From Achromobacter seleniivolatilans (GTDB lineage Bacteria > Pseudomonadota > Gammaproteobacteria > Burkholderiales > Burkholderiaceae_B): DNA of 64,000 bases. Location of the stretch: positions 3,596,001 through 3,660,000 of the forward strand of contig NZ_CP132976.1 in NCBI RefSeq assembly GCF_030864005.1, read 5' to 3'. Numbering within the stretch: position 1 is the first letter of the stretch; each line of letters begins with the position of its first letter. Both the position numbers and the translations under genes were made by a program. Of this stretch, positions 1-64,000 are shown piece after piece. The notes under the pieces are model-generated. The model searched no databases. It saw nothing but the letters and a program-made list of their open reading frames with translations, and was not told where the DNA came from.

Positions 1-3000
1 CCAGGCGTTTACGGATGCCGCCTTTGGCGAACACAGACTTGGGCCACCACGACGAGCAGGCGGACAGCCACTCGGCCTTTAGCGTGTTGGCATCCAGTTC
101 CGCCAGTTGCGCATTCCACTGCGCGCCCACCTGCGCCCAGTGCGCATTACGCGCCAGGCCGTGCCTGGCCATGGCCTGCACCTGGAATCGGGTTGCGGAA
201 TCGTGCGCTTGCGCCGCCAGGCCCGCAGGCACTTGAGGGGCAGCCAGCAGCACATCGATCAACGCGTCCAGCTTCGCGTAGGCCGCCATGCTCAGACCCG
301 CGCCCGGCAATCCCAACCCCTCGCCGGCGGTAGCGGCCAGCGCCTTGAATGCGGCAATCGCCTGATCCAGCCCCTGAGCGGCAACCAGCAGAGCATCCTG
401 CCAACTTGGGCTCCATTCGGCCATGCCGATGTGCGCCAGCGGGTGGCCATGCAGCTTGCCCAGCTCACCAGACAAGGTAGACATGCGCCTTGCGGTCTCG
501 CGCAGTTGGGCCAGATCCTTGCGGGCGTGCGCCTGCGCATCGGGCCACGTCATCGGCGACGGTTCCAGGCCGGCATACTCGATGCAAGTGCCAATGGCGT
601 CGTAAACGGTCAGGCCGTTAGGATGCTCGTGATGCAGGGCATCAACCAATCCATTCAATTCCTGGCGCAACACGCTCAGATGTTCGGCTTCGCGGGCCCA
701 ATCGTCGCTGGTGCGCTGACCGCTGTGATCCAGCGCCTTGCCCAACTGCTGCAAGACTTCAGATTTGCGCGCTTTGGATGAGTGCAGTTCCAAACAGAAT
801 GGACCCAGGCCGATGTTGGCCAGACGCCGATGCACGACTTCCAGCGCAGCCATTTTCTCGGACACGAACAACACCGTCTTGCCACGCGCCAGCAGGTGCG
901 CGATCAGATTGGTGATGGTCTGGCTTTTGCCCGTTCCGGGCGGCCCTTCCAGCACCAGATCCCGTCCTGCGTCCACGGCGCAGATCGCTTTGAGCTGCGA
1001 CGAATCGGACAACAGAGGTGTCAACAGGTCTTCGGGTTTGTAGCTGTCATCCAGCCGATCAAAACGTTCGTCAAAGGGTTCTTTGGCAAAAGCCTGTCCG
1101 GGGTGATCGATCAGATGCTGGACGACGCGATTGGCTTTGAGCTGCTCGGTGCGGTCCTGCAAGTCTTTCCACATCAGGTACTTGGTGAACGAGAAGATGC
1201 CCAGATGCACCTGTTCCAGCACCTCCCACCCAGCAATTTCCCGCACGGCAAGCCGAAACGCTTGCAGCACGCGGGCCACGTCCACGCCTTTGTCGTCGGC
1301 AGGCAAAATATCCAGGCCCGGAATGCGCAGTTCGTAGTTGTTGCGCAGCATTTGCAGCAACGTGGGGTTGATGATGGTCTCGTCATCGTGACGCACCAGC
1401 CGGAAGCCGCTGCGCACCGATTGACGCTGCAAGGACACAGGCACCAAAATCAGCGGCGCCATATGCGCGCTTTCCGCGCCAGGGCTTTCGGTCCAGCGCA
1501 ACATGCCCATCGCCAGGTAAAGCGTATTCGCGCCGCCTTCTTCCAGGCCCGTACGCGCCGCGCTAAATATCGTCAGCAGGTTGGCGTCCAACGCTTCTTG
1601 CGTCACACGGGCAATCAGCTCCTTGTTGCCTAACGCTTCCAGCGCCATATCGTCCAGCGGCGGCCGCCCGCCCCGGCTCACATGCACTTCGGACATACGC
1701 GGATCATTGCCTTCCATCAAGGCAGCGGGCAAGGGGCGAATGCGGAACTCGCTGCCGTCCACGATCGCGTCTTCCAACCGCGCCAGATCGGGCGCGACCA
1801 GTGGCAACGTCGACTTGGTCAGTTTGAAGTTAAGCAAGCGATTACGCAGCGTCAGGTCGAGCAGGCGCGACTTCCATTTGGCCAGACGGCCCTCCGGCGT
1901 GTCGTCGACAGGTTCCAGGCTGATGACGAACTCTGGATCCAGCGGCGGCAGGTCGGGCGTGGGCTCGATGGCGGCCGGCCGTTCGGTGGATTCCGTATCG
2001 CCTGGGCTCACCGATACCACGCGGGACGGCAGCGGCTTGATCTGCAGTTCGCGTGCGCGGTGTATGTCGATGGCGTAGCGGAAAGTATTTTCTTCGCGCA
2101 GATGAGCCGCGCCCTGCTCCAGCGCCAGCCGCAAAGACGCGCGGTGGTTGGGATGCTGCGCAATACCCGTGGTCTCGAAGACCAGGAATTCACCGCTATC
2201 GACCCGTTTGCGCACGGCCTGTACATCGTCGGTCAGCGGGTCCGCAAAGCAGGCCTGATGCAGCCACACGCCCACCCAGGCATGACCGTCCTTCATCAGG
2301 ATCACGGGGCGCAGTCCCGCCTGCTCCAAGCAAGACGAAAACAGCATGGCCAGATCCAGGCACGTGGCAACGCGGGCTTCGACGATGCGGTCTGGCGTGC
2401 GGATCTTCTGCCCGTCCACGCCAAAGGACGCGGGCGGTTCGGCGTAGTGCAGCGTCTCGGCAGCCAGCGTGCTGTAAATGGCGGATACCTGTTTCCAAAC
2501 CACATCGCGGCTCTTGGACTGGTAGCCGTTCATGGTCAGTTCATTGTGCTGACTGCGCAGCAACGTGGCTGCGCGGCCGATCAGCACGTCTACCGCCGGA
2601 TTGTTCGGCATGGAAAACGCGGCCAGCAGTTCAGGCAAGGCGCGCGTGCCCGCCCATTGGTCGTAGGCCAGTACTGCAATCGGCTGTGACGCCCGGCCCA
2701 CTTCTTGCAGGCCATTCGCCCACGGCGCCTGCGCCACTACGTTGATGCTGGCTCGTACCGCTTCTTGCAAGTCGGCCGCATAAGCGTGGTCAGGCGTCAG
2801 ATCCAGCGGCGAGATGCGGCGGATCTCGCCGGGGACCAGCGAGTCAAAGCGCAGTTTGACGCTTTGCGCAAAGGCCGGATTGCAGCTGACATGAACTTCA
2901 ACATTGTCGAAGCTGTGCTGCGAACGGTTCGTCAGGCGCAGCGAACGGATGATGGGCACCGCGTTCTGGACAGACGCATAACCGACGGTGGGATCGGCTT

Positions 3001-3169
3001 CGATGTCGATCGCGATAGCCGCGTACCAGTCCGCAGGCGGCGCTTTGGCTTCAATGGCCTGTTGCGCATGCTGTGCTTCATGAGGGATGGCATCGGGCGC
3101 GTTGGCCCCCGCGGCTTGCGCCGCACCCTCCTGGATCGCCGGCTGTTCCAGGTCTTGTCGCTTATCCAT
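1..3169 (-). CDS. Very large DUF4011-type superfamily 1 helicase, 3' end beyond the window edge
   Basis: The frame is open from an ATG at 3169 to the window edge, giving at least 1056 residues, so the C-terminus is missing. The N-terminal 400 residues hold a transglutaminase-like patch with C270 (ATCLDLAM) and H296 (DGHAWVG). A DUF4011-type segment starts near residue 430 (KSRLLDLTLRNRLLNF). A clear Walker A, GPPGTGKS, lies at residues 742-749, followed by the helicase/AAA region. Proteins of this layout usually run to 1700-2000 residues and often end in a Vsr/DUF559 or DUF3320 nuclease-like domain, which cannot be checked here. From memory, the single-gene antiphage system Hhe has a DUF4011-helicase-Vsr architecture, so a defence role is possible. 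Other members are of unknown function. The ATG at 3173 is out of frame and stops after three codons, so 3169 is preferred. Confidence 0.85.
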   Translation of the reverse strand, partial: MDKRQDLEQPAIQEGAAQAAGANAPDAIPHEAQHAQQAIEAKAPPADWYAAIAIDIEADPTVGYASVQNAVPIIRSLRLTNRSQHSFDNVEVHVSCNPAFAQSVKLRFDSLVPGEIRRISPLDLTPDHAYAADLQEAVRASINVVAQAPWANGLQEVGRASQPIAVLAYDQWAGTRALPELLAAFSMPNNPAVDVLIGRAATLLRSQHNELTMNGYQSKSRDVVWKQVSAIYSTLAAETLHYAEPPASFGVDGQKIRTPDRIVEARVATCLDLAMLFSSCLEQAGLRPVILMKDGHAWVGVWLHQACFADPLTDDVQAVRKRVDSGEFLVFETTGIAQHPNHRASLRLALEQGAAHLREENTFRYAIDIHRARELQIKPLPSRVVSVSPGDTESTERPAAIEPTPDLPPLDPEFVISLEPVDDTPEGRLAKWKSRLLDLTLRNRLLNFKLTKSTLPLVAPDLARLEDAIVDGSEFRIRPLPAALMEGNDPRMSEVHVSRGGRPPLDDMALEALGNKELIARVTQEALDANLLTIFSAARTGLEEGGANTLYLAMGMLRWTESPGAESAHMAPLILVPVSLQRQSVRSGFRLVRHDDETIINPTLLQMLRNNYELRIPGLDILPADDKGVDVARVLQAFRLAVREIAGWEVLEQVHLGIFSFTKYLMWKDLQDRTEQLKANRVVQHLIDHPGQAFAKEPFDERFDRLDDSYKPEDLLTPLLSDSSQLKAICAVDAGRDLVLEGPPGTGKSQTITNLIAHLLARGKTVLFVSEKMAALEVVHRRLANIGLGPFCLELHSSKARKSEVLQQLGKALDHSGQRTSDDWAREAEHLSVLRQELNGLVDALHHEHPNGLTVYDAIGTCIEYAGLEPSPMTWPDAQAHARKDLAQLRETARRMSTLSGELGKLHGHPLAHIGMAEWSPSWQDALLVAAQGLDQAIAAFKALAATAGEGLGLPGAGLSMAAYAKLDALIDVLLAAPQVPAGLAAQAHDSATRFQVQAMARHGLARNAHWAQVGAQWNAQLAELDANTLKAEWLSACSSWWPKSVFAKGGIRKRL

Positions 3170-3348
3170 CCATCTCTCTCGGTTCGGTTCACTGCCGGCC
3201 AGTGCCGGTGGCGCTTCCCGGACACCCGGGACAGGCCAAGACAGGGCGTCAACCCCGTTATGCTTCATCAAGGTTGAATTCTAAGACGCGATGAGGGTCG
3301 TACTGTTAATAAACACAGGTTTTTGGGCAAGGAATTGTGCCTATTAAA

Positions 3349-3384
3349 GAAAAACCCGCGTTCCCCAATTGAGGAATGCGGGTT
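3349..3384 (-). terminator. Rho-independent terminator of the LprI-like gene
   Basis: A 12-bp inverted repeat (3353-3364 with 3373-3384, one mismatch) around a short AT-rich loop is followed on the minus strand by a run of T. It lies just past the stop of the gene ending at 3435. Confidence 0.75.
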
Positions 3385-3434
3385 GCAACTCAAATCCATC
3401 GGCCTGGCAGGTGCTGGGCGCTTGGCCAACTGCG

Positions 3435-4262
3435 TTACTTGGCTGGCGGATACACAGGGTCAGCCAGGCAAGTCTTCACCCATGCGAAATCGTCTGAATC
3501 GAAAACCTCTCCGTCGATCTTCGACAACGGCTCAGACGTATAAACGTGCTTTGGCTGTTCAGGAGACATGTTCCATTTCGTCTTGCCCTCAGCATCCGAG
3601 CATGCTTCATCTTCGCTGTTGAACGAACACGAAGCGATGGCTTCGGGTTTGCCGTTCACTACCTTGGCAACGTAGCGCTTGGTGTAGACGGCGCCCGACG
3701 CCCAGGACTCATCAACCGAGCACACCCGGTCGTTGTTCTGATAGTGGCGGATTGCAAAGCAGCCGTAGTTCACGTAATCACGCGGCAGCACGTCACACGA
3801 CGTTGAATATCCGGCAAAGGCGCCGCCGGTAAATTGCGCTTGAAACTGCTTTTGGGCAATAGCGCGGCTGATGATGGCGGGCGTGGCCGATTTCTTTTGG
3901 GTCTCTTTGAACTCTGCCGTGCGATTCTGGATCAGCTCGCGTGCGATATCGCTCGCGGATTGGTCATCGGACAGCGCATCGGGCGTGTTGATCAGCGTGT
4001 CCAGCGCCCGGTCTCTTGCTGCAACCCAGCGCTTCTGGCTTTCCACCAGCATCGTGCGGACCTCGCTGTCCGGCGCCTGTTTCAGTATCGCGGCGTAAGC
4101 CCGGTTCAGCTCTGCATCTGCTGCCACGGTCTTTTTGTCCGAGCAAATCAGCTTTTCGGCGGCACTGCTGGCCTTCTTGCAATCGATTGCCAACGCAGGC
4201 GCCGACAACGCGAACAATCCAGCCAGACACAACAACCGTACCGCCGGAAATCCAAGTTTCAT
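3435..4262 (-). CDS. Secreted LprI-like (DUF1311) protein
   Basis: The 275-residue protein starts at the ATG at 4262, where a typical signal peptide begins (MKLGFPAVRLLC, ending ALA about residue 25). A purine-rich stretch precedes this ATG. An upstream in-frame start would add 22 residues ahead of the signal peptide and is less likely. Residues about 26-105 match the lysozyme-inhibitor LprI N-terminal domain (DUF1311): paired cysteines, an AEKLICSD stretch and a helical LNRAYAAIL segment. The C-terminal half is cysteine-rich (at least six Cys) and I do not recognise it. The product should be periplasmic or surface-exposed. LprI domains can inhibit lysozyme, but most DUF1311 proteins are uncharacterised, so the function is open. 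The ClpP-fold protein gene lies 82 bp upstream on the same strand, so the two may be co-transcribed. Confidence 0.75.
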   Translation of the reverse strand: MKLGFPAVRLLCLAGLFALSAPALAIDCKKASSAAEKLICSDKKTVAADAELNRAYAAILKQAPDSEVRTMLVESQKRWVAARDRALDTLINTPDALSDDQSASDIARELIQNRTAEFKETQKKSATPAIISRAIAQKQFQAQFTGGAFAGYSTSCDVLPRDYVNYGCFAIRHYQNNDRVCSVDESWASGAVYTKRYVAKVVNGKPEAIASCSFNSEDEACSDAEGKTKWNMSPEQPKHVYTSEPLSKIDGEVFDSDDFAWVKTCLADPVYPPAK

Positions 4263-4344
4263 CTGATTCTTCTTTGTTCTAAAGCCCTTTCGGGCAGACC
4301 CATGGTGCAAGGTGTGAAGCGCGGGCAAAGCCGCGCCTGAACAC

Positions 4345-5523
4345 TTAACGGCTGATCACTTCGCTGTCTTCCATCACGATGCGGTAACGGTCGCGCAAAT
4401 CCAGCACATAGGTGAAATTCGAAGTGCCGGTCGCACTCTTGCCGCGTTCCGGACTAGACACCTTGTAGTCGTAGATGCCGACCACCATGCACATCTGATC
4501 CTTGCACTTCGCCTTAAGCGAGCTTTGGTCCACCACGAAGCGGCGCACCGGCCAGCGGGCAAAGTACGCTTGCTTGTCTGCCAGAATTTCCGATTTCGGG
4601 CGCTTCTTCTTGAAGTAATCGACATTCGCCGCGTAAAACTCACGCGTGAAATTCATGGCTTCTTCGTTGGTGCCGCTGCCTGCCTGAATCATCAGCGCCG
4701 CGGCATTGATCGCCTTTTGCTCATCGGAAATGGCGGCCGGCGCGGTTTCCTTCTTCATGTAGGGGTTGGCGGCAGGCGCCGAGCCGCTGGGCCCTCCTTG
4801 CGGCGGCAATCCGGAAGGTTGCGGCTGCGCGGGAGCCTGAGTGGGAGCGGGCGCGGGCGAGCTGGGAGGCGCTTTGGCGGCGCCTTGCTGAGGATTGTTC
4901 TGCGCCGTCTGTGTATTGCCCGTGCGGTTGATGCCGTACTTGGCTATTTCCTGCGGCGTGAAGAAATACATTTCCTTCGAAGGCGTGCTGAACATGATAC
5001 CCAGCACATCGGCGGACACGCCGTACTTCGGTAGCGTGGCGACAATATCCGACACCCCGAACTGCGCCTGTTCTCCCGTCAGTTCCGGCGCGGAAATCTG
5101 ATGCACGCCCAACCGCCCTTCAGCCAGGCGTTGCCGCCCCGCGAAGAACACGAACGAGCAGGCGGATGCGCAGTAGCTGTCCTTCGGAATATAGGTATTC
5201 AAGCCGCGTTCATAGACCTCTTCCGCAACCACGAGGCCAATGTGCACCAACCCGCCGCCATTGTTCTGCAGAATGATGGTGGCGATGGTCGGGTGTTCGC
5301 GCAGCGCCTTTTTCAAATTCAGCATATCGTTCGCGCCCACGGCGCCCACATACACCAGCAGGCTGGGCTGACTGGGCAAGTAGAAGAACGGGCCGTAGCG
5401 CTCGGGCTCTTCGGCAGACTTCTGCGTTTGAGGCTGCGCCGGAGTCTGGGCCACAACGGCGGACATACCCGCCAAAGACAGGGCAAGGCCCGTTCCAAAA
5501 GCCGCTAGTTTTGTTTTCAGCAT
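4345..5523 (-). CDS. Predicted periplasmic ClpP/crotonase-fold protein
   Basis: The 392-residue protein has a signal peptide (residues 1-25, ending VVAQ) and then a ClpP-like domain at about 45-200. Expected family features are present: an N-terminal strand with a GGG turn (residues 89-91), a CASAC segment with S120 as candidate nucleophile, and GVHQ with H141 as candidate base. This resembles the COG3904 group of predicted periplasmic proteins. A proline/alanine/glutamine-rich linker spans about 210-260. A separate C-terminal domain (about 265-392) contains a Cys pair in KCKDQMC and is unknown to me. The substrate is unknown and proteolytic activity is only inferred from the fold. The downstream LprI-like gene on the same strand suggests a shared envelope role. 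Confidence 0.7.
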   Translation of the reverse strand: MLKTKLAAFGTGLALSLAGMSAVVAQTPAQPQTQKSAEEPERYGPFFYLPSQPSLLVYVGAVGANDMLNLKKALREHPTIATIILQNNGGGLVHIGLVVAEEVYERGLNTYIPKDSYCASACSFVFFAGRQRLAEGRLGVHQISAPELTGEQAQFGVSDIVATLPKYGVSADVLGIMFSTPSKEMYFFTPQEIAKYGINRTGNTQTAQNNPQQGAAKAPPSSPAPAPTQAPAQPQPSGLPPQGGPSGSAPAANPYMKKETAPAAISDEQKAINAAALMIQAGSGTNEEAMNFTREFYAANVDYFKKKRPKSEILADKQAYFARWPVRRFVVDQSSLKAKCKDQMCMVVGIYDYKVSSPERGKSATGTSNFTYVLDLRDRYRIVMEDSEVISR

Positions 5524-5919
5524 TGGTTTTGTTCTATCGCAAAATAATCAATCCTGATCCACGGAACGCATGTCGCAGGTCGTTTCTTCGTTTGAACACA
5601 TGCCCCGGAACCAGGCTCGTCCCGCCTTGTGATCTTTCTCGGGGATCTCAACAAGCGCATCGTTCGGCATCACCGCGAGCTGACTGAATGCCGAGCCTTA
5701 CGTCGTCGGATTTTATCCAACCTGCGCCCCGATACAAATCGCGGGCTGGCGCGCCATTTTGCATGAAATCTCTTGTCAGCATGGAAACATGGCCAAACGC
5801 TCTGAAACACTTGAGCGCACTCTGTCCGCCCGACTACTCGTACTGTGCCTCCCTCGGCAAGGCACGGTTGCACGGCATCCCTGTTCGGGCATTGCCCTTG
5901 CCATTGACACTCTTTCGCC
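5524..5919. other. Intergenic region upstream of two divergent envelope genes
   Basis: This 396-bp gap separates the minus-strand ClpP-fold gene from the plus-strand secreted protein at 5920. It should hold both promoters, but I see no convincing -35/-10 pair. It contains one possible short minus-strand reading frame (listed separately) and no RNA gene or repeat. Confidence 0.5.
5548..5670 (-). CDS. Possible 40-residue small ORF or gene remnant
   Basis: A 40-codon frame starts at an ATG at 5670 and ends 24 bp upstream of the ClpP-fold gene on the same strand. Its sequence (begins MPNDALVEIPEKD, contains two cysteines) has an ordinary amino-acid mix, unlike the arginine-rich shadows around it. 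The frame is closed by a TAA a few codons upstream of the ATG. There is no clear Shine-Dalgarno sequence and I recognise no family. It could be a real microprotein, the tail of a decayed gene, or chance. Confidence 0.25.
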   Translation of the reverse strand: MPNDALVEIPEKDHKAGRAWFRGMCSNEETTCDMRSVDQD

Positions 5920-6867
5920 ATGCGTACGCAACTTGCCTCTTTGCTGGTCTCTCCCCTGTTGGCCCTGACTGTTGCCGCGCTGCAAGCGCCTGCGGCCATG
6001 GCATCTACCACCGTGCAGTCCTTGGACCAAACCCGAGACGCGATCAAGACCCAGGATGCGCGCAAGATGTACGACAGCGAAATGAGCGGCGCGCCGCAGC
6101 CCGACGGCCTGGGCATAGCGCTGCCACCGGGTTTTAGCGCCGAGTTTCTCATGCAGCAACTGGCGCCTGGCCAGAATCCAAAGCGTTTGCTGGTCGCGGG
6201 CGCCAAGCCCTGGCCGCAGCGCGCCGGCACATTTGTCGCGATGGTGTGTTTGGCAGCCACTGCTGAACGCGCCGAACGGCTCATCAAGTTTGGCGGTGGC
6301 GGCTGTAGCGATCTGTCCCGCGATGAAGACAAGAACGAAGTCTGGGTCGGCGTGTTTGAATCGACGGCGGGATCAACGCCCAAGTTGCTGGCACGCACCG
6401 ATGGACCGGTCGACACACCCACCGACTGGAGCGACACCGACATAGATTTACCGCTGGATTTGGCCACCCAAGATACCGATGCGCCGATGCAGGCCAAACC
6501 TGCCGAATGGCAGCGGTTCGATCTGGCGCCTTATCAGATCCGGCCCGGCGAAATGGCTTTCGGCATGCGGGCAGGCTGGAGCGAAGGATATGCAGGCGGC
6601 GGTGCGAGCTTTAACGCCTTGTACCTGTTCCGCATCGACGGCCCGCACCTGCGCGTTGTGTTCGCGCAGCCTATGTCGTTCGTCAAATCCATTGCGGGCG
6701 ATTGGAATCCAGACGGCACGAGAGAACACGATATGTCCGATGCCAGCAATACGCTGGTGATCCTGCCGGGTAAGACAGATGGATTCTTCAATATCCAGCT
6801 GCGCCAGCAAGGGGAAAAATGGCGGCGCACCTTGAAGTGGTCCGGCGCCAAACAACGCTACGAGTAA
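5920..6867 (+). CDS. Secreted protein of unknown function
   Basis: The 315-residue protein has a clear signal peptide (MRTQLASLLVSPLLALTVAA, cleavage near residue 29). The mature part is acidic and soluble, with a Cys pair (in MVCLAATAE and GGGCSDL) that could form a disulfide. Short strand-rich stretches recur. I do not recognise a domain. Codon use and the third-position GC bias match neighbouring genes, which supports it as real despite a competing frame on the other strand (5670-6497). A tiny lipoprotein gene follows 6 bp after the stop and is probably co-transcribed. The product is likely periplasmic. Confidence 0.7.
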   Translation: MRTQLASLLVSPLLALTVAALQAPAAMASTTVQSLDQTRDAIKTQDARKMYDSEMSGAPQPDGLGIALPPGFSAEFLMQQLAPGQNPKRLLVAGAKPWPQRAGTFVAMVCLAATAERAERLIKFGGGGCSDLSRDEDKNEVWVGVFESTAGSTPKLLARTDGPVDTPTDWSDTDIDLPLDLATQDTDAPMQAKPAEWQRFDLAPYQIRPGEMAFGMRAGWSEGYAGGGASFNALYLFRIDGPHLRVVFAQPMSFVKSIAGDWNPDGTREHDMSDASNTLVILPGKTDGFFNIQLRQQGEKWRRTLKWSGAKQRYE

Positions 6868-6873
6868 TCCGTC

Positions 6874-6987
6874 ATGAAACGGATACTGCTGGTTTCGCTG
6901 TTGCTTCTGGCAGGCTGCAAGCCGACGCCCGAAAAAAAACGGGACAGCGTTAGTGAATCGTACGCGCGCCCTTGCGAGCCCGTTTGA
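6874..6987 (+). CDS. Tiny 37-residue lipoprotein
   Basis: ATG at 6874 opens a 37-codon frame beginning MKRILLVSLLLLAGCKPTPE. This is a textbook lipoprotein signal: two basic residues, a leucine-rich core and lipobox LAGC with the lipidated Cys at residue 15. The mature tail is only 23 residues and charged. It starts 6 bp after the secreted-protein gene, so it probably shares that transcript. Its last 38 bp overlap the 3' end of the convergent diguanylate cyclase gene (ends 6950). It may be a real entericidin-sized lipoprotein or a longer lipoprotein gene cut short. The lipobox argues against chance. Confidence 0.55.
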   Translation: MKRILLVSLLLLAGCKPTPEKKRDSVSESYARPCEPV

Positions 6988-8005
6988 TTTCATACATGCG
7001 CGCATCGGCCAGCCGCACAAGCGCTTCGGCATCCTGGCCACGCGGGTCTACTGCCACCACGCCGACGCTGGCGCCCTCGTAGGGCACAGCCATATCGCCC
7101 AGCTGATACTTTCCGATGGTAGCGGCCGTGGCTCGGTCTTCCAGCGTCCGGGCCGCTTCTTCCGCCGTTCCGCGCACAGCTTCGCCGTTTGGCCCGGCGT
7201 CGCCCCGCTCTAATGCGGGGCCCGGCCCAATCAATACGAACTCATCGCCGCCGATCCGGCCCAGCATGTCGGAGGTGCGTAGCGTAATGGCCAGCCGGCG
7301 CGAAATCTCTTGCAGGAACTGGTCCCCCTGCTGATGCCCATAGGTATCGTTAATGCCTTTGAAGCCGTCCAGGTCGATCACGCCGACCAACACGCTGCCG
7401 CCTTCACGCAAGGCGCGCTTTTGCAGGCGATCAAGCTCTTCATAGAGCGCGCGCCGGTTCGGCAGCCCCGTCAGCGGATCGGTCAGCGCATACGACATGA
7501 GTTGCACATTGGCGGCGTGCAGTTGTTCCATCAACAGCTCGCGCTCAAGAAAATTGGCGATCACGTTGGAGAACAGCTTCAACACGGCCTCTGCTTGCGG
7601 GGCGATCTGGTGCTTGCCAGCGCTGGCTGCGCACAAGGTGCCCAGCAACATCCCTGTATCCGTACGTACGGGCGTGCTGACATAGGTCTGTATACCCAGA
7701 GCCCGCGCGGCCTCGGAATCCGGCCAGCAGCTGGAAACATCGCTCGTGCACATACGGCCTTCATCCAGCGCACGCTTGCACAAGGTGTCGCCCCACGGCA
7801 CAGAAAGACCTTCGGGAATCTGCAAGTCACCTACATTGCGCGCGTAGCGCACATGTTGCAGGTCGGCCTTCAAGTCAATTGATGTGAGATACGTGGATTC
7901 CAACCCAGTGACTGAACCAAGCATTTCCAGAAGCGGTCGGGTTAATTGTTCTACCGACTTGGCTTGTGGAAGTGAAGTCGACAGGCCAGCGAGTATCGGG
8001 TCCAA
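6950..8005 (-). CDS. GAF-GGDEF diguanylate cyclase, probably TTG start
   Basis: The 351-residue protein makes cyclic di-GMP from two GTP. An N-terminal GAF-type sensor domain covers about residues 10-155 and a GGDEF domain about 170-345. The catalytic motif GGDEF is intact at 252-256. An inhibitory I-site RTSD sits at 243-246, five residues upstream, so product feedback inhibition is expected. Starting at TTG 8005 is favoured because AAGGAG lies 7 bases upstream. The ATG at 8089 would add 28 basic, non-domain residues and has no such site. No membrane segment is seen, so the enzyme is cytoplasmic. The GAF ligand is unknown. The 3' end overlaps the small lipoprotein gene on the opposite strand. 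Confidence 0.9.
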   Translation of the reverse strand: MDPILAGLSTSLPQAKSVEQLTRPLLEMLGSVTGLESTYLTSIDLKADLQHVRYARNVGDLQIPEGLSVPWGDTLCKRALDEGRMCTSDVSSCWPDSEAARALGIQTYVSTPVRTDTGMLLGTLCAASAGKHQIAPQAEAVLKLFSNVIANFLERELLMEQLHAANVQLMSYALTDPLTGLPNRRALYEELDRLQKRALREGGSVLVGVIDLDGFKGINDTYGHQQGDQFLQEISRRLAITLRTSDMLGRIGGDEFVLIGPGPALERGDAGPNGEAVRGTAEEAARTLEDRATAATIGKYQLGDMAVPYEGASVGVVAVDPRGQDAEALVRLADARMYEIKRARKGARTIH

Positions 8006-8132
8006 CGAAAATCTCCTTGAAGCGCGCGCTTGCTGCTGCGCGATTATCCAACCGCGGCCCCACTTTGGACCGGTCCGTTCAGCCGCCATTATGCACTGCT
8101 GGTTTATGCCCGATACCGATTAATAAGCAATG

Positions 8133-8167
8133 AAAAACCCGCATCCCCCTTTCGGAGAATGCGGGTT
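8133..8167 (-). terminator. Terminator of the nitroreductase gene
   Basis: A 9-bp inverted repeat (8136-8144 with 8159-8167) is followed on the minus strand by five T. It lies 48 bp past the nitroreductase stop codon. Confidence 0.75.
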
Positions 8168-8214
8168 TGAATACCGCGCTATCGTTTCAGGCGTCAAATA
8201 ATGCCCAAAGGCAA

Positions 8215-8814
8215 TCAGCCCACCACGCGGAAGCGCTCGGCGTCGTCCATGAACGCCTTTTCGCCAAAACCGGCTTCGTTCGAACCGAACGGCATTTGCG
8301 CGCGCAGCTTCCAGTACGCAGGAATATTCCATTGCTGCGCGACCACGCCGTCGATCAGCGGGTTGTAGTGCTGCAGGCTGGCGCCCACGCCAGCGCTGGC
8401 CAGCGCCGACCATACGGACAGTTGAGCCATGCCGCCTGACTGTTCCGACCACACCGGGAAGTTGTCGGCATACAGCGCAAACTTTTCTTGCAGACCTTGC
8501 ACCACGCCCTGGTCTTCAAAGAACAGCACGGTGCCAACGCCAGCAGCAAAGCTCTTCAGCTTGGCTTCGGTCTTGTCGAAACCTTCGGCGGGCGCAACCT
8601 TGCGCACTTCTTCGATGGCCAGATCCCAGAGCTTCACGCTTTCAGCGCCAAACAAAATCACGGCGCGCGAGCTTTGCGAGTTGAACGACGAAGGGCTGTG
8701 CTTGATCGCGTCTTGGATCAGCGTTGCCAGCTCTTCTTTGGAGGCCGACAGGTTGCGGCCCAGCGAGTACTGCGTGCGGCGCTGTTTCAGTGCGTCGATA
8801 TAAGCGTTGCTCAT
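8215..8814 (-). CDS. Nitroreductase family protein (Frm2/YdgI-like)
   Basis: The 199-residue protein has the length and motif order of the small, single-domain nitroreductase group related to yeast Frm2/Hbn1 and bacterial fatty-acid-repression-mutant proteins. Visible features are the N-terminal RRTQYSLG flavin-phosphate contact, the HSPSSFNSQSSRAVILFG segment at about 39-56, and a C-terminal PFG motif. These enzymes bind FMN and reduce nitroaromatics or quinones with NAD(P)H. The physiological substrate is usually unknown. It is cytoplasmic. A LysR gene lies 166 bp upstream on the same strand and may or may not control it. It has its own terminator downstream. Confidence 0.88.
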   Translation of the reverse strand: MSNAYIDALKQRRTQYSLGRNLSASKEELATLIQDAIKHSPSSFNSQSSRAVILFGAESVKLWDLAIEEVRKVAPAEGFDKTEAKLKSFAAGVGTVLFFEDQGVVQGLQEKFALYADNFPVWSEQSGGMAQLSVWSALASAGVGASLQHYNPLIDGVVAQQWNIPAYWKLRAQMPFGSNEAGFGEKAFMDDAERFRVVG

Positions 8815-8980
8815 AAGAATATGACCTTTCGACTAGTAGATAGGGGTGATATGCGTACGGATTCTACTGGCTGGTCCGTGACACGAACACCCGTGCAGGC
8901 GCATATCCCGCAATTTTGGACGGAACAAACTGTTCTACGCATGAACCCAATGCGGTGAATCAGGCGCTCCGCGCGATCAT

Positions 8981-9901
8981 TCAACGGGACATCTGCCGCA
9001 CGCCGGCAAGCATCCACTCCCGAAACACGCCTATCCGGGAATCCGTGTCTGCCGCCGCCGGATACACCAGGTGATATGCGTATTCCGGCGCCACACGCAG
9101 CCCTACGTCAAACAACTTGACCAGCCTGCCCGCCTGGACCTCGCGTTCCACCAGTTCCCATTCCACCAAGCCCACCGCGCCCCCATCCACCACCGCCTGC
9201 ACCACATGGCTGGATTCGGTGAATGCCACGCTGCGGCTGTCATCGAAGTCAGTGATGCCGGCGGCGGCCATCCACATTGGCCAGTTCGGCCAGACAATTC
9301 CATCGGGCTTGCAGTCCACATAGCAAAGCGTATGAGCCAACAGATCTCGCGGCGTTTTCAATTTCGGGCTGGCGCGCAACAGTGCAGGACTGCACACCGG
9401 CACGACCACGGTATCGAACAGGCGATGCGATATCGCGCCCGTGTATTTGCCAGCGCCAAATCGGATCGCCATATCAACATCGTCGCCTGCAAAATCACGA
9501 ACGTCGTCGCTGATATCAAAGGTCAGTTCCACCCCGGGATGCGCCGCGCGAAACTGCAGCAAGCGCGGCAGGAGCCAGTTTGTAGCGAAACGAGCCCCTA
9601 CGGACAGTCGCAAATGCGCCGCCCCGCGGCTGACCCGCCGCGCTCGAACGGCGGCGCGATGCAGGGTGTCCAGCGATTCGGCCACCGCTTCGAATAGCAC
9701 CGCGCCGGCGGGGGTCAGCTGAATGCTGCGGCTGGTGCGCGTGAACAGCACGATGCCAAGCTGGTCTTCGATCTCTTTGATCTGGTAGCTGACGGCCGCG
9801 GGCGTCAGCCCGACCTCTTTTGCCGCATGAGTGAAATTCAGATGGCGCGCGGCGGCGTCAAACGTTCTAAGCGCACGGGTGCCGGGCAGCATTCGATTCA
9901 T
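8981..9901 (-). CDS. LysR-family regulator, GcvA-like
   Basis: The 306-residue protein has a winged helix-turn-helix at about residues 8-65 (FDAAARHLNFTHAAKEVG and LTPAAVSYQIKEIEDQLG) and a periplasmic-binding-like effector domain at about 95-300. The N-terminal LRTFDAAARHLNFT and the WPNWP segment (about 207-211) place it in the GcvA-like subgroup. It is divergent from the aminotransferase-like gene starting at 10050, with 148 bp between the start codons. That arrangement is typical of a LysR regulator controlling its neighbour. The effector is not predictable from sequence. Confidence 0.9.
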   Translation of the reverse strand: MNRMLPGTRALRTFDAAARHLNFTHAAKEVGLTPAAVSYQIKEIEDQLGIVLFTRTSRSIQLTPAGAVLFEAVAESLDTLHRAAVRARRVSRGAAHLRLSVGARFATNWLLPRLLQFRAAHPGVELTFDISDDVRDFAGDDVDMAIRFGAGKYTGAISHRLFDTVVVPVCSPALLRASPKLKTPRDLLAHTLCYVDCKPDGIVWPNWPMWMAAAGITDFDDSRSVAFTESSHVVQAVVDGGAVGLVEWELVEREVQAGRLVKLFDVGLRVAPEYAYHLVYPAAADTDSRIGVFREWMLAGVRQMSR

Positions 9902-10049
9902 GATCTACAAGCCAAACTTGATGATGGATTGAAAACTACTAGTTTCCTGCTGGAGATGCAATCAGCGATATTTGCAGAACTTGATAATCAGGATGATCAG
10001 CGCCCTCGCACGGCGACGGATCATCCGCCTGCCCCCCCGGAGTCCATCG

Positions 10050-10865
10050 ATGCCTGCCCATCCCGCTTCTTTCGTGGTTCAACGTAATGGCGTGCCGGCA
10101 AACGCCAGCGATCTCACGCCGTTGGCATTCGCGGGGTACGCCCACTTCACTGCGATGCAGGTACGCGACGGACAGGTCCGCGGCCTGGACCTGCATCTGG
10201 CCCGGTTGCGGTCAGCGTCGATAGACATGTTTGGCGTGGCACTGCCGGACGAGCAGATTCAGGCGTATCTGCGAACAGCCATCCAGGCGGGGCCGCCCGA
10301 TATGTCGCTGGTGGCAACCGTGTTTTCACCTGCAGGAGAGTTCACGGTGGCGAGCGCCAATGTGCTGCCACAGGTGTTGGTACGCACCAGTCCGCCCTCG
10401 TCCGGCCCATCGGGCCCTCTCGCACTGGCAGCGATTGAGCATGAACGCATGCTGCCCGCCGTAAAACATGTGGGAGAAGTGGCCAAGACCTATCTATTGC
10501 GCCAGGCGGCCGCGCAAGGCTTTGATGACGCGGCGTTTGTTGACCGGCAAGGGCGGCTGAGCGAAGCATCGATCTGGAATCTGGCTTTCTGGGATGGCGA
10601 AGCCGTGGTGTGGCCCAACGCCCGGATGCTGACCGGCACCACGATGGGCATTGTCCAGCGGCAACTGGCACGAATGGGCGTGCCGCAGCGCACGCGCGCC
10701 ATCGGACTGCCTGACGTCGCGGCATTGACAGGGGCCGTGGTCATGAATTCTTGGACGCCCGGCGTGGCCATCAACCGAATTGGCGATACCGCCCTGCCCG
10801 ATGCACCGGAATTTCTGACGCTGCTGCATGCCGCCTATCTTGCAGAAACCCCTTCGCCTCTATAA
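10050..10865 (+). CDS. Class IV aminotransferase-like PLP enzyme
   Basis: The 271-residue protein has the fold-type IV layout of branched-chain aminotransferase / aminodeoxychorismate lyase relatives. K145 in the KHVGEVAKTYLLRQ segment is the likely PLP Schiff-base region. EASIWNLAFWDG and the TGTTMGI phosphate-binding stretch follow. The start at 10050 is chosen because GGAG lies 7 bases upstream. A start 78 bp earlier would add a basic leader with no domain match. Members act on D-amino acids, branched-chain amino acids or aminodeoxychorismate, and the substrate here cannot be told. It lies divergent from a LysR gene that probably regulates it. Confidence 0.82.
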   Translation: MPAHPASFVVQRNGVPANASDLTPLAFAGYAHFTAMQVRDGQVRGLDLHLARLRSASIDMFGVALPDEQIQAYLRTAIQAGPPDMSLVATVFSPAGEFTVASANVLPQVLVRTSPPSSGPSGPLALAAIEHERMLPAVKHVGEVAKTYLLRQAAAQGFDDAAFVDRQGRLSEASIWNLAFWDGEAVVWPNARMLTGTTMGIVQRQLARMGVPQRTRAIGLPDVAALTGAVVMNSWTPGVAINRIGDTALPDAPEFLTLLHAAYLAETPSPL

Positions 10866-10983
10866 ATACAATCGAATTAATACACGAAGAATGCACTGCC
10901 ATCAGGCTGCGCGGTTTCCACGCGCCAACACTTTAGTTTTGCCCAAAGCTCACGTTAATCCTGTAGCACAGGAGAAATCGTCT

Positions 10984-11322
10984 ATGAGCAAGTGGCGTGC
11001 GGGACTGGTTGCATTGGTATTCCTAGGCACACTTGATTTGATGGTGGGATCACTACAAAGCGCACGTTATCTTGAGGCGTTCTCGACCGGTCTTGCGGGC
11101 ATTGCCATCGCCGCCTGGGCAGCAGGCCGATGGTCGCCTTTCTATATCGAGTGGGGTCCGTACCAGGTGCTGGTGGCGTTGGCACTGGGGCTGGGCTTGA
11201 TATCAGTGGTCAAGCACACACCGATCATTGATGCGGACAATCAAGCCATGCGCGGGGAACAGATCGCGGCGATATCGGCTAACTATAATCACGCCTCCTG
11301 GCGCGAACCATCACCGCGTTAG
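10984..11322 (+). CDS. Small inner-membrane protein, unknown
   Basis: The 112-residue protein has three hydrophobic segments (about 7-26, 34-50 and 58-78) and a polar C-terminus. AGGAG lies nine bases before the ATG, which fixes the start. No family is recognised. It sits alone with its own upstream gap and is followed by two more small membrane-protein genes on the same strand. Confidence 0.65.
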   Translation: MSKWRAGLVALVFLGTLDLMVGSLQSARYLEAFSTGLAGIAIAAWAAGRWSPFYIEWGPYQVLVALALGLGLISVVKHTPIIDADNQAMRGEQIAAISANYNHASWREPSPR

Positions 11323-11360
11323 CGTCCCGGCGCCGCCCGGCGCGTCTGTTTCGGCCCCAC

Positions 11361-11645
11361 ATGCCCTCCCTGCCCGATAAATCTCAAGCCGCCCGCATTA
11401 CCGCCTTCATCGCCATCCTGCTTACCGTTGTCGGTTGCGGAATCAGCATTTACCTTCTGCTGTCCCCCTCAGGCATGACGCAGGCGCTAGGCATTCTGGC
11501 CTTATGCGCGACGAATCTGATCTGTTATCCCTTCGTGATCGCCTACTGGTATGCCTGCGGCAAACCCAAGCCTGTCAGCGTGATTCTGGCCGTGCAGACC
11601 GCATTTGTGATTGCGTTGCTGGTGTGGCTTGCAAAATTGGCCTGA
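11361..11645 (+). CDS. Small inner-membrane protein, unknown
   Basis: The 94-residue protein has three predicted transmembrane helices (about 12-33, 40-62 and 71-91) joined by short loops. No motif or family is recognised. The start is the first ATG in a frame with a clear Met-Pro-Ser leader, and the upstream ribosome-binding site is weak. It lies 38 bp after the previous small membrane-protein gene, so co-transcription is possible. Confidence 0.6.
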   Translation: MPSLPDKSQAARITAFIAILLTVVGCGISIYLLLSPSGMTQALGILALCATNLICYPFVIAYWYACGKPKPVSVILAVQTAFVIALLVWLAKLA

Positions 11646-11715
11646 CCAAGAAGGGCTTCGCGCAATGGCGTGGGGTGACGTAAAGTCGACGCCCTAAGCC
11701 CCTAGGATCGAACCC

Positions 11716-12021
11716 ATGCTAAGAGACCGCGGATTTCAGATAGGACTGGCTTTGTTTGCGTTGGCAGCTGTCCCGCTGATTGTTTTGCTGTTGCCAAAAA
11801 CCGCCAGTCACCCGTCTATCGGCGGCGGTGGCTACGACCTTTCAAACTTCGTCTATACGCTTGCATTGCTGGCGTTCACGGGATTGTGGTCCCTGGTCAC
11901 CCTGCTGGGTGGCATGACCCGCAGTAGCGCCGTTGCCGCAAAACGCATGTATGGCCTGGCGGCCATCGGCGCGGCCACTTTCGTGGCGGCGATCATCGCG
12001 TTTGGCCATCACTTGCACTAG
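11716..12021 (+). CDS. Small inner-membrane protein, unknown
   Basis: The 101-residue protein has three hydrophobic segments (about 9-27, 44-66 and 79-97) separated by a Gly-rich loop (GGGGYD). No family is recognised. It ends about 100 bp before a strong bidirectional terminator, which closes this group of three small membrane-protein genes. Confidence 0.6.
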   Translation: MLRDRGFQIGLALFALAAVPLIVLLLPKTASHPSIGGGGYDLSNFVYTLALLAFTGLWSLVTLLGGMTRSSAVAAKRMYGLAAIGAATFVAAIIAFGHHLH

Positions 12022-12122
12022 GCACGGGAATCGCTCCGTCCCGCGTTGATGGGACGACGGGCGTCTGGTGCCCTTGATTTTCATGCGTACGTGTTGATCC
12101 AGGCATCGCTGGAAACAAAAGC

Positions 12123-12162
12123 AAAAAGCCCGCTGAAACTTGGAAGTTTCAGCGGGCTTTTT
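12123..12162. terminator. Strong bidirectional terminator
   Basis: A perfect 19-bp inverted repeat (12123-12141 with 12144-12162) has A-runs and T-runs at both ends and a minimal loop. It lies between the small membrane-protein gene on the plus strand and tRNA-Leu on the minus strand and can stop both. Confidence 0.9.
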
Positions 12163-12174
12163 ACGAGGAATTCT

Positions 12175-12259
12175 TGGTGCCGACGGCGAGACTCGAACTC
12201 GCACAGCTTTCGCCACTACCCCCTCAAGATAGCGTGTCTACCAATTTCACCACGTCGGC
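12175..12259 (-). tRNA. tRNA-Leu(GAG)
   Basis: The 85-nt minus-strand gene folds as a type II tRNA. The acceptor stem is GCCGACG/CGTCGGC, the D-loop contains TTGGTAGAC, the anticodon stem is CTATC/GGTAG with loop TTGAGGG (anticodon GAG), and there is a long variable arm, a TTCGAGT T-loop and an encoded CCA. In many proteobacteria this tRNA directly follows secG. Here a siderophore-signalling cluster lies between them. Confidence 0.97.
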
Positions 12260-12396
12260 ATTCACCAGTTTTCACAAGCTGCGCCATAGGCATAGCTGGA
12301 AAGTCGAGCATTCTAGCACGAAATCGGGCAGGGACGTAAACCCGGCAGAAAAGGGCCGCGTCCCGCCCTCTTCCCCAAGCTTTTACGCCAGCTCCC

Positions 12397-14823
12397 TTAG
12401 AACGCGTATTTGGCGCTCAGCATGACGTTGCGAGGCGCGCCGTAGACGCCGCCATAGGCGCTCAGACCGCTGTAGTAGGACTTATCAAACAAATTATTGA
12501 CGTTCAAGGTGGCGCTGAATTGCTTGCTGAACTCGTAGCGGGCCATGGCGTTGACGACGGTGTAGCTGGATTGCTGGGCTTCACCCACGTAGCCGGACAT
12601 ACTTTGCCAGTTGATACCGCCGCCGACCGTCAGTTTGTTGAGCGCGTCGGGCAGACGGTAGGTGGTAAAGAGCTTGACGCTGTGGCGCGGGATTTGGGTG
12701 ATGGCGCGCTGGCCCTTGGCGTCTTCGCTCAGGGAATAGGTGTAACCCGCCGCAATGTTCCAACCGCGGCGGAGCTCTCCTGTCAATTCCAGTTCGGCGC
12801 CTTTGGTCTTGATGCCTTGAAGCGCGACGTAGGACGAGGTGGCGGCGTCGTAGTTGGCCAGATTGCTCTGGTTGGTGCGGAACAGCGCCAGACCTGCGTT
12901 CAGGCGATCTTCCATGAAACTGGACTTGATGCCCAATTCATAGCTGGTGCCGCGCTCGGGGTCCAGGACGTTGTTGTTGACGTCGCGGGTTGCGGCGGTT
13001 TGCGGGCTGAAGATCCGGGTATAGCTGCCGTAGACGGTCCAATTTGCATCCAGGTCATGCACCAGACCAGCGTAGGGGACGATCACGCCGGTTTCACGAG
13101 TGTCGGTTCGTGTGTTGCCTGAGACACCGACCACGGATGTGTCGGCCTTGCGCTCCCAGTTGGTGACCCGCGCACCGGCGATCAGGCTGGTTGCGTCGGC
13201 CAGTTTGAAGCGCGAGGTCAGGTAAGCGCTGTACTGCGTTTCCTTGGTGTTGGTTTCACCGGCCTTGACGAAATTGGGTTCATTGGAGGCGCCGTTCCAG
13301 CTCCGGAAATCGGGGATTGTGCCGTCGTAGCCGGTCCAGGGACCGAGCCAACCGCCATAGCTGGGCGTATCCGAGCGCAACTGCGACAAGGAGATGCCGG
13401 CCACGATTTCATGCTGCCGGCCCAACAGGTCGAAAGGACCGCTGACCTGGGCGTCCAACGTGGTCTGCCGGTCGTTGCTCTTCCAGCGCACCGGCCAAAG
13501 CGATGCGCCTTGCCCTGTGGCCTGATCGATGGAGCCAGTCAGAAAATACAGGGCGCTGTCGTAGTTGTATATCGTGTGCGTCACTTCGACCTTGCCCGCC
13601 CAGCCTTTGCCGAAATCATGTTTGACGGAGGCAAACAGATTGGTCAGCTCGCTGTCGTAAAAGCTCCAGTCGGGCGCTGCATTGGTCGAACGTTTGAAGT
13701 TCGTGGGTGCGCCATTGCTGTAGGTGAAAGGCAGGCCGGTGCGCAGCGGCGAGTCGTTTTTATTGGTCTCGTAGCTGAAGCCGGCCGTCAGCAAGGTCGA
13801 GCTGCTCAGATCCAGTTCGGTGATGCCGTACACCATGCGGTCCTGCTTTTCGTAGCGGTCGATCCAAGAATGCTGGTTCTTCTCATCGACGACGATGCGG
13901 CCGCGCAGTTTGCCGTTGTCGGACAGCGGGCCGGACAGGTCCGCGCCCAGGCCGTAGCGGTCCCAGCTGCCTGCTTCCGCCGTGATGCTTGCCTGCCCTT
14001 CGGCGGTGGGGCGTTTGCGCACCAGATTGATGCTGGCTGCGGGCGTGCCCATGCCGCTCATAAGGCCGGTGGCGCCGCGCACGACTTCAATCCGGTCGTA
14101 CATGGCCGTGTTGCGCCAATAGCTGGACGATCCCAGCGAACTGGGAATGCCGTCGACCAGAAAGTTCGAGATCGTAAAACCGCGTGACCAAAGGCCGCTC
14201 AGGTCGGTGCCCATGCCCTGACGAAAAGCCGTGACGCCCGTCGTGTTTTCCAGTGCGTCGATGACGCTCTCCAGCTTCTGGTCATCCAGGCGCTGGCGCG
14301 TGATGACGGTGACAGACTGCGGCGTTTCCTTCCAGCTAAGTGCAAGCGGCGTGCCCGTGGCGCTGGGACCAGTGGACGTATACGAACCGGTGTTCTCAGT
14401 CACTGCCGGGTCGCGCTCGCCCGTGACCTGCACGGCGCCTAGCGTCACAACACCGCTTGCGGCTTGCGGCTGCCGGCGCAAGGCCCAACTGCCGCTGCCG
14501 GTGCGCAGCAGTTCCAGCCCGCTGCCGGCGATTGCCGCATGAGCGGCCTGCTCGGCGGTGTAGCGGCCACGCACTTCAGGCGCCTGTAGTCCGCGCACCA
14601 GCTCGGCATTTACCGATATGGCTTCGCCGCTTTCGCTAGCGATGCGGGCGAGACTGCTGCCCAGCGCTTGCGCGGGGATATCGTAGGCGCGCAGCGCTGC
14701 GCCCGCGTCGGCGGCAACAGGGTTGTTGCCCGCCACGGGTTGCGCCTGCGCGTTGGCCGACGAAAACAAAGCGACCAGAGCAGCGGCCAGCAGCGACAGC
14801 CGCAGATCAGTAACGGTAGACAT
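12397..14823 (-). CDS. TonB-dependent siderophore receptor with signalling (STN) domain
   Basis: The 808-residue outer-membrane receptor has a signal peptide (residues 1-27), an STN secretin/TonB short domain (about 45-115), a TonB-box/plug region (about 130-290, with PQSVTVITRQ and GFTISNFLVDGI) and a 22-strand barrel ending in a terminal Phe (SAKYAF), as outer-membrane assembly needs. The architecture matches FpvA/FoxA/FhuE-type ferri-siderophore receptors. The STN domain is the one that contacts a FecR-type anti-sigma factor, and a FecR gene and a sigma factor gene lie just upstream on the same strand. The siderophore cannot be told from sequence. Expression should be iron-repressed and ligand-induced through this trio. 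Confidence 0.93.
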   Translation of the reverse strand: MSTVTDLRLSLLAAALVALFSSANAQAQPVAGNNPVAADAGAALRAYDIPAQALGSSLARIASESGEAISVNAELVRGLQAPEVRGRYTAEQAAHAAIAGSGLELLRTGSGSWALRRQPQAASGVVTLGAVQVTGERDPAVTENTGSYTSTGPSATGTPLALSWKETPQSVTVITRQRLDDQKLESVIDALENTTGVTAFRQGMGTDLSGLWSRGFTISNFLVDGIPSSLGSSSYWRNTAMYDRIEVVRGATGLMSGMGTPAASINLVRKRPTAEGQASITAEAGSWDRYGLGADLSGPLSDNGKLRGRIVVDEKNQHSWIDRYEKQDRMVYGITELDLSSSTLLTAGFSYETNKNDSPLRTGLPFTYSNGAPTNFKRSTNAAPDWSFYDSELTNLFASVKHDFGKGWAGKVEVTHTIYNYDSALYFLTGSIDQATGQGASLWPVRWKSNDRQTTLDAQVSGPFDLLGRQHEIVAGISLSQLRSDTPSYGGWLGPWTGYDGTIPDFRSWNGASNEPNFVKAGETNTKETQYSAYLTSRFKLADATSLIAGARVTNWERKADTSVVGVSGNTRTDTRETGVIVPYAGLVHDLDANWTVYGSYTRIFSPQTAATRDVNNNVLDPERGTSYELGIKSSFMEDRLNAGLALFRTNQSNLANYDAATSSYVALQGIKTKGAELELTGELRRGWNIAAGYTYSLSEDAKGQRAITQIPRHSVKLFTTYRLPDALNKLTVGGGINWQSMSGYVGEAQQSSYTVVNAMARYEFSKQFSATLNVNNLFDKSYYSGLSAYGGVYGAPRNVMLSAKYAF

Positions 14824-14965
14824 GACGAGATTTCCCTCAAGAACGTCGTGAATCGAACTAGCTTCTAGAGGGATGTGGCGCGGCGAAGCAAAAGTGACAG
14901 TGGAATATGAATTTTTTTCTGGCCGGACCCAAGTTCCGGGCCGCTTACCGCCTGCGCTACCGGAC

Positions 14966-15988
14966 TTAATCGTCGGCGGGGGTGTCGATCATGACCATCA
15001 AGCCGCCGGCATATCGGCGTACTCGCACGGGCAGTGTTTCGGCCACGATGTTCAAGGTGCGATCAGTGTCGTCCAGCGGATAGGTGCCGTAGACACGTTG
15101 CCGGGCGGCGGCCGGACTGATGCGGACATAACCTTTACGGTACGGCCGCAGCGCGTTGATCAGCTCTCCCAACGGCTGATCGTGCAGCTGGACCTCGCCC
15201 TGCTCCCAAGCGCCAGCAGTCTGCGCCGAAATCGGCAGCAGCTCCACGCCTTGCTCGGTCATGTTTGCGATCTGCCCTTCCGCCAGCATGGCGGGGCGGC
15301 CATCCAACGGCAGAAGGCTGACGCGGTGTTCCAGCATGGCAACGCGCGTGCTGTGCGCATCTTGCCGCACCGCAATCCGGGTGCCTAGCGCGCGGATCGA
15401 CCCTTGCGCGGTGCGCACCACAAAAGGCGGCCGAGGCGCGGCGCCACCCGCAGCGGGCGCCACATCAACGATCAGTTCACCTTCTCGCAGAATCACGAGC
15501 CGCAACCCGTCCGAATACACCACGTCCACAGCGGTGCGCGCGTTGAGTTGCAACAAGCTGCCGTCGGGCAAGGTGACAGCGCGGCGCTCCGCCGTGCCGG
15601 TGACATGGTCAGCCAACAACTGAGTCAAGGGCACACTACGCTCGGCCAGCGTCAATGCCATCAGCGAACCCAGACCCGCCACGCTTAACGCGCCCTTGAG
15701 CAATTGGCGCCGCCCGCGTCCTGCCGCTTCAGCGCGTATCAGCGTTTGCGACAAGAGTTCAGCGTGACCGCTCGCGGACGAGGACGGACGTTGGCTGCGC
15801 ACAGCGCTTATCGGGCGATCTACGGCGGCAGTGAGCGTGTTCCAGGCTTGAGCATGCGAGGTATGCGCTTCTATCCATGCCTGGTGTTCCAGCTTGTCTT
15901 GCGGCGTAGCCTCGCCAGAGCGCAGGATGACAAGCCATCCCAGCGCGGCTTCGCTGGCGTCTGAATCCGTGGCTATGGGCGCATTCAT
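14966..15988 (-). CDS. FecR-family anti-sigma regulator
   Basis: The 340-residue protein has an N-terminal cytoplasmic domain (about 1-90, with the FecR signature GWLVILRSGEAT and a later HAQAWNTL) that would bind the sigma factor. One membrane segment spans about 100-118. The periplasmic FecR domain (about 135-240) carries VTLPDGSLLQLNARTAVDV. A C-terminal STN-like DUF4974-type region follows at 255-335. It passes the signal from the occupied receptor to the sigma factor. It lies 24 bp after the sigma-factor gene and 142 bp before the receptor gene, as in fec-type loci. Confidence 0.92.
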   Translation of the reverse strand: MNAPIATDSDASEAALGWLVILRSGEATPQDKLEHQAWIEAHTSHAQAWNTLTAAVDRPISAVRSQRPSSSASGHAELLSQTLIRAEAAGRGRRQLLKGALSVAGLGSLMALTLAERSVPLTQLLADHVTGTAERRAVTLPDGSLLQLNARTAVDVVYSDGLRLVILREGELIVDVAPAAGGAAPRPPFVVRTAQGSIRALGTRIAVRQDAHSTRVAMLEHRVSLLPLDGRPAMLAEGQIANMTEQGVELLPISAQTAGAWEQGEVQLHDQPLGELINALRPYRKGYVRISPAAARQRVYGTYPLDDTDRTLNIVAETLPVRVRRYAGGLMVMIDTPADD

Positions 15989-16012
15989 GAATGCGTGACG
16001 ACAGGCAAAGAT

Positions 16013-16570
16013 TCAGCGCACATCGTTCAAGCCCGCCATGCGCCGGAATGCCTGGGCCATGTATTGGCGCACCATGCTGGCAGACACACCTAGCTTGTCG
16101 GCGATTTCACCGTAGGTCAGTCCGTCCAGCTGGCTATACAGAAACGCCTGCTGCGCTTTGGCGGACAGGCCTTGCAGCGCCAAGGCCACGCACTCCAGCG
16201 CTTCGATGAACATCTGCCGCTCTTCCGCGGACGGCGCCATGACTTCACTTTGCAACGCCAGAGTTTCCAGATACGCCTGCTCCAGATCGCGCCTGCGCCA
16301 CAGCTGGAACATCTGGCGCTTGGCAATGGTGGTCAGGAACGCGCGCGGTTCGCGCACATCGTTCAAGCCTTGGTGACTGGCTTGGGCGGCGGCTTGAGAG
16401 AACGTCTCAGCAGCCACGTCTTCGGCCTCAGCCCAGTTGCGTAAGTGCCGCTGCACGCGATCCAGCAGCCAGCTGTGGTGCCCGCGGAACCACGCCTCAA
16501 GCACCGCCATCGCGCGGGCGGTAGCGGCCTGCGGGCCAGCGGCCTGAGCGTCGTCGGTGATCGGGGACAT
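16013..16570 (-). CDS. ECF sigma factor, FecI family
   Basis: The 185-residue protein has sigma region 2 (about 25-95, including NWAEAEDVAAETF) and region 4 (about 120-180, with YGEIADKLGVSASMVRQYMAQA). This matches FecI/PupI/FpvI-type factors that transcribe siderophore receptor genes. An ATG at 16570 is preferred over a TTG at 16579. The operon promoter at 16622-16650 has a Fur-box-like site, so production should rise when iron is low. It is first in the order sigma, FecR, receptor. Confidence 0.93.
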   Translation of the reverse strand: MSPITDDAQAAGPQAATARAMAVLEAWFRGHHSWLLDRVQRHLRNWAEAEDVAAETFSQAAAQASHQGLNDVREPRAFLTTIAKRQMFQLWRRRDLEQAYLETLALQSEVMAPSAEERQMFIEALECVALALQGLSAKAQQAFLYSQLDGLTYGEIADKLGVSASMVRQYMAQAFRRMAGLNDVR

Positions 16571-16621
16571 GGAATTCAAGCGCCGTGTTGGACAAGGGAG
16601 GGCGTTGGAAGGAGCCGGCGG

Positions 16622-16650
16622 ATTATATCAATCATGAGAACTATTCTCAA
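16622..16650 (-). promoter_or_regulatory. Promoter of the sigma/FecR/receptor operon with overlapping Fur box
   Basis: On the minus strand a -35 TTGAGA (16645-16650), a 17-bp spacer and a perfect -10 TATAAT (16622-16627) lie about 50 bp before the sigma-factor ATG. A near-perfect palindrome, TGAGAACTATTCTCA (16635-16649), covers the -35/spacer and matches the 7-1-7 Fur box at 11 of 14 fixed positions. This predicts iron repression by Fur. Confidence 0.8.
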
Positions 16651-16668
16651 TATCATGATACGGACAAA

Positions 16669-16701
16669 AAAACCCGCGTCTCTGCAATAGAGACGCGGGT
16701 T
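16669..16701 (-). terminator. Second terminator downstream of secG
   Basis: A perfect 13-bp inverted repeat (16671-16683 with 16689-16701) with a 5-nt loop is followed on the minus strand by seven T. It lies between secG and the iron-regulated promoter and insulates the two. Confidence 0.8.
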
Positions 16702-16722
16702 TGCGGTATTCGCTTCGACCAG

Positions 16723-16752
16723 AAAAAAGCCGGCATCGCTGCCGGCCTTTTT
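16723..16752. terminator. Terminator of the tpiA-secG transcript
   Basis: A GCCGGCA/TGCCGGC stem (16729-16735 with 16740-16746) with a TCGC loop has A-runs and T-runs on both sides. It lies 14 bp past the secG stop codon. Confidence 0.8.
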
Positions 16753-16765
16753 ACCTTGCGGTGAC

Positions 16766-17233
16766 TTACTTAGCGGGCGTTTCGGCCGGCTTTTCACCCG
16801 TAGCGGGAGCAGCAGGCGCGACGGGCACCGATGCATCCGGCTGGGCGGCGGGAGCCGGGGCAGCCGGAACCGAGGACGCGGCGCCAGGAACCGACGACGA
16901 GCCAGCAGCGGGCGCGGCGCCCGGCACTTGCGGCACCGAACGGTCGGACGGGAAGCTTTGCATCACGCCGGAATCAACCGCCGGGCCGCTGGTGCCCTTG
17001 TGGCTGACATAAGCCAAACCTGCTGTGGACGCGAAGAAGACCACGGCGGCCCATTTGGTCGCGCGCGACAGGAAGTTGGCGGCGCCGGTGGCACCGAACA
17101 GGCTGCCGGAGGAACCACTACCGAAAGCGGACCCCATGTCGGCGCCCTTGCCCTGCTGCAGCAGGACCAGAACGATGATAGCCAGCGCCGAGAGAACTTG
17201 GACGGCTAGCAGAACTTTAAGCATCAAGGGCAT
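16766..17233 (-). CDS. secG: Preprotein translocase subunit SecG
   Basis: The 155-residue protein has the SecG layout: an N-terminal membrane helix (about 6-24), the conserved LLQQGKGADMGSAFGSG loop (about 25-42) and a second helix (about 60-76). SecG assists the SecYEG channel during SecA-driven export. The C-terminal tail (about 80-155) is unusually long and made of Ala/Pro/Ser/Val repeats. Such tails are common in this family among Burkholderiales and have no known role. The gene lies 21 bp after tpiA on the same strand, the usual pairing, and ends in two tandem terminators. Confidence 0.96.
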   Translation of the reverse strand: MPLMLKVLLAVQVLSALAIIVLVLLQQGKGADMGSAFGSGSSGSLFGATGAANFLSRATKWAAVVFFASTAGLAYVSHKGTSGPAVDSGVMQSFPSDRSVPQVPGAAPAAGSSSVPGAASSVPAAPAPAAQPDASVPVAPAAPATGEKPAETPAK

Positions 17234-17254
17234 TACGGACTCCGGAACGGAAAC

Positions 17255-18001
17255 TTAGATGGCGGCAATACGCAAAAATTCTTCAGCCACAAGCGACGCG
17301 CCGCCGACCAGGGCTCCGTCGATATCAGTCATGGCGAACAAACTGGCGGCGTTGGCAGCTTTAACGCTACCGCCGTACAAAACTTGCACCTGCGCTGCGC
17401 CCAGCGCACGCAAGGCGGCGCGGATGGCGCCGTGGACTTCTTGCGCCTGCTCGGGGCTGGCAGTGCGGCCGGTGCCGATGGCCCATACGGGTTCATAGGC
17501 AAGAACCATGCGCGACACGGCTTCAGCGCCCAGCGCCAGCACGGGCTTCAACTGGCGTTCGATCACGGCCAGCGTGTTGCCGGCTTCACGATCCGCCAGC
17601 GACTCGCCAACGCAGACAACGGGGGTCAGGCCAGCGGCCAGCGCGGCTTGCGCCTTGGCCGCCACCTGGTCGTCGGTCTCGCCGTGCAGCACGCGGCGCT
17701 CGGAGTGACCGGCCAATGCCCAGCGGCAGCCGAATTCTTTCAACATCAGACCGGACACTTCACCGGTGTAGGCACCCTTTTCGTGTGCGCTGACGTCTTG
17801 CGCGCCCCAAGACACGCTGCTTCCGGTCAGGGCCGAGCCGGCTTGCGCCAGATACGGAAACGGAACACAGATGCCGATTTCGCAGTGGCTCGCAGCATCC
17901 GCAGCGCGCAACTCCGTCAGCAACGCGGCGTTTTCGGCCAGGTTGCCGTGCATCTTCCAGTTGCCCAGCACAAGGCGGGCGCGGTTTTCGACTGAAGTCA
18001 T
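17255..18001 (-). CDS. tpiA: Triosephosphate isomerase
   Basis: The 248-residue cytoplasmic TIM-barrel enzyme interconverts dihydroxyacetone phosphate and glyceraldehyde 3-phosphate. All catalytic elements are present: Asn/Lys in GNWKMHGN (about 13-20), the electrophilic His in AGHSERR (about 97-103), the general base Glu in AYEPVWAIGTG (about 168-178) and the phosphate-binding YGGSVK (about 209-214). It has normal length. It is followed by secG 21 bp later, and the two probably form one transcript. Confidence 0.98.
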   Translation of the reverse strand: MTSVENRARLVLGNWKMHGNLAENAALLTELRAADAASHCEIGICVPFPYLAQAGSALTGSSVSWGAQDVSAHEKGAYTGEVSGLMLKEFGCRWALAGHSERRVLHGETDDQVAAKAQAALAAGLTPVVCVGESLADREAGNTLAVIERQLKPVLALGAEAVSRMVLAYEPVWAIGTGRTASPEQAQEVHGAIRAALRALGAAQVQVLYGGSVKAANAASLFAMTDIDGALVGGASLVAEEFLRIAAI

Positions 18002-18131
18002 GGCGAAATGTCAGAGTGGGTGAACCCAGGGGGGATGATGCAACCGCCCACGGGCCGGCCTGGAAAAAATTCCAGGCGAAACCCGAGATTGTATCCTGTT
18101 GCGCGGCGATACGCCGAACGCCGCGCTTTTC

Positions 18132-19109
18132 TTACGTTGTCAGGATGATTTTGCCGATATTTTCCCCGCCTTCCATCATGGCGTGGGCCTTGGAAGCCTC
18201 GGCCAGCGGGAAAGTGGCGTGCACGATGGGCTTGATGGCCCCTTTTTCCAACAAGGGCCACGCCTGTTCACGCAGCGCTCGCGCGATGGCGCCCTTGAAA
18301 TCGATCGATCGGGGACGCAATGTGGAACCCGTGATGGTCAGGCGGCGGCGCATGACCTGCGCCGTATCCACATTGGCCATCGAACCGCCCAACTGGGCAA
18401 TGATGACGATACGGCCGTCGTCGGCCAAGCATTGCATGTCGCGCGCGATGTAGTCGCCCGCCACCATGTCCAGAATGACATCGACGCCACGGCCGCCGGT
18501 GGCGTCCTTGATTTCTTTCACGAAATCCTGGGTCTTGTAATTGATGCCCTTCTCGGCGCCCAATGCTTCGACTGCGCGGGCGCGGTCATCGCTGCCGACG
18601 GTGGCAAACACCCGAATGCCCATGGCACGGGCCAGCTGGATTGCCGTGGTGCCGATGCCACTGGCGCCGCCGTGGACCAGCAGGATCTCGCCTTCGGACA
18701 GGCGGCCGCGGTCAAACACATTGCTCCAGACGGTGAAGTAGGTTTCCGGCAAGCCGGCCGCTTCGATGTCGGACAGGCCCTTCGGAATGGGCAGGCATTG
18801 GGCCACAGGCGCGACACAGTACTCGGCGTACCCGCCGCCCGCGACCAGCGCGCAAACCTTGTCGCCCACGGCAAACCCGCTGCCGGCCAGGTCGCCGCTA
18901 ACGATTTCGCCAGCCACTTCCAGGCCCGGCAAATCAGACGCTCCCGGCGGCGGCGCGTAGTTGCCCTTACGCTGAAACACGTCGGGGCGGTTGATGCCCG
19001 CAGCGCTGACTTTGATCAAAACTTCACCCGGACCAGCCTCGGGCATGGGGCGTTCTACGGGGACCAAAACCTCGGGACCACCGGGGCGAGAGATTTCTAC
19101 AGCGTGCAT
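18132..19109 (-). CDS. NAD(P)H-quinone oxidoreductase, PIG3/zeta-crystallin type
   Basis: The 325-residue medium-chain dehydrogenase has a GroES-like N-terminal domain (about 1-125) and a Rossmann domain with the nucleotide motif HGGASGIGTTAIQLA (about 145-159). No zinc-ligand cysteine cluster is present, so it is the zinc-free quinone oxidoreductase branch. The start has a strong AAGGAGG site. Members reduce quinones or other electrophiles with NADPH. It lies upstream of tpiA on the same strand with a 130-bp gap that shows no terminator, so read-through into tpiA-secG is possible. Confidence 0.9.
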   Translation of the reverse strand: MHAVEISRPGGPEVLVPVERPMPEAGPGEVLIKVSAAGINRPDVFQRKGNYAPPPGASDLPGLEVAGEIVSGDLAGSGFAVGDKVCALVAGGGYAEYCVAPVAQCLPIPKGLSDIEAAGLPETYFTVWSNVFDRGRLSEGEILLVHGGASGIGTTAIQLARAMGIRVFATVGSDDRARAVEALGAEKGINYKTQDFVKEIKDATGGRGVDVILDMVAGDYIARDMQCLADDGRIVIIAQLGGSMANVDTAQVMRRRLTITGSTLRPRSIDFKGAIARALREQAWPLLEKGAIKPIVHATFPLAEASKAHAMMEGGENIGKIILTT

Positions 19110-19270
19110 CGTGCCTCCTTTGCAGCAAATCGATTATTATTGCGCCCTTTACGGCATATCGCGTTTCCGTTCGGGCAGAATGTTTGCCTGACGGCCGGAT
19201 TGCCGGAAAGACCCCAGGAAACGGTTGGCCAGCGTGAAAATCGCAAGCGCCCGGCCTGGAAGATGTAGCA

Positions 19271-19358
19271 GGAGGTGTGGCAGAGTGGTCGATTGCACCG
19301 GTCTTGAAAACCGGCAACGGGTAACCGTTCGTGAGTTCGAATCTCACCGCCTCCGCCA
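19271..19358 (+). tRNA. tRNA-Ser(TGA)
   Basis: This 88-nt type II tRNA has acceptor stem GGAGGTG/CGCCTCC, anticodon stem CCGGT/ACCGG with loop CTTGAAA (anticodon TGA), a long variable arm, a TTCGAAT T-loop and an encoded CCA. Confidence 0.97.
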
Positions 19359-19593
19359 ATATATATGTGCGTTTCCATTTTTTATGATGCATACCGCAAC
19401 GCTGGCGAGTCTCAGCATATTGGATCTTGATCGCAACAGGCAGCCTAGCCATAGGCAAGGACACGTCGCGAGCTGAGGGCGGTCGCCGATCAGCAATTGC
19501 ACATGTCATGCCCGCCCCGCCGGGCCCAAAAATCTGCCCTGCCGGCTATCACGTCAAATCCGTCTTGCCTCACTAACAGAATCCGAGTCTCTT

Positions 19594-20454
19594 ATGCCCT
19601 CAGTGCCCGCCTGCCCCCTGTGCGAAACCAGCGCCGCGTTCGAATTGGCATACCGCAAAGAAGGCATCCCGATCTATCGCTGCCGCGGTTGTGGCGCGGG
19701 CAAAGCAGAACCTGAAGAATTTGACGCTGCAGCCTATTACGACGCGTCCTACTTCAATGGCGGAAAGTCCGATGGCTATTCAGATTACGTCCAGGCCAGC
19801 AATGTCCTGCACGCCCAATTTCGCCAAGACATTACCCTGCTGAAAAAGCTGGGTGCGGGCAGCGGCCACTTGGTGGAGCTGGGTTGCGCCTACGGATATT
19901 TTCTTGATGAAGCCAAGGCCTCGTCGTACCAGGTCAGCGGAGTAGAGCTGTGCGAAGACGCTGTTGTCAGCTGCAATGCACGCGGGCATGACGACGTGCA
20001 CCACGGGGAAGTCTCCAAGGAAGCCTTGTCGCGTTTTTCCGATGCCGATGTGGTCGTCCTGCTGGATGTGATCGAGCACTTGCCCGACCCGGTTGCGTCG
20101 CTTGAAGCTGCCGCCGGCACCCTCAAGCCGGGCGGTTTGCTGTTGATGACGACGGGCGATTTCTCTTCTATCGTGGCCAAGACCACCGGCAGCAACTGGC
20201 GTCTGATGACCCCGCCGCAACATCTGTGGTTTTTCACGCCTAAATCGCTGGAAGCGCTTTGCAATCGTTTGGGACTGGATCTGGTCCATCTGGATCATCC
20301 CTGGAAAAAAGTGCCATTCGGCCTGATCGCCTATCAATTGCTGCGGTATTTGTCGCTGCGCCCGTCGCTGCCTGCCTGGATGCACCGTGTTGGCATGCCG
20401 GTCAATTTGTTTGACGCGATGCGCCTGGTCTTCCGCAAACGGGAAGCTGCGTGA
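19594..20454 (+). CDS. SAM-dependent methyltransferase with N-terminal zinc ribbon
   Basis: The 286-residue protein starts with a zinc ribbon (C7, C10, C30, C33). A class I methyltransferase domain follows with the SAM-binding motif VELGCAYGYFLDE (about 90-102), an acidic motif II VSGVELCE and motif LLDVIEHLPDP (about 151-161). This layout is seen in sugar and polysaccharide methyltransferases. It opens a packed six-gene cassette whose genes overlap or nearly touch, so it should act on the same glycan precursor. The substrate is inferred only from context. It starts 235 bp after tRNA-Ser. Confidence 0.85.
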   Translation: MPSVPACPLCETSAAFELAYRKEGIPIYRCRGCGAGKAEPEEFDAAAYYDASYFNGGKSDGYSDYVQASNVLHAQFRQDITLLKKLGAGSGHLVELGCAYGYFLDEAKASSYQVSGVELCEDAVVSCNARGHDDVHHGEVSKEALSRFSDADVVVLLDVIEHLPDPVASLEAAAGTLKPGGLLLMTTGDFSSIVAKTTGSNWRLMTPPQHLWFFTPKSLEALCNRLGLDLVHLDHPWKKVPFGLIAYQLLRYLSLRPSLPAWMHRVGMPVNLFDAMRLVFRKREAA

Positions 20455-20816
20455 AAGCGCTTCATATCCTGCTGGTCACCCTGTTTGCGGTGGGAATGGG
20501 TGTGGGCCAGCTGTTGCTCAAGTACTCCGCGCAGCGTCAGGCCGTTCACGAACAGCAAAGCCTTTTGTCGCGCCTGCTGTCGCTGGCGCTTGATTGGCCA
20601 TTCCTGCTTGGCGCGGCCAGCTACGGCCTTTTGCTCATATTCTGGGTTTGGCTGCTGACCTTTATTCCTCTTTCGCGCGCCTATCCTTTCACCATCATGA
20701 GCCTGGCTGTCGCGTCGCTGGGTGGTTGGTACTTTTTCGGCGAAACGCTCAGCTTGCGGTTCATTGCTGGCCTCGCGATCATTGGCATTGGCCTCGTTCT
20801 GTTGGGTACGGAATAA
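20451..20816 (+). CDS. Small four-helix transporter of the EamA/SMR type (ArnE/ArnF-like)
   Basis: The 121-residue protein has four membrane helices (about 5-22, 47-68, 74-94 and 100-118) and the drug/metabolite-transporter signature PLSRAYPFTIMSLAV. Relatives such as ArnE/ArnF flip undecaprenyl-phosphate-linked sugars across the inner membrane. The GTG start overlaps the methyltransferase stop (GTGA), which points to translational coupling. Next to a DPM1-like glycosyltransferase, a lipid-linked sugar flippase role is the best guess. Confidence 0.75.
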   Translation: MKALHILLVTLFAVGMGVGQLLLKYSAQRQAVHEQQSLLSRLLSLALDWPFLLGAASYGLLLIFWVWLLTFIPLSRAYPFTIMSLAVASLGGWYFFGETLSLRFIAGLAIIGIGLVLLGTE

Positions 20817-20820
20817 AAAC

Positions 20821-21510
20821 ATGTCTTTCAATGACCTAGACCGCGTTTGGGTGGTCATAGCCGCCTTTAACGAGGGCACCGTAATCGCCAATACCGTTGC
20901 TGGCGTGCTGGAGCACATGAAGAACGTTGTGGTCTGCGACGATTGCTCAAGCGATGCCACCGCCGTGGCAGCACGCGGCGCCGGCGCGCACGTGTTGTCG
21001 CACCCGATCAATCTGGGCCAGGGCGCTGCGCTGCAAACCGGTATTGCCTACGCACTTCAACAAAACGCGGAGTACATCGTCACTTTTGACGCCGATGGCC
21101 AGCACGACGCCCGCGAGATCGCCCCCATGCTTGCCGCGCTTAAGGCGAGCGGCGCCGACGCCGCGCTGGGTAGCCGTTTTCTGGGCACGAAAACCAACAT
21201 CGCCCGTTCGCGCAAGCTGGTGCTCAGCGCTGCCCTGCTATTCACACGGATTACCTCACGCATCCGGCTGACCGACGTACACAACGGATTTCGTGTGCTG
21301 ACACGCAAGTTCTGCCAGGAATTCGAATTCAAGCAGAACCGCATGGCGCACGCTTCGGAAATTCTGGATCACATTGCGTCTCACCATGTGCGCTTCATTG
21401 AGCATCCGGTGACCATCGTCTACACGGAATACTCAATCAGAAAGGGGCAACGAAGCTCGAATGCCATTCGTATTCTGATGGAGTTGTTGATGGGGAGAGT
21501 ATCCAAATGA
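20821..21510 (+). CDS. Family 2 glycosyltransferase, DPM1/GtrB-like
   Basis: The 229-residue protein is a GT-A glycosyltransferase that should transfer a sugar from a nucleotide donor to a polyprenyl phosphate. Visible motifs are VVIAAFNEG (about 10-18), the nucleotide-binding DDCSSD (about 39-44) and the metal-binding DADGQHD (about 86-92). It has no C-terminal membrane helices, unlike GtrB, and resembles the soluble DPM1 type. The start at 20821 is 4 bp after the previous stop. It ends with an ATGA overlap into the DUF2304 gene. Confidence 0.88.
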   Translation: MSFNDLDRVWVVIAAFNEGTVIANTVAGVLEHMKNVVVCDDCSSDATAVAARGAGAHVLSHPINLGQGAALQTGIAYALQQNAEYIVTFDADGQHDAREIAPMLAALKASGADAALGSRFLGTKTNIARSRKLVLSAALLFTRITSRIRLTDVHNGFRVLTRKFCQEFEFKQNRMAHASEILDHIASHHVRFIEHPVTIVYTEYSIRKGQRSSNAIRILMELLMGRVSK

Positions 21511-21839
21511 TTTTCAGCATCTTGCTAACGGCCGTGTTTCTTTTCATGGCCGTTTACAGCTTTGCCTTCATCCGCCCGAATGCAATTCGTTTCCTGTTGT
21601 GCCTGGCGTATTTCGTCGGCATCTTTTTCGTCTGGAACCCAGACATCACGTCGACGATCGCTCACTTCTTCGGCATTGGCCGCGGCCTGGATTTCTTCCT
21701 GATTCTGCTGCTCGTAGCGATCATCAACGCCTTGGTCTTGCTGGCGCGCCACATTAATTCGCAGCACCGCGCCGTCACCAATCTTGCACGCTACATTGCG
21801 CTTCAGAACGCCCGCCCAGGCGACAACAAAACAGAATAA
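21507..21839 (+). CDS. DUF2304 membrane protein
   Basis: The 110-residue protein has three membrane helices (about 3-22, 26-44 and 63-82) and a polar C-terminus, as in the DUF2304 family. DUF2304 genes are repeatedly found next to DPM1-like glycosyltransferases, and the protein may anchor or regulate the enzyme at the membrane. The start overlaps the glycosyltransferase stop (ATGA), and the next gene begins at the base after its stop. Confidence 0.8.
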   Translation: MIFSILLTAVFLFMAVYSFAFIRPNAIRFLLCLAYFVGIFFVWNPDITSTIAHFFGIGRGLDFFLILLLVAIINALVLLARHINSQHRAVTNLARYIALQNARPGDNKTE

Positions 21840-23888
21840 ATGAGCTCCCCGGCAATCCCCACCCAGCAACGTATCACTGCGGGCCGCTGGTTGGCCCTGC
21901 TTGCCACCGCAATCATCATTTTTCTGTCGCTTGATCTTGGCGGCGTGCAACCGGAATTCCGGGTAAAAATAGCGCCAGCATCGGCTAAGGAAGGTAGCGT
22001 TCACGTCGTTTTCTACGGACGGGATTTCGACGCCTACCGTTCGGCCGGCTCCCTGACTGTGCCGGCCACCGGCTGGCAGATCATCCGCGGAGCAGACTCC
22101 ACAGTGCTGGTGGGCCAGCCGCCCGCCGAAGCCCTTGAGATCAAAGCTCGCGATGTCCCGGTAAAACTGGCATTGGTGCACCATGCGGGAGGCGGTACGC
22201 TTTCCATGGACAACGGTGCAGGCTATACGCACTCCATAGCATTGCAGTCGCCGAACGAGACGGTGTCGTCGCTGGTCATTGGCGGGCCGGATTCCGCCGC
22301 CCCCCCAAGCGGCGAAGTCGCGCGCTTCAGCCTGCCTGTCCAGATTGCCGCGGCAGCGGCTGTTTTGGCGCTATTGATCGCCATTACATGGCAGATGTCG
22401 CGCCGCCCCCAGGCTGGCGCGATTCGATTGCCCTCGCCGAAACGCATCGAGATCGCATTCTTCGCGCTACCATTTTTGTTGACGACCTGCGCGACGTTGA
22501 TCGCGTTCGTGCCGGGCAACGTGAGCTATGACGGCTCGTTGCAGTGGGTCCAGGCTGCGGGGCGAGGCGAGCTGTTCGAACCTCTGGGCTACCCCGCGAC
22601 GTATCTCATGCGTATGTTCACGCGTGCGACCACGTCGCCGCTTCCGTTGTTGATACTACAAAGCGTATTGGCCGCATTCGGCATGGCGCTGGTGCTGCGT
22701 GAGCTGCGTTACCGCGGCGTGCCTTTTTTGATCACGCTCGCGATGGCTACAGCCATCGCCATCACGCCCCAATATTTTTCGTTTTTCACCAACCTGGGCA
22801 AAGATCCGCTTAGTTTGATGGGGACGTTGTTTTTTGCCTGGGCATTGCTCCATCTGTTTCGCCAGCCCAAGAACAGTCGCCCGTCCTGGAAAATCTTGAG
22901 CGCCCTGATCGCTGCGGGCCTGTTTTCCGGCCTGATGCGCAACAACGTCATGCCGATCATCTTGCTCGTATTGGCATGCGCTCTGGTTCTGCTCTTCTGG
23001 CGCCGCCGGAATTACGCCCTGATTGGGGCGGGCGCTGTTTTCCTGATCGCCGCGATGGTCATCCCCAAAGTGCTTGTCAATCAAGCAACCCAAGAAGTCG
23101 ATAAGTACCAGCGTCCGGCAGAACGCGTACGCATTCTGCCAAACGCCGATCTGCCGTTGGGCGTGTTCACGAATCTGTATATCTATCACTTGTTCAGCGC
23201 TGCAATGGCAAATGGCGTCGCTGTCCCGGAGGAAGAAGCGAAACCGTTTTTTGCAATCATGCCGCAGGACCAATGGAAGAAATATTCCTGCTACATGACT
23301 GACACGACGATGGCGAGCCTGGGCCGCAATATCCGCTTTACGCAGCAGGAATACAACGCGCACTTGCAGCAGCACCAGACCGCCATGGCAAAAACCGTGG
23401 TGGGCATCGTGCAGGACCACCCCGGTCTGCTCTTTGACCGGCAAGCCTGCATCACCAAGGTGTTATGGCAGATCGGCGTAGGCCAGCACCCGTTTCAGGC
23501 AACCACAATGCTGGGATACGACATCGTCGACAAGCGTTTCCTTCCGCTAGCCGGAGAAAGCCGGACACTGTGGCCCTCGTTGCGCCATCAAATTCAGCGC
23601 TATGAGCAATGGACTGAGAACTCCAGCCGATTCTGGCTGTTCTGGAAGCCTGCGCTGCCACTCATGCTTGGGTTTTTCATCGTTGCCCTTTACCTGGCTC
23701 GCAACCGCGACGTCGGAGTAATTCTTGTAGCGCTGCTACCCGTGATATCCATCGCGCAGCTCTTGCTTGTCATTCCGTTCCCCGCTTATCGCTATGCCTA
23801 CCCTTCGGTACTGATCATGTTGCTGCTGAGCACGCTTGTCTTCTCTCGCCCTGGCCTGGCCGCACAAACCGCAAAGGCGAGCGACTAG
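21840..23888 (+). CDS. Large polytopic membrane protein, GT-C-like (paralogue 1)
   Basis: The 682-residue protein has one N-terminal helix (about 14-33), a 150-residue extracytoplasmic strand-rich region, then about ten membrane helices with a soluble loop at about 410-580. The first periplasmic loop after the helix near 200-220 carries PGNVSYDGSLQWVQA, with an Asp after the helix as in GT-C glycosyltransferases using lipid-linked sugars. I cannot assign a named family. The ATG follows directly on the previous stop. In this cassette it is the likely enzyme that moves the lipid-linked sugar onto its target on the periplasmic side. It is closely similar over its whole length to the next gene. 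Confidence 0.75.
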   Translation: MSSPAIPTQQRITAGRWLALLATAIIIFLSLDLGGVQPEFRVKIAPASAKEGSVHVVFYGRDFDAYRSAGSLTVPATGWQIIRGADSTVLVGQPPAEALEIKARDVPVKLALVHHAGGGTLSMDNGAGYTHSIALQSPNETVSSLVIGGPDSAAPPSGEVARFSLPVQIAAAAAVLALLIAITWQMSRRPQAGAIRLPSPKRIEIAFFALPFLLTTCATLIAFVPGNVSYDGSLQWVQAAGRGELFEPLGYPATYLMRMFTRATTSPLPLLILQSVLAAFGMALVLRELRYRGVPFLITLAMATAIAITPQYFSFFTNLGKDPLSLMGTLFFAWALLHLFRQPKNSRPSWKILSALIAAGLFSGLMRNNVMPIILLVLACALVLLFWRRRNYALIGAGAVFLIAAMVIPKVLVNQATQEVDKYQRPAERVRILPNADLPLGVFTNLYIYHLFSAAMANGVAVPEEEAKPFFAIMPQDQWKKYSCYMTDTTMASLGRNIRFTQQEYNAHLQQHQTAMAKTVVGIVQDHPGLLFDRQACITKVLWQIGVGQHPFQATTMLGYDIVDKRFLPLAGESRTLWPSLRHQIQRYEQWTENSSRFWLFWKPALPLMLGFFIVALYLARNRDVGVILVALLPVISIAQLLLVIPFPAYRYAYPSVLIMLLLSTLVFSRPGLAAQTAKASD

Positions 23889-23891
23889 GTC

Positions 23892-25979
23892 ATGCCAAAG
23901 GTCCAAGCACAGTTTCCCGGCTCAGCATTGTTTGGGCGGATGCCGATTTGGGGTTGGCTAGCAGCGTTGCTGACAGCGGTCCTTTTAATGCTGTCGCTGA
24001 ACCTGGGACGCGAACGGCCTGTCTACCAACTGGATATTGCGCCTGCTGCCGGGTACACGGGTTCGCTCCGGGTGGTGCTTTACGGAGACGGCTACGACAA
24101 GCTGCGCAAATCCGGCGCCCTCAGCGTTCCCGCATCGGGCTGGCAGGTCATTCCGGCAGCCGATTCGGTAACCCTTGTGGCAAGCACTGACGCCGCGCCT
24201 ATCGTCATCAAGACCGCGGACAAGCCATTGCAGCTTGGGCTCATTCGCTACGCACAACCGAACGCTGCCGTACTGAGTAACGGAGCAGGTTATACCGATC
24301 GTATCGATCTACAGGCGCCAACCGAATCCATTGTGCCGATCATTGTGGGCGGTGCCGAATCAACAGTGCCGTCTATCGGAATGGGCGCGCGCTTCGGCCT
24401 TGCTACGCATATCTTCATATTCATTCTGCTTTTTGCTGTATTGGCGGCAATCGCTCTTCGGCTGACCGGCACTCAAGCAAGAAGCACCCATCCAATACGC
24501 CCGCCAAGCCGTCAAGAATCGATTTGGCTTGCACTTCCGCTACTTCTGGCCACGGCCATAACGCACCTTAGCTTCTACCCCGGCAATGTCAGTTATGACG
24601 CTTCCATGCAATGGGTACAGGCGGCATTGCGGGGCGACCTGTCCGAGCCTCTGGGATACGCCACTACGTACCTGATGCGGTTTTTCGCGTTGATCGATAG
24701 CTCGCCCGCGCTGCTGTTGGCCGCGCAGGAAATTCTTGCCGCGATGGGAGTTGTGCTTGTGCTGCGCGAACTGCGCGTGCGCGGCGTTCCACTTTGGGGC
24801 GCCGCCTTTGTCGTGATGACCCTGGCGCTGACGCCGCAGTACCCCACCTTTTTCAGCAATCTGGGCAAAGATGCACTGAGTTCCGTTGCGATTCTGTTTT
24901 TCACTTGGGTCTTGCTGTGGGCGTTTCGCAAACCCCGTGGAGAGCGGCTGCCGGCGCTGTTGCTGATTGTGCTGGTTGGGTCGGGATTTGCTGCCGGCAT
25001 CATCCGCAGCAACGCCATGCCCAGCATCATCGTGACCTTGCTCGCCGCCCTGATCGTTCTGCAACGCCGCCACGGCGGACGCGCCATCGCAATCGCCGCA
25101 TTGAGTTTCCTGATTTTGGTGTTCACCGTCCCGAAAGGCCTGTCCAACCTGGCCAGGATGGAAATTGGCCAACATCAGGTAAGAACGACCGACGACCTGC
25201 CCAAGCAAAAAAGGACTCCTCGCTTTCTGGCACTGGGACTCTTCGCCAACGTATACATCTACCATCTGTTCAGTGCTTCAGTCGCCAGCGGCGTGCCCCT
25301 GGACCCCGAAGACACGGCATTTTTCTACAAAGTTGCGCCGCGCGAGAATTGGGCGAAGTACGACTGCTTGATGACGGACACGACCCAGACTTCGGTAACG
25401 CAAGGCGTGCTGCTCAACACCAAAGACTATTGGGCTTTTCTTCTGGACCACCAGCTCGACATGGCAAAGGCCGTGACGAACATTTTGTGGAAGCACCCTT
25501 CCATACTCTTGGACAGGCAAATCTGCATCACAAAAATGCTCTGGGATACTGGCGTGGGCCACCGCCCGTTCCAGGCCACCACCGTGCTGGGATACGACAA
25601 CCCGGCACTGCATTTCGTGGAACTGGCCGGGCAGAATCGGAGCTTACTGCCGACGCTGCCTGGACTGATCCAGAAGTACAAGCAATGGACTGAAGAGCCA
25701 AGCTGGTTCTGGCTGTTCTGGAAGCCTGCTTTGCCCATGATCCTGGGGCTGTTCATTGTCGGCATGTACGTAGCCCGCACCCGGGACACGGGCATGTTAT
25801 TGGCTGCATTGGTGCCTTTGACGTCCTTTGCGTTGCTGCTTGTTGTGATTCCCTTTCCAGCCTATCGCTACGTGTATCCGGCCACGCTTATGCTGATGCT
25901 ATTTAGCACGCTGGCATTCGCCCGACCTCGAACGGATGCCGCCAGTCAGCCGCAATTCGCGCGCGTCGCAACGGCCTGA
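23892..25979 (+). CDS. Large polytopic membrane protein, GT-C-like (paralogue 2)
   Basis: The 695-residue protein has the same layout as its upstream neighbour: N-terminal helix, soluble beta-rich region, then a multi-helix core. Shared signatures include PGNVSYDASMQWVQA, NLGKDALS, ANVYIYHLFSA, LMTDTT, ICITKMLWDTGVG, FQATT, FWLFWKPALP and PFPAYRYVYP. This marks a tandem gene duplication, clearly diverged. The start lies 3 bp after the previous stop. It is the last gene of the cassette, and a decayed gene follows. Retention of both copies suggests two acceptors or two linkages, which is inference. Confidence 0.75.
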   Translation: MPKVQAQFPGSALFGRMPIWGWLAALLTAVLLMLSLNLGRERPVYQLDIAPAAGYTGSLRVVLYGDGYDKLRKSGALSVPASGWQVIPAADSVTLVASTDAAPIVIKTADKPLQLGLIRYAQPNAAVLSNGAGYTDRIDLQAPTESIVPIIVGGAESTVPSIGMGARFGLATHIFIFILLFAVLAAIALRLTGTQARSTHPIRPPSRQESIWLALPLLLATAITHLSFYPGNVSYDASMQWVQAALRGDLSEPLGYATTYLMRFFALIDSSPALLLAAQEILAAMGVVLVLRELRVRGVPLWGAAFVVMTLALTPQYPTFFSNLGKDALSSVAILFFTWVLLWAFRKPRGERLPALLLIVLVGSGFAAGIIRSNAMPSIIVTLLAALIVLQRRHGGRAIAIAALSFLILVFTVPKGLSNLARMEIGQHQVRTTDDLPKQKRTPRFLALGLFANVYIYHLFSASVASGVPLDPEDTAFFYKVAPRENWAKYDCLMTDTTQTSVTQGVLLNTKDYWAFLLDHQLDMAKAVTNILWKHPSILLDRQICITKMLWDTGVGHRPFQATTVLGYDNPALHFVELAGQNRSLLPTLPGLIQKYKQWTEEPSWFWLFWKPALPMILGLFIVGMYVARTRDTGMLLAALVPLTSFALLLVVIPFPAYRYVYPATLMLMLFSTLAFARPRTDAASQPQFARVATA

Positions 25980-26027
25980 CCGCTTTCTTTTTTCCCGTAC
26001 CGCCCCACAGCCTGGTCCGCTGCGGGT

Positions 26028-26335
26028 CTACCCTTGTTGTTCGCGGCAATCTTCGAATTGCGCCGCAAAAGCTACATCACCTACGACAGCCAGTTTCTCC
26101 CGCGTCAAACTGGCGAAGCACGGGATCGAATCACGGCGACGGCGAAGTGGCGCCAGCCAAGGTGCCGTCTTTCTTGCTGTTCGACGCGATGATCAGTTAC
26201 CAGATCCACAACGGGACCCTGGCGCTGAACGCTCGCAACCTGACCAACAAGACCTACATCGCCAACTGCGGTTATGGGAATTGCTACTACGGTGATCAGC
26301 GTACCGTGGTGGGCACGGCTACCTATCGCTGGTAG
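26028..26335 (+). pseudogene. Remnant of a TonB-dependent siderophore receptor (C-terminal part)
   Basis: Two frames carry pieces of a receptor barrel. From about 26028 one frame reads LFAAIFELRRKSYITYDS followed by a PRQTGEARDR stretch. From about 26147 another frame gives VPSFLLFDAMISYQIHNG, NARNLTNKTYIANC and a terminal VVGTATYRW, the last strand of a ferrichrome/ferrioxamine-type receptor ending in an aromatic residue. At least one frameshift and a deletion separate the pieces, and the front 600 or so residues are absent. It is a decayed gene, not a functional receptor. Confidence 0.8.
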
Positions 26336-26342
26336 GCGCCTG

Positions 26343-26363
26343 CCGGCCCCGCTTCGGGGCCGG
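26343..26363. terminator. GC-rich hairpin after the receptor remnant
   Basis: A perfect 9-bp inverted repeat (26343-26351 with 26355-26363) with a 3-nt loop lies 7 bp past the remnant stop codon. There is no strong T-run, so it may be the former receptor terminator or a plain hairpin. Confidence 0.45.
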
Positions 26364-26499
26364 TGCTTGATCGGCGTCAGGCGCGTCTTGCAACGCGCCT
26401 TCCGGGCGGCGTGGCGCAGGCGTAGTATGGACATTGTTGCCACACTCCACAGAGTCGCGGTCATGGCCCGCGCCGCTCTTCCCACCCGCAGAGGTTTTT

Positions 26500-26937
26500 A
26501 TGTACAAGCACATTCTTATCCCCATTGATGGATCCAGCCTTGCCAATACCGGTCTGGAACAAGGGCTGGGTCTGGCCCGCGCGCTTGGCGCCAGCGTCAC
26601 CGTGGTGACGGCTTATGGCACCTTCCACATGCCTTCGATGGAAACCGTGCAACTGGAAGGCGTGCGCAAGACGTACGAACACCAGGCCAAGGAACTGGCG
26701 GGTTCCCTCCTCGCCGAAGCCGCGGCCCGCGCTCAGGCTCTGGGTGTGCCCTGCACTACCGAAATGCGGGAAAGCGACACGCCCTATCAGGTCATCATCG
26801 ACATCGCGCTGACTCAAGGCTGCGACCTGATCACGATGAGCTCGCATGGACGTGGTGGCGTGGCCGCGCTGCTGTTGGGCAGCCAGACACAAAAAGTGCT
26901 GGCGCATTCCACGGTGCCGGTTCTGGTGTACCGCTGA
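26500..26937 (+). CDS. Universal stress protein, UspA family
   Basis: The 145-residue cytoplasmic protein starts MYKHILIPIDGS and has the ATP-binding UspA signature near the C-terminus: SSHGRGGVAALLLGSQT (about 115-131), fitting G-2x-G-9x-G-S, then LAHSTVPVLVYR. The start at 26500 is the family start. Longer frames only add non-family residues. Such proteins help cells survive starvation or respiratory stress. No operon partner is present: the upstream gene is a pseudogene and the downstream one is convergent. Confidence 0.93.
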   Translation: MYKHILIPIDGSSLANTGLEQGLGLARALGASVTVVTAYGTFHMPSMETVQLEGVRKTYEHQAKELAGSLLAEAAARAQALGVPCTTEMRESDTPYQVIIDIALTQGCDLITMSSHGRGGVAALLLGSQTQKVLAHSTVPVLVYR

Positions 26938-26961
26938 TTCCGTAGCCACACCCACGCGGCA

Positions 26962-27894
26962 TCAAGCAACGGCGTTGGCGCCCGCGTAAAAAGTCTTGGG
27001 TATGCCAGCGGCAGCCACGCCGCTGCGCAAAGTCTCTTCTGGCAGCGCATCCGCCAGCAGGCCTCGCGCGGCCAGCAGCCGCGGCAGATCAACGCCCGTC
27101 CGGTAGCCCATGCTTTCCAGCATGAACACCAGATCTTCGGTGACGATATTGCCTGATGCGCCCGGCGCGAAGGGGCACCCGCCCAGGCCGCCCAGACACG
27201 AATCAAAGCTGCGGATGCCTTCGTTCAGGCCCGCCAGCGCATTCGCCAGACCCAGCCCCATGGTGTCGTGCAGATGCAGCTTGGTCAGCTGGCTTCCCAC
27301 CGCGTCCTGCGTCGCCCGCACCACGTCGCGCACCTGCGCGGGATGCGCATATCCCACGGTGTCGGCCAGTGCAATTTCGTCAACGCCGGTACGCGCCACA
27401 GCAGCAGCCACCAGCGCCACTCGCCGAACCGGCACGCCGCCTTCCATTGAACAGCCGAACGCGGTAGCCACCGCCGCATCAATGCGCATGGGACGCGGCT
27501 GCGACCGGACCCAATCCACAATCGACGCCATCATCTCCACCTGCGCGTCTGTGCCCTTGCCTACGTTGGCATGGCTATGCGTATCGCTGACCGATATCGG
27601 AAACGACAACACGTGCGCGCCCGCCTCATAAGCAGCGATTGCGCCCTTCAGGTTGCAAGCCAGAGCGCAGACGGTCAGGCCGTCTATCTTCAAGACTTCC
27701 GGCAGGATGACGCCAGTGTCCGCCATCTGCGGCACCAGACGCGGCGATACGAAGCTGCCGACTTCGATCTCGCGCAGCCCTGCGCTGGCCAGCTGCCGTA
27801 TCCAGCGAAGCTTGTCAGCGGCGGGCATCATGCCCTTGGCCATTTGCAGCCCGTCACGCGGACCCACTTCGCAAAGTCTGACGTCCTGATTCAT
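26962..27894 (-). CDS. Hydroxymethylglutaryl-CoA lyase family enzyme
   Basis: The 310-residue TIM-barrel enzyme of the HMGL-like family cleaves HMG-CoA to acetyl-CoA and acetoacetate, or a related acyl-CoA. Visible signatures are VGPRDGLQ (about 10-17), the metal-site HLHDTMG (about 208-214) and the active-site GLGGCPFAPGASGN (about 238-251) with the catalytic Cys. It is the last gene of the order LysR, CoA-transferase, Bug, lyase, with 35 bp to the Bug gene. In this context it may act on a 3-hydroxy-3-methylglutaryl-like CoA ester made by the CoA-transferase. Confidence 0.92.
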   Translation of the reverse strand: MNQDVRLCEVGPRDGLQMAKGMMPAADKLRWIRQLASAGLREIEVGSFVSPRLVPQMADTGVILPEVLKIDGLTVCALACNLKGAIAAYEAGAHVLSFPISVSDTHSHANVGKGTDAQVEMMASIVDWVRSQPRPMRIDAAVATAFGCSMEGGVPVRRVALVAAAVARTGVDEIALADTVGYAHPAQVRDVVRATQDAVGSQLTKLHLHDTMGLGLANALAGLNEGIRSFDSCLGGLGGCPFAPGASGNIVTEDLVFMLESMGYRTGVDLPRLLAARGLLADALPEETLRSGVAAAGIPKTFYAGANAVA

Positions 27895-27929
27895 GTGCTG
27901 TCCTGTCGTGTATGCGGATGTGGCCCGGC

Positions 27930-28889
27930 CTATTGCTGAACCACGATGCCCGCGCTCTTGATTGTCTGCTGTGCCTTGCCGATATCCGACTGGATCAGCG
28001 CGGCAAACTGTTCGCTGGATATAGGGTCCGTCTCCAGCCCCTGGAATGCCAGCGCCTCCTGCACATCCTTGCGAGCCAGCAGCTTGTTGAAATCTGCATT
28101 CAGGCGCGCCACGATGGCGGCGGGTGTCTTGGCCGGTGCCAGCACGCCGTAGTAGGTCACCACGCTGAAATCCTTGTAGCCCAGCTCTGCCACGGTGGGC
28201 ACATCCGGCAGGGCCGCATTGCGCTTGGGCGACGTTACCGCCAGCGCGCGCACCTTGCCGGACTTGATCAGCGACGCTGCGGACGAAATCGACGATCCCG
28301 CAAATTGCAGATGCCCGCCCATCAGATCCGCCAGAGCCGGCGCCGAACCCTTGTATGGCACGTGCTGCATTTTGAAGCCGGCCTCGTGTTGCAGCATTTC
28401 CATCGCGATGTGCACGCCCCCGCCTGTGCCCGATGTCCCGTACGACATCTTGTTCGGATCTTTCCGCGCTGCCTCGATCACCTCGGGCAAGGTTTTATAG
28501 GGCGAACTGTCCGATACGAGCAGCACCATCGGCGTGGTGGCTACCAGCGCCACAGGCGCCAGGTCTTTGATGGGGTCGTAGGCTACTTTCATCAGCAGCG
28601 GTATCAAGGTGACGTTGTCGGACTGGCCGATCACCAGGTCATAACCTTGCGCCGGCGCGCGCGCCGCTTCCGCCAGTCCCAACGCGGTGCCTGCGCCAGG
28701 CTTGTTTTCGGGCACCACGGCCCAGCCATTCAGCTCGTGCAGCTTGTTGCTCATCAGCCTGCCGATATAGTCGGTGCCTCCGCCCGGCGTGGACGGGATG
28801 ATGATGCGGATGGGTTTGTTGGGATAGTCTTGCGCGTGTGCCGTGCAAGCGACAGCCAAAGCGGCCAGCGCGACGAGTTTTCGAATCAT
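27930..28889 (-). CDS. Bug-family tripartite tricarboxylate transporter substrate-binding protein
   Basis: The 319-residue periplasmic protein has a signal peptide (cleavage near AHA at about residue 19) and the Bug fold signatures YPNKPIRIIIPSTPGGGTD (about 23-41) and VPYKGSAPALADLMGGH (about 155-171). It binds a small carboxylate. No membrane transport subunits (TctA/TctB) are nearby, which is common for these greatly expanded proteins in Alcaligenaceae. It sits between the CoA-transferase and lyase genes, so the ligand is probably the acid they degrade. Confidence 0.92.
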   Translation of the reverse strand: MIRKLVALAALAVACTAHAQDYPNKPIRIIIPSTPGGGTDYIGRLMSNKLHELNGWAVVPENKPGAGTALGLAEAARAPAQGYDLVIGQSDNVTLIPLLMKVAYDPIKDLAPVALVATTPMVLLVSDSSPYKTLPEVIEAARKDPNKMSYGTSGTGGGVHIAMEMLQHEAGFKMQHVPYKGSAPALADLMGGHLQFAGSSISSAASLIKSGKVRALAVTSPKRNAALPDVPTVAELGYKDFSVVTYYGVLAPAKTPAAIVARLNADFNKLLARKDVQEALAFQGLETDPISSEQFAALIQSDIGKAQQTIKSAGIVVQQ

Positions 28890-28960
28890 GTTGTCTCCTC
28901 TTTGATGGATGTCTTAGCGGTCTGACGCCGCCTCGACAGGGCTCAGGCACTAAGGCCTGG

Positions 28961-30169
28961 TCATGCAATGACTCCCGCAACGCGCAACGCGTCGATGCGC
29001 GCAGCATCCAGGCCCAGCCCCTGCAAGATGGCGTGGGTCTGGCCGCCTTGCACCGGCGGATCGCAACGCTTGCCGGCCTTGCGCCCATCGAATTCGATCG
29101 GCAGCGCCGCCGTGGATATTTCACTGCCGTCGGGCAGCAGGGTTTTCAGCAAAGCGCCCCCGGCGTTCAGGTGCGCATCGTCCAGCAGATCGTGCGGCTG
29201 GCGGATCGGTCCATACGATAGATTCGCGGCTTCCAGCGCCTGACACAACGCATCGGTTTTCCAGTTCTTCAGGATCTCCGCCACGCCAGGCACCAGCCAC
29301 GAGCGGGCAGCCTCGCGGTCAACGGCAGTGGCCAGCCGAGGGTCTGCTGCCCATTCAGGCGGCAGGAACTTCTGGGCAAAGTTGCGCCATTGCGCATCGC
29401 CCACCACCGCCACGAACACCCGGCCGTCCGCCGTTTCGAACACGTCGTAAACACCCCATGGCGGCTTGCGCTCCGCCCCCATGGGTTTGGGCGCCGTGCC
29501 GGTCAACTGATACTGAGCGATGAACTGCGCCACCAGCAGCAGGTTGTTTTCAAACAAGCCCGAACGCACATGGCGGCCGCGTCCCGTGGCATGGCGGTCA
29601 TGCAACGCCGCCAGCGCGCCCACCACGCCGAAGGTGCCGCCCAGAATGTCGTTGACCGATGCTGCCACGCGTTGCGGCGTATCTGCCCCGCCATTGATAT
29701 ACGCCAGCCCGCCCATCATCTGCACGACCTCATCCAGCGCCGTGCGATGCTTGTATGGACCGGACAAAAAACCCTTTAATGACACATAGATCAGCCCGGG
29801 GTTTTCAGCCGACAGGGACTCATAGTCCAACCCGTATTGCGCCAGACTGCCATCACGAAAATTCTCCACCACCATGTCCGTCTGCAAGGCCAGCTGGCGC
29901 ACCACATCCTGCCCTTCGGGCGATTTCAGATCGATCGCCAGGCTTTGCTTATTGCGATTGAACACAGGGAAATAACCGCTGCCCGACCCCTTGAGCCTGC
30001 GCGTGCGATCTCCATCGATGGGTTCGACCTTGATCACATCGGCGCCCAGATCCGCCAGCGACAGACCGGCGGCCGGCCCCATGATCATGTGGGACAGTTC
30101 CAAAACCTTGATGCCGCGCAAGGGCAACTCTGAACTATCCATGAAGGGTGAAGCCGGTGCTGCGCTCAT
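28961..30169 (-). CDS. Class III (CaiB/BaiF) CoA-transferase
   Basis: The 402-residue protein moves CoA between carboxylic acids. The N-terminal GIKVLELSHMIMGPAAGLSLADLGADVIKVE (contiguous halves at about 14-34) is the family signature. A conserved Asp in the RTALDEVVQMMGG region (about 148-160) is the expected catalytic residue. AGAGG before ATG 30169 supports this start. Upstream in-frame codons code for Arg/Pro-rich non-family sequence. It opens the Bug-lyase transcript and should activate the imported acid as a CoA ester. Confidence 0.92.
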   Translation of the reverse strand: MSAAPASPFMDSSELPLRGIKVLELSHMIMGPAAGLSLADLGADVIKVEPIDGDRTRRLKGSGSGYFPVFNRNKQSLAIDLKSPEGQDVVRQLALQTDMVVENFRDGSLAQYGLDYESLSAENPGLIYVSLKGFLSGPYKHRTALDEVVQMMGGLAYINGGADTPQRVAASVNDILGGTFGVVGALAALHDRHATGRGRHVRSGLFENNLLLVAQFIAQYQLTGTAPKPMGAERKPPWGVYDVFETADGRVFVAVVGDAQWRNFAQKFLPPEWAADPRLATAVDREAARSWLVPGVAEILKNWKTDALCQALEAANLSYGPIRQPHDLLDDAHLNAGGALLKTLLPDGSEISTAALPIEFDGRKAGKRCDPPVQGGQTHAILQGLGLDAARIDALRVAGVIA

Positions 30170-30324
30170 CAACATTACCTCTTGCCTGCCGCGTGGTCGG
30201 ATGCGTGGCGGCCGGTGTACCGCCACGGGAATGCGCCATGATCGCGGGCCGGCCGGCATTGCGGGTAGCGGTCTTTCAGCACGGGGGCATTCTCTTTTCG
30301 GAACGTCCGGGTTTGCCCGTAGCG

Positions 30325-31245
30325 CTATGCCCCTGGCAACACCTTCAAATGGGCCAGCAACGCCCGCGCGGCTGGCGGCAAGGCCTCTGGATCTCGCACT
30401 GCAATACAGATAGGCGTGCTGGACCAAGGACCGGTCAAGGGCACGAAGCGGATGTCCAGGTGCGGCAAGCGCGCTTTCAGATACTGCGGCACAACCGCCA
30501 CGCCCATACCGCGCGCCACCAGCATGCAGATGGTTTCGTGGGAGCTCACGCGCGCACTGATGCGCCGCATCACGCCCGCCTCTTTTGCCGCCTGTTCAAA
30601 CACGCTGCTGATGCCGTTGTCGCGGTTCAATTCAATCTGCTCGAAGGGCAGCAGTTGTGCGTAGTCCAGTGTTTCCCGATCGGCCAAAAGGTGCTGGCCC
30701 GGCACCACTGCCGCCAGCTCACAGTGACCGCAGGGAAATACCTGCAAACCATCATGGCCAAAATCCGATCCGGCGGCCACGTCTGCGTGCCCTTCCAGCA
30801 CGGATCGAAACGCCGCCTGGGTCGTGTCCTCTTCCAGCGAGATATCGATCTGCGGATAGGCCCGGCGAAACGATTGAATCTGGGCTGGCAGTTCGCCGGA
30901 CAAGGCGGCCACGCTGACGGCCAGCCGGATATGCCCGCGCACACCTGTAGCAAAACCCGCCATTTCGCGATGCATGCGGTCCATGTCTTGCAACAGCCTG
31001 CGCGCATGGGTCGCCAGCGCATTGCCCGCAGGGGTTGGCTGCACGCCTTTGACGCCTCGCTCCAATAGCGGCACGCCGAAAACATCTTCCATTTCAGACA
31101 TGCGCTTGCTGACCGCTGACGGCACGATGTTCTCGCGAGCGGCGGCGCGCGCCAGACTGCCCTCTTCAAGCGCAGACAGAAATAATCGGAGCGATACGGG
31201 GTCAATATCGCGAGAGACGGGCAAGGCAGGCAGGGCAGGCTTCAT
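30325..31245 (-). CDS. LysR-family transcriptional regulator
   Basis: The protein has about 306 residues, with a winged helix-turn-helix (about 15-75: LRLFLSALEEGSLARAAARE and PSAVSKRMSEMED) and an effector domain (about 95-300). The start at 31245 is chosen for family length, and an in-frame start at 31299 is possible. It lies 155 bp upstream of the CoA-transferase on the same strand and probably regulates that operon. The effector may be the substrate acid or its CoA ester. Confidence 0.9.
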   Translation of the reverse strand: MKPALPALPVSRDIDPVSLRLFLSALEEGSLARAAARENIVPSAVSKRMSEMEDVFGVPLLERGVKGVQPTPAGNALATHARRLLQDMDRMHREMAGFATGVRGHIRLAVSVAALSGELPAQIQSFRRAYPQIDISLEEDTTQAAFRSVLEGHADVAAGSDFGHDGLQVFPCGHCELAAVVPGQHLLADRETLDYAQLLPFEQIELNRDNGISSVFEQAAKEAGVMRRISARVSSHETICMLVARGMGVAVVPQYLKARLPHLDIRFVPLTGPWSSTPICIAVRDPEALPPAARALLAHLKVLPGA

Positions 31246-31365
31246 GGCAGGAAGTGTCCCGCTTTGGTCTGTCTTGCAGGGATCGGGGTTTTCCCGCACT
31301 CAGGACGTCGGTATGATCCGCAGTCCGGCCGCTCCGCTCGGCCTTCGTCTCGCAGATACCCTTCC

Positions 31366-32439
31366 ATGCAATGCCCTAGCTGTAACTGGCAGAATCCGGC
31401 CTCCAATACCCTGTGCTTCAGCTGCCGCAAGCCGTTGCCGGTCAAAACCGTAGCGCCGGCTGCCGCAGTTGCGAAGTCCGCCGCCCCTGCTCAGAACGCT
31501 CCGGTCTTTCCCAGCATCTGGCCCCGCCTGGGCGCCACCGCGGTCGACGGGCTGTTCATGGTGGTGGCGATCATCGCCCTGATCTGGGCAACCTCACTCA
31601 CCTACCAGGGCCTGACGGGCGAATCATGCCCGGTGTGGCTACAGCTATTGGCGGGGCTGATCGGTTGGCTGCTTCCGGCCTTCATGGACGCCTGGACTGA
31701 CGGCTCCCCCGGCAAACGTCTGTTGAAAATGCGGGTACTCAATAGCAAGGCGAAGGCGCCCGGCCTCACGCGGTCGATATGGCGCCATACGTTGAAGTAC
31801 ACGCTCAACCTGGCGGTGCCCGGCCTGTTCCATCACATTCAACAGGCCATTTTTGGTGAACGCGCCATGCACAACGCTCTGGCAGGCACCCACGTGGTAT
31901 CCAGCCAGGCGAACCCGCGCGCAGTGCAATCTGCCCTTGCCAAGGCGCGCGCCGTCACTGGCACAGGCAAGTTCCTGTTCTTCGTCTTCGGCGTGTTGGC
32001 GCTGATTCTGGGCGGCGTGGTCATTGGCGTTGGCATCATGAGCAAAGACAGCAACGACAATCCACTGCACGCTGACGTCGTCCGCTTCGATCTCGTGTCA
32101 GACCCCATCCGCATGCTGGTGGAAAATCACTACCGCAGCACGAAGGCATATCCCGCCACCATGGCGGACATCGGCCTGACTCAGGAGTCGCTACAGAACA
32201 GCGGCTTTAGCAAACTGGAAATGAATCCCGTGAACGGCGTGCTGCGGCTGACCATTGCCGGCGCTCCCCGTGATGACGGGTTTCCCACGCTGGCAGGCAA
32301 GCATCTGATGTACCTGCCGGAGTTGCGCTCGGAAAAGAAAGGCGGCGGCATCCGCCGCTGGCAGTGCGGCAGCGACGACATCCCGCGCGATGACCGTCCC
32401 TATAGCTGCCGCCACGACACCAGCGCCTTTGCGCGCTAG
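31366..32439 (+). CDS. Zinc-ribbon, RDD and pilin-like fusion protein
   Basis: The 357-residue protein combines three parts. A zinc ribbon has C3, C6, C17 and C20. An RDD membrane domain (about 48-180) has two helices and the FMDAWTDGSPGKRLLKMRV signature. A third helix (about 203-226) is followed by a periplasmic pilin-like domain (about 240-357) with a YPATMADIGL segment and two late cysteines as in type IV pilin C-termini. The combination suggests a small membrane sensor or assembly factor, but the function is unknown. The TPR gene follows 29 bp later and is likely co-transcribed. It is divergent from the LysR gene. Confidence 0.75.
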   Translation: MQCPSCNWQNPASNTLCFSCRKPLPVKTVAPAAAVAKSAAPAQNAPVFPSIWPRLGATAVDGLFMVVAIIALIWATSLTYQGLTGESCPVWLQLLAGLIGWLLPAFMDAWTDGSPGKRLLKMRVLNSKAKAPGLTRSIWRHTLKYTLNLAVPGLFHHIQQAIFGERAMHNALAGTHVVSSQANPRAVQSALAKARAVTGTGKFLFFVFGVLALILGGVVIGVGIMSKDSNDNPLHADVVRFDLVSDPIRMLVENHYRSTKAYPATMADIGLTQESLQNSGFSKLEMNPVNGVLRLTIAGAPRDDGFPTLAGKHLMYLPELRSEKKGGGIRRWQCGSDDIPRDDRPYSCRHDTSAFAR

Positions 32440-32468
32440 CCAGACCTCTTCTATACGGAACACCCCGC

Positions 32469-34004
32469 ATGTCCAGTTTGATCGAAGCCATCCACCGCGC
32501 CGACGACGGCCACGAGCACGCGCAAATGCTCTCCTTGTGCGAACAAGGCGTCCGCGAGCAACCCGGATCAGCAGTCATGTGGGCGTTACGTGCCCGCTAT
32601 CACGACAAGCGCAGCGCTCACGCGCAGCGCGACGCCGACCTGGCGCGGTCTTTGACGCTGGACCCGCAGTGCAGCGATGCCCTGCGCGTGCGCGCCACGG
32701 CGCTCTACGATGCAGGCGAACAGCAGGAGGCCTGGAGCCTCTTGCGTGAAGCCCGGCAGCGGGCGCCTTCGCACTACGGCTTGATGATGTCCGAGGCGTA
32801 CCTGCTGATCAACGATCGCCGATTAGAGGACGCTATCGACTGCTGGACCCGCGCATCGAACCTGCGCCCGTCCGCTGCCGCGCCGCACTGCTATATCGGC
32901 TCAAACCTGCATAACGCAGGCCGCTACCAGGACGCGTTGCCCTACCACCAGCGCGCCGTTGCGCTGGCGCCCAACAATGGCGGCTTCCTGTACGACGCCG
33001 GCAACAATTACCGGCGCCTGGGCGATCTGAAAAACGCCATCGCCATGTTCGACCGCGCCCGCGTCATTCTTGGCGAAGAAAACGCCATCCAGCACAACCG
33101 TGCCTCGTGTCTGCAAGCGCTGGAACGGCATGAGGATGCCGTGGAAGAATGGACGAGCCTGCTGCGCCGCGAACCCGATTGGGATTGGCCATTGGAAGGC
33201 AAGGCGCGGTCCCTGCACCGCTTGGGCCGCGCGGACGAAGCCGCGCCGCTGTGGCGCCATCTGGACGCCTTGTCGGATTCGGGTTGGGAAGGCCGCAAGG
33301 AACAAGCCCGCGAATATGTCCGCAGCCGCGACCCCGAATTGGCCGAACAGGCCTTGCTGGGCCTGGACCCCATGGAATGCGGCGATGCGCAATTGCTGTT
33401 CGTGGCGGGGAACGCGCAGCGCGACCAAAGCAACTGGGAAGGGGCGCTTGCCTATTATCTTTGCGGTTATGAACTCGCCCCCGACAGTGATTTTCTGCCG
33501 GGCAACGCTGCCGACATGCTGACCCGCCTGGATCGTTACGACGAAGCCCTGCCGCTGTCGGAAGTCGCGATTTCTCTGGACCCCGACTGGCTGAAGTGGC
33601 GCCGCGTGCGCATCGATGCGCTGACCCATCTGGGCCGTGCCGCAGAGGCAGTAAGCGACGCCGACCGAGCGTTGGAAACTTGGCCGGACAGCGGCCCCTT
33701 GCATGCCGAGCGCATCAACGCCCTGATCGGCGCCAAGCGCCTGGAAGAAGCGCTTGCCGCGTGCGACCGACTGATCGGGCTTGACCCGGACTACCGCAGC
33801 TGGGCCCTGTTTTCACGCGGCGAGATCTACGGACAAATGAAGCGACACGCAGAGTCGGCCATGGCTTTCCGCCAAGCGGCCGCTTCTTATCAGCAGAACG
33901 GCCGCGCCAACTATCAAGACCTGTCCTTACGCAACGCTCAAGCGGCAGAAGAAGCCGCCGCCGCGCCGCGCGGATTTCTTGGCCGCTTGTTCGGCCGCAA
34001 ATAG
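32469..34004 (+). CDS. Tetratricopeptide repeat protein
   Basis: The 511-residue soluble protein consists almost wholly of TPR-type helical pairs. Repeats with the pattern A-x-x-LDP or EAL-x-x-x are visible at about 55-90, 100-190, 200-260, 330-390 and 400-480. No signal peptide or membrane helix is seen. TPR proteins are protein-binding scaffolds, and no enzyme domain is present. The C-terminus ends in a Gly/Phe/Arg motif (GFLGRLFGRK) that recalls membrane-targeting tails of helical proteins. It probably works with the RDD/pilin-like protein encoded just upstream. Confidence 0.85.
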   Translation: MSSLIEAIHRADDGHEHAQMLSLCEQGVREQPGSAVMWALRARYHDKRSAHAQRDADLARSLTLDPQCSDALRVRATALYDAGEQQEAWSLLREARQRAPSHYGLMMSEAYLLINDRRLEDAIDCWTRASNLRPSAAAPHCYIGSNLHNAGRYQDALPYHQRAVALAPNNGGFLYDAGNNYRRLGDLKNAIAMFDRARVILGEENAIQHNRASCLQALERHEDAVEEWTSLLRREPDWDWPLEGKARSLHRLGRADEAAPLWRHLDALSDSGWEGRKEQAREYVRSRDPELAEQALLGLDPMECGDAQLLFVAGNAQRDQSNWEGALAYYLCGYELAPDSDFLPGNAADMLTRLDRYDEALPLSEVAISLDPDWLKWRRVRIDALTHLGRAAEAVSDADRALETWPDSGPLHAERINALIGAKRLEEALAACDRLIGLDPDYRSWALFSRGEIYGQMKRHAESAMAFRQAAASYQQNGRANYQDLSLRNAQAAEEAAAAPRGFLGRLFGRK

Positions 34005-34055
34005 ACGCTCGGAATGGTATAGTCTCGCCCGCTGCCGGCCCAACGGGCCGCGCAC

Positions 34056-34366
34056 GCCCGAGTGGTGAAATTGGTAGACACAAGGGACTTAAACTAATTT
34101 GAGCCCTTTGGGGGAAACTCCAAAGGTGTAGCCCGTCAAACTCGGCGAACGCCCTGGACTTGTTCCGAGCCAACGCCGAGCCAAGCCCCAACTGAAAAGC
34201 GGGGGAAGGTGTAGAGAGCAGACGGCGGGCACCTAAGGCCACAAGGCTATGGTGAAGGCGTGCTCCAGACCACGAACAGCGCAACGCGCTGGCGGCGAAA
34301 GCCGAAGTGGTAAGAAAATCCCTCGGCCTCACGGTCGTACCGGTTCGATTCCGGTCTCGGGCACCA
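34056..34366 (+). tRNA. tRNA-Leu(TAA) interrupted by a group I intron
   Basis: The exons are 34056-34090 and 34315-34366. The joined 87-nt product has acceptor stem GCCCGAG/CTCGGGC, D-loop TTGGTAGAC, anticodon stem AGGGA/TCCCT with loop CTTAAAA (anticodon TAA), a long variable arm, a TTCGATT T-loop and an encoded CCA. The 224-nt insert splits the anticodon between U34 and A35. This is the same position as the group I intron in cyanobacterial and plastid tRNA-Leu(UAA). The gene is a single copy in this window. Confidence 0.95.
34091..34314 (+). ncRNA. Self-splicing group I intron (Azoarcus-type, probable subgroup IC3)
   Basis: The 224-nt element has no ORF. P1: exon GGGACUU (34084-34090) pairs with GAGCCC (34101-34106), leaving the splice-site U of 34090 in a U.G wobble with G34101. 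P2 (34107-34124) is capped by a GAAA tetraloop (34114-34117). P4: CUCGGCG (34141-34147) with CGCCGAG (34174-34180). P7: GAGCA (34216-34220) with UGCUC (34261-34265), which carries the guanosine site. P8: CACC/GGUG (34230-34254). P9: CCAC/GUGG (34270-34310) with sub-hairpins 34277-34291 and a GGC-GAAA-GCC. The last base is omega-G at 34314. Core strings such as CAACGCCGAGCCAAG and GAAGGTGTAGAGA match the Azoarcus tRNA-Ile intron as I remember it, while P7 differs by paired changes. Confidence 0.94.
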
Positions 34367-34538
34367 TTCCGCATAGCGCTTTCGCGCCCCTGCACGCGCT
34401 GACTACAGCGATTGCTTTCCACCCTAAGCACTCATACGCGCTGCGGCAGTTTTGTCTGCCGCCATGTCGCTCCCCCTATCCGATTAAGGGTATATCCCAG
34501 CAGCCACACAAGCGGCTTCGGTTTACCGTACTCACGTT

Positions 34539-34548
34539 TTGTATACAA
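34539..34548. promoter_or_regulatory. Perfect palindrome upstream of dctA, candidate operator
   Basis: TTGTATACAA is a perfect 10-bp palindrome about 100 bp before the dctA start. It has the shape of a GntR/FadR-type operator. The regulator is not in this window. Confidence 0.35.
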
Positions 34549-34649
34549 CTTAAGCATGCAGCACACATCCAAATAACAGGCCTGCCCGGCCATGCAGCAC
34601 GCGCCCGGCGCGGGCCCTTTGCCGCTACAGGCACCGAGGGGACAAGCTT

Positions 34650-35990
34650 ATGCGCCGCTTTGCTAAATCGTTATTTGGCCAGGTCGTTTTCGCCCTGGCA
34701 TTGGGAGTGATACTGGGATTGGCGGTGCCAGACATGGCGGCCAAGCTCAAACCGTTGGGCGATGGCTTCATCAAGCTGATTAAGATGATCATCCCCGTGC
34801 TGGTGTTCTGCGTCGTGGTCCACGGTATTGCGGGCGCTGGTGACCTCAAACGGGTCGGCAAAGTTGGCGTCAAAGCGCTGATCTACTTCGAAGTCTTGAC
34901 CACGCTGGCGCTTGCGCTTGGCCTGCTGGTGGCGATGGTGTTCAAACCCGGCGCCGGCATGAACATCGACATCAGCACCCTGGACGCGTCCGCGATGAGC
35001 GCCTACGTGTCCAACGCCGACAAGCTCACCAGCGGCGGTACGGTTGAGTTTCTGATGAAGCTGATCCCAACCACCGTCGTCAATCCCTTTGCCACCGGCG
35101 ATATCTTGCAGGTGCTGCTATTTGCGGTGCTGTTCGGTTGCGCGCTGTCGCAGTTGGGAGACCACGGCAAACCGGTAGTACGCCTGATCGACGCCACATC
35201 CCAAGTCATGTTCAAGATCATGGGCCTGATTATTCGTCTGGCTCCGTTGGGCGTGCTGGGCGCGGTGGCGTTCACGGTGGGACAGTACGGCATCAGCTCG
35301 CTGAAACAACTGGGCATGCTGGTGCTCGTGTTTTACGGCTCGGTCGCGGTATTCGTATTTGGCGTGCTGGCAGTAGTGATGCGGATGTGCGGCTTCAGCC
35401 TGTTCAAACTGCTGCGCTACCTGCGCGAAGAATTGGCAGTCGTCTTTGCCACCACATCGTCCGACAGCGTGCTGCCGCAGATCATCGCCAAGCTGCGCCA
35501 CCTGGGTATCCGTGACTCCACTGTCGGTCTGGTGATCCCGACGGGTTACTCCTTCAACCTGGACGCCTTTTCCATCTACATCACGCTGGCAGCTGTCTTC
35601 ATCGCACAGGCGACCAACACGCCGATATCCACGGTGGACTTGCTCAGCATTCTGGCTGTGGCGCTGATCACGTCCAAGGGCGCGCATGGCGTGCCCGGTT
35701 CCGCCATCGTGATCCTGGCCGCCACGTTACAAGCGATTCCCGCCATCCCGGCCATAGGCCTGGTGCTGGTGCTGTCGGTGGACTGGTTCATGGGCATTGC
35801 CCGCGCGCTGGGCAATCTAGTCGGAAACTGCGTCGCTACCGTGGCCGTGGGCGCGTGGAACGGCGATATCGACCGCGAACAGGCGCACGCCGTCTTGAAT
35901 GGCGACAGACCAGCCAACCTGGTGCCGCCTGCCCCCGAACCCGAGGCCGACGAGGTCATGGCCACCCCGGGCTATCAAGGCCGCGCCTGA
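34650..35990 (+). CDS. dctA: C4-dicarboxylate:proton/sodium symporter DctA
   Basis: The 446-residue inner-membrane symporter of the DAACS/GltPh fold takes up succinate, fumarate and malate. It has about eight helices plus two re-entrant hairpins. The HP1 serine-rich TTSSDSVLPQ is at about 268-277, and the TM7 motif VGLVIPTGYSFNLDAFSIY (about 291-309) contains the NxDxxxxY-like ion/substrate site. A hairpin-2 segment SKGAHGVPGSA is at about 345-355. Length is normal. GAGGGG before the ATG supports the start. A palindrome at 34539-34548 may be an operator. No two-component dctBD pair is adjacent. Confidence 0.94.
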   Translation: MRRFAKSLFGQVVFALALGVILGLAVPDMAAKLKPLGDGFIKLIKMIIPVLVFCVVVHGIAGAGDLKRVGKVGVKALIYFEVLTTLALALGLLVAMVFKPGAGMNIDISTLDASAMSAYVSNADKLTSGGTVEFLMKLIPTTVVNPFATGDILQVLLFAVLFGCALSQLGDHGKPVVRLIDATSQVMFKIMGLIIRLAPLGVLGAVAFTVGQYGISSLKQLGMLVLVFYGSVAVFVFGVLAVVMRMCGFSLFKLLRYLREELAVVFATTSSDSVLPQIIAKLRHLGIRDSTVGLVIPTGYSFNLDAFSIYITLAAVFIAQATNTPISTVDLLSILAVALITSKGAHGVPGSAIVILAATLQAIPAIPAIGLVLVLSVDWFMGIARALGNLVGNCVATVAVGAWNGDIDREQAHAVLNGDRPANLVPPAPEPEADEVMATPGYQGRA

Positions 35991-36001
35991 CCCTCCTTTA
36001 T

Positions 36002-36038
36002 GCCGCCGGTTATCGCCCATCGGGCGTAAACCGGCGGC
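36002..36038. terminator. Long hairpin after dctA
   Basis: A perfect 10-bp outer repeat (36002-36011 with 36029-36038) encloses an inner CGCCC/GGGCG pairing. It lies 12 bp past the dctA stop. There is no T-run, so termination strength is uncertain. Confidence 0.5.
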
Positions 36039-36116
36039 GGCTTCCTAGGGCGAACGGGCACGCGCCAAATATCCCGAACGGATTTACTCTAGTCCGTGCC
36101 TTCAGGGAGCCCCGCC

Positions 36117-36806
36117 ATGATCACGCTCTATTCCTACCCCGGGTTATTCGGCCTGGAAGACAACAACCCATACGGTCTGAAAATCTACGCCTTCCTGAAG
36201 CTGTGCCGGCTGCCATTCGATCATCGGCACACGATTGACGTGCAATCCGCGCCACGCGGCCAACTGCCCTATGTGCAGGATGCAGACCAGGCAATCGGCG
36301 ACAGCGACGCCATCATTGCCTACCTGAAACAACGGTACGAACTGACCATCGACAGCACGCTGACTCCGCAGCAGCAGAGCCTGGACCTGCTGATCCGGCG
36401 CACTCTGGACGACCTGTACTGGGTAATGTCTTACTCACGCTGGCGCGATGACCGCTACTGGCCGCTCTTTCGCAAGGCGCTGCTGGATACCCATCCCGAG
36501 GTCACGCCCCAACAGCTGGAAGCGGCCCGGCAATACAATTTTCAGCGCTATCACTACCAGGGGATTGGCCGCTATGCGCCAGAAGATGCCTACGCGCGCG
36601 GGGTGGCAGACTTGGAAGTCATCTCTCGGCTGATCGGTGACGGGGGCTTTCTGTTTGGTCCCAACCCCGGCAGCGTCGATGCGGGTATTTACGGTTTCCT
36701 GGCCAATATCTATCACTACGCGATCGACACGCCGCTCAAACAATTCCTGGTGTCGCAACCGGGTTTGGTGCGCCACTGCAACGCGGTGCGCGCCGAGCTG
36801 GGCTGA
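36117..36806 (+). CDS. Glutathione S-transferase family protein
   Basis: The 229-residue protein has an N-terminal thioredoxin-like domain (about 1-75) with YSYPGLFGLED in place of a catalytic Ser/Cys motif. The cis-Pro comes in GQLPYVQD (about 49-56) and the glutathione-contact IGDSDAIIAYL at about 60-70. An all-helical C-terminal domain (about 85-225) has a late Asp in GSVDAGIYGF, the N-capping motif of GST folds. Substrate and activity are unknown. AGGGAG before the ATG at 36117 sets the start. Confidence 0.85.
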   Translation: MITLYSYPGLFGLEDNNPYGLKIYAFLKLCRLPFDHRHTIDVQSAPRGQLPYVQDADQAIGDSDAIIAYLKQRYELTIDSTLTPQQQSLDLLIRRTLDDLYWVMSYSRWRDDRYWPLFRKALLDTHPEVTPQQLEAARQYNFQRYHYQGIGRYAPEDAYARGVADLEVISRLIGDGGFLFGPNPGSVDAGIYGFLANIYHYAIDTPLKQFLVSQPGLVRHCNAVRAELG

Positions 36807-36938
36807 CCCGCGCCCCCGTCCAGGGGAAAAAACCATTATTCTTGCGCCTCGCCTACCACTTTCCCTGCCCCGGGACTGCCTGGCCGGACACGCGCGCTGC
36901 TGCGCCGCGCCCCTCCCGCCCTGGCTCCCGACCGTATC

Positions 36939-37559
36939 TTGCTGACTGCCACCCCCGCCTCCCCGCCCTTCATCGTCATTGACGCCTGTGTGCTGATGTC
37001 CGGTATTCTCCGCCGGCTGTTTCTGCGGCTTGCCGAAGCGGGCGTGTTCGTCCCGGTCTGGACCGACCGCATCGGAGAGGAATGGCGCCGCAACGCATCG
37101 CGCATCTGGGATATCCCGCCAGAAGTCATGGCCGAATTCTGGGCCGACATGAATGCGCGTTTTCCGCAGGCGAACGAGGCCGACACGCAGGTCTACGAAG
37201 CGTCGCTGCGCTACAGCGACCCAAAGGACTTCCATGTGATTGCGGCAGGTTTGGCGCGCCGGGCGCGTTGCGGCCTTCAGTTGCCGCCCGTGGTGCAGAT
37301 CGCGACGTGGAATCTCAAGGATTTCAACCGCTCGGAATTGCGGCGTCAGGGGCTGGACGTCTACAACCCCGACCGCATGCTGGTGCAATGGTGGCAAACC
37401 AACGCCGATCGCATGCGCGAGGCCATTGCACAGATACCGGCAGACTATGTGGCGCTGGGCCGCGAGCCCGAACCGCTATCCACGACCTTGCATCGGGAAC
37501 GCCTGTACGGCCTGAAAAGCCTGCTGGCCCGCGACGCCGCGCAACGCGACGCCGCCTGA
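36939..37559 (+). CDS. PIN-domain protein (PIN_3 type)
   Basis: The protein has about 206 residues, with a PIN nuclease fold at about 10-140. An Asp in FIVIDACVLMSG (about 11-22), acidic residues in the DPKDFHVIAAGLA stretch and WNLKDF near 123-128 fit the catalytic acidic cluster of VapC-like RNases. There is no antitoxin gene directly upstream, so it is an orphan here. The preceding gene encodes a GST-like protein 132 bp away. The start is uncertain: the frame opens at TTG 36939 and has no clear ribosome-binding site. A rho-independent terminator follows. Confidence 0.75.
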   Translation: MLTATPASPPFIVIDACVLMSGILRRLFLRLAEAGVFVPVWTDRIGEEWRRNASRIWDIPPEVMAEFWADMNARFPQANEADTQVYEASLRYSDPKDFHVIAAGLARRARCGLQLPPVVQIATWNLKDFNRSELRRQGLDVYNPDRMLVQWWQTNADRMREAIAQIPADYVALGREPEPLSTTLHRERLYGLKSLLARDAAQRDAA

Positions 37560-37570
37560 CACGCTGTTTG

Positions 37571-37595
37571 ACGGCCGCCGCCAGACGGCCGTTTT
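37571..37595 (+). terminator. Terminator of the PIN-domain gene
   Basis: ACGGCCG at 37571-37577 pairs with CGGCCGT at 37586-37592, followed by TTTT. It lies 12 bp past the stop codon. Confidence 0.65.
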
Positions 37596-37612
37596 AGTAG
37601 GTGTTGTTGACC

Positions 37613-38830
37613 TTAGTGATCATGATTGCTGGCGGCAAACCCAGCGGCATTCAGCACGTCGATCACTTCCAGGATGTGCTCGTGTCCTCGTGTTTGCAGC
37701 ACGAAGTCCACCTCGACATTGCGGACCGGCAATGACGTGAACGCGCGCTGGTGATGCACTTCCGTGATGTTGGCCTGGGCATCGGCGATCAGTTTGGTAG
37801 CGTGAGCCAGCGCACCCGGCAGGTCGCGCAAATCCACGCGGATACGCGCCAGACGTCCGGCGCGCACCATGCCGCGCTCGATCAATTCACCCAGCATCAG
37901 GGGGTCGATATTGCCGCCCGTCAGCACCAGGCCAATGCGCTTGCCCTTGAAGCGATCACTGCCCTCTTCCTTGGCCCGCAGCAACGCAGCCAGACCGGCT
38001 GCCCCGGCGCCTTCCACCACGGTTTTTTCAATTTCCAGCAGCACCACAATCGCGTGCTCGATATCGCTTTCACTGACCAGTTCAATATGGTCGACCAATT
38101 GGGTGACGATGGGCTGAGTCAGCGCGCCGGGCGACTTCACGGCAATGCCCTCGGCAATGGTGTATTGCCCCTGCGGCATTTCCACGCCCTTGACCGCGGC
38201 ATACATGGACGGGAAACGCTCGGTCTGCACACCCACGATTTCAATGCTGGGTTTCAGCGCCTTGGCCGCCGTGGAAATCCCCGAGATCAGCCCGCCGCCG
38301 CCTATCGCGATGACAAGCATGTCGAGCTGCGGCTGGTCTTCCAGCATTTCCAGCGCGACGGTGCCCTGTCCCGAAATAACGGCTTCGTCGTCATAGGGGT
38401 GGATCATGATCAGGCCGCGCTGTTGCGCCAGCTCGTAGCCGTGCGCCTTGGCGTCATCAAACGTATCCCCCGCCAGCACCACCTCAGCGCCAAACCGGCG
38501 CGTGTTGGCGACCTTGACGGTGGGGGTGAAGCGCGGCATGACGATCACCGCCGGCACGCCCATGCGCTGCGCGTGGTAGGCCACGCCTTGCGCATGGTTG
38601 CCTGCCGACACCGCAATCACGCCCTTGGCGCGTTCGGTATCGGACAGGGTCAGCATGCGGTTCAGCGCCCCGCGTTCCTTGAACGATGCGGTGAATTGCA
38701 GGTTTTCGAACTTCAGCCAGATCTCGGCGCCGAAAATATCCGACAACGTGCGGGACAAAGTGAATGGGGTCTTCAGCACCTGGCCACGCAAATTTTCGCG
38801 GGCGGTCTGGATAGAGGCAATATCGATCAC
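37613..38830 (-). CDS. ilvA: Threonine ammonia-lyase
   Basis: The 405-residue PLP enzyme deaminates threonine to 2-oxobutyrate, the first step to isoleucine, or acts catabolically. The PLP lysine lies in FTASFKERGALNRM (about 46-59), and the phosphate-binding glycine loop IAIGGGGLISG at about 172-182. A short C-terminal ACT-type domain (about 325-400) with ARIRVDLRDLPGALA is present. At this length it is the 400-residue single-ACT form, not the 500-residue double-ACT form. The start is GTG at 38830. It lies 15 bp after a lipoprotein gene on the same strand. Confidence 0.93.
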   Translation of the reverse strand: MIDIASIQTARENLRGQVLKTPFTLSRTLSDIFGAEIWLKFENLQFTASFKERGALNRMLTLSDTERAKGVIAVSAGNHAQGVAYHAQRMGVPAVIVMPRFTPTVKVANTRRFGAEVVLAGDTFDDAKAHGYELAQQRGLIMIHPYDDEAVISGQGTVALEMLEDQPQLDMLVIAIGGGGLISGISTAAKALKPSIEIVGVQTERFPSMYAAVKGVEMPQGQYTIAEGIAVKSPGALTQPIVTQLVDHIELVSESDIEHAIVVLLEIEKTVVEGAGAAGLAALLRAKEEGSDRFKGKRIGLVLTGGNIDPLMLGELIERGMVRAGRLARIRVDLRDLPGALAHATKLIADAQANITEVHHQRAFTSLPVRNVEVDFVLQTRGHEHILEVIDVLNAAGFAASNHDH

Positions 38831-38845
38831 GGTAGGTAAATCCTG

Positions 38846-39571
38846 TTAGCGCACAGGTAGGAAATTGAAGAGCAGCAGGCCTTGCGCGTAGTTGATCCCG
38901 ATACGCCGCGAGTTCTCGCCGAGCAGATTGGCGATCAAGTCCAGCCGGCCGATGATGGCGCCAAACTCTCGCTCAAAGCTTAGATTCGTGGCGTTCTGGG
39001 ACATTTCATTGGCCAGCAACAGCAGCTCGCCCTGATTGTTGCGGCGCGACGCCAGCAGCCAGGCGGCGGCCTCGACGTTCCGTGCGGCATTGTAGACCCG
39101 CTGTCCATCCAACGCGTCCGTGGCGTACAGCCGGGTCTTGCCATTGTGGGCCGCAATAATGGTGTCGGCCATGCCGTAGATAAAGGCGCCGACCCGGTCG
39201 CCGGAATAGTTGGGGTCCAACGACACGGCAAGAATTTGAATATCGCGCAGGCCAGCCAGATCGCTGGGCGGGATACGGACTTCGATGGCGTGTTTGACGC
39301 GATTTACGGCGGTTGCCTGATCAGGCACGCCAGTCTTGCGCCATTCTCGGGGATTACGGCGATAGAGCTTGTCCAGCAGCACGTAAAGACTAGCCAGATT
39401 GTCGCGGACCTCAAGGGTGACGGTGCGGTTGAAATCGGTCTGACCGAACTGGTCCGCAGACATGCTTTCGCTATTCGGGCCGCGTTGCCCCGGGCCCGGG
39501 CTGCTCATACAGCCAGCCAGTAGCGCGGTGAGCAGCGCGGCGGCGCTCGCGGGTCCGAACCATCCCGTCAT
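38846..39571 (-). CDS. Lipoprotein of unknown function
   Basis: The 241-residue protein has a lipoprotein signal with lipobox LLAGC (Cys about residue 21). The mature part is soluble and helical. I do not recognise the family, but the sequence (VRDNLASLYVLLDKLYRRNP, later DALDGQRVYNAARN) is well formed and not a shadow. It sits just upstream of ilvA on the same strand, with only 15 bp between, and may share a transcript without sharing a pathway. Outer-membrane or periplasmic location is predicted. Confidence 0.75.
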   Translation of the reverse strand: MTGWFGPASAAALLTALLAGCMSSPGPGQRGPNSESMSADQFGQTDFNRTVTLEVRDNLASLYVLLDKLYRRNPREWRKTGVPDQATAVNRVKHAIEVRIPPSDLAGLRDIQILAVSLDPNYSGDRVGAFIYGMADTIIAAHNGKTRLYATDALDGQRVYNAARNVEAAAWLLASRRNNQGELLLLANEMSQNATNLSFEREFGAIIGRLDLIANLLGENSRRIGINYAQGLLLFNFLPVR

Positions 39572-39685
39572 GCCAGATCCATCCTTTTTTACCTCGTCTC
39601 GCGCAAGACTTTACAGGAAAGCCCGCGCATACGACGTCTAAAGTGCGAAAGATCCGCCTTCTACCCCTTTTGTATCCCCCAATAG

Positions 39686-39712
39686 AAAACGGCGCCTTGC
39701 GGCGCCGTTTTT
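39686..39712. terminator. Terminator of the rpsO-pnp transcript
   Basis: AAAACGGCGCC (39686-39696) pairs with GGCGCCGTTTT (39701-39711) around a TTGC loop, with A-runs and T-runs on both sides. It lies 21 bp past the pnp stop codon and could also work on the other strand. Confidence 0.9.
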
Positions 39713-39732
39713 CATCCAATCATTTCACAAGC

Positions 39733-41895
39733 TTATTCAGCTTGCGGTTCCGACTGGGGGGCTGCTTCGGGAGCGGCAGCGGGTTGCTGCGCTTCGATGC
39801 CGCCGATTGCCTTGATGGACAGGCGCAGACGGCCCTTGTCGTCGGCCTCGATGACCTTGACGCGGACTTGCTGGCCGACCTTCAGCACATCGTTGATGTT
39901 CGCGATGCGGTAGTTGGCGATTTCCGAGATGTGCAGCAGACCGTCACGGCCCGGCAGCACTTGCACGATGGCGCCGAAGTCCAGCAGACGCAGGACCGAG
40001 CCTTCGTAGATCTGGCCCACTTCGACGTCGGCGGTCAGTTCGACGATGCGGCGCTGGGCTTCTTTGGCCTGCGCTTCGTCGACGCTGGCGATCACGATCG
40101 TGCCGTCGTCAGAGATATCGATCTGCGTGCCGGTTTCTTCGGTCAGCGCGCGGATGGTGGCGCCGCCCTTACCGATCACGTCGCGGATCTTCTCGGGGTT
40201 GATCTTGATGGTCAGCATGCGCGGAGCGAAAGCCGACAGCTCGCCACGCGAACCGTCCAGGGCTTCCTTCATCTTCGTCAGGATGTGCAGGCGGCCTTCG
40301 CGGGCTTGCGCCAGCGCCACTTGCATGATTTCCTTCGTGATGCCCTGGATCTTGATGTCCATCTGCAGTGCGGTGACGCCGTTTTCGGTGCCCGCAACCT
40401 TGAAGTCCATATCGCCCAGGTGATCTTCGTCGCCCAGAATGTCCGTCAGCACAGCGAACTTGCCGCCGTCCAGAATCAGACCCATGGCCACACCCGCCAC
40501 GTGATCCTTGACCGGCACGCCGGCGTCCATCATTGCCAGCGAGCCGCCGCAGACCGAAGCCATCGACGACGAGCCGTTCGACTCAGTGATTTCCGACACG
40601 ATACGGATCGTGTACTGGAAATCTTCAGGAGCCGGCAGCAGCGGGATCAGAGAGCGCTTGGCCAGACGGCCGTGGCCGATTTCGCGGCGCTTGGGCACAC
40701 CAATGCGGCCCGTTTCGCCGGTGGCGAACGGAGGCATGTTGTAGTGCATCATGAAGCGGTCACGGTACTCGCCCATGAGCGCATCAATGATTTGTTCGTC
40801 TTGCTTGGTGCCCAGCGTAGCGATAACCAGTGCTTGCGTTTCACCACGGGTGAACAGTGCGCTGCCGTGCGCGCGGGGCAACACGCCCAGACGGACACTG
40901 ATGGGGCGCACGGTGCGCGTGTCGCGACCGTCGATACGCGGTTCGCCGTTCAGGATCTGACCGCGGACAATGGCCGATTCCAGCGAGAACATGATGTTGT
41001 CGACGGTAACGGCGTCAGGCAGCGCTTCGCCCTTTTCAGCAGCGGCGGCAGCCAGCTTGGCCGACACGTCGGACGACACTTCGCGCAGCTTGGCGGTACG
41101 GGCTTGCTTTTCGCGAATCTGGTAGGCGGCGTTCAGGCCTTCCTGGGCAGCCGAGGTCACGGCGGCGATCAGGGCTTCGTTCTTGGCCGGAGCTTGCCAG
41201 TCCCAATCGGGCTTGCCAGCGTCCTTCACGAGTTCGTGAATGGCGTTGATGACAGCCTGCATTTGCTGGTGACCGAAAACCACACCACCCAGCATGATTT
41301 CTTCGGACAGCTGTTGGGCTTCCGATTCCACCATCAGGACGGCGTTTTCCGTACCGGCCACAACCAGGTCCAGCTTGGACGACTTCAGTTGCGAGGCGGT
41401 CGGGTTCAGCGCGTATTGGCCATCGATGTAGCCCACACGAGCGGCGCCGATGGGGCCATTGAACGGGATGCCCGAGATAGCCAGAGCGGCCGAGGCGCCG
41501 ATCATGGCGGCGATGTCGGGATCAATCTCAGGATTGACCGACAGCGTGTGGATGACCACTTGGACTTCGTTGTAGAAGTCTTCGGGGAACAGCGGACGCA
41601 GCGGACGATCGATCAGGCGCGAGGTCAGCGTTTCCTTTTCGGACGGCTTGCCTTCACGCTTGAAGAACCCGCCCGGAATACGGCCGGCGGCGTAGGTCTT
41701 CTCGATGTAGTCGACGGTCAGCGGGAAAAACGTTTGACCCGGCTTGGCCTTCTTGGAAGCCACAACGGTGGCCAGGACGACGGTGTCCTCAATCGACACC
41801 ACAACGGCGCCGGAGGCCTGACGAGCGATCTCGCCAGTTTCCAGAACGACCGTGTGCTGGCCGTATTGGAACGATTTTGTCACTTTGTTGAACAT
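39733..41895 (-). CDS. pnp: Polyribonucleotide nucleotidyltransferase (PNPase)
   Basis: The 720-residue 3'-5' phosphorolytic exoribonuclease works as a trimer in the degradosome. Two RNase PH domains are visible (about 1-145 and 310-520) with a helical linker. The second contains [25 protein letters not shown] active-site residues with the [12 protein letters not shown] stretch. A KH domain (about 553-615) has [12 protein letters not shown], and an S1 RNA-binding domain (about 620-690) has [20 protein letters not shown]. The C-terminal tail is Ala/Glu/Gln-rich. It follows rpsO on the same strand, the classic pairing. The 93-bp gap contains a hairpin. Confidence 0.98.
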
Positions 41896-41914
41896 GACGA
41901 TTATTCCTTACAAA

Positions 41915-41959
41915 TGAAAAACCGTGGCCGTTACGACAAATGTCGCACCGACCACGGTT
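41915..41959 (-). terminator. Hairpin between rpsO and pnp
   Basis: On the minus strand AACCGTGG and CCACGGTT (41952-41959 and 41920-41927) close a stem with an inner GCGACA/TGTCGT pairing, then TTTTTC. It may partly terminate after rpsO, and it is also placed where RNase III processes the pnp leader in E. coli. Confidence 0.65.
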
Positions 41960-41988
41960 ATTGCGTCATGGGGAGCCAGCCCCGTCGA

Positions 41989-42258
41989 TCACTTACGCAG
42001 ACCGAGTTTTTCGATCAGTGCGCGGTACGAATCGGGATTGCGGCCCTTGAGATAGTCGAGCAGCTTGCGGCGACGGCTGACCATACGCAGCAGACCGCGG
42101 CGCGAGTGATGGTCCTTCATGTGTTCTTTGAAGTGACCGGTCAGTTCGTTGATACGGGCGGTGAGCAGAGCCACCTGAACTTCGGGGGAGCCGGTATCGC
42201 CTTGAGCGCGTTGGAACTGCGCAACGATATCGGATTTCTTGATGTCAGCTACAGACAT
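41989..42258 (-). CDS. rpsO: 30S ribosomal protein S15
   Basis: The 89-residue protein matches S15 over its full length: [19 protein letters not shown] (about 22-40) and [25 protein letters not shown] (about 46-70, in two runs). It binds 16S rRNA helices 20-22 and helps assemble the platform. The normal length, the first ATG and its position before pnp all fit. Confidence 0.98.
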
Positions 42259-42567
42259 TGATGACCTCTTCGGACATGCGACAGGGCCGAGGTGCCCTGA
42301 CGTGGTTTGGAAAAAATTTGCGGTTTTCCGGCGATAAGCATTTTTGCTTTCTCACTGCTGCTTCAATAGCTGCGTAGGAGTTCCCCAGTGGATTGCCATC
42401 AAGGGTCCAAACACAGCCGGACTGCCGGCGCAAAGCATCTTGCAAAATCAATTCACTTGATAAAGCTCGATGATTATAGCTGATTCGCTAAAATTACCCC
42501 AGGGACGGTTTCGGCTGGCCGGCAAATGCCGGCAGGCGCCCAACCGGCGCCCCAGAGGAGCAAAACC
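42259..42567. other. Intergenic region between rpsO and a divergent lipoprotein gene
   Basis: This 309-bp gap holds the 5' leaders of two divergent genes. A minus-strand TATAAT at 42473-42478 (reads ATTATA on the plus strand) could be the -10 of rpsO, giving a leader of about 200 nt, where S15 autoregulation is known to act in other bacteria. No gene, RNA or repeat is recognised. Confidence 0.4.
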
Positions 42568-43086
42568 ATGTCTAAATATTACAAGCCTGTCCGTATCGCC
42601 TTGGCCACGCTGGCGCTGACAGGCCTTACCGCCTGCGCGAATCTGGCCCAGGTTCAGCCCGGTACGCCTTACGCCGACGTCCTGACCCAGTTCGGGAAGC
42701 CCAACTTTGAGTGCCCGCAAGCAGGCGGCGGACGCCGCGTCATCTGGACACAGCAACCGATGGGCCAGTACGCCTGGGGTACCAATGTCGGCACCGATGG
42801 CCGTGTGGGCCAAGTCGTGCCGCTGCTGACCGACGCCCACTTCAGGGTGCTGGAGACCGGCGACTGGGGTCCGGACCGCGTGCGCTGCGAATTCGGCCCC
42901 CCTGCCCGTATCGAGGAAGCGGGCTTGGGTGAAAAGCGCGAGGTCATCTGGTCGTACCGCTACAAAGAAAATGGCGTGTGGAACTCGCTGATGTACGTCT
43001 ACATGAGCCGCGACGGCAGCAAGCTGACGCATTTCCATCCCGGCCCCGACCCCATGTATGACGACGAAAAGTTCATGTGGCGCTGA
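42568..43086 (+). CDS. Lipoprotein of unknown function (SmpA/OmlA-like size and start)
   Basis: The 172-residue protein has a lipoprotein signal (lipobox LTAC, Cys about 24) followed by the sequence VQPGTPYADVLTQFGKP. This recalls the GMTRDEVxxxLGxP motif of SmpA/BamE-type domains, but the rest does not match clearly. A second copy of a similar pattern (RVRCEFGPPARIEE) lies near residues 110-125. The ATG at 42568 with GAGGAG upstream sets the start. The location is probably the outer membrane or periplasm. It has its own terminator. Confidence 0.75.
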   Translation: MSKYYKPVRIALATLALTGLTACANLAQVQPGTPYADVLTQFGKPNFECPQAGGGRRVIWTQQPMGQYAWGTNVGTDGRVGQVVPLLTDAHFRVLETGDWGPDRVRCEFGPPARIEEAGLGEKREVIWSYRYKENGVWNSLMYVYMSRDGSKLTHFHPGPDPMYDDEKFMWR

Positions 43087-43108
43087 CATTACCGGCCGCT
43101 TCAATGAA

Positions 43109-43131
43109 AAAACCCGCCTAGGCGGGTTTTT
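43109..43131. terminator. Bidirectional terminator
   Basis: AAAACCCGCC (43109-43118) pairs with GGCGGGTTTT (43121-43130). It lies between a plus-strand lipoprotein gene and the minus-strand pssA end and can stop both. Confidence 0.9.
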
Positions 43132-43148
43132 ATTTGGCACAGGCCAGC

Positions 43149-43922
43149 TCAGGACGTGTGGCCGCGCCGCTCTTGCGTCAGGCGGCGCGCCTTGTTCCAG
43201 CGCCAGGCCCACATGATCCAGCCCGACAAGCCATACAGCACGAACAGGCCAAACAGCACGACTGGAGGATCGCTGGAGACAAACACAAACACCGCGACCA
43301 CCAGCAAAATGCCCCAGAACGGCACGCTGCGGCCCAAGGCAAAGCTCTTACCGCTGAAGAACGGCGCATTCGACACCATGGTGATGCCCGCGTACATGGT
43401 CAGCGTGAACGCCACCCACGCCATCAGGCTGTCATGGATGGGCAGCTTGTTATCCACCGCCAGCCAGACAAATCCGGCGACCAGTGCTGCGGCAGCCGGG
43501 CTGGGCAAGCCCTGGAAGTAACGTTTGTCGACGACAGCGATATTGGTATTGAAGCGCGCCAGGCGCAACGCGGCGCCAGCCACATAGACAAAAGCGGCAA
43601 GCCAGCCCCAGCGGCCCAAGTCATTCAAGATCCACTCGTACATGACCAGCGCAGGCGCAACGCCGAACGAGGTCATGTCAGACAGCGAGTCATATTGCTC
43701 GCCGAAAGCGGACTGCGTATTGGTCAGCCGGGCCACTCGCCCGTCCATGCCGTCCAGCACCATGGCCACAAAAATGGCGATGGCGGCGACTTCGAAGCGG
43801 TCGTTCATGGCTTGCACAACGGCATAGAACCCCGCGAATAACGCTGCGGTGGTGAATGCGTTGGGAAGCAGGTAGATGCTTCGGTGGCGGTTCTCGGAAT
43901 CGCGCATGGAAAAATTGGGCAT
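43149..43922 (-). CDS. pssA: CDP-diacylglycerol-serine O-phosphatidyltransferase
   Basis: The 257-residue inner-membrane enzyme makes phosphatidylserine from CDP-diacylglycerol and serine. The CDP-alcohol phosphotransferase motif DGMDGRVARLTNTQSAFG with QYDSLSD (about 58-83) fits D-xx-DG-xx-AR-x8-G-x3-D-x3-D. About six membrane helices follow. It lies after ilvC on the same strand, an order known from Bordetella relatives, although a terminator (44016-44049) sits between them. Confidence 0.93.
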   Translation of the reverse strand: MPNFSMRDSENRHRSIYLLPNAFTTAALFAGFYAVVQAMNDRFEVAAIAIFVAMVLDGMDGRVARLTNTQSAFGEQYDSLSDMTSFGVAPALVMYEWILNDLGRWGWLAAFVYVAGAALRLARFNTNIAVVDKRYFQGLPSPAAAALVAGFVWLAVDNKLPIHDSLMAWVAFTLTMYAGITMVSNAPFFSGKSFALGRSVPFWGILLVVAVFVFVSSDPPVVLFGLFVLYGLSGWIMWAWRWNKARRLTQERRGHTS

Positions 43923-44015
43923 AGTCTCAATAACTTACAACGGACTGTGAAAGGTTAACTCATATGACCCTGCTTGCGGGCCGGAGCAAGGCTCATGCCT
44001 GGAGAAATCGGCAAT

Positions 44016-44049
44016 AAAAAACGGCATGCCCTTGCAGGCATGCCGTTTT
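44016..44049. terminator. Terminator after ilvC
   Basis: AAAACGGCATGCC (44018-44030) and GGCATGCCGTTTT (44037-44049) form a perfect 13-bp stem with A-runs and T-runs. It follows the ilvC stop and separates ilvC from pssA. Confidence 0.9.
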
Positions 44050-44090
44050 GACCGGCTTGGCGCGAGACCCGTCTCGCGCCTCGGCATCGA

Positions 44091-45143
<1,053 letters not shown>

Positions 45144-45183
45144 TTAATTCAGATGTAGGGTGCGGCTTGGCCTGCAAGGCCGG

Positions 45184-45675
45184 TCAAATCTTCAAAATCC
45201 GTTCACCGCGTCCGATGCCGGACACGCCGGTGCGTACGGTTTCAAGGATGGCACTGCGGTCCAGGGCCTCCAGGAAGGCCTGTACTTTTTCCTGCACCCC
45301 AGTCAATTCGATGGTGTAGGACTTGTCGGTCACGTCGATGATGCGGCCGCGGAAAATATCGGCCATGCGCTTCATCTCTTCGCGTTCCTTGCCAACGGCG
45401 CGCACCTTCACGAGCATCAGCTCGCGCTCGATGTGGGCGCCTTCGGTCAGGTCCACCACTTTAACGACATCCACCAGGCGGTTCAGATGCTTGGTGATCT
45501 GTTCGATGACGTCATCGGAACCGGTCGTCACGATAGTCATGCGCGACAGCGTGGAGTCCTCGGTGGGCGCCACGGTCAGGGTTTCGATGTTGTAGCCCCG
45601 CGCGGAAAACAGCCCCACCACGCGCGACAGCGCGCCGGGTTCGTTTTCGAGGAGGACGGAAATCACGTGCTTCAT
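45184..45675 (-). CDS. ilvH: Acetolactate synthase small (regulatory) subunit
   Basis: The 163-residue protein has an N-terminal ACT domain (about 1-75, MKHVISVLLENEPGALSRVVGLFSARGYN in two runs) that binds valine for feedback control, and a C-terminal domain (about 80-163) that activates the large subunit. It lies 11 bp after ilvB, which suggests coupled translation. Confidence 0.97.
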   Translation of the reverse strand: MKHVISVLLENEPGALSRVVGLFSARGYNIETLTVAPTEDSTLSRMTIVTTGSDDVIEQITKHLNRLVDVVKVVDLTEGAHIERELMLVKVRAVGKEREEMKRMADIFRGRIIDVTDKSYTIELTGVQEKVQAFLEALDRSAILETVRTGVSGIGRGERILKI

Positions 45676-45686
45676 GGGTGGCCTCC

Positions 45687-47402
45687 TTACAGGTCTTCAG
45701 AGCCAAGCAGCATTTCGGTCAGCCCGCGGCCGGCCTTGACCATCGGCCACACGTTTTCAGTGCGATCGGTGATGAAGTCCATAAAGACCAGGCGTTCCTT
45801 GTGCTTGCCAAAGGCTTCGCGCAGCGCGGGCTCGACATCCGCCGGGCGCTCGATGCGCAGACCCACGTGGCCGTAGGCCTCGGCCACCTTGACGAAGTCG
45901 GGCAACGAATCCATATAGGACTCGGAATAGCGCGAGCCGTAATCAATCTGCTGCCATTGCCGGACCATGCCCAGGAAACGGTTGTTCAGGCAGACGATCT
46001 TGGGCGTCAGGCGGTACTGGTGGCAGGTCGACAGTTCCTGGATGTTCATCTGGATGGATGCTTCGCCGGTGATAACGGCCACATCATGTCCAGGGTTGGC
46101 CATCTGCACGCCCATCGCGTACGGCAGCCCCACACCCATGGTGCCCAGGCCGCCGGAGTTGATCCAGCGGCGCGGCTTGTCGAACTTGTAATACTGTGCC
46201 GCCCACATCTGGTGCTGGCCCACGTCGGACGTCACGAAAGCGTCGCCGCCCGTCACTTCCCAGAGCTTTTCCACCACGTACTGCGGCTTGATGACTTCGT
46301 CCGAATTGGCGAACTTCAGGCATTCCTTGCCGCGCCAGGTCTCAACCTGCTCCCACCACTTGGTGATGGAAGCCGGCTTGTGTTCGGCGGCGGCAATGTC
46401 GTATTGCGCGCTAAGGTCGGTCAGGACGTCCTTGACGTTACCGACAATCGGGACGTCCACGCGCACGCGCTTGGAGATCGACGACGGATCGATATCGATA
46501 TGGATGATCTTGCGGGCATTCTGCGCAAAGTGCTTGGGGTTGCCGATCACGCGGTCATCGAAACGAGCGCCAATGGCCAGCAGCACGTCGCAATGCTGCA
46601 TTGCCATATTGGCTTCGTACGTACCGTGCATACCCGGCATGCCGACGAACTGGCCGCTGCTGGCGGGGTAGCCGCCCAGGCCCATCAGGGTGCTGGTGCA
46701 AGGCGCGCCCAGTTGCGACACAAGCTTGTTCAGCTCGGGCGCGGCGTTCGACAGAATGACCCCGCCGCCCGTGTAGATCATCGGCCGCTCGGCGGCCAGC
46801 AGCATCTGCACGGCTTTCTTGATTTGTCCCTGGTGGCCCTTGTTGACGGGCGCGTAGGAACGCATCGTGATCTCGCCCTTGGGCGGCGTGTACTTGCACT
46901 GCGCAAAGGTGATGTCTTTGGGGATATCGACCAGCACCGGGCCGGGACGGCCCGTGCGCGCAATGTAGAACGCGCGGCGCATGGTTTCGGCCAGGTCTTT
47001 GACGTCACGCACCAAAAAGTTGTGCTTGACGCAGGGACGCGTGATGCCGACGGTGTCGCATTCCTGGAAGGCGTCTTCGCCAATGGCCGCAGAGGGCACC
47101 TGCCCGCTGATGATGACCATCGGGATGGAGTCCATATAGGCAGTGGCAATGCCGGTGATGGCATTGGTCACGCCCGGGCCGCTGGTTACCAGGCAGACGC
47201 CAACCTTTTGCGACGAGCGCGAATAGGCATCGGCGGCGTGCACGGCAGCTTGCTCGTGACGAACCAGAATATGCTGAAATTTGTCTTGCTTGAAGATCGC
47301 GTCGTAGATGTAAAGCACTGCGCCGCCGGGATAGCCGAAAACGTGTTCCACGCCTTCATCGGCCAAGCAGCGCACGACGATATCGGCGCCATTCATTTCC
47401 AT
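45687..47402 (-). CDS. ilvB: Acetolactate synthase large subunit
   Basis: The 571-residue thiamine-diphosphate enzyme condenses pyruvate to acetolactate. The catalytic Glu lies in VRHEQAAVHAADAYSR (about 47-62). The ThDP/Mg motif is GEASIQMNIQELS in place of the textbook GDG. The same D-to-E change is, from memory, common in Burkholderiales, so activity is still expected. FAD-site stretches such as GARFDDRVIG (about 277-286) are present. The ATG at 47402 with AAGGA eight bases upstream is preferred. The frame runs further upstream without family residues. Confidence 0.97.
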   Translation of the reverse strand: MEMNGADIVVRCLADEGVEHVFGYPGGAVLYIYDAIFKQDKFQHILVRHEQAAVHAADAYSRSSQKVGVCLVTSGPGVTNAITGIATAYMDSIPMVIISGQVPSAAIGEDAFQECDTVGITRPCVKHNFLVRDVKDLAETMRRAFYIARTGRPGPVLVDIPKDITFAQCKYTPPKGEITMRSYAPVNKGHQGQIKKAVQMLLAAERPMIYTGGGVILSNAAPELNKLVSQLGAPCTSTLMGLGGYPASSGQFVGMPGMHGTYEANMAMQHCDVLLAIGARFDDRVIGNPKHFAQNARKIIHIDIDPSSISKRVRVDVPIVGNVKDVLTDLSAQYDIAAAEHKPASITKWWEQVETWRGKECLKFANSDEVIKPQYVVEKLWEVTGGDAFVTSDVGQHQMWAAQYYKFDKPRRWINSGGLGTMGVGLPYAMGVQMANPGHDVAVITGEASIQMNIQELSTCHQYRLTPKIVCLNNRFLGMVRQWQQIDYGSRYSESYMDSLPDFVKVAEAYGHVGLRIERPADVEPALREAFGKHKERLVFMDFITDRTENVWPMVKAGRGLTEMLLGSEDL

Positions 47403-47895
47403 GTTGTATTTCCTTTCAGTACCGGCCCTGCAACCCTGACTGCTGCTCGCCCGGATACGGCGGCAACGGAACCCATACCGGCTACGACAACATGATCCGG
47501 CGCTTAGCGGCTCACGGAGCCACGCCACCCGGACACCCTGCCGACCCGGCACACGCTCGACAGAACGCAGTGCAAACGCCCCTTGGGGACGCTGGAGGTC
47601 GAAATGGAAGCCTTGGCAACACACGCTTTTGGCGCGGCCAACGGCAGGTATCTCTGCGGCAGGATGGCTGGGAGGTGACCCTGACCATCCGCCTCAACGC
47701 GCCGGAATCGGATAGGCAGACCGACGCAAGAGATGGAATTTACCGCGTTGCGTCAAAGGTAGCAAATCGGCGTTTCCGGACCGTTGCAAGCAAGACGCAG
47801 CGAAATCGGCAGGGAAACTCCGTAACCATCTGACCCCTAAAAATCCGTCAGCCTCTCTATACTTGTTCAGTCATTCAGAATCGAGCCGCCGCCGT
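47403..47895. other. Long gap with divergent promoters of ilvB and the FUSC gene
   Basis: This 493-bp gap has no convincing gene. A short plus-strand frame is arginine-rich and looks like chance. The ilvB leader appears to exceed 300 nt. I searched it for a leader peptide rich in Leu/Val/Ile and found none, so classical attenuation is not supported. For the plus-strand gene a TATACT at 47858-47863 could be a -10 element. Confidence 0.5.
47737..47765 (-). promoter_or_regulatory. Candidate ilvBHC promoter
   Basis: On the minus strand TTGCTA, a 17-bp spacer and TAAATT match the sigma-70 pattern reasonably well. It lies about 335 bp before the ilvB start codon. No operator was identified. Confidence 0.4.
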
Positions 47896-50121
47896 ATGGA
47901 TTTGCGCATTGCCAGCATTCGCCGTTTCCTCTACAGCCACTACTTCTTCGGAGGGGTGCGCCAGGGGGTAGGCATGCTGTTGCCCGTGCTGGTGCTGGGC
48001 GGCATTTTCGGCAACTACACCACGGGGCTGGTGGCGACCTTCGGCGCGCAGTGCCTGGCGATCATCGACCAGCCCGGCGGGCCGCAGCGCCATCGCACCA
48101 ACGAGATGCTGGGCGGCGCTGCGCTGGGCACATTGACCGTCATCATTACGGGCCTAGCGTCCACGCACCCGGTGCTGATCTGGCTGGTGGTTATCGCGCA
48201 GTGCTTTGTCTATTCCATGTTCACGGTGTTCGGCAAACGCGGCGGACTGATCGGCTTTGCTGGCCTGCTGCTGATGACCTTGACCATGCACTCGCCGCTG
48301 GAACCTCACGAAGTGCTGGCCCACGCCGCGGCCACCCTCGGCGGCGCCCTCTTCTACGTCGTGTTCAGTTTGGGGTTTTCGCGCCTGTTCTGGCTGCGCG
48401 AAGAACAGCAGGCCATGTCGGTGGCCCTGTTCGCCACCGGTGACTATGTGGCTGCTCGCGCCGCGTTCTATGACGAAACCGCCGATCTGGACGAGGCCTA
48501 TCGCACGCTGATCCAGCGTCAATCCGTCATGACGGAAAAGCACCAGGCCGCGCGCGACATGGTGCTGCGCGCCCTGCCCCGCGGCAAAGGCATGGGCGAC
48601 CGCCAGCGCGTGATGATCTGGAACATGTTCGTCGACATGCTCCAGCTGTTGGACACGCTGGTTGCCACGCACACTGACTACGCCGCGCTGCGCCGCACGC
48701 TGGCTGGCAACGATTGCCTGATGTTCATGCGCGATGCACTGGTGAAGATGTCGCTGGAACTGAACCGCATTGCGCTTGACGTGTCGCGTGGGCGCCAGGT
48801 TCAGTACCGCAGCAGCGCCAAGGCCGAACTGCGCGCCATCGAATACGAAATCGAACAACTCAAGCAACAGGGCCTGGGCGAACGCGAGCCTGAGATGCTG
48901 GCCTTGATCATCCAGGTGCTGCGCCGGTTGCGCAATTCCGCCCGCATCGTGGACCGGCTGGCGGATCACACTGCGGCATCGCCCGACGCCAAACCCACGG
49001 ACGTATTGCGTATCAACAAGTCGCTGACCCGATTCATCTCGCGCCAGGAATTCCGGTTCGGTTTGCTGACCAGCAATCTGCGTATGGACTCGCCGCACTT
49101 CCGCTACGCGTTGCGCGTGACGGCTGCTGCCGCCATCGCCATGACCCTGGCCAGCCGCTGGCTGTCGCCCGCTTTTTCTGCGCACAACTACTGGATCATG
49201 CTGACCATCGTCATCATCATGAAACCGGGCTTTGCGCTGACGCGGCAACGCAACGGCTGGCGGCTGATGGGCACACTGATCGGCTGCATCTGCGCATTGC
49301 TTCTGTTCAACGTGACCGACAGGCCCGGCGTGCTGTTCGCGGTGCTGCTGGGCGCCTGCATCATGGGCAACAGTCTGGTCCAGCTGAACTACATGGCCAG
49401 CGCCATCTTCAACACCTTGTTCGTGGTGCTGGTCTTTCACTTCGTGTCGCCGGGCACAGTGTCTATGGCGGTGATCGGCGAACGGGCGCTGGACACCCTG
49501 CTGGGCTGCTCGCTGGCGCTGGTGTGCAGCTATATCCTGCCATGGTGGGAGGCGCGCTATCTGAAGCCCTTGGCAGCTGCCGCCACGCGCGCCAACCGGG
49601 AATACCTGTTGGCGGGCCTGCGTTACGCCGAAGCCATGCAAGCCCATGGCGCGCCGGTAGGCAACGCTGCCGCCGAGACCCCGGCCGTGACGGATGCGGA
49701 CCTGGCGTGGCGCCTGGCGCGCAAGAACGTGCACATTTCGTTCAGCAACTTTGCGGAAGCCTTCTACCGGATGATGAGCGAACCGAAGTCGCATCAGGTC
49801 AGCGTGCCTGAGCTGAACAATCTGCTGATCCAGAACCACGTGCTGGCGTCCCAGATCACGGCAGCCATTCCCATTCTTGCTGCCTTGCCCAAAACGCCAG
49901 AGCCGGTACAACTGGCGCTCAACGGCATGGTAGACCTGCTGGACGAAAACCGGCCGCAAGCGCCTACTGATCTGCCTACGCAATTCGATACCGAAGGCGA
50001 GCAAGCCGCACTGGCCTACCCCGTCAAACAGATGCTGAAGGCATCCCACATGATCCGGCAGGAATTACAGGCGCTGGCTGACCCGACCCACTCGCCGCCG
50101 GTGGCGGCGGTGGCGTCGTGA
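47896..50121 (+). CDS. FUSC/YccS-type inner-membrane transporter
   Basis: The 741-residue protein has two blocks of about five to six helices (about 20-150 and 405-545), each followed by a long cytoplasmic soluble region. This is the duplicated layout of the YccS/YhfK and fusaric-acid-resistance (FUSC) family. The second block has the family signature HNYWIMLTIVIIMKPGFALTRQRNGWR (in two runs at about 430-458). Members are linked to export of aromatic acids, but the substrate is unknown here. The ATG at 47896 starts the first helix region. It is convergent with yaaA, and the stop codons are only 1 bp apart. Confidence 0.88.
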   Translation: MDLRIASIRRFLYSHYFFGGVRQGVGMLLPVLVLGGIFGNYTTGLVATFGAQCLAIIDQPGGPQRHRTNEMLGGAALGTLTVIITGLASTHPVLIWLVVIAQCFVYSMFTVFGKRGGLIGFAGLLLMTLTMHSPLEPHEVLAHAAATLGGALFYVVFSLGFSRLFWLREEQQAMSVALFATGDYVAARAAFYDETADLDEAYRTLIQRQSVMTEKHQAARDMVLRALPRGKGMGDRQRVMIWNMFVDMLQLLDTLVATHTDYAALRRTLAGNDCLMFMRDALVKMSLELNRIALDVSRGRQVQYRSSAKAELRAIEYEIEQLKQQGLGEREPEMLALIIQVLRRLRNSARIVDRLADHTAASPDAKPTDVLRINKSLTRFISRQEFRFGLLTSNLRMDSPHFRYALRVTAAAAIAMTLASRWLSPAFSAHNYWIMLTIVIIMKPGFALTRQRNGWRLMGTLIGCICALLLFNVTDRPGVLFAVLLGACIMGNSLVQLNYMASAIFNTLFVVLVFHFVSPGTVSMAVIGERALDTLLGCSLALVCSYILPWWEARYLKPLAAAATRANREYLLAGLRYAEAMQAHGAPVGNAAAETPAVTDADLAWRLARKNVHISFSNFAEAFYRMMSEPKSHQVSVPELNNLLIQNHVLASQITAAIPILAALPKTPEPVQLALNGMVDLLDENRPQAPTDLPTQFDTEGEQAALAYPVKQMLKASHMIRQELQALADPTHSPPVAAVAS

Positions 50122-50122
50122 T

Positions 50123-50893
50123 TCAGACCTTGCGCCGAAACACCAGCTTGTCTTCCGAGGACGCCGACGCGTCGTAGGCGTAGCCTTCCACATCAAAGCC
50201 TTGCAAGCCTTCAGGCTTGGCGACTTTGTGCTCAATGGCATAACGGGCCATCAGGCCGCGCGCGCGCTTGGCGTGAAAGCTGATGATTTTCCAGGCGTCG
50301 TTCTTCCAGTCCTGGAACACGCATTGCACTACGCGCGCCTTCAGGGTTTTAAGGTCAACCGACTTGAAATACTCTTCAGACGCCAGATTGACGATCACCG
50401 GCGCTTTCTTGCCTTCCTGGCGCTCATTCAAATAGCCGGCAATCGTCGAACCCCAGTACTCATACAGGTTCTTGCCCTTGGGCGTGACCAGACGCGTACC
50501 CATCTCCAGGCGGTATGGCTGCATCAGGTCCAACGGACGCAACACGCCATACAAGCCGCTCAGAATGGCCACATGCTCTTGCGCCCAATCGAGCTGCTTG
50601 GCGGACAGGGTGGCGGCGTCCAGTCCTTCGTACACATCACCATTGAAAGCCAGCACGGCTTGCCGTGCATTGGCCTGCGTGAAGGTGCGTTTCCAGTGGG
50701 CATAACGCTGCACATTCAGCTCGGACAGGGCCGGGCTGAGGCTCATCAGTTCGGAAATATCTTCCGCGGACTTGGTCTTCAAGACCTTGATCAGGCCGGC
50801 AGCCTGGTCCACGAACAGCGGCTGGGTATGGGTCTCGATGTGCAACGGCGAGTCATAGTCCAGCTTCTTGGCGGGAGAAAGCAACAACAACAT
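50123..50893 (-). CDS. yaaA: Peroxide stress protein YaaA
   Basis: The 256-residue protein matches YaaA (DUF328) over its length: MLLLLSPAKKLDY at the start, YGVLRPLDLMQPYRLEMG (about 116-133) and FHAKRARGLMARY (about 203-215). YaaA lowers free iron and DNA damage during peroxide stress in E. coli. It is cytoplasmic with normal length. The 3-hydroxybutyrate dehydrogenase ends 15 bp before its ATG region on the same strand side, but yaaA reads downstream toward 50123. Confidence 0.95.
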   Translation of the reverse strand: MLLLLSPAKKLDYDSPLHIETHTQPLFVDQAAGLIKVLKTKSAEDISELMSLSPALSELNVQRYAHWKRTFTQANARQAVLAFNGDVYEGLDAATLSAKQLDWAQEHVAILSGLYGVLRPLDLMQPYRLEMGTRLVTPKGKNLYEYWGSTIAGYLNERQEGKKAPVIVNLASEEYFKSVDLKTLKARVVQCVFQDWKNDAWKIISFHAKRARGLMARYAIEHKVAKPEGLQGFDVEGYAYDASASSEDKLVFRRKV

Positions 50894-50908
50894 TCCAGAA
50901 TTCCTTTA

Positions 50909-51691
50909 TTAACGCGCCGTCCAGCCGCCATCGACGGAGACAGACGTTCCAGTGATTTGCGCCGCAGCGTCAGAGGCCAGGAACACGGCGGTGCCGCCCA
51001 ATTGTTCCGGGGTCACGAATTGCAGCGACGGCTGCTTCTCGCTAAGCAATTCGCGTGCAGCCGTTTCCTGATCCACGCCGTTCTTTTCGGCCAGCGCAGT
51101 GATTTGTTTTTCCACCAGCGGGGTACGGACCCAGCCCGGGCAAATGGAGTTGGCGGTGATGCCCTGGCCAGCCGTTTCCAGCGCCGTGACCTTGGTAAAA
51201 CCTACCACACCGTGCTTGGCAGCCACATAGGCCGATTTGTTTGCGGACGCCACCAGACCATGCGCCGACGCAATGTTGATGATGCGGCCAAAACCCTGCT
51301 TCTTCATGTGCGGCAAGGCGGCAGCGGTGCCGTGAAAGACCGCCGACAGATTCAACGCCAGGATGGCGTCCCATTTGTCGACCGGAAAGTCTTCGATCAG
51401 CGCGGTGTGCTGAATGCCGGCATTGTTGACCAGGATGTCGATGCGGCCCATCTGGCGCACCGCATTGTCGATCAGGCCGCGCACGGCCGCGCCCTTGGAC
51501 AGGTCGGCGCCGTCGTAAATCACCTTGACGCCGTGCTTGTCAGCCAGGCCCGCACGCACCTTTTCAATCTCGGCGGCGTCGCCAAAACCATTCAGAACAA
51601 TGTCCGCGCCTTGTTGCGCGAAGGCGGTGGCAATACCCAGGCCGATGCCACTGGTGGAACCGGTGACAAGGGCGACTTTTCCTTTGAGCAT
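50909..51691 (-). CDS. 3-hydroxybutyrate dehydrogenase
   Basis: The 260-residue short-chain dehydrogenase has the Rossmann motif TGSTSGIGLGIA (about 9-20), NNAG (about 89-92), the active-site Ser in IASAHG, and Y-x3-K in YVAAKHG (about 154-160). GWVRTPLVEKQI and a Gln-rich end fit bacterial 3-hydroxybutyrate dehydrogenases (BdhA-type) that oxidise D-3-hydroxybutyrate to acetoacetate. The ATG at 51691 is chosen because AGGAG lies 7 bases upstream. Another ATG 6 bases earlier is too close to it. It lies 15 bp ahead of yaaA on the same strand. Confidence 0.93.
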   Translation of the reverse strand: MLKGKVALVTGSTSGIGLGIATAFAQQGADIVLNGFGDAAEIEKVRAGLADKHGVKVIYDGADLSKGAAVRGLIDNAVRQMGRIDILVNNAGIQHTALIEDFPVDKWDAILALNLSAVFHGTAAALPHMKKQGFGRIINIASAHGLVASANKSAYVAAKHGVVGFTKVTALETAGQGITANSICPGWVRTPLVEKQITALAEKNGVDQETAARELLSEKQPSLQFVTPEQLGGTAVFLASDAAAQITGTSVSVDGGWTAR

Positions 51692-51795
51692 GAACATTCT
51701 CCTGTGGTCTGGCACGTGGGCGGAAATCAAAAGCGGGGTCAAGTGTAGCTGCCCGGCAAGGCGCCAATCATGCCATGTCCCCACACGCAGCGGGG

Positions 51796-53013
51796 TCAAG
51801 CGGCGGGCGGTTTGTCCTGGGTAGAGGATGGCGGCGGAGCGTCGTCCGTCACGGCAACGGCCACTGGCAATTCCGCCATGCCGCCCCGGTTCTCCGGCAC
51901 AAGCTCCAGCAGCTTGATCAAGACGGGCACCACGCCCATCGACACCGCCACGACTACGGACAACAAATCGCGCTGCTCGCCATTGACCAGGTGGTTGTCC
52001 CACGCTTCGTTGAAGATGGCGAAGCTGAATTCCCCGCCCTGCGCCAGCACGACGGCAAACAGCAAGCGGTGGTAGCGAGGCAAGCCCAGAAAACGCGCAA
52101 AGCCATATAGCACCAGCGCCTTCACCAGCAATAGCGCCGTCACGCCCGCGATGATGAACATCCAGTGGTTCGCCACCACCGTCAAATTGATGGACATGCC
52201 GATTGCCACAAAGAACAGCCCAAGCAGCAAGCCCTTGAACGGCTCGATCGCCTTTTCCAGATCGTTCCGATAGCGGGACTCGGCCATCTGCACCCCAACC
52301 AGAAAACCGCCCAAACCCGCGGACAGCCCCGCGTAGTCAAACAACTGAGCCGCGCCCACCACCATCAGCAGCGCCGCAGCCGTGAACAGTTCGTTGAGTT
52401 TCGCCTTGGCGGCCCAGCCCAGCAAACGCAGCCGGTAAGCCACCAACACCACGGCCACCGCCACCACGGCTTCTTTGAAGGACGGCGCCGAGGTGCCGTC
52501 AGAACCCAGCAGGCCAGCAGCCACCAGCATGGGAATCGCCGCCATGTCCTGGAACAGCAACACCCCCAGCGCAGACCGCCCCAATGGCGTGCGGGTCAGC
52601 GTGCGTTCATCCAGCAGCCTCAATGCGACCGCCGTAGACGACAACGCCAGCGATAGGCCGCACAGCACCGCCGCCTGCCATTCCATGCCAGCCAGATGCC
52701 GCAACGCCGCGCCAAACACCAGCCCCAGCAACAGGCCGCAAGCCAACATCTGCAAGGTGCCCAGCAAAAAGACTTCATTGCGCATGGCCCACAGGCGCTT
52801 GGGCGACAGTTCCAGGCCGATGATGAACAACATCATGACGACGCCCCATTGCGACACGTCCACCATCGTTTCTACGTTGGTCACCAGCTTCAGGCAGGAC
52901 GGCCCGACCAGCACGCCCGCGATGAGATAACCCGGAATCGCGCCCAAGCCCAGCCGTTGAGTGATCGGCACGCACAGCACGGCGGCAAGCAAGAGGATAA
53001 GAATCAGATTCAT
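51796..53013 (-). CDS. CPA2-family cation:proton antiporter
   Basis: The 405-residue inner-membrane protein has about twelve helices and the CPA2 motifs IPGYLIAGVLVGP (about 27-39), FIIGLELSPKRLW (about 63-75) and GRSALGVLLFQDMAAIP (about 145-161, with the ion-binding Asp). It resembles the membrane domain of KefB/KefC. The TrkA-N nucleotide-binding domain that gates KefC is absent and the protein ends in a short Pro-rich tail. It therefore belongs to the short antiporter group. Ion choice (K+ or Na+) is unknown. Confidence 0.9.
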   Translation of the reverse strand: MNLILILLLAAVLCVPITQRLGLGAIPGYLIAGVLVGPSCLKLVTNVETMVDVSQWGVVMMLFIIGLELSPKRLWAMRNEVFLLGTLQMLACGLLLGLVFGAALRHLAGMEWQAAVLCGLSLALSSTAVALRLLDERTLTRTPLGRSALGVLLFQDMAAIPMLVAAGLLGSDGTSAPSFKEAVVAVAVVLVAYRLRLLGWAAKAKLNELFTAAALLMVVGAAQLFDYAGLSAGLGGFLVGVQMAESRYRNDLEKAIEPFKGLLLGLFFVAIGMSINLTVVANHWMFIIAGVTALLLVKALVLYGFARFLGLPRYHRLLFAVVLAQGGEFSFAIFNEAWDNHLVNGEQRDLLSVVVAVSMGVVPVLIKLLELVPENRGGMAELPVAVAVTDDAPPPSSTQDKPPAA

Positions 53014-53317
53014 GATGCGGGGTGACGTCTAGGGTAGAGTCCAAGTCATGCGAGGCAACCGGCGCCGGCATAGGTGGATTCTGAGCAAAGAAAGCGGCCA
53101 CAGAAAGTCAGTTGAAACCCGCTGTTGAAATCTTTTTATCGCCCCCTTTACACAAACAAAAAAAATCCTGTAGAATTGCGGGCTTCGCTGCTCCGACAAC
53201 GAAGATCCTTCCGACCAGGGATCTAGTGTGAAGAAACACAAGTGGGGAAACACAAGGTGAGAAATCACCGGGTGCACATTCACTGAGTGCGACATCACCG
53301 TTACGGAATCCAGCCAC
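53014..53317. other. Leader region upstream of tRNA-Ser(CGA)
   Basis: This 304-bp gap contains the tRNA promoter (53147-53176) and then about 140 nt before the tRNA. That leader includes a direct repeat GAAACACAAG (53233-53242 and 53247-53256). No gene or second RNA is recognised. Confidence 0.5.
53147..53176 (+). promoter_or_regulatory. Promoter of tRNA-Ser(CGA)
   Basis: TTTACA, an 18-bp A-rich spacer and TAGAAT form a good sigma-70 promoter, followed by GCGGGC, which resembles the GC-rich discriminator of stable-RNA genes. It lies about 140 nt upstream of the mature tRNA. Confidence 0.65.
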
Positions 53318-53409
<92 letters not shown>

Positions 53410-53421
53410 TATTCAAGAACG

Positions 53422-53449
53422 AAGCCCCTGAGAAATCAGGGGCTTTTTT
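53422..53449 (+). terminator. Terminator of tRNA-Ser(CGA)
   Basis: AAGCCCCTGA (53422-53431) pairs with TCAGGGGCTT (53436-53445) around a GAAA loop, followed by T residues, 14 bp after the tRNA. Confidence 0.92.
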
Positions 53450-53555
53450 CTTTGTGGCGTGGCGTAAAATGACGACTTCTGTGAATTAACTCTCTTAGCA
53501 GGGAGCCGGTGCAGAGGGCAATTTCGCTACACGCCCATTGACCATAGGACTAATC

Positions 53556-53750
53556 ATGATTGCAGATCGAGAGGCGCTTGCCCGCCGTGCAGCTGTGAAT
53601 AGCGCACTGGCCAGCCAGCGCATGGAAGGACTAGAGCCTGATGCGCAGGTCATCAAAGATGCCCAACTATGGGCTTCTGGCGAAAAATCGCTTGATGAAG
53701 CCATAGCCGAATATAAGGCCCGCCTGGACTCGGCCGCCCGCAAGGGATGA
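53556..53750 (+). CDS. VbhA-family antitoxin
   Basis: The 64-residue protein is an antitoxin of the class I Fic system. It carries the inhibitory-helix motif S-x3-E-G in SALASQRMEG (S20, E24, G25), where the Glu pushes into the ATP site of the partner Fic protein and blocks AMP transfer. The rest is helical and charged. AGGA six bases before the ATG at 53556 sets the start. The stop overlaps the Fic start codon (ATGA), as expected for a coupled antitoxin-toxin pair. Confidence 0.88.
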   Translation: MIADREALARRAAVNSALASQRMEGLEPDAQVIKDAQLWASGEKSLDEAIAEYKARLDSAARKG

Positions 53751-54337
53751 AATACACCGGAAATGACGGCGACCCATACCTGGACAATCGCACCGGAATA
53801 CTCCGCAATCGGCTTGGTATTGAAGACCAGACAGCACTAGACAAGGCCGAATCCAGTCTGTCTTTTTTGCAGTCAGCCAAACTGCGCGAACAGCCCGTTG
53901 CAGGCAAGTTCGATCTGATACACCTGCAAGAAATCCATCGCCGCCTGTTCGGTGACATCTACGACTGGGCGGGAGAAATACGCCAAGGCGAGATCCAAAA
54001 GGGCGACACCATGTTCGCCCGCCATCTAATGATCGGTAGCGCAGCAAAAAAATTATTTGAGCAACTTGCTCGAGAGCGTCACTTGCAGGACCTAGACGCA
54101 GACGAATTCAGTCAGCGCGCAGCTCACTATCTGGGCGAAATCAACGTTTTGCATCCGTTTCGCGAAGGCAATGGCAGAACTCAAAGGGAGTTCATCGGTC
54201 AACTTGCTCGAGAGGCTGGCCACGACATTGATTGGACGGGCATCAGTCAATCCGAAATGATTAAGGCGTCAATTGACGCCTACAACGGTGATTCCCGAAC
54301 CTTGGCCAGCCTCATTCGACGCGCAATCAGTCACTGA
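53747..54337 (+). CDS. Fic-domain toxin (VbhT-like adenylyltransferase)
   Basis: The 196-residue protein has a Fic core (about 55-165) with the intact active site HPFREGNGR (H136-R144), a loop containing RQGEIQKGDTMFA that acts as the target-binding flap, and a C-terminal helical tail. It should transfer AMP from ATP to a Tyr/Ser/Thr of a target. VbhT and relatives modify DNA gyrase and topoisomerase IV. No type IV secretion (BID) domain is attached. The gene overlaps the antitoxin and lies just downstream of a tRNA-Ser gene. Confidence 0.92.
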   Translation: MKYTGNDGDPYLDNRTGILRNRLGIEDQTALDKAESSLSFLQSAKLREQPVAGKFDLIHLQEIHRRLFGDIYDWAGEIRQGEIQKGDTMFARHLMIGSAAKKLFEQLARERHLQDLDADEFSQRAAHYLGEINVLHPFREGNGRTQREFIGQLAREAGHDIDWTGISQSEMIKASIDAYNGDSRTLASLIRRAISH

Positions 54338-54364
54338 TCAGACGTCAAACGCGAATCGTGGCGT

Positions 54365-54393
54365 AAAAAAACAGCGCCCAAGAATGGGCGCTG
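54365..54393 (-). terminator. Terminator of the chemoreceptor gene
   Basis: CAGCGCCCA (54372-54380) pairs with TGGGCGCTG (54385-54393) around AGAA, followed by seven T on the minus strand. It lies 24 bp past the chemoreceptor stop codon. Confidence 0.9.
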
Positions 54394-54416
54394 CCAGAAC
54401 ATACCCTACCCAACCC

Positions 54417-56024
54417 TCAATACGCCGCGATCTGCCGCGCGGGCGACACCAGCCGTGCCGTGGGTGACTGACTCGCCTGCCCCGAACCCGGCAACTTGAA
54501 CGCGCTGACAGCGCGCGTCAGATCTGCCGCCTGATCCTGCATCGAACCAGCGGCAGCCGCAGCTTCTTCGACCAGCGCCGCGTTCTGTTGCGTCACTTCG
54601 TCCATCTGCGACACAGCGCGGTTGACCTGTTCGATACCGTCGGCTTGCTCGGCGGATGCTGCGGCGATCTCGCCCATGATGTCCGTCACGCGCTGCACAG
54701 AACTCACGATTTCCTGCATGGTCGAGCCGGCGCGTTCGGCGCTGATCGAACCCTGGCGGATCTTCTGCACCGTGTCTTCGATCAAGGTCTTGATTTCTTT
54801 GGCGGCTTGCGCGCTGCGTTGCGCCAGCGTGCGAACCTCGGCTGCGACCACCGCAAAGCCCTTGCCCTGCTCACCTGCTCGCGCAGCTTCCACGGCGGCG
54901 TTCAGCGCCAGGATGTTGGTCTGGAAAGCAATGCCATCAATCACCGAAACGATATCCGCAATCTTGACGGAGCTGGACGAAATCGCGCTCATCGTGCCCA
55001 CCACTTCCGACACGGTGGCGCCCCCTCGGGACGCCGTGTCGGATGCCGCCGCAGCAAGCTGATTTGCCTGTTTGGCGCTATCGGCGTTTTGCTTCACAGT
55101 AGAAGACAGCTGCTCCATGGACGCCGCCGTTTCTTCCAGCGATGCCGCCTGCTGCTCGGTGCGCGAAGACAGATCGGTGTTGCCTGCCGCGATCTCGCCC
55201 GAAGCGGACGCAATGCTGTCAACGCCCGTCCGGATGCGGGCGACGGTGCCGACCAGGTTGGCATTCATGGATTCCAGCGCTTGCATCAGTTGGCCGATCT
55301 CGTCTTTCGACGTCACCGTGATGTTGCTGGTCAGGTCATTGGCGGCCACCGTGCGCGCTACGCGCACCGCGTCGGACAGCGGACGGGTGATGCCGCGCGT
55401 CAGCAGAATGGCCAGCAGCAAACCTGCCACGACCGCAATCGAACCTATCGCGATCATCCAGAAGTTTGCCGTGCGATAAGCGCTTTGGATGTCTGCCGCG
55501 CTGGCATCGATTTCGGCCCGCTGCAAATTGGACAGCTTCGTGATCTGGTCGATGAACTGGCGCGTAGCTGGCAGAAATTCCTGTGTGAAGATCTTGTTGG
55601 CAGCCTCGACGTCGGCGTCCTGCTTGGCCTTGAAAATACCGTCACGCGTGCGCAGATACTCGGCGCGAGATTTTCGGATGCCTTCCCACAACAGCTTTTC
55701 CTCGTCGCTTTGAATCAGCGGTTCAATCTGCTGCTGCAAAGCCGACGAGTTGCGCGTGGACGTGGCAGCTTCTTCCGTGAAGAAACCCGCCAGACTGGCG
55801 TCGGCGCTCTTGGCGATTGCCGTGGTGCGGGTCACCCCGGTTTGAATGTTGCGGGCCCAATCGCTGATCAAGCGTTCCTTGATCAGGGATCGTTGCGTAA
55901 CGGTCTCGACCGATTCGTTGATGTTGGCCAGGCTGACCAAACCGACGACGCACATGACAATGATCATGGCCAACAAGACGGCAAATCCACCCGCAAGGCG
56001 GGTTCCAAGCTTCATGTTATTCAT
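54417..56024 (-). CDS. Methyl-accepting chemotaxis protein
   Basis: The 535-residue receptor has an N-terminal helix (about 10-32), a periplasmic four-helix-bundle sensor (about 33-190), a second helix (about 192-212), a HAMP domain (about 213-265) and the cytoplasmic signalling hairpin. The tip sequence is [36 protein letters not shown] (in runs at about 375-410). No CheR-binding pentapeptide is present at the C-terminus (ends RQIAAY). The ligand is unknown. The ATG at 56024 with GGAGG four bases before fits the start. No chemotaxis genes are adjacent, so it is a stand-alone receptor. Confidence 0.94.
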
Positions 56025-56432
56025 ACTGCCTCCGGCTACTTCCAGGGCAAGTTTGAATGCGTGCTCAGGGGATGATCTGGCGCCGGAAAACTGCCGCCGC
56101 CAAAACAAGCCAGATGCCCGCAAGCCCCTGGATATCCGCCCCCAATTATGGTGTTCGTTGTGTCGAAAATTGCCGCCGGAGCGCTCGTATTCGAGCGTGC
56201 TCGCGACGGTCAATGGGATGCTAGCAGTCCGGATTTGGCTGGCATCGGGGGAAGTGAAGCGCTTATTGACGGCATCTCCTCCCTTTGCGTAACCGGCCCT
56301 GGACCGCTGGCGTCAATCTCGCACTTTTCAAGACGTGCCCGCTTTGACGCCGCGCAAAAAGAGACATGCAGCAGGGGACCGGTAGGGATGTGTTGCCCCA
56401 AAAAAAAGGCGGCCCTGCCGGCCGCCTTGGAG
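56025..56432. other. Gap between the chemoreceptor and flavin reductase genes
   Basis: This 408-bp gap holds the chemoreceptor promoter region, not clearly seen. I looked for a flagellar sigma-28 element and found none. It also holds the flavin reductase terminator near its right end. No gene, RNA or repeat is recognised. Confidence 0.5.
56399..56428 (-). terminator. Terminator of the flavin reductase operon
   Basis: AAGGCGGCC (56406-56414) pairs with GGCCGCCTT (56420-56428), followed by a long T-run on the minus strand. It lies 4 bp past the flavin reductase stop. Confidence 0.88.
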
Positions 56433-57050
56433 TCATTCAGGCGCGGTCGGCCGCGCCAGCTGAAACAAGTCCGTGCTGCGCGCATACCACCCGCTGCCGT
56501 GCATACGGGCCACCAAACCCATCTCGGCAGTGTTCACATACCCCCGTTCCGCGTCCTGCACATACGCATCATCCACGTGCGCGCCCAACACGCGCCCGAT
56601 AACGACGATCTGATGCGGACCGGTCACCACCGTGGACAGGCTGACGCACTCCAGCGACACCGGGCTGCCTTGTATCAGCGGCGGGCGCACGTGTGCGGCT
56701 GGCAAGGCGGTCAGGCCCGCCTTGGTCAATTCGTCCACCCCTGGCGGGTAGTCCACGCAGGTGACATTCATTTGCTGCATCAGCGATTCCGGCACCAGGT
56801 TCACCACGAACTCGCCGTTCTGGATGATGTTGGCGCCGGTGTCTTTCAGTTCACCATTGGCGCGGCGCATCAGGCCGATTGCGACGGTCGGAGGCTGATG
56901 CCCCATGACGTTGAAAAAGCTGAACGGCGCCGCATTCACGCAGCCTTCGTCCGACATTGTGGTGACCCACGCGATCGGACGGGGCGTGACGGTCGAGGTC
57001 AGCAGTTTGTAGACCGTCTGTGAAGGCAAGGCGCTGAAATCAAAATGCAT
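56433..57050 (-). CDS. Flavin reductase-like FMN-binding protein
   Basis: The 205-residue protein has the split-barrel flavin-binding fold. STVTPRPIAWVTTM (about 18-31), AAPFSFFNVMG (about 40-50) and the IVVIGRVLGAHVDD segment (about 147-160) fit the family. Members supply reduced flavin to oxygenases or bind FMN as reductases. It is the last gene of the MFS-nitrilase-flavin reductase operon, starting 3 bp after the nitrilase stop. Confidence 0.87.
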   Translation of the reverse strand: MHFDFSALPSQTVYKLLTSTVTPRPIAWVTTMSDEGCVNAAPFSFFNVMGHQPPTVAIGLMRRANGELKDTGANIIQNGEFVVNLVPESLMQQMNVTCVDYPPGVDELTKAGLTALPAAHVRPPLIQGSPVSLECVSLSTVVTGPHQIVVIGRVLGAHVDDAYVQDAERGYVNTAEMGLVARMHGSGWYARSTDLFQLARPTAPE

Positions 57051-57053
57051 GGC

Positions 57054-58013
57054 TCAGGTCTCCTGCTGGCCAGTCGCGGTAATGGCTGACACCGCGCGTT
57101 TTTCACGGGTATCGACATGCAGCTGGAAGACGTCGGGCCGCGCATAGTGGCCGGACACATCAAAGTCGTATTTGCCACGCAGGATCTGATTGGGGTTGAT
57201 GTCCGCGTACAGAATGGTTTCTTCGGAAAAGTCCGGACCCGCCAGCACCTCTCCCAAGGGGTCGATGATGGCGCTGCCGCCGCGCATCAGCACCGTATCG
57301 GGCGCGTCACCCATCGCGCATTCAAAGTCTTCAGGATAGGCATCACGGCGCAGATGCTGGCAGGCGGTCAGCACATAGCAGCGGCCTTCCAGCGCGATGT
57401 GGCGCATGCTGGGAATCCAGCTGTCGCGGTCATCCGCAGTGGGCGCGCAATACAACGCGACACCTTGGCTATACATATACATGCGCAGCATGGGCATGTA
57501 GTTTTCCCAGCAGATCACCGCGCCGATCTTGCCATACGGCGTATCGAAGACAGGCATGGTCGAGCCATCGCCAAAGCCCCAGATCAAGCGTTCGCCCGCG
57601 GTCGGCATCAGCTTGCGGTGCTTGCCCGCCAAACCCTGCTGGCCGTTGAAATACAGCACGGTGCAGTACAGAGTGCCGCCGTCGGCCTCGATGCAACCCA
57701 TGACCACGAAGCTATCGGTGTCGGCAGCCGCCTCGGCCACCAGCGCGACTTCCTCGCCGTCCAGCCGGATGGCTTGCTGGTGATAGCTCGCGAACGCATC
57801 GCGGCCTTCCGGCCGGCGCATGCCGATCGGCGCGCCGAACGAATTGCCCTTGGGGTAGCCGCCCAGAAATGCCTCGGGAAATACCTGCACCCGGGCGCCC
57901 TGCTCCGCCGCCTGGCGGATCAGGGATGCCGCCTTCCGGGCGCAAGCCACGCTGTCGGTCGGGATGGATGCCGCTTGAATGACGGCAGCCTTGAAACTCT
58001 GTTGTACGGACAT
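57054..58013 (-). CDS. Nitrilase
   Basis: The 319-residue enzyme of the nitrilase branch converts a nitrile to its acid and ammonia. The catalytic triad is visible: Glu in VFPEAFLGGYPKG (about 44-56), Lys in GKHRKLMPT (about 134-142) and Cys in GAVICWENYMP (about 168-178). The length fits plant/bacterial nitrilases, which form spiral oligomers. The ATG at 58013 with AGGAG four bases upstream is preferred. The MFS gene ends 16 bp upstream and the flavin reductase gene starts 3 bp downstream. The substrate nitrile is unknown. Confidence 0.92.
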   Translation of the reverse strand: MSVQQSFKAAVIQAASIPTDSVACARKAASLIRQAAEQGARVQVFPEAFLGGYPKGNSFGAPIGMRRPEGRDAFASYHQQAIRLDGEEVALVAEAAADTDSFVVMGCIEADGGTLYCTVLYFNGQQGLAGKHRKLMPTAGERLIWGFGDGSTMPVFDTPYGKIGAVICWENYMPMLRMYMYSQGVALYCAPTADDRDSWIPSMRHIALEGRCYVLTACQHLRRDAYPEDFECAMGDAPDTVLMRGGSAIIDPLGEVLAGPDFSEETILYADINPNQILRGKYDFDVSGHYARPDVFQLHVDTREKRAVSAITATGQQET

Positions 58014-58029
58014 GTCTCTCCTCTCTTTC

Positions 58030-59682
58030 TTAGTGGATAGGGTCTTCGTCAATGGCTTGGGCGCGGGTGTTCGGCAGGAACAGACTGCCGATAATGCCTA
58101 CGATCACCATGACGACCACCGGATACATCAAACCGCCAAAGATATTGCCGCTGGCCTGTGCCAGGTATGTCGCGGTAAACGGCACGATACCGCCAAAGAT
58201 GCCCGCGCCGATGTGATACGGGAAGGATAGCGCCGTGTAGCGGATACGGGCGGGAAACAGTTCCACCAGATAAGACGCGACGGGTCCATAGACCATCGCC
58301 ACGACCGTGGTCATCAGCACCAGAATCAAGATAATGGTGGCGCGATCGACGCGGTTAGGGTCCGCGCGGTCCGGATAACCCGCGGCCGTGAGCGCTTTGG
58401 CATAGCCTGCGCGGTCAAACCCATTGACGGTGACGCCGCCTACGCTCATGGCAATTTCCTGCCCGGGCAACGGCGCCGCATATTCGAAGTTGATGCCCTT
58501 GCCGACCAGGAACTTCTTGGCCTGTACGCACACCTTTTTATGATCGGCGTGGCTGCCGATCATGGCCGCCTGCAAGCCGAAATCGCAAGCGCCGCCGCTC
58601 GTGTCAGCATGGACACGCACCGGCGTGCTCTGCATGGCCTGCGCCAGCGCCGGGTTGCCCGCCTTGAGCAGCACTTCAAACATCGAGTGATAACCGATGG
58701 CCGCAATGAACAAGCCCGCCATCATGATCCACTTGCGGCCGATGCGGTCGGAGAGCCAGCCGAACAGCACGAAGGTCGGCGCGCCAATGATGAACCCGAT
58801 CAGTATCAGCGTGTAGACGCTGGTCTGGTCGATCTGGACTGCCTGTTGCAGAAAGATCATCACATAGAACTGACCCGTGAAATACGTGGCGCCCTGGCCG
58901 GCGGTTACACCGATCAGCGCCAGCAACACCAGTCTCAGGCTGGACCATTGGCCAAACGTTTCTTTGACGGGATTCTTGGACAAACGGTTCTGCTGCTTCA
59001 TCCGCGTAAAAACGGGAGATTCATGCAGCTTGGCGCGCACATAGATCGAAATAGCCAGCATCACGATCGACAGAATGAACGGCAGGCGCCAGCCCCATTG
59101 GCGGAAGTCTTCGGCGCTCATGGCAGCCTGGGTGCACAGGATCACCACCAGCGACAGGATCAGGCCAGCAGACGAGGTGATCTGAATCCAGCCCGTCAGC
59201 AGCCCGCGCCGCTTCGGTTCGCAATGTTCGGCCACGTAAATCACCGCGCCGCCGTATTCTCCGCCCACAGCCAAACCCTGAACGACGCGCAGGGTCAGCA
59301 ACAGAATCCACGACAGATGGCCTGCCGACTCATAGGTGGGCAGGCAGCCAATCAGCACGGTGGCGCCGCCCATCATCACCACGGTGATCAGGAACGTGTA
59401 CTTGCGGCCCAGCTTGTCGCCCAGGTAGCCAAACATCACTGCGCCCAGCGGCCGGATGATGAAACCCACCGCCAATGCCCCCAATGCCGCCAACAACGCA
59501 ACCGTGGGGTTGTCCTGCGGAAACAGGACTTGGCTCATGAAGACGGCCAGCGTCCCGTAGATGAAGAAGTCATACCACTCGAACAAGGTGCCCAAGGTCG
59601 AGGCCACGACCACCTGACGTTCTTCTTTTCTGCTGAGTGCCGCGCTGGCACCCCCCTGCTGCATTGCAATATTCGCTTCCAT
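58030..59682 (-). CDS. MFS transporter of the metabolite:proton symporter (MHS/ShiA-ProP) type with an inserted loop
   Basis: The 550-residue inner-membrane protein has twelve helices and the MHS signatures EWYDFFIYGTLA (about 35-46), RPLGAVMFGYLGDKLGRKYTF (in runs at about 77-97) and GLAVGGEYGGAVIYVAEH (about 137-153). A hydrophilic insert of about 105 residues (about 343-447, with C366 and C385) lies between helices of the second half. Ordinary MHS proteins have only a short loop there. It should import an organic acid. It heads the operon with nitrilase and flavin reductase and is divergent from an IclR gene. Confidence 0.9.
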   Translation of the reverse strand: MEANIAMQQGGASAALSRKEERQVVVASTLGTLFEWYDFFIYGTLAVFMSQVLFPQDNPTVALLAALGALAVGFIIRPLGAVMFGYLGDKLGRKYTFLITVVMMGGATVLIGCLPTYESAGHLSWILLLTLRVVQGLAVGGEYGGAVIYVAEHCEPKRRGLLTGWIQITSSAGLILSLVVILCTQAAMSAEDFRQWGWRLPFILSIVMLAISIYVRAKLHESPVFTRMKQQNRLSKNPVKETFGQWSSLRLVLLALIGVTAGQGATYFTGQFYVMIFLQQAVQIDQTSVYTLILIGFIIGAPTFVLFGWLSDRIGRKWIMMAGLFIAAIGYHSMFEVLLKAGNPALAQAMQSTPVRVHADTSGGACDFGLQAAMIGSHADHKKVCVQAKKFLVGKGINFEYAAPLPGQEIAMSVGGVTVNGFDRAGYAKALTAAGYPDRADPNRVDRATIILILVLMTTVVAMVYGPVASYLVELFPARIRYTALSFPYHIGAGIFGGIVPFTATYLAQASGNIFGGLMYPVVVMVIVGIIGSLFLPNTRAQAIDEDPIH

Positions 59683-59853
59683 GCTTGGTTTTCCCCTGCT
59701 GTTTTTAGTTGATACTGCTGTACGCATTAACTATTATCAAACTTAAAGGCGTGCCGCAAAAAGCTGGGGGAAACCCGAAAACCGGCGCAGGCGCCCGCCG
59801 GACCCCGCACGAGCCGCTGCTACACTGCCGCCAAACACACAGTGGAGGCAGTG

Positions 59854-60702
59854 ATGGCAAGGCCCGCCGGCAAGGTTGAAAAGAACACGGAAAAGACGCC
59901 AGCCGCTGCGCGCAGAGGCATCCAGTCGATCGAAGTCGGGTTTCGGATTCTGGACGTGATCCGCAAGACCGGCCGTCCGATGCCCTTGAAGGAAATCGCG
60001 GACGCCTGTGAACTGACCGTCCCCAACGTGCATTACTACCTGGTGAGTTTTCAGAAGGTCGGCGTCGTGCAACAGCATGCCGACACGGGCCACTATGGTC
60101 TGGGGCCCTACGCGCTGCGGCTCGGCCTGGCGGCTCTGGAACAGTTCGACGTCTTCACGACGGCGCGGCCCATCATGGCCGAGGTGGCCGCGATTACCGG
60201 GCACACGGTTTTTTTGGGCGTGTGGGGCAACAAGGGGCCCACGATTGTCTATCGCGTGGAAGGCAGCCGCAGCCGCCCCCTGCTGGAATTGCGCGTGGGC
60301 AGTGTGATGCCCCTGCTGTCGTCCGCGCTGGGCCGCAACTTTCTGGCGCATCTGCCAGAAACCAGCACGCGTGACCTGCTGGAACAGGAGCTGGCGTCAT
60401 CGGTGCCGGAAAGCCATGGCGGCTCGCCGGGCAATTCCTACACGATGAAAGACGTACAGGCGATACGCGCCGAGGTGCAAAAGCATCACATCAGCCGCTG
60501 CCGCCACGCGCTGCTGCCGCATTTCACGTCGCTGTCGGCGCCTATCTTCGACATGCTGGGCGAAATGACGGCCGCCATCACCTTGATGGGACCCGTGGGC
60601 GCCATTGACGACGATCTGGAATCCGGCACGGCCCGGCTGCTTCGCGAAAAAGCCCGCTCGATCTCGGCGATGGCGGGCTGGGTGGACCCGGACGCGCGTT
60701 AA
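59854..60702 (+). CDS. IclR-family transcriptional regulator
   Basis: The 282-residue protein has an N-terminal winged helix-turn-helix (about 20-80, GIQSIEVGFRILDVI and MPLKEIADACEL) and a C-terminal GAF-like effector domain (about 95-275). The ATG at 59854 with GGAGG five bases upstream is preferred over the GTG at 59842. It is divergent from the MFS-nitrilase operon, which it probably controls. IclR regulators commonly sense aromatic acids or glyoxylate-related metabolites. Confidence 0.92.
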   Translation: MARPAGKVEKNTEKTPAAARRGIQSIEVGFRILDVIRKTGRPMPLKEIADACELTVPNVHYYLVSFQKVGVVQQHADTGHYGLGPYALRLGLAALEQFDVFTTARPIMAEVAAITGHTVFLGVWGNKGPTIVYRVEGSRSRPLLELRVGSVMPLLSSALGRNFLAHLPETSTRDLLEQELASSVPESHGGSPGNSYTMKDVQAIRAEVQKHHISRCRHALLPHFTSLSAPIFDMLGEMTAAITLMGPVGAIDDDLESGTARLLREKARSISAMAGWVDPDAR

Positions 60703-60729
60703 GCCTCGCGCCGCGGGATACCTGGTAAA

Positions 60730-61710
60730 TCAGCTCTCGGCGACGATCTTGGCATCTTTGATCGTCTTGGCGTACTTCTGCTGTTCTTGTGTCATGAAGT
60801 CGGCAAAGCGCTGCACGCTGCCGCCGCCGTCTTCCGCTCCCACCTGCGCCAGCTTCTCTTGCACGTCCGGCATCGCCAGAACGCGGTCGATGTCGCGATT
60901 CATGCGCTGGACGATCGCGTCCGGCATCTTTCCCGGTCCCACCATGCCAAACCAGATGCTGGCCTCGAACCCGGGGTAGCCTTGCTCGGCAACCGTCGGC
61001 ACATCCGGTTGGCTCTTGGAACGCTTTTGCAGCGTCTGGGCCAGTGCGATGACCTTGCCCGATTGCAATAGCGGCGTCGCGGTGGTCATGCCTTCAAAGC
61101 AGTACTGCACATGGCCGCCCATCAGGTCGTTCATCAGCGGCGCCGATCCCTTGTAAGGCACGTGCAGCACATCAATGTTGGCACGGGCCTTGAAGATTTC
61201 CAGCGCCAGATGCTGAGCAGAGCCGCTGCCAGCGGATCCAAACACGATCTTGCCCGGTTGCGCGCGGCACAGCGCGACCAGCTCAGGCAAAGTCTTGGCT
61301 GACTGGGATGCGCCGCCGATCAGAATCGTGGGCGTCTTGCCCACCAGCGCGATCGGCGTGAAATCGCGATCTACCGAATACGTCAGCTTGGGTTGCAAGC
61401 CTGGCGCAATACCATGGCTGTTCACATGCGCCATCAGCAAGGTGTTGCCATCGTTGGGCTGGCGTGCGACCTGCTCGGCGGCGATGATGCCCGCTGCGCC
61501 AGCGCGGTTTTCCACGATGACGGGGATGTTCCACATCACGCCCAGCTTCTGCCCCAGCAAGCGCGCCAGCACATCGGTGCCGCCGCCCGCCGGAAAACCG
61601 ACCACGATTTTTACGGGACCCGGCGGCAGATCTTGCGCGCGCGCCGGCATAGGCAGGACGAGCGCCGCCCCCAGCGCTGCGGCGCCGGTCATGAATTCCC
61701 TACGTTGCAT
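60730..61710 (-). CDS. Bug-family tripartite tricarboxylate transporter substrate-binding protein
   Basis: The 326-residue periplasmic protein begins with a Tat-like leader (RREFM near residue 3, cleavage ARAQ near 26). Bug signatures follow: PVKIVVGFPAGGGTDVLARL (about 32-51), VPYKGSAPLMNDLMGGH (about 179-195) and FGSAGSGSAQHL. It is the last gene of the dehydratase-lyase-Bug set on the minus strand, so it probably presents the sugar acid or dicarboxylate those enzymes degrade. No TctA/TctB membrane subunits are nearby. It is convergent with the IclR gene. Confidence 0.91.
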   Translation of the reverse strand: MQRREFMTGAAALGAALVLPMPARAQDLPPGPVKIVVGFPAGGGTDVLARLLGQKLGVMWNIPVIVENRAGAAGIIAAEQVARQPNDGNTLLMAHVNSHGIAPGLQPKLTYSVDRDFTPIALVGKTPTILIGGASQSAKTLPELVALCRAQPGKIVFGSAGSGSAQHLALEIFKARANIDVLHVPYKGSAPLMNDLMGGHVQYCFEGMTTATPLLQSGKVIALAQTLQKRSKSQPDVPTVAEQGYPGFEASIWFGMVGPGKMPDAIVQRMNRDIDRVLAMPDVQEKLAQVGAEDGGGSVQRFADFMTQEQQKYAKTIKDAKIVAES

Positions 61711-61848
61711 TCTTGTCTCCTTGCGCGGGTCCCGAAGGCCGGCGACTGGTTATGGAAGCACTGCCTGCCTCTGCCGCACCCGGCCGTCTGGCGCGGCCTG
61801 GGTGCTGCACTCCTGCACTACAACTGCATCGACGCCAACCAACCCGCC

Positions 61849-62760
61849 TTACAACGCAGGCGGCACTGCCAGGCGTTGCGCCAACTGCGCGGCCTGCACG
61901 TCATTCAACTCCACAAGCGGCGGCCTGACGGTCGCCCACACCGGATCTTGCCGGCGCTGCGCAATCGCCGCCTTCATCGCTGGAATCATGGGATAGGACT
62001 GGAAAATAGCGCGGGTGTCGTTCAACGCCCGCTGACGGTCGTCGGCGCCGTCATCTTGCCAATGGCGATAGAGTTCGACGATAGGGCCTGCGTTGACGTT
62101 GCCAGTGGCGGTGATGCAGCCCGCGCCGCCTGCGCGCATGGTCTCAAGCAACACGGTTTCGGTGCCTGCGAACACATCGAAGCCCCGCGGCTGAAAGTCG
62201 CGCAACATCGCCGCTGTGTTGGCCCAATCCCCGGAACTGTCCTTGATGCCCGCGATGATGCCCGGAAATTCACCCAGCAAACGGTCAATCAGACCCAGGC
62301 TGATGGGCACGCCCGACACCGGCGGGATGTGATAAAGGTAGACGCGCAAGCGCTCATCGGCAACCTGCTCAATGACATGGGCAAACGCGCGGAACAGGCC
62401 TTCGTCGCTGACGCCTTTGTAGTAGAACGGCGGCAGCATGAGCACCCCGCCGCAGCCTGCTGCAACCGCATGCCGCGTCAGTTCGACCGCGTCGGGCAAA
62501 GCGCAAGCGCCCGTGCCGGGCATCATGCGGGCAGCGGGCAAGCCTGCTTCAAGCAAGGCGTCCAGCAGTTGCCGCTTTTCCGCCACGCTAAGCGAATTGG
62601 CCTCGGAGTTGGTTCCGAAAATCGCCAATCCCGCACCCTGCTCAAGCAAGGCGCGGCAATGTTCGATAAAGCGCGGCGCGCTGGGCGACAAGTCCGCGTT
62701 GAATGGCGTCAGGACTGGTGAATAAACGCCCTGCGGACGATCGGCGGCAACTGTGCTCAT
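61849..62760 (-). CDS. Dihydrodipicolinate synthase-family aldolase/lyase
   Basis: The 303-residue TIM-barrel protein carries the family active site: Tyr in RVYLYHIPPVSG (about 137-148) and the Schiff-base Lys in IAGIKDSSGDW (about 164-174). GTNSEANSLSVAEKR (about 47-61) is a variant of the GTTGE motif. The substitutions and the operon next to a mandelate-racemase-type dehydratase suggest a 2-keto-3-deoxy-acid aldolase or dehydratase instead of lysine synthesis. The ATG at 62760 with AGGAG seven bases upstream is preferred. Confidence 0.88.
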   Translation of the reverse strand: MSTVAADRPQGVYSPVLTPFNADLSPSAPRFIEHCRALLEQGAGLAIFGTNSEANSLSVAEKRQLLDALLEAGLPAARMMPGTGACALPDAVELTRHAVAAGCGGVLMLPPFYYKGVSDEGLFRAFAHVIEQVADERLRVYLYHIPPVSGVPISLGLIDRLLGEFPGIIAGIKDSSGDWANTAAMLRDFQPRGFDVFAGTETVLLETMRAGGAGCITATGNVNAGPIVELYRHWQDDGADDRQRALNDTRAIFQSYPMIPAMKAAIAQRRQDPVWATVRPPLVELNDVQAAQLAQRLAVPPAL

Positions 62761-62776
62761 CAAGAATCTCCTGGGT

Positions 62777-63904
62777 TCAACGGCCGACGCGGGTCCACTT
62801 GCCGTACCGCTCGACCATGCGTTCGTCAAAACCGAACCCAAGCCCAGGCTCCTGATGCAAGACCACGCGACCCTGCTTGTGGGTCAACTGGCGATCGACC
62901 AGCTTGCGGAAATTGAGGACCTGGTCGTCCCAGAAGAACTCAACATACCGCGCATTCGGCGTTGCTGCCACCAGTGGCGCGTGGACATCGTGGAACCAGT
63001 GCGGGCAGACCACAACACCGTAGCTGGCAGCGGTGGCAGCAATGCGCTTCCACTCGGTGATGCCGCCGCAAACCGCCGCATCCGTCTGCAAGATGCCGGC
63101 CGCACCCTTATCCAGCAATTCCTTGTGATACCAGCGGCCATATCCGATCTCGGCGGTGGCAATCGGCAGGTGAGTCAGACGCGCCAGCTTGGCGTGGCTG
63201 TCGATGTCATCCGGCCCGAACGGTTCTTCGATGAAATAGGGTTCGTACTGTTCGAAGCGGCGGATGTACTGCATGGCCTGGGTCACGTCCTGCCAGGCGT
63301 TATTGCAGTCCATCATCAGCTCGACGTCGGGGCCCACGGCTTCACGCGCCGCCTTCAACCGCGCTTCCTCTTCACGCGGCGACAGGCGGCCAGTCTTCAT
63401 CTTGACGGCGCGAAAGCCCTTGTCCACGTAGCTGGCCATTTCTTCGCCCAGGTGCTGCGGCGTCTTGCCATCCAGGTAGTAGCCGCCACTGGCGTAAGCC
63501 GGCACGGTTTCCAATTCCATCGCGCCCAAAAACTTGTGCAACGGCAGACCGGCAGTTTTGGCATTCAGGTCCCACAACGCAATGTCCAGCGCGCTCAGGG
63601 CGCGCATCACCGTGCCCTGGCGGCCTTGCAGCAGGGCTTCCTGATACATGGCTTGCCACAACCCTTCCACGGCATGCGAATCCTTGCCCAGCAGCACCGG
63701 ACCCAGCAGGCTATTGACCGCAGCTTCGAAAATGGCGCCACCGGCGCTTCCTACGTAGCAAAAGCCGATGCCTTCCACGCCATCGGTGGAGCGGACCTTG
63801 ACCAGCCCATAGTGCCGCGTGGAAACGCTGCGGTTCGAAAACGATGTGACTTTATCCAGAGGCACCGCGGCGGCGCATACGTCTATGGATTCAATGATGG
63901 GCAC
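62777..63904 (-). CDS. Enolase-superfamily dehydratase (mandelate racemase subgroup)
   Basis: The 375-residue protein has an N-terminal capping domain (about 1-125) and a barrel with mandelate-racemase subgroup residues. These are K-x-K in AVKMKTG, metal ligands in MMDCNNAW, FIEEPF and TAEIGYG, the Asp of LQTDAAVCGG, and the His of CPHWFHDVH that forms the Asp-His dyad. It should dehydrate a sugar acid or related 2-hydroxy acid. A GTG start at 63904 is preferred because AAGGAG lies six bases upstream. An in-frame upstream ATG would add a basic leader. It is first of the dehydratase-lyase-Bug set, 16 bp before the lyase gene. Confidence 0.92.
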   Translation of the reverse strand: MPIIESIDVCAAAVPLDKVTSFSNRSVSTRHYGLVKVRSTDGVEGIGFCYVGSAGGAIFEAAVNSLLGPVLLGKDSHAVEGLWQAMYQEALLQGRQGTVMRALSALDIALWDLNAKTAGLPLHKFLGAMELETVPAYASGGYYLDGKTPQHLGEEMASYVDKGFRAVKMKTGRLSPREEEARLKAAREAVGPDVELMMDCNNAWQDVTQAMQYIRRFEQYEPYFIEEPFGPDDIDSHAKLARLTHLPIATAEIGYGRWYHKELLDKGAAGILQTDAAVCGGITEWKRIAATAASYGVVVCPHWFHDVHAPLVAATPNARYVEFFWDDQVLNFRKLVDRQLTHKQGRVVLHQEPGLGFGFDERMVERYGKWTRVGR

Positions 63905-64000
63905 GGCAGACTCCTTGATTGCTGAGAAATTCTGAAGGGCGGTATCAACACGGCTTGGATGATTCAACGCCCTGGAACGTATTCTTGTCCGCGCCAAAGA

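Follow-up and report, generated by a model that had tools for sequence, protein, structure and literature searches.

Introduction

Group I introns in bacterial tRNA genes have so far been regarded mostly as benign elements. Two groups lie close to the intron described here. Those of cyanobacterial and plastid tRNA-Leu(UAA) genes have both the tRNA and the insertion site, CTT|AAAA, in common with it. The IC3 intron of Azoarcus tRNA-Ile(CAU) and its Ile2 relatives are likewise small and ORF-less, lie in the anticodon loop and have a similar P3-P8 core. However, the Ile2 introns sampled here split their genes at CTCAT|AA, in another host tRNA and at another position, and compared with the Azoarcus type the present intron has an extra hairpin, P9.1.

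Passages of the tRNAscan-SE 2.0 paper (PMC8450103) describe group I introns in the Ile2 genes of Acidovorax and Burkholderia, and note that the program was not built for finding such introns. Under-annotation of this kind is therefore already known.

A second set of described systems comprises the integrative elements that use tRNA genes as targets. Conventional elements integrate site-specifically in a tRNA gene and restore the half that they disrupt. For the Tn4371 family of ICEs, passages of two papers (PMC9960961, PMC6563109) give the att sequence of ICE-KKS102-4677 and ICEbphKF708 as 5'-GATTTTAAG-3'; one of the two places the sites of the family at the 3' ends of tRNA-Leu genes, and the word intron is absent from these passages of both. 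A literature search by title returned nothing on a link between split tRNA-Leu genes and integrative elements, the key papers lying beyond the reach of that search.

Here we analyse a 64,000-nt stretch of the genome of Achromobacter seleniivolatilans (the window), which contains a split tRNA-Leu(UAA) gene. We conclude, with a probability of about 0.9, that this is the sole and presumably essential tRNA-Leu(UAA) gene of the organism, that it is split by an ORF-less, IC3-like ribozyme, and that this ribozyme belongs to a clade shared with copies carried on integrative elements. The element link was not seen in an initial annotation made from the sequence alone, and was found among the relatives of the split tRNA.

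The split gene and its fold

With its intron option, ARAGORN calls a tRNA-Leu(taa) whose ends are exactly 34056 and 34366, interrupted by an intron of 224 nt at the junction gactt|aaaat, and draws a normal class II cloverleaf with an encoded CCA. The initial annotation had placed a 224-nt insert between U34 and A35, and its boundaries match this call to the base. It had also assigned the insert to the group I introns. The U.G pair of P1, the GAAA loop of L2, P3-P8 with a P7 of 5 bp, a P9 hairpin closed by GAAA, and omega-G all lie where they had been described (Table 1). The gene pnp lies close by. We take CCUAAG...UAUGG in P8 to be an 11-nt tetraloop-receptor-like motif. The GAAA loops of L2 and L9 together with this P8 are a likeness to the Azoarcus intron, which is of class IC3.

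Table 1 Features of the split tRNA-Leu(UAA) gene and its intron (positions in the window).
Feature	Position	Strand	Remarks
tRNA-Leu(UAA) gene	34056-34366	+	Split between U34 and A35; ARAGORN intron option
tRNA-Leu(UAA) 5' exon	34056..34090	+	3' end ...GGGACTT (U34)
Group I intron, IC3-like, ORF-less, 224 nt	34091..34314	+	Terminal base omega-G 34314
tRNA-Leu(UAA) 3' exon	34315..34366	+	AAAATCCC...CACCA; CCA encoded
P1	34088..34103	+	CUU|AAA with UUUGAG; U34.G at the 5' splice site
P2 with GAAA loop L2 (34114-34117)	34105..34126	+	
P3 (34132-34137 with 34224-34229), encloses P4, P5, P6	34132..34229	+	Both-side changes in 4/6 P3 pairs
P4 (within P3)	34142-34147 with 34174-34179	+	Both-side changes in 2/6 pairs
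P7, guanosine-site helix, GAGCA 34216-34220 with UGCUC 34261-34265	34216..34265	+	P3 pseudoknot; both-side changes in 3/5 pairs
P8 with CCUAAG...UAUGG, presumed 11-nt tetraloop-receptor-like	34230..34254	+	Exact motif in 8/76 relatives
P9 with hairpins P9.1 (34278-34290) and P9.2 (GAAA loop 34297-34300)	34270..34310	+	

The secondary structure was written from the window sequence and counted on an alignment of 76 tRNA-Leu introns. These are 78 cluster representatives from 137 tRNA-Leu-type loci, minus L105 and L111 (L and G numbers denote loci and genomes), in which the 'intron', about 410 nt long, takes in a native half as well as a split gene. The structure has 65 pairs and leaves out one P3 pair that is shared with P8. 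Standard pairs fill 93.6% of the 4810 pair cells; displacing the 3' partners by 1-3 columns (the slid structures) lowers this to 29.6-45.7%. Both partners change in 45 of the 65 proposed pairs. The covariation score is 0.414, as against 0.051-0.080 for the slid structures, and is reached by none of 500 shuffles. A chance structure is rejected on the basis of these pair changes and scores.

The covariation signal is carried by P2, P3, P8, P9.1, P9.2 and three pairs of P7, and P6 is invariant. The search motifs behind the named rows took in the splice sites and parts of P4, P6 and P7, and invariance there therefore says little; nor is omega-G in the 76 rows independent, as rows were chosen with it. 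The weakest helices are the outer part of P2 and the innermost pair of P1, which are paired in about 45-63% of cases in those columns. Loop L2 is GAAA in all 76 rows and the P9.2 loop in 70. Folding of the single sequence gives a z of -2.81, with one shuffle in 100 as good, and its MFE fold differs from the group I fold.

The pair at the 5' splice site is U-G in 64 rows and C-G in 12 rows, the latter from CAA genes. The tRNA-Leu(CAA) introns keep the guide GAG, so that C-G replaces U.G at the splice site; all 12 of the CAA rows have it, which makes them a natural exception to the wobble rule. The CAA loci concerned are L048, L051, L057, L061, L065-L066, L068-L083, L201 and L209.

Detection by standard tools

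In its default mode ARAGORN reports three other tRNAs in the window and misses the split gene, and Rfam at gathering thresholds leaves the intron unmatched. The initial annotation had expected that the gene would escape routine annotation, which is borne out by both programs. The check with RF00028 that it proposed fails if taken literally, since even at E<=10 a search of 33990-34420 returns no intron match, only a partial 16.2-bit match to tRNA and one chance match. On two plasmid relatives RF00028 scores just 36.8-36.9 bits against a cutoff of 50, so its silence on the window fits a limit of that model; the cutoff is a detector of group I introns and no defining trait of them.

Because RF00028 fails on this intron lineage, a family covariance model (R1) was built from 25 sequences, none of them from the window's genus, covering the P3-P8 region, the P7 strands and the start of P9. 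It gives a single match in the window, at 34123-34282 (151.5 bits, E 3.5e-42), and the next-best score in the whole genome is 16.4 bits.

The only tRNA-Leu(UAA) gene

The genome has 57 tRNAs above the Rfam cutoff. Typing of the 12 longer ones gives six Leu (GAG, CAA, UAG and three CAG), four Ser, one Tyr and one Met, and the remaining 45 matches span 71-74 nt and are therefore too short for Leu. A search of the whole genome for the intact-UAA pattern gives no match. The suggestion that this is the sole copy thus holds by both pattern and Rfam, and a second, intact gene that would make this one a dead copy is rejected on the same counts.

UUA codons are in use: of the 282 Leu codons in six CDS close by, 6 are UUA. 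Given a sole tRNA-Leu(UAA) gene and UUA codons that need reading, splicing should be essential, and the window intron is predicted, very probably, to splice. In the reaction envisaged, the pre-tRNA would fold the P1-P9 ribozyme, which would cleave after U34 using exogenous guanosine; the exons would then be ligated at omega-G and mature tRNA-Leu(UAA) released.

Relationship to known intron lineages

A tree of 86 chosen introns was built by a quick method with SH-aLRT support only, and 35 of its 83 inner branches fall below 80. The window intron lies in a clade of 32 tRNA-Leu(UAA) rows (SH-aLRT 96), made up of 8 introns from Achromobacter, 15 further resident UAA introns, 5 that have a cut native half next to a split UAA gene and 4 more from UAA genes. 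The introns of CAA genes are placed just outside, and together the two make a clade of 44 rows (99). The Achromobacter introns cluster weakly (81), with one other row, L050, among them.

Both known lineages form clades apart from that of the window: the cyanobacterial introns (99), whose rows pair differently at P3, P4 and P8, and the Azoarcus-type Ile2 introns (95). In the 86-intron tree the window intron is found in neither, and ARAGORN calls its host a tRNA-Leu and not an Ile2. The initial annotation equated the insertion site with that of cyanobacterial tRNA-Leu(UAA) introns, and four cyanobacterial introns indeed split at CTT|AAAA. It also saw a puzzle in a host gene and a core that point to different relatives. 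The similarities stand but the puzzle does not, as the proteobacterial tRNA-Leu clade (96) is separate from both. By this tree, the window intron is a member of that proteobacterial clade, distinct from the cyanobacterial and the Azoarcus-type introns.

Distribution

All 43 sampled Achromobacter genomes have the split gene, and the intact pattern is found in none of the 43. Base-by-base reading gave UAA in 33 of them; the remaining ten are full-length matches only, at 89-91% identity. Across the family, a full-length split gene of the window type occurs in 60 of 268 genomes, 43 in the genus and 17 in other genera, and all 17 of the latter read as UAA. The intact-UAA pattern occurs in 187 of the 268. 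It matches three of the 60 genomes with a split gene: G112 and G122, where the match is a cut 5' half only, and G233, whose intact gene is genuine although the genome is a MAG with 7% contamination. Twenty genomes have a related intron in tRNA-Leu(CAA) (22 loci), and four of these genomes also have a split UAA gene.

Two further observations concern the family. In genus g31 (G188-G198) the intact tRNA-Leu(UAA) pattern is found in none of 11 genomes, and one of these, G190, has a divergent split tRNA-Leu(UAA) by eye (L090), so that a second genus may be fixed for an intron. In G034 one contig of 6.4 Mb has identical split copies (L010 and L091) near both of its ends, perhaps because an overlap in the assembly was left untrimmed.

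Beyond the family, the pattern scan of named genomes covers at least 118 stretches and is a sample. Host tRNAs were typed with ARAGORN and an omega-G rule, the latter because the ARAGORN intron mode misplaces some splice sites (for example in L004); 15 of 201 sequences gave no intron-bearing tRNA. Among the matches listed, a core of the window type is found in tRNA-Leu(UAA), Leu(CAA), Ile2(CAU), Arg(CCU), Thr(UGU), Thr(GGU) and probably Lys(UUU), and the family loci add Ser(UGA). The hosts, again among the matches listed, are Alpha-, Beta- and Gammaproteobacteria, Acidobacteriota, one Bacteroidota, Actinomycetes and Cyanobacteria. Introns with this core at the same tRNA-Leu(UAA) site are found in many Proteobacteria and in some other phyla.

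The intron core is also matched by 1282 plasmid records, mostly from Enterobacteriaceae, two of which were read. On both pCTX-M3 (L007, at 1390-1690) and L004 the split tRNA-Leu(UAA) is unannotated and its segment also holds DUF3883 and hypothetical genes; on pCTX-M3 an AAA ATPase gene and aac(3)-IId come next. The plasmid intron is nearest to an element copy from Enterovirga, L179 (SH-aLRT 95). A related intron is present in an apparent tRNA-Lys(UUU) of the Gordonia phage Daredevil (L214, at 1040-1370), near annotated integrase and HNH genes, and split tRNA-Lys genes are also found in Microbacterium (L140) and Tsukamurella (L141).

Tn4371-type elements carrying a split tRNA-Leu

In two genomes, G122 and G112, a Tn4371-type ICE of 45-51 kb lies in CTTAAAATC, in the anticodon loop of the host tRNA-Leu(UAA), and cuts the resident gene. 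At the left end the native tRNA-Leu(UAA) ends ...GACTTAAAATC and is followed by 160-162 conserved nucleotides and then by a complete split tRNA-Leu(UAA). The right end, a long way downstream on this contig, reads ...CATGCTCTGG CTTAAAATC and continues as the native 3' half that matches. The two ends are 51,291 and 44,785 bp apart, and when the flanks are joined in silico ARAGORN calls an intact tRNA-Leu(UAA) in both genomes. A tyrosine recombinase gene starts within 0.2 kb of the right end. Both genomes therefore show an att core at either end, a native tRNA that is cut, an integrase at one end and a complete split tRNA-Leu inside. In G122, Trb-like ORFs come next at the left end (by eye); in the same place, the Hydrogenophaga locus L119 has TrbI, CagX, VirB8 and TrbL by Pfam. 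The same left end recurs, within other native tRNAs, at L119 and at L106 (Lysobacterales), and the genome of L119 has a matching right end with the same type of integrase.

Read on the opposite strand, the published att sequence of the Tn4371 family, GATTTTAAG, becomes CTTAAAATC, which forms the core at either end of the elements in G122 and G112, and the tyrosine integrase and the Trb-type genes of L119 are further points of resemblance. The crossover lies in the anticodon loop, whereas one of the papers cited above places the sites of the family at tRNA-Leu 3' ends. Unlike conventional elements, these ICEs leave the cut gene unrestored and supply a whole split copy from inside the element. 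The window gene lies outside any ICE.

Of the 268 family genomes, 47 have relatives of the integrase (E<=1e-90), and ten of these 47 belong to the genus. The outer flanks of 31 distinct integrase loci were compared. Four end in a tRNA-Leu 3' half, two in UAA genes (G122, G112) and two in CAA genes (L278, L285), and the other 27 end in A-rich sequence like GTGAAAYRAAAAA (L280 partly), as expected of the published Tn4371 site TTTTTCAT. The CAA elements have the same layout as the UAA ones: in L225, L229 and L230 the native tRNA-Leu(CAA) 5' half is cut after CTCAAAA and followed by about 190 nt of element and a split tRNA-Leu(CAA).

Two incomplete or compound arrangements were also seen. On Cupriavidus megaplasmids (L005 and L006) a left end like that of the ICEs occurs with a split tRNA-Leu(UAA) of which the 5' part is present, the break lying inside the intron. 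L224 (G204) has a split tRNA-Leu(CAA) with a resident-looking promoter and an ICE-type terminator, and 5 kb further along there is another element end, again with a split tRNA-Leu(CAA); these are possibly tandem insertions.

Cut genes beside other integrases

Among the matches listed, 63 split tRNA-Leu loci are recognised by regular expression. A cut native UAA 5' half lies within 5 kb upstream on the same strand in 12 of these and is absent from 51, partly because contigs or the 8-kb stretches end there. A thirteenth cut half, at L208, falls outside this count since its split tRNA fails the regular expression. The half pattern gave 17 hits in at least 118 named loci, of which L183 and L191 resemble the 5' exons of the split tRNAs themselves, L163 resembles an intact CAA gene and L103 was left unassigned.

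An integrase-like protein of about 430 aa is encoded between the cut half and the split gene in L096, L114, L115, L157, L205 and L208; of three that were scanned, L114 alone passes the Pfam cutoff. An integrase-like ORF lies at the 3'-half end of L105, L179 and L165, with Pfam integrase domains in those of L105 and L165. The native 3' half was sought in 13 genomes. Nine have a match and four have none, and in eight of the nine it is a 3' half without its 5' half; inspected by eye, the acceptor strands of the halves pair without a mismatch in seven of these eight and with one mismatch in L115. The ninth genome (L157) is flagged intact by the intact/cut rule used here, yet the D-arm side is not tRNA-like, as also noted for L294 on its left D-arm side. 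In L105 the halves are 34.6 kb apart, taking G270:C1 as that chromosome. The same rule mislabels L310 and L313 as cut, both being intact by eye; the ARAGORN intron-only mode used there cannot confirm intact genes.

One locus, L308 (G487), has a tRNA-Leu(UAA) cut after CTTAAAA and an unsplit copy 1.66 kb away that shares its 5' flank (by eye). This looks like conventional restoration at the same site and speaks against a strict rule that the copy supplied is split.

Discussion

The att core, CTTAAAA or CTTAAAATC, reaches across the anticodon loop, and the intron sits at CTT|AAAATC. The intron therefore interrupts the att core, and a split gene has no core while its spliced RNA is a normal tRNA. 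In G122 and G112 the ICE has recombined into CTTAAAATC in the anticodon loop of tRNA-Leu(UAA), cutting the resident gene, and supplies a complete, intron-split tRNA-Leu(UAA) in replacement. With the intron inside the same core, the replacement should be a poor target for the integrase of the element, and the intron may thus shield the replacement tRNA. On this proposal, no recombination with the split gene is expected.

A wider hypothesis, which we put forward tentatively and at somewhat less than even odds, is that split tRNA-Leu genes are portable replacement tRNAs: elements that destroy a single-copy tRNA-Leu by recombining in its anticodon loop would carry an att-split copy of it, which would function once spliced but be immune to attack, and loss of the element would leave residents such as those of Achromobacter. 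The association with elements is established for the relatives, and is inferred for the history of the window's copy.

How the window's copy arose can be approached from its surroundings and its exons. Neither att halves nor remnant tRNA halves were found in the window, its genome has no close integrase relative (E<=1e-90), and no ICE-type terminator follows the gene; with neither cut native halves nor an integrase nearby, the window does not look like the carrier of a Tn4371-type ICE. Its exons have 2 differences from the intact gene of G121, in another genus, and 5-9 from element-borne exons, so that a recent replacement of the whole gene is not supported. In G078 (intact) and G089 (split), from one genus of the family and one locus, the promoter-side and the distal sequence match while the whole tRNA body differs; the terminator after the split gene resembles that after the ICE-borne gene. 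This pattern fits a native gene that gave way to an element-borne copy, with the element lost later. Several relatives have intact and split genes near pnp, as in the window.

These observations bear on four other readings. That the gene is dead, its intron unspliced and tRNA-Leu(UAA) made by another gene, might be argued from the silence of RF00028 and from splicing being itself a prediction, but a 100%-complete assembly without another UAA gene, exons and intron core conserved over 43 congeners, pairing maintained by covariation and the use of UUA codons make it highly improbable. Scarcely more credible is a direct transfer of the intron into the host from cyanobacteria or from the tRNA-Ile(CAU) (Azoarcus-type) lineage. 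The identical cyanobacterial insertion site and a core similar to that of Ile2 introns are in its favour, but both groups are supported clades (99 and 95) outside the proteobacterial tRNA-Leu introns. It is possible, with odds like those of our own wider hypothesis, that the intron is a plain resident, one that passes vertically within the genus and moves between genomes when tRNA genes recombine in the ordinary way, its carriage by ICEs being incidental and without a protective role. The window without an element, its native-looking exons, the clustering, though weak, of the Achromobacter introns with L050, and the 51 of 63 named loci (among the matches listed) without a cut half would all agree with this. 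Harder to reconcile with it are the recurrence of element-borne split copies with different integrases and in two isoacceptors, and the match between the carried tRNA and the tRNA that was cut.

Rather less likely is that the window's copy is a decayed element: after a Tn4371-like ICE had cut the native gene, its function would have passed to the split tRNA, and everything else would have disappeared. The G078/G089 pair, with shared flanks, different tRNA bodies and the ICE-like terminator after the split gene, suggests that such events may happen; the position near pnp, as for the intact and split genes of relatives, and the presence of resident and element-borne introns in one clade are consistent with it. 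Against it are the lack of a half-tRNA remnant and of an ICE-type terminator in the window, and exons that look native. An old replacement, a transfer of the intron into the native gene, and descent with loss elsewhere are each possible origins of the window's copy.

Taken alone, the window's copy is an intron of a known type, and the new part is the element link in its relatives. Genomes such as those of Achromobacter may seem in standard annotation to be without tRNA-Leu(UAA), yet depend on a ribozyme for it. The finding of relatives as cargo near the ends of elements that cut the very site interrupted by the intron gives these introns a testable role, as part of a replacement tRNA with a broken att core, and offers a route of spread that needs no homing endonuclease. 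If the hypothesis of portable replacement tRNAs is true, integrase targeting would explain the position of the introns in anticodon loops, their spread without homing endonucleases, and their patchiness.
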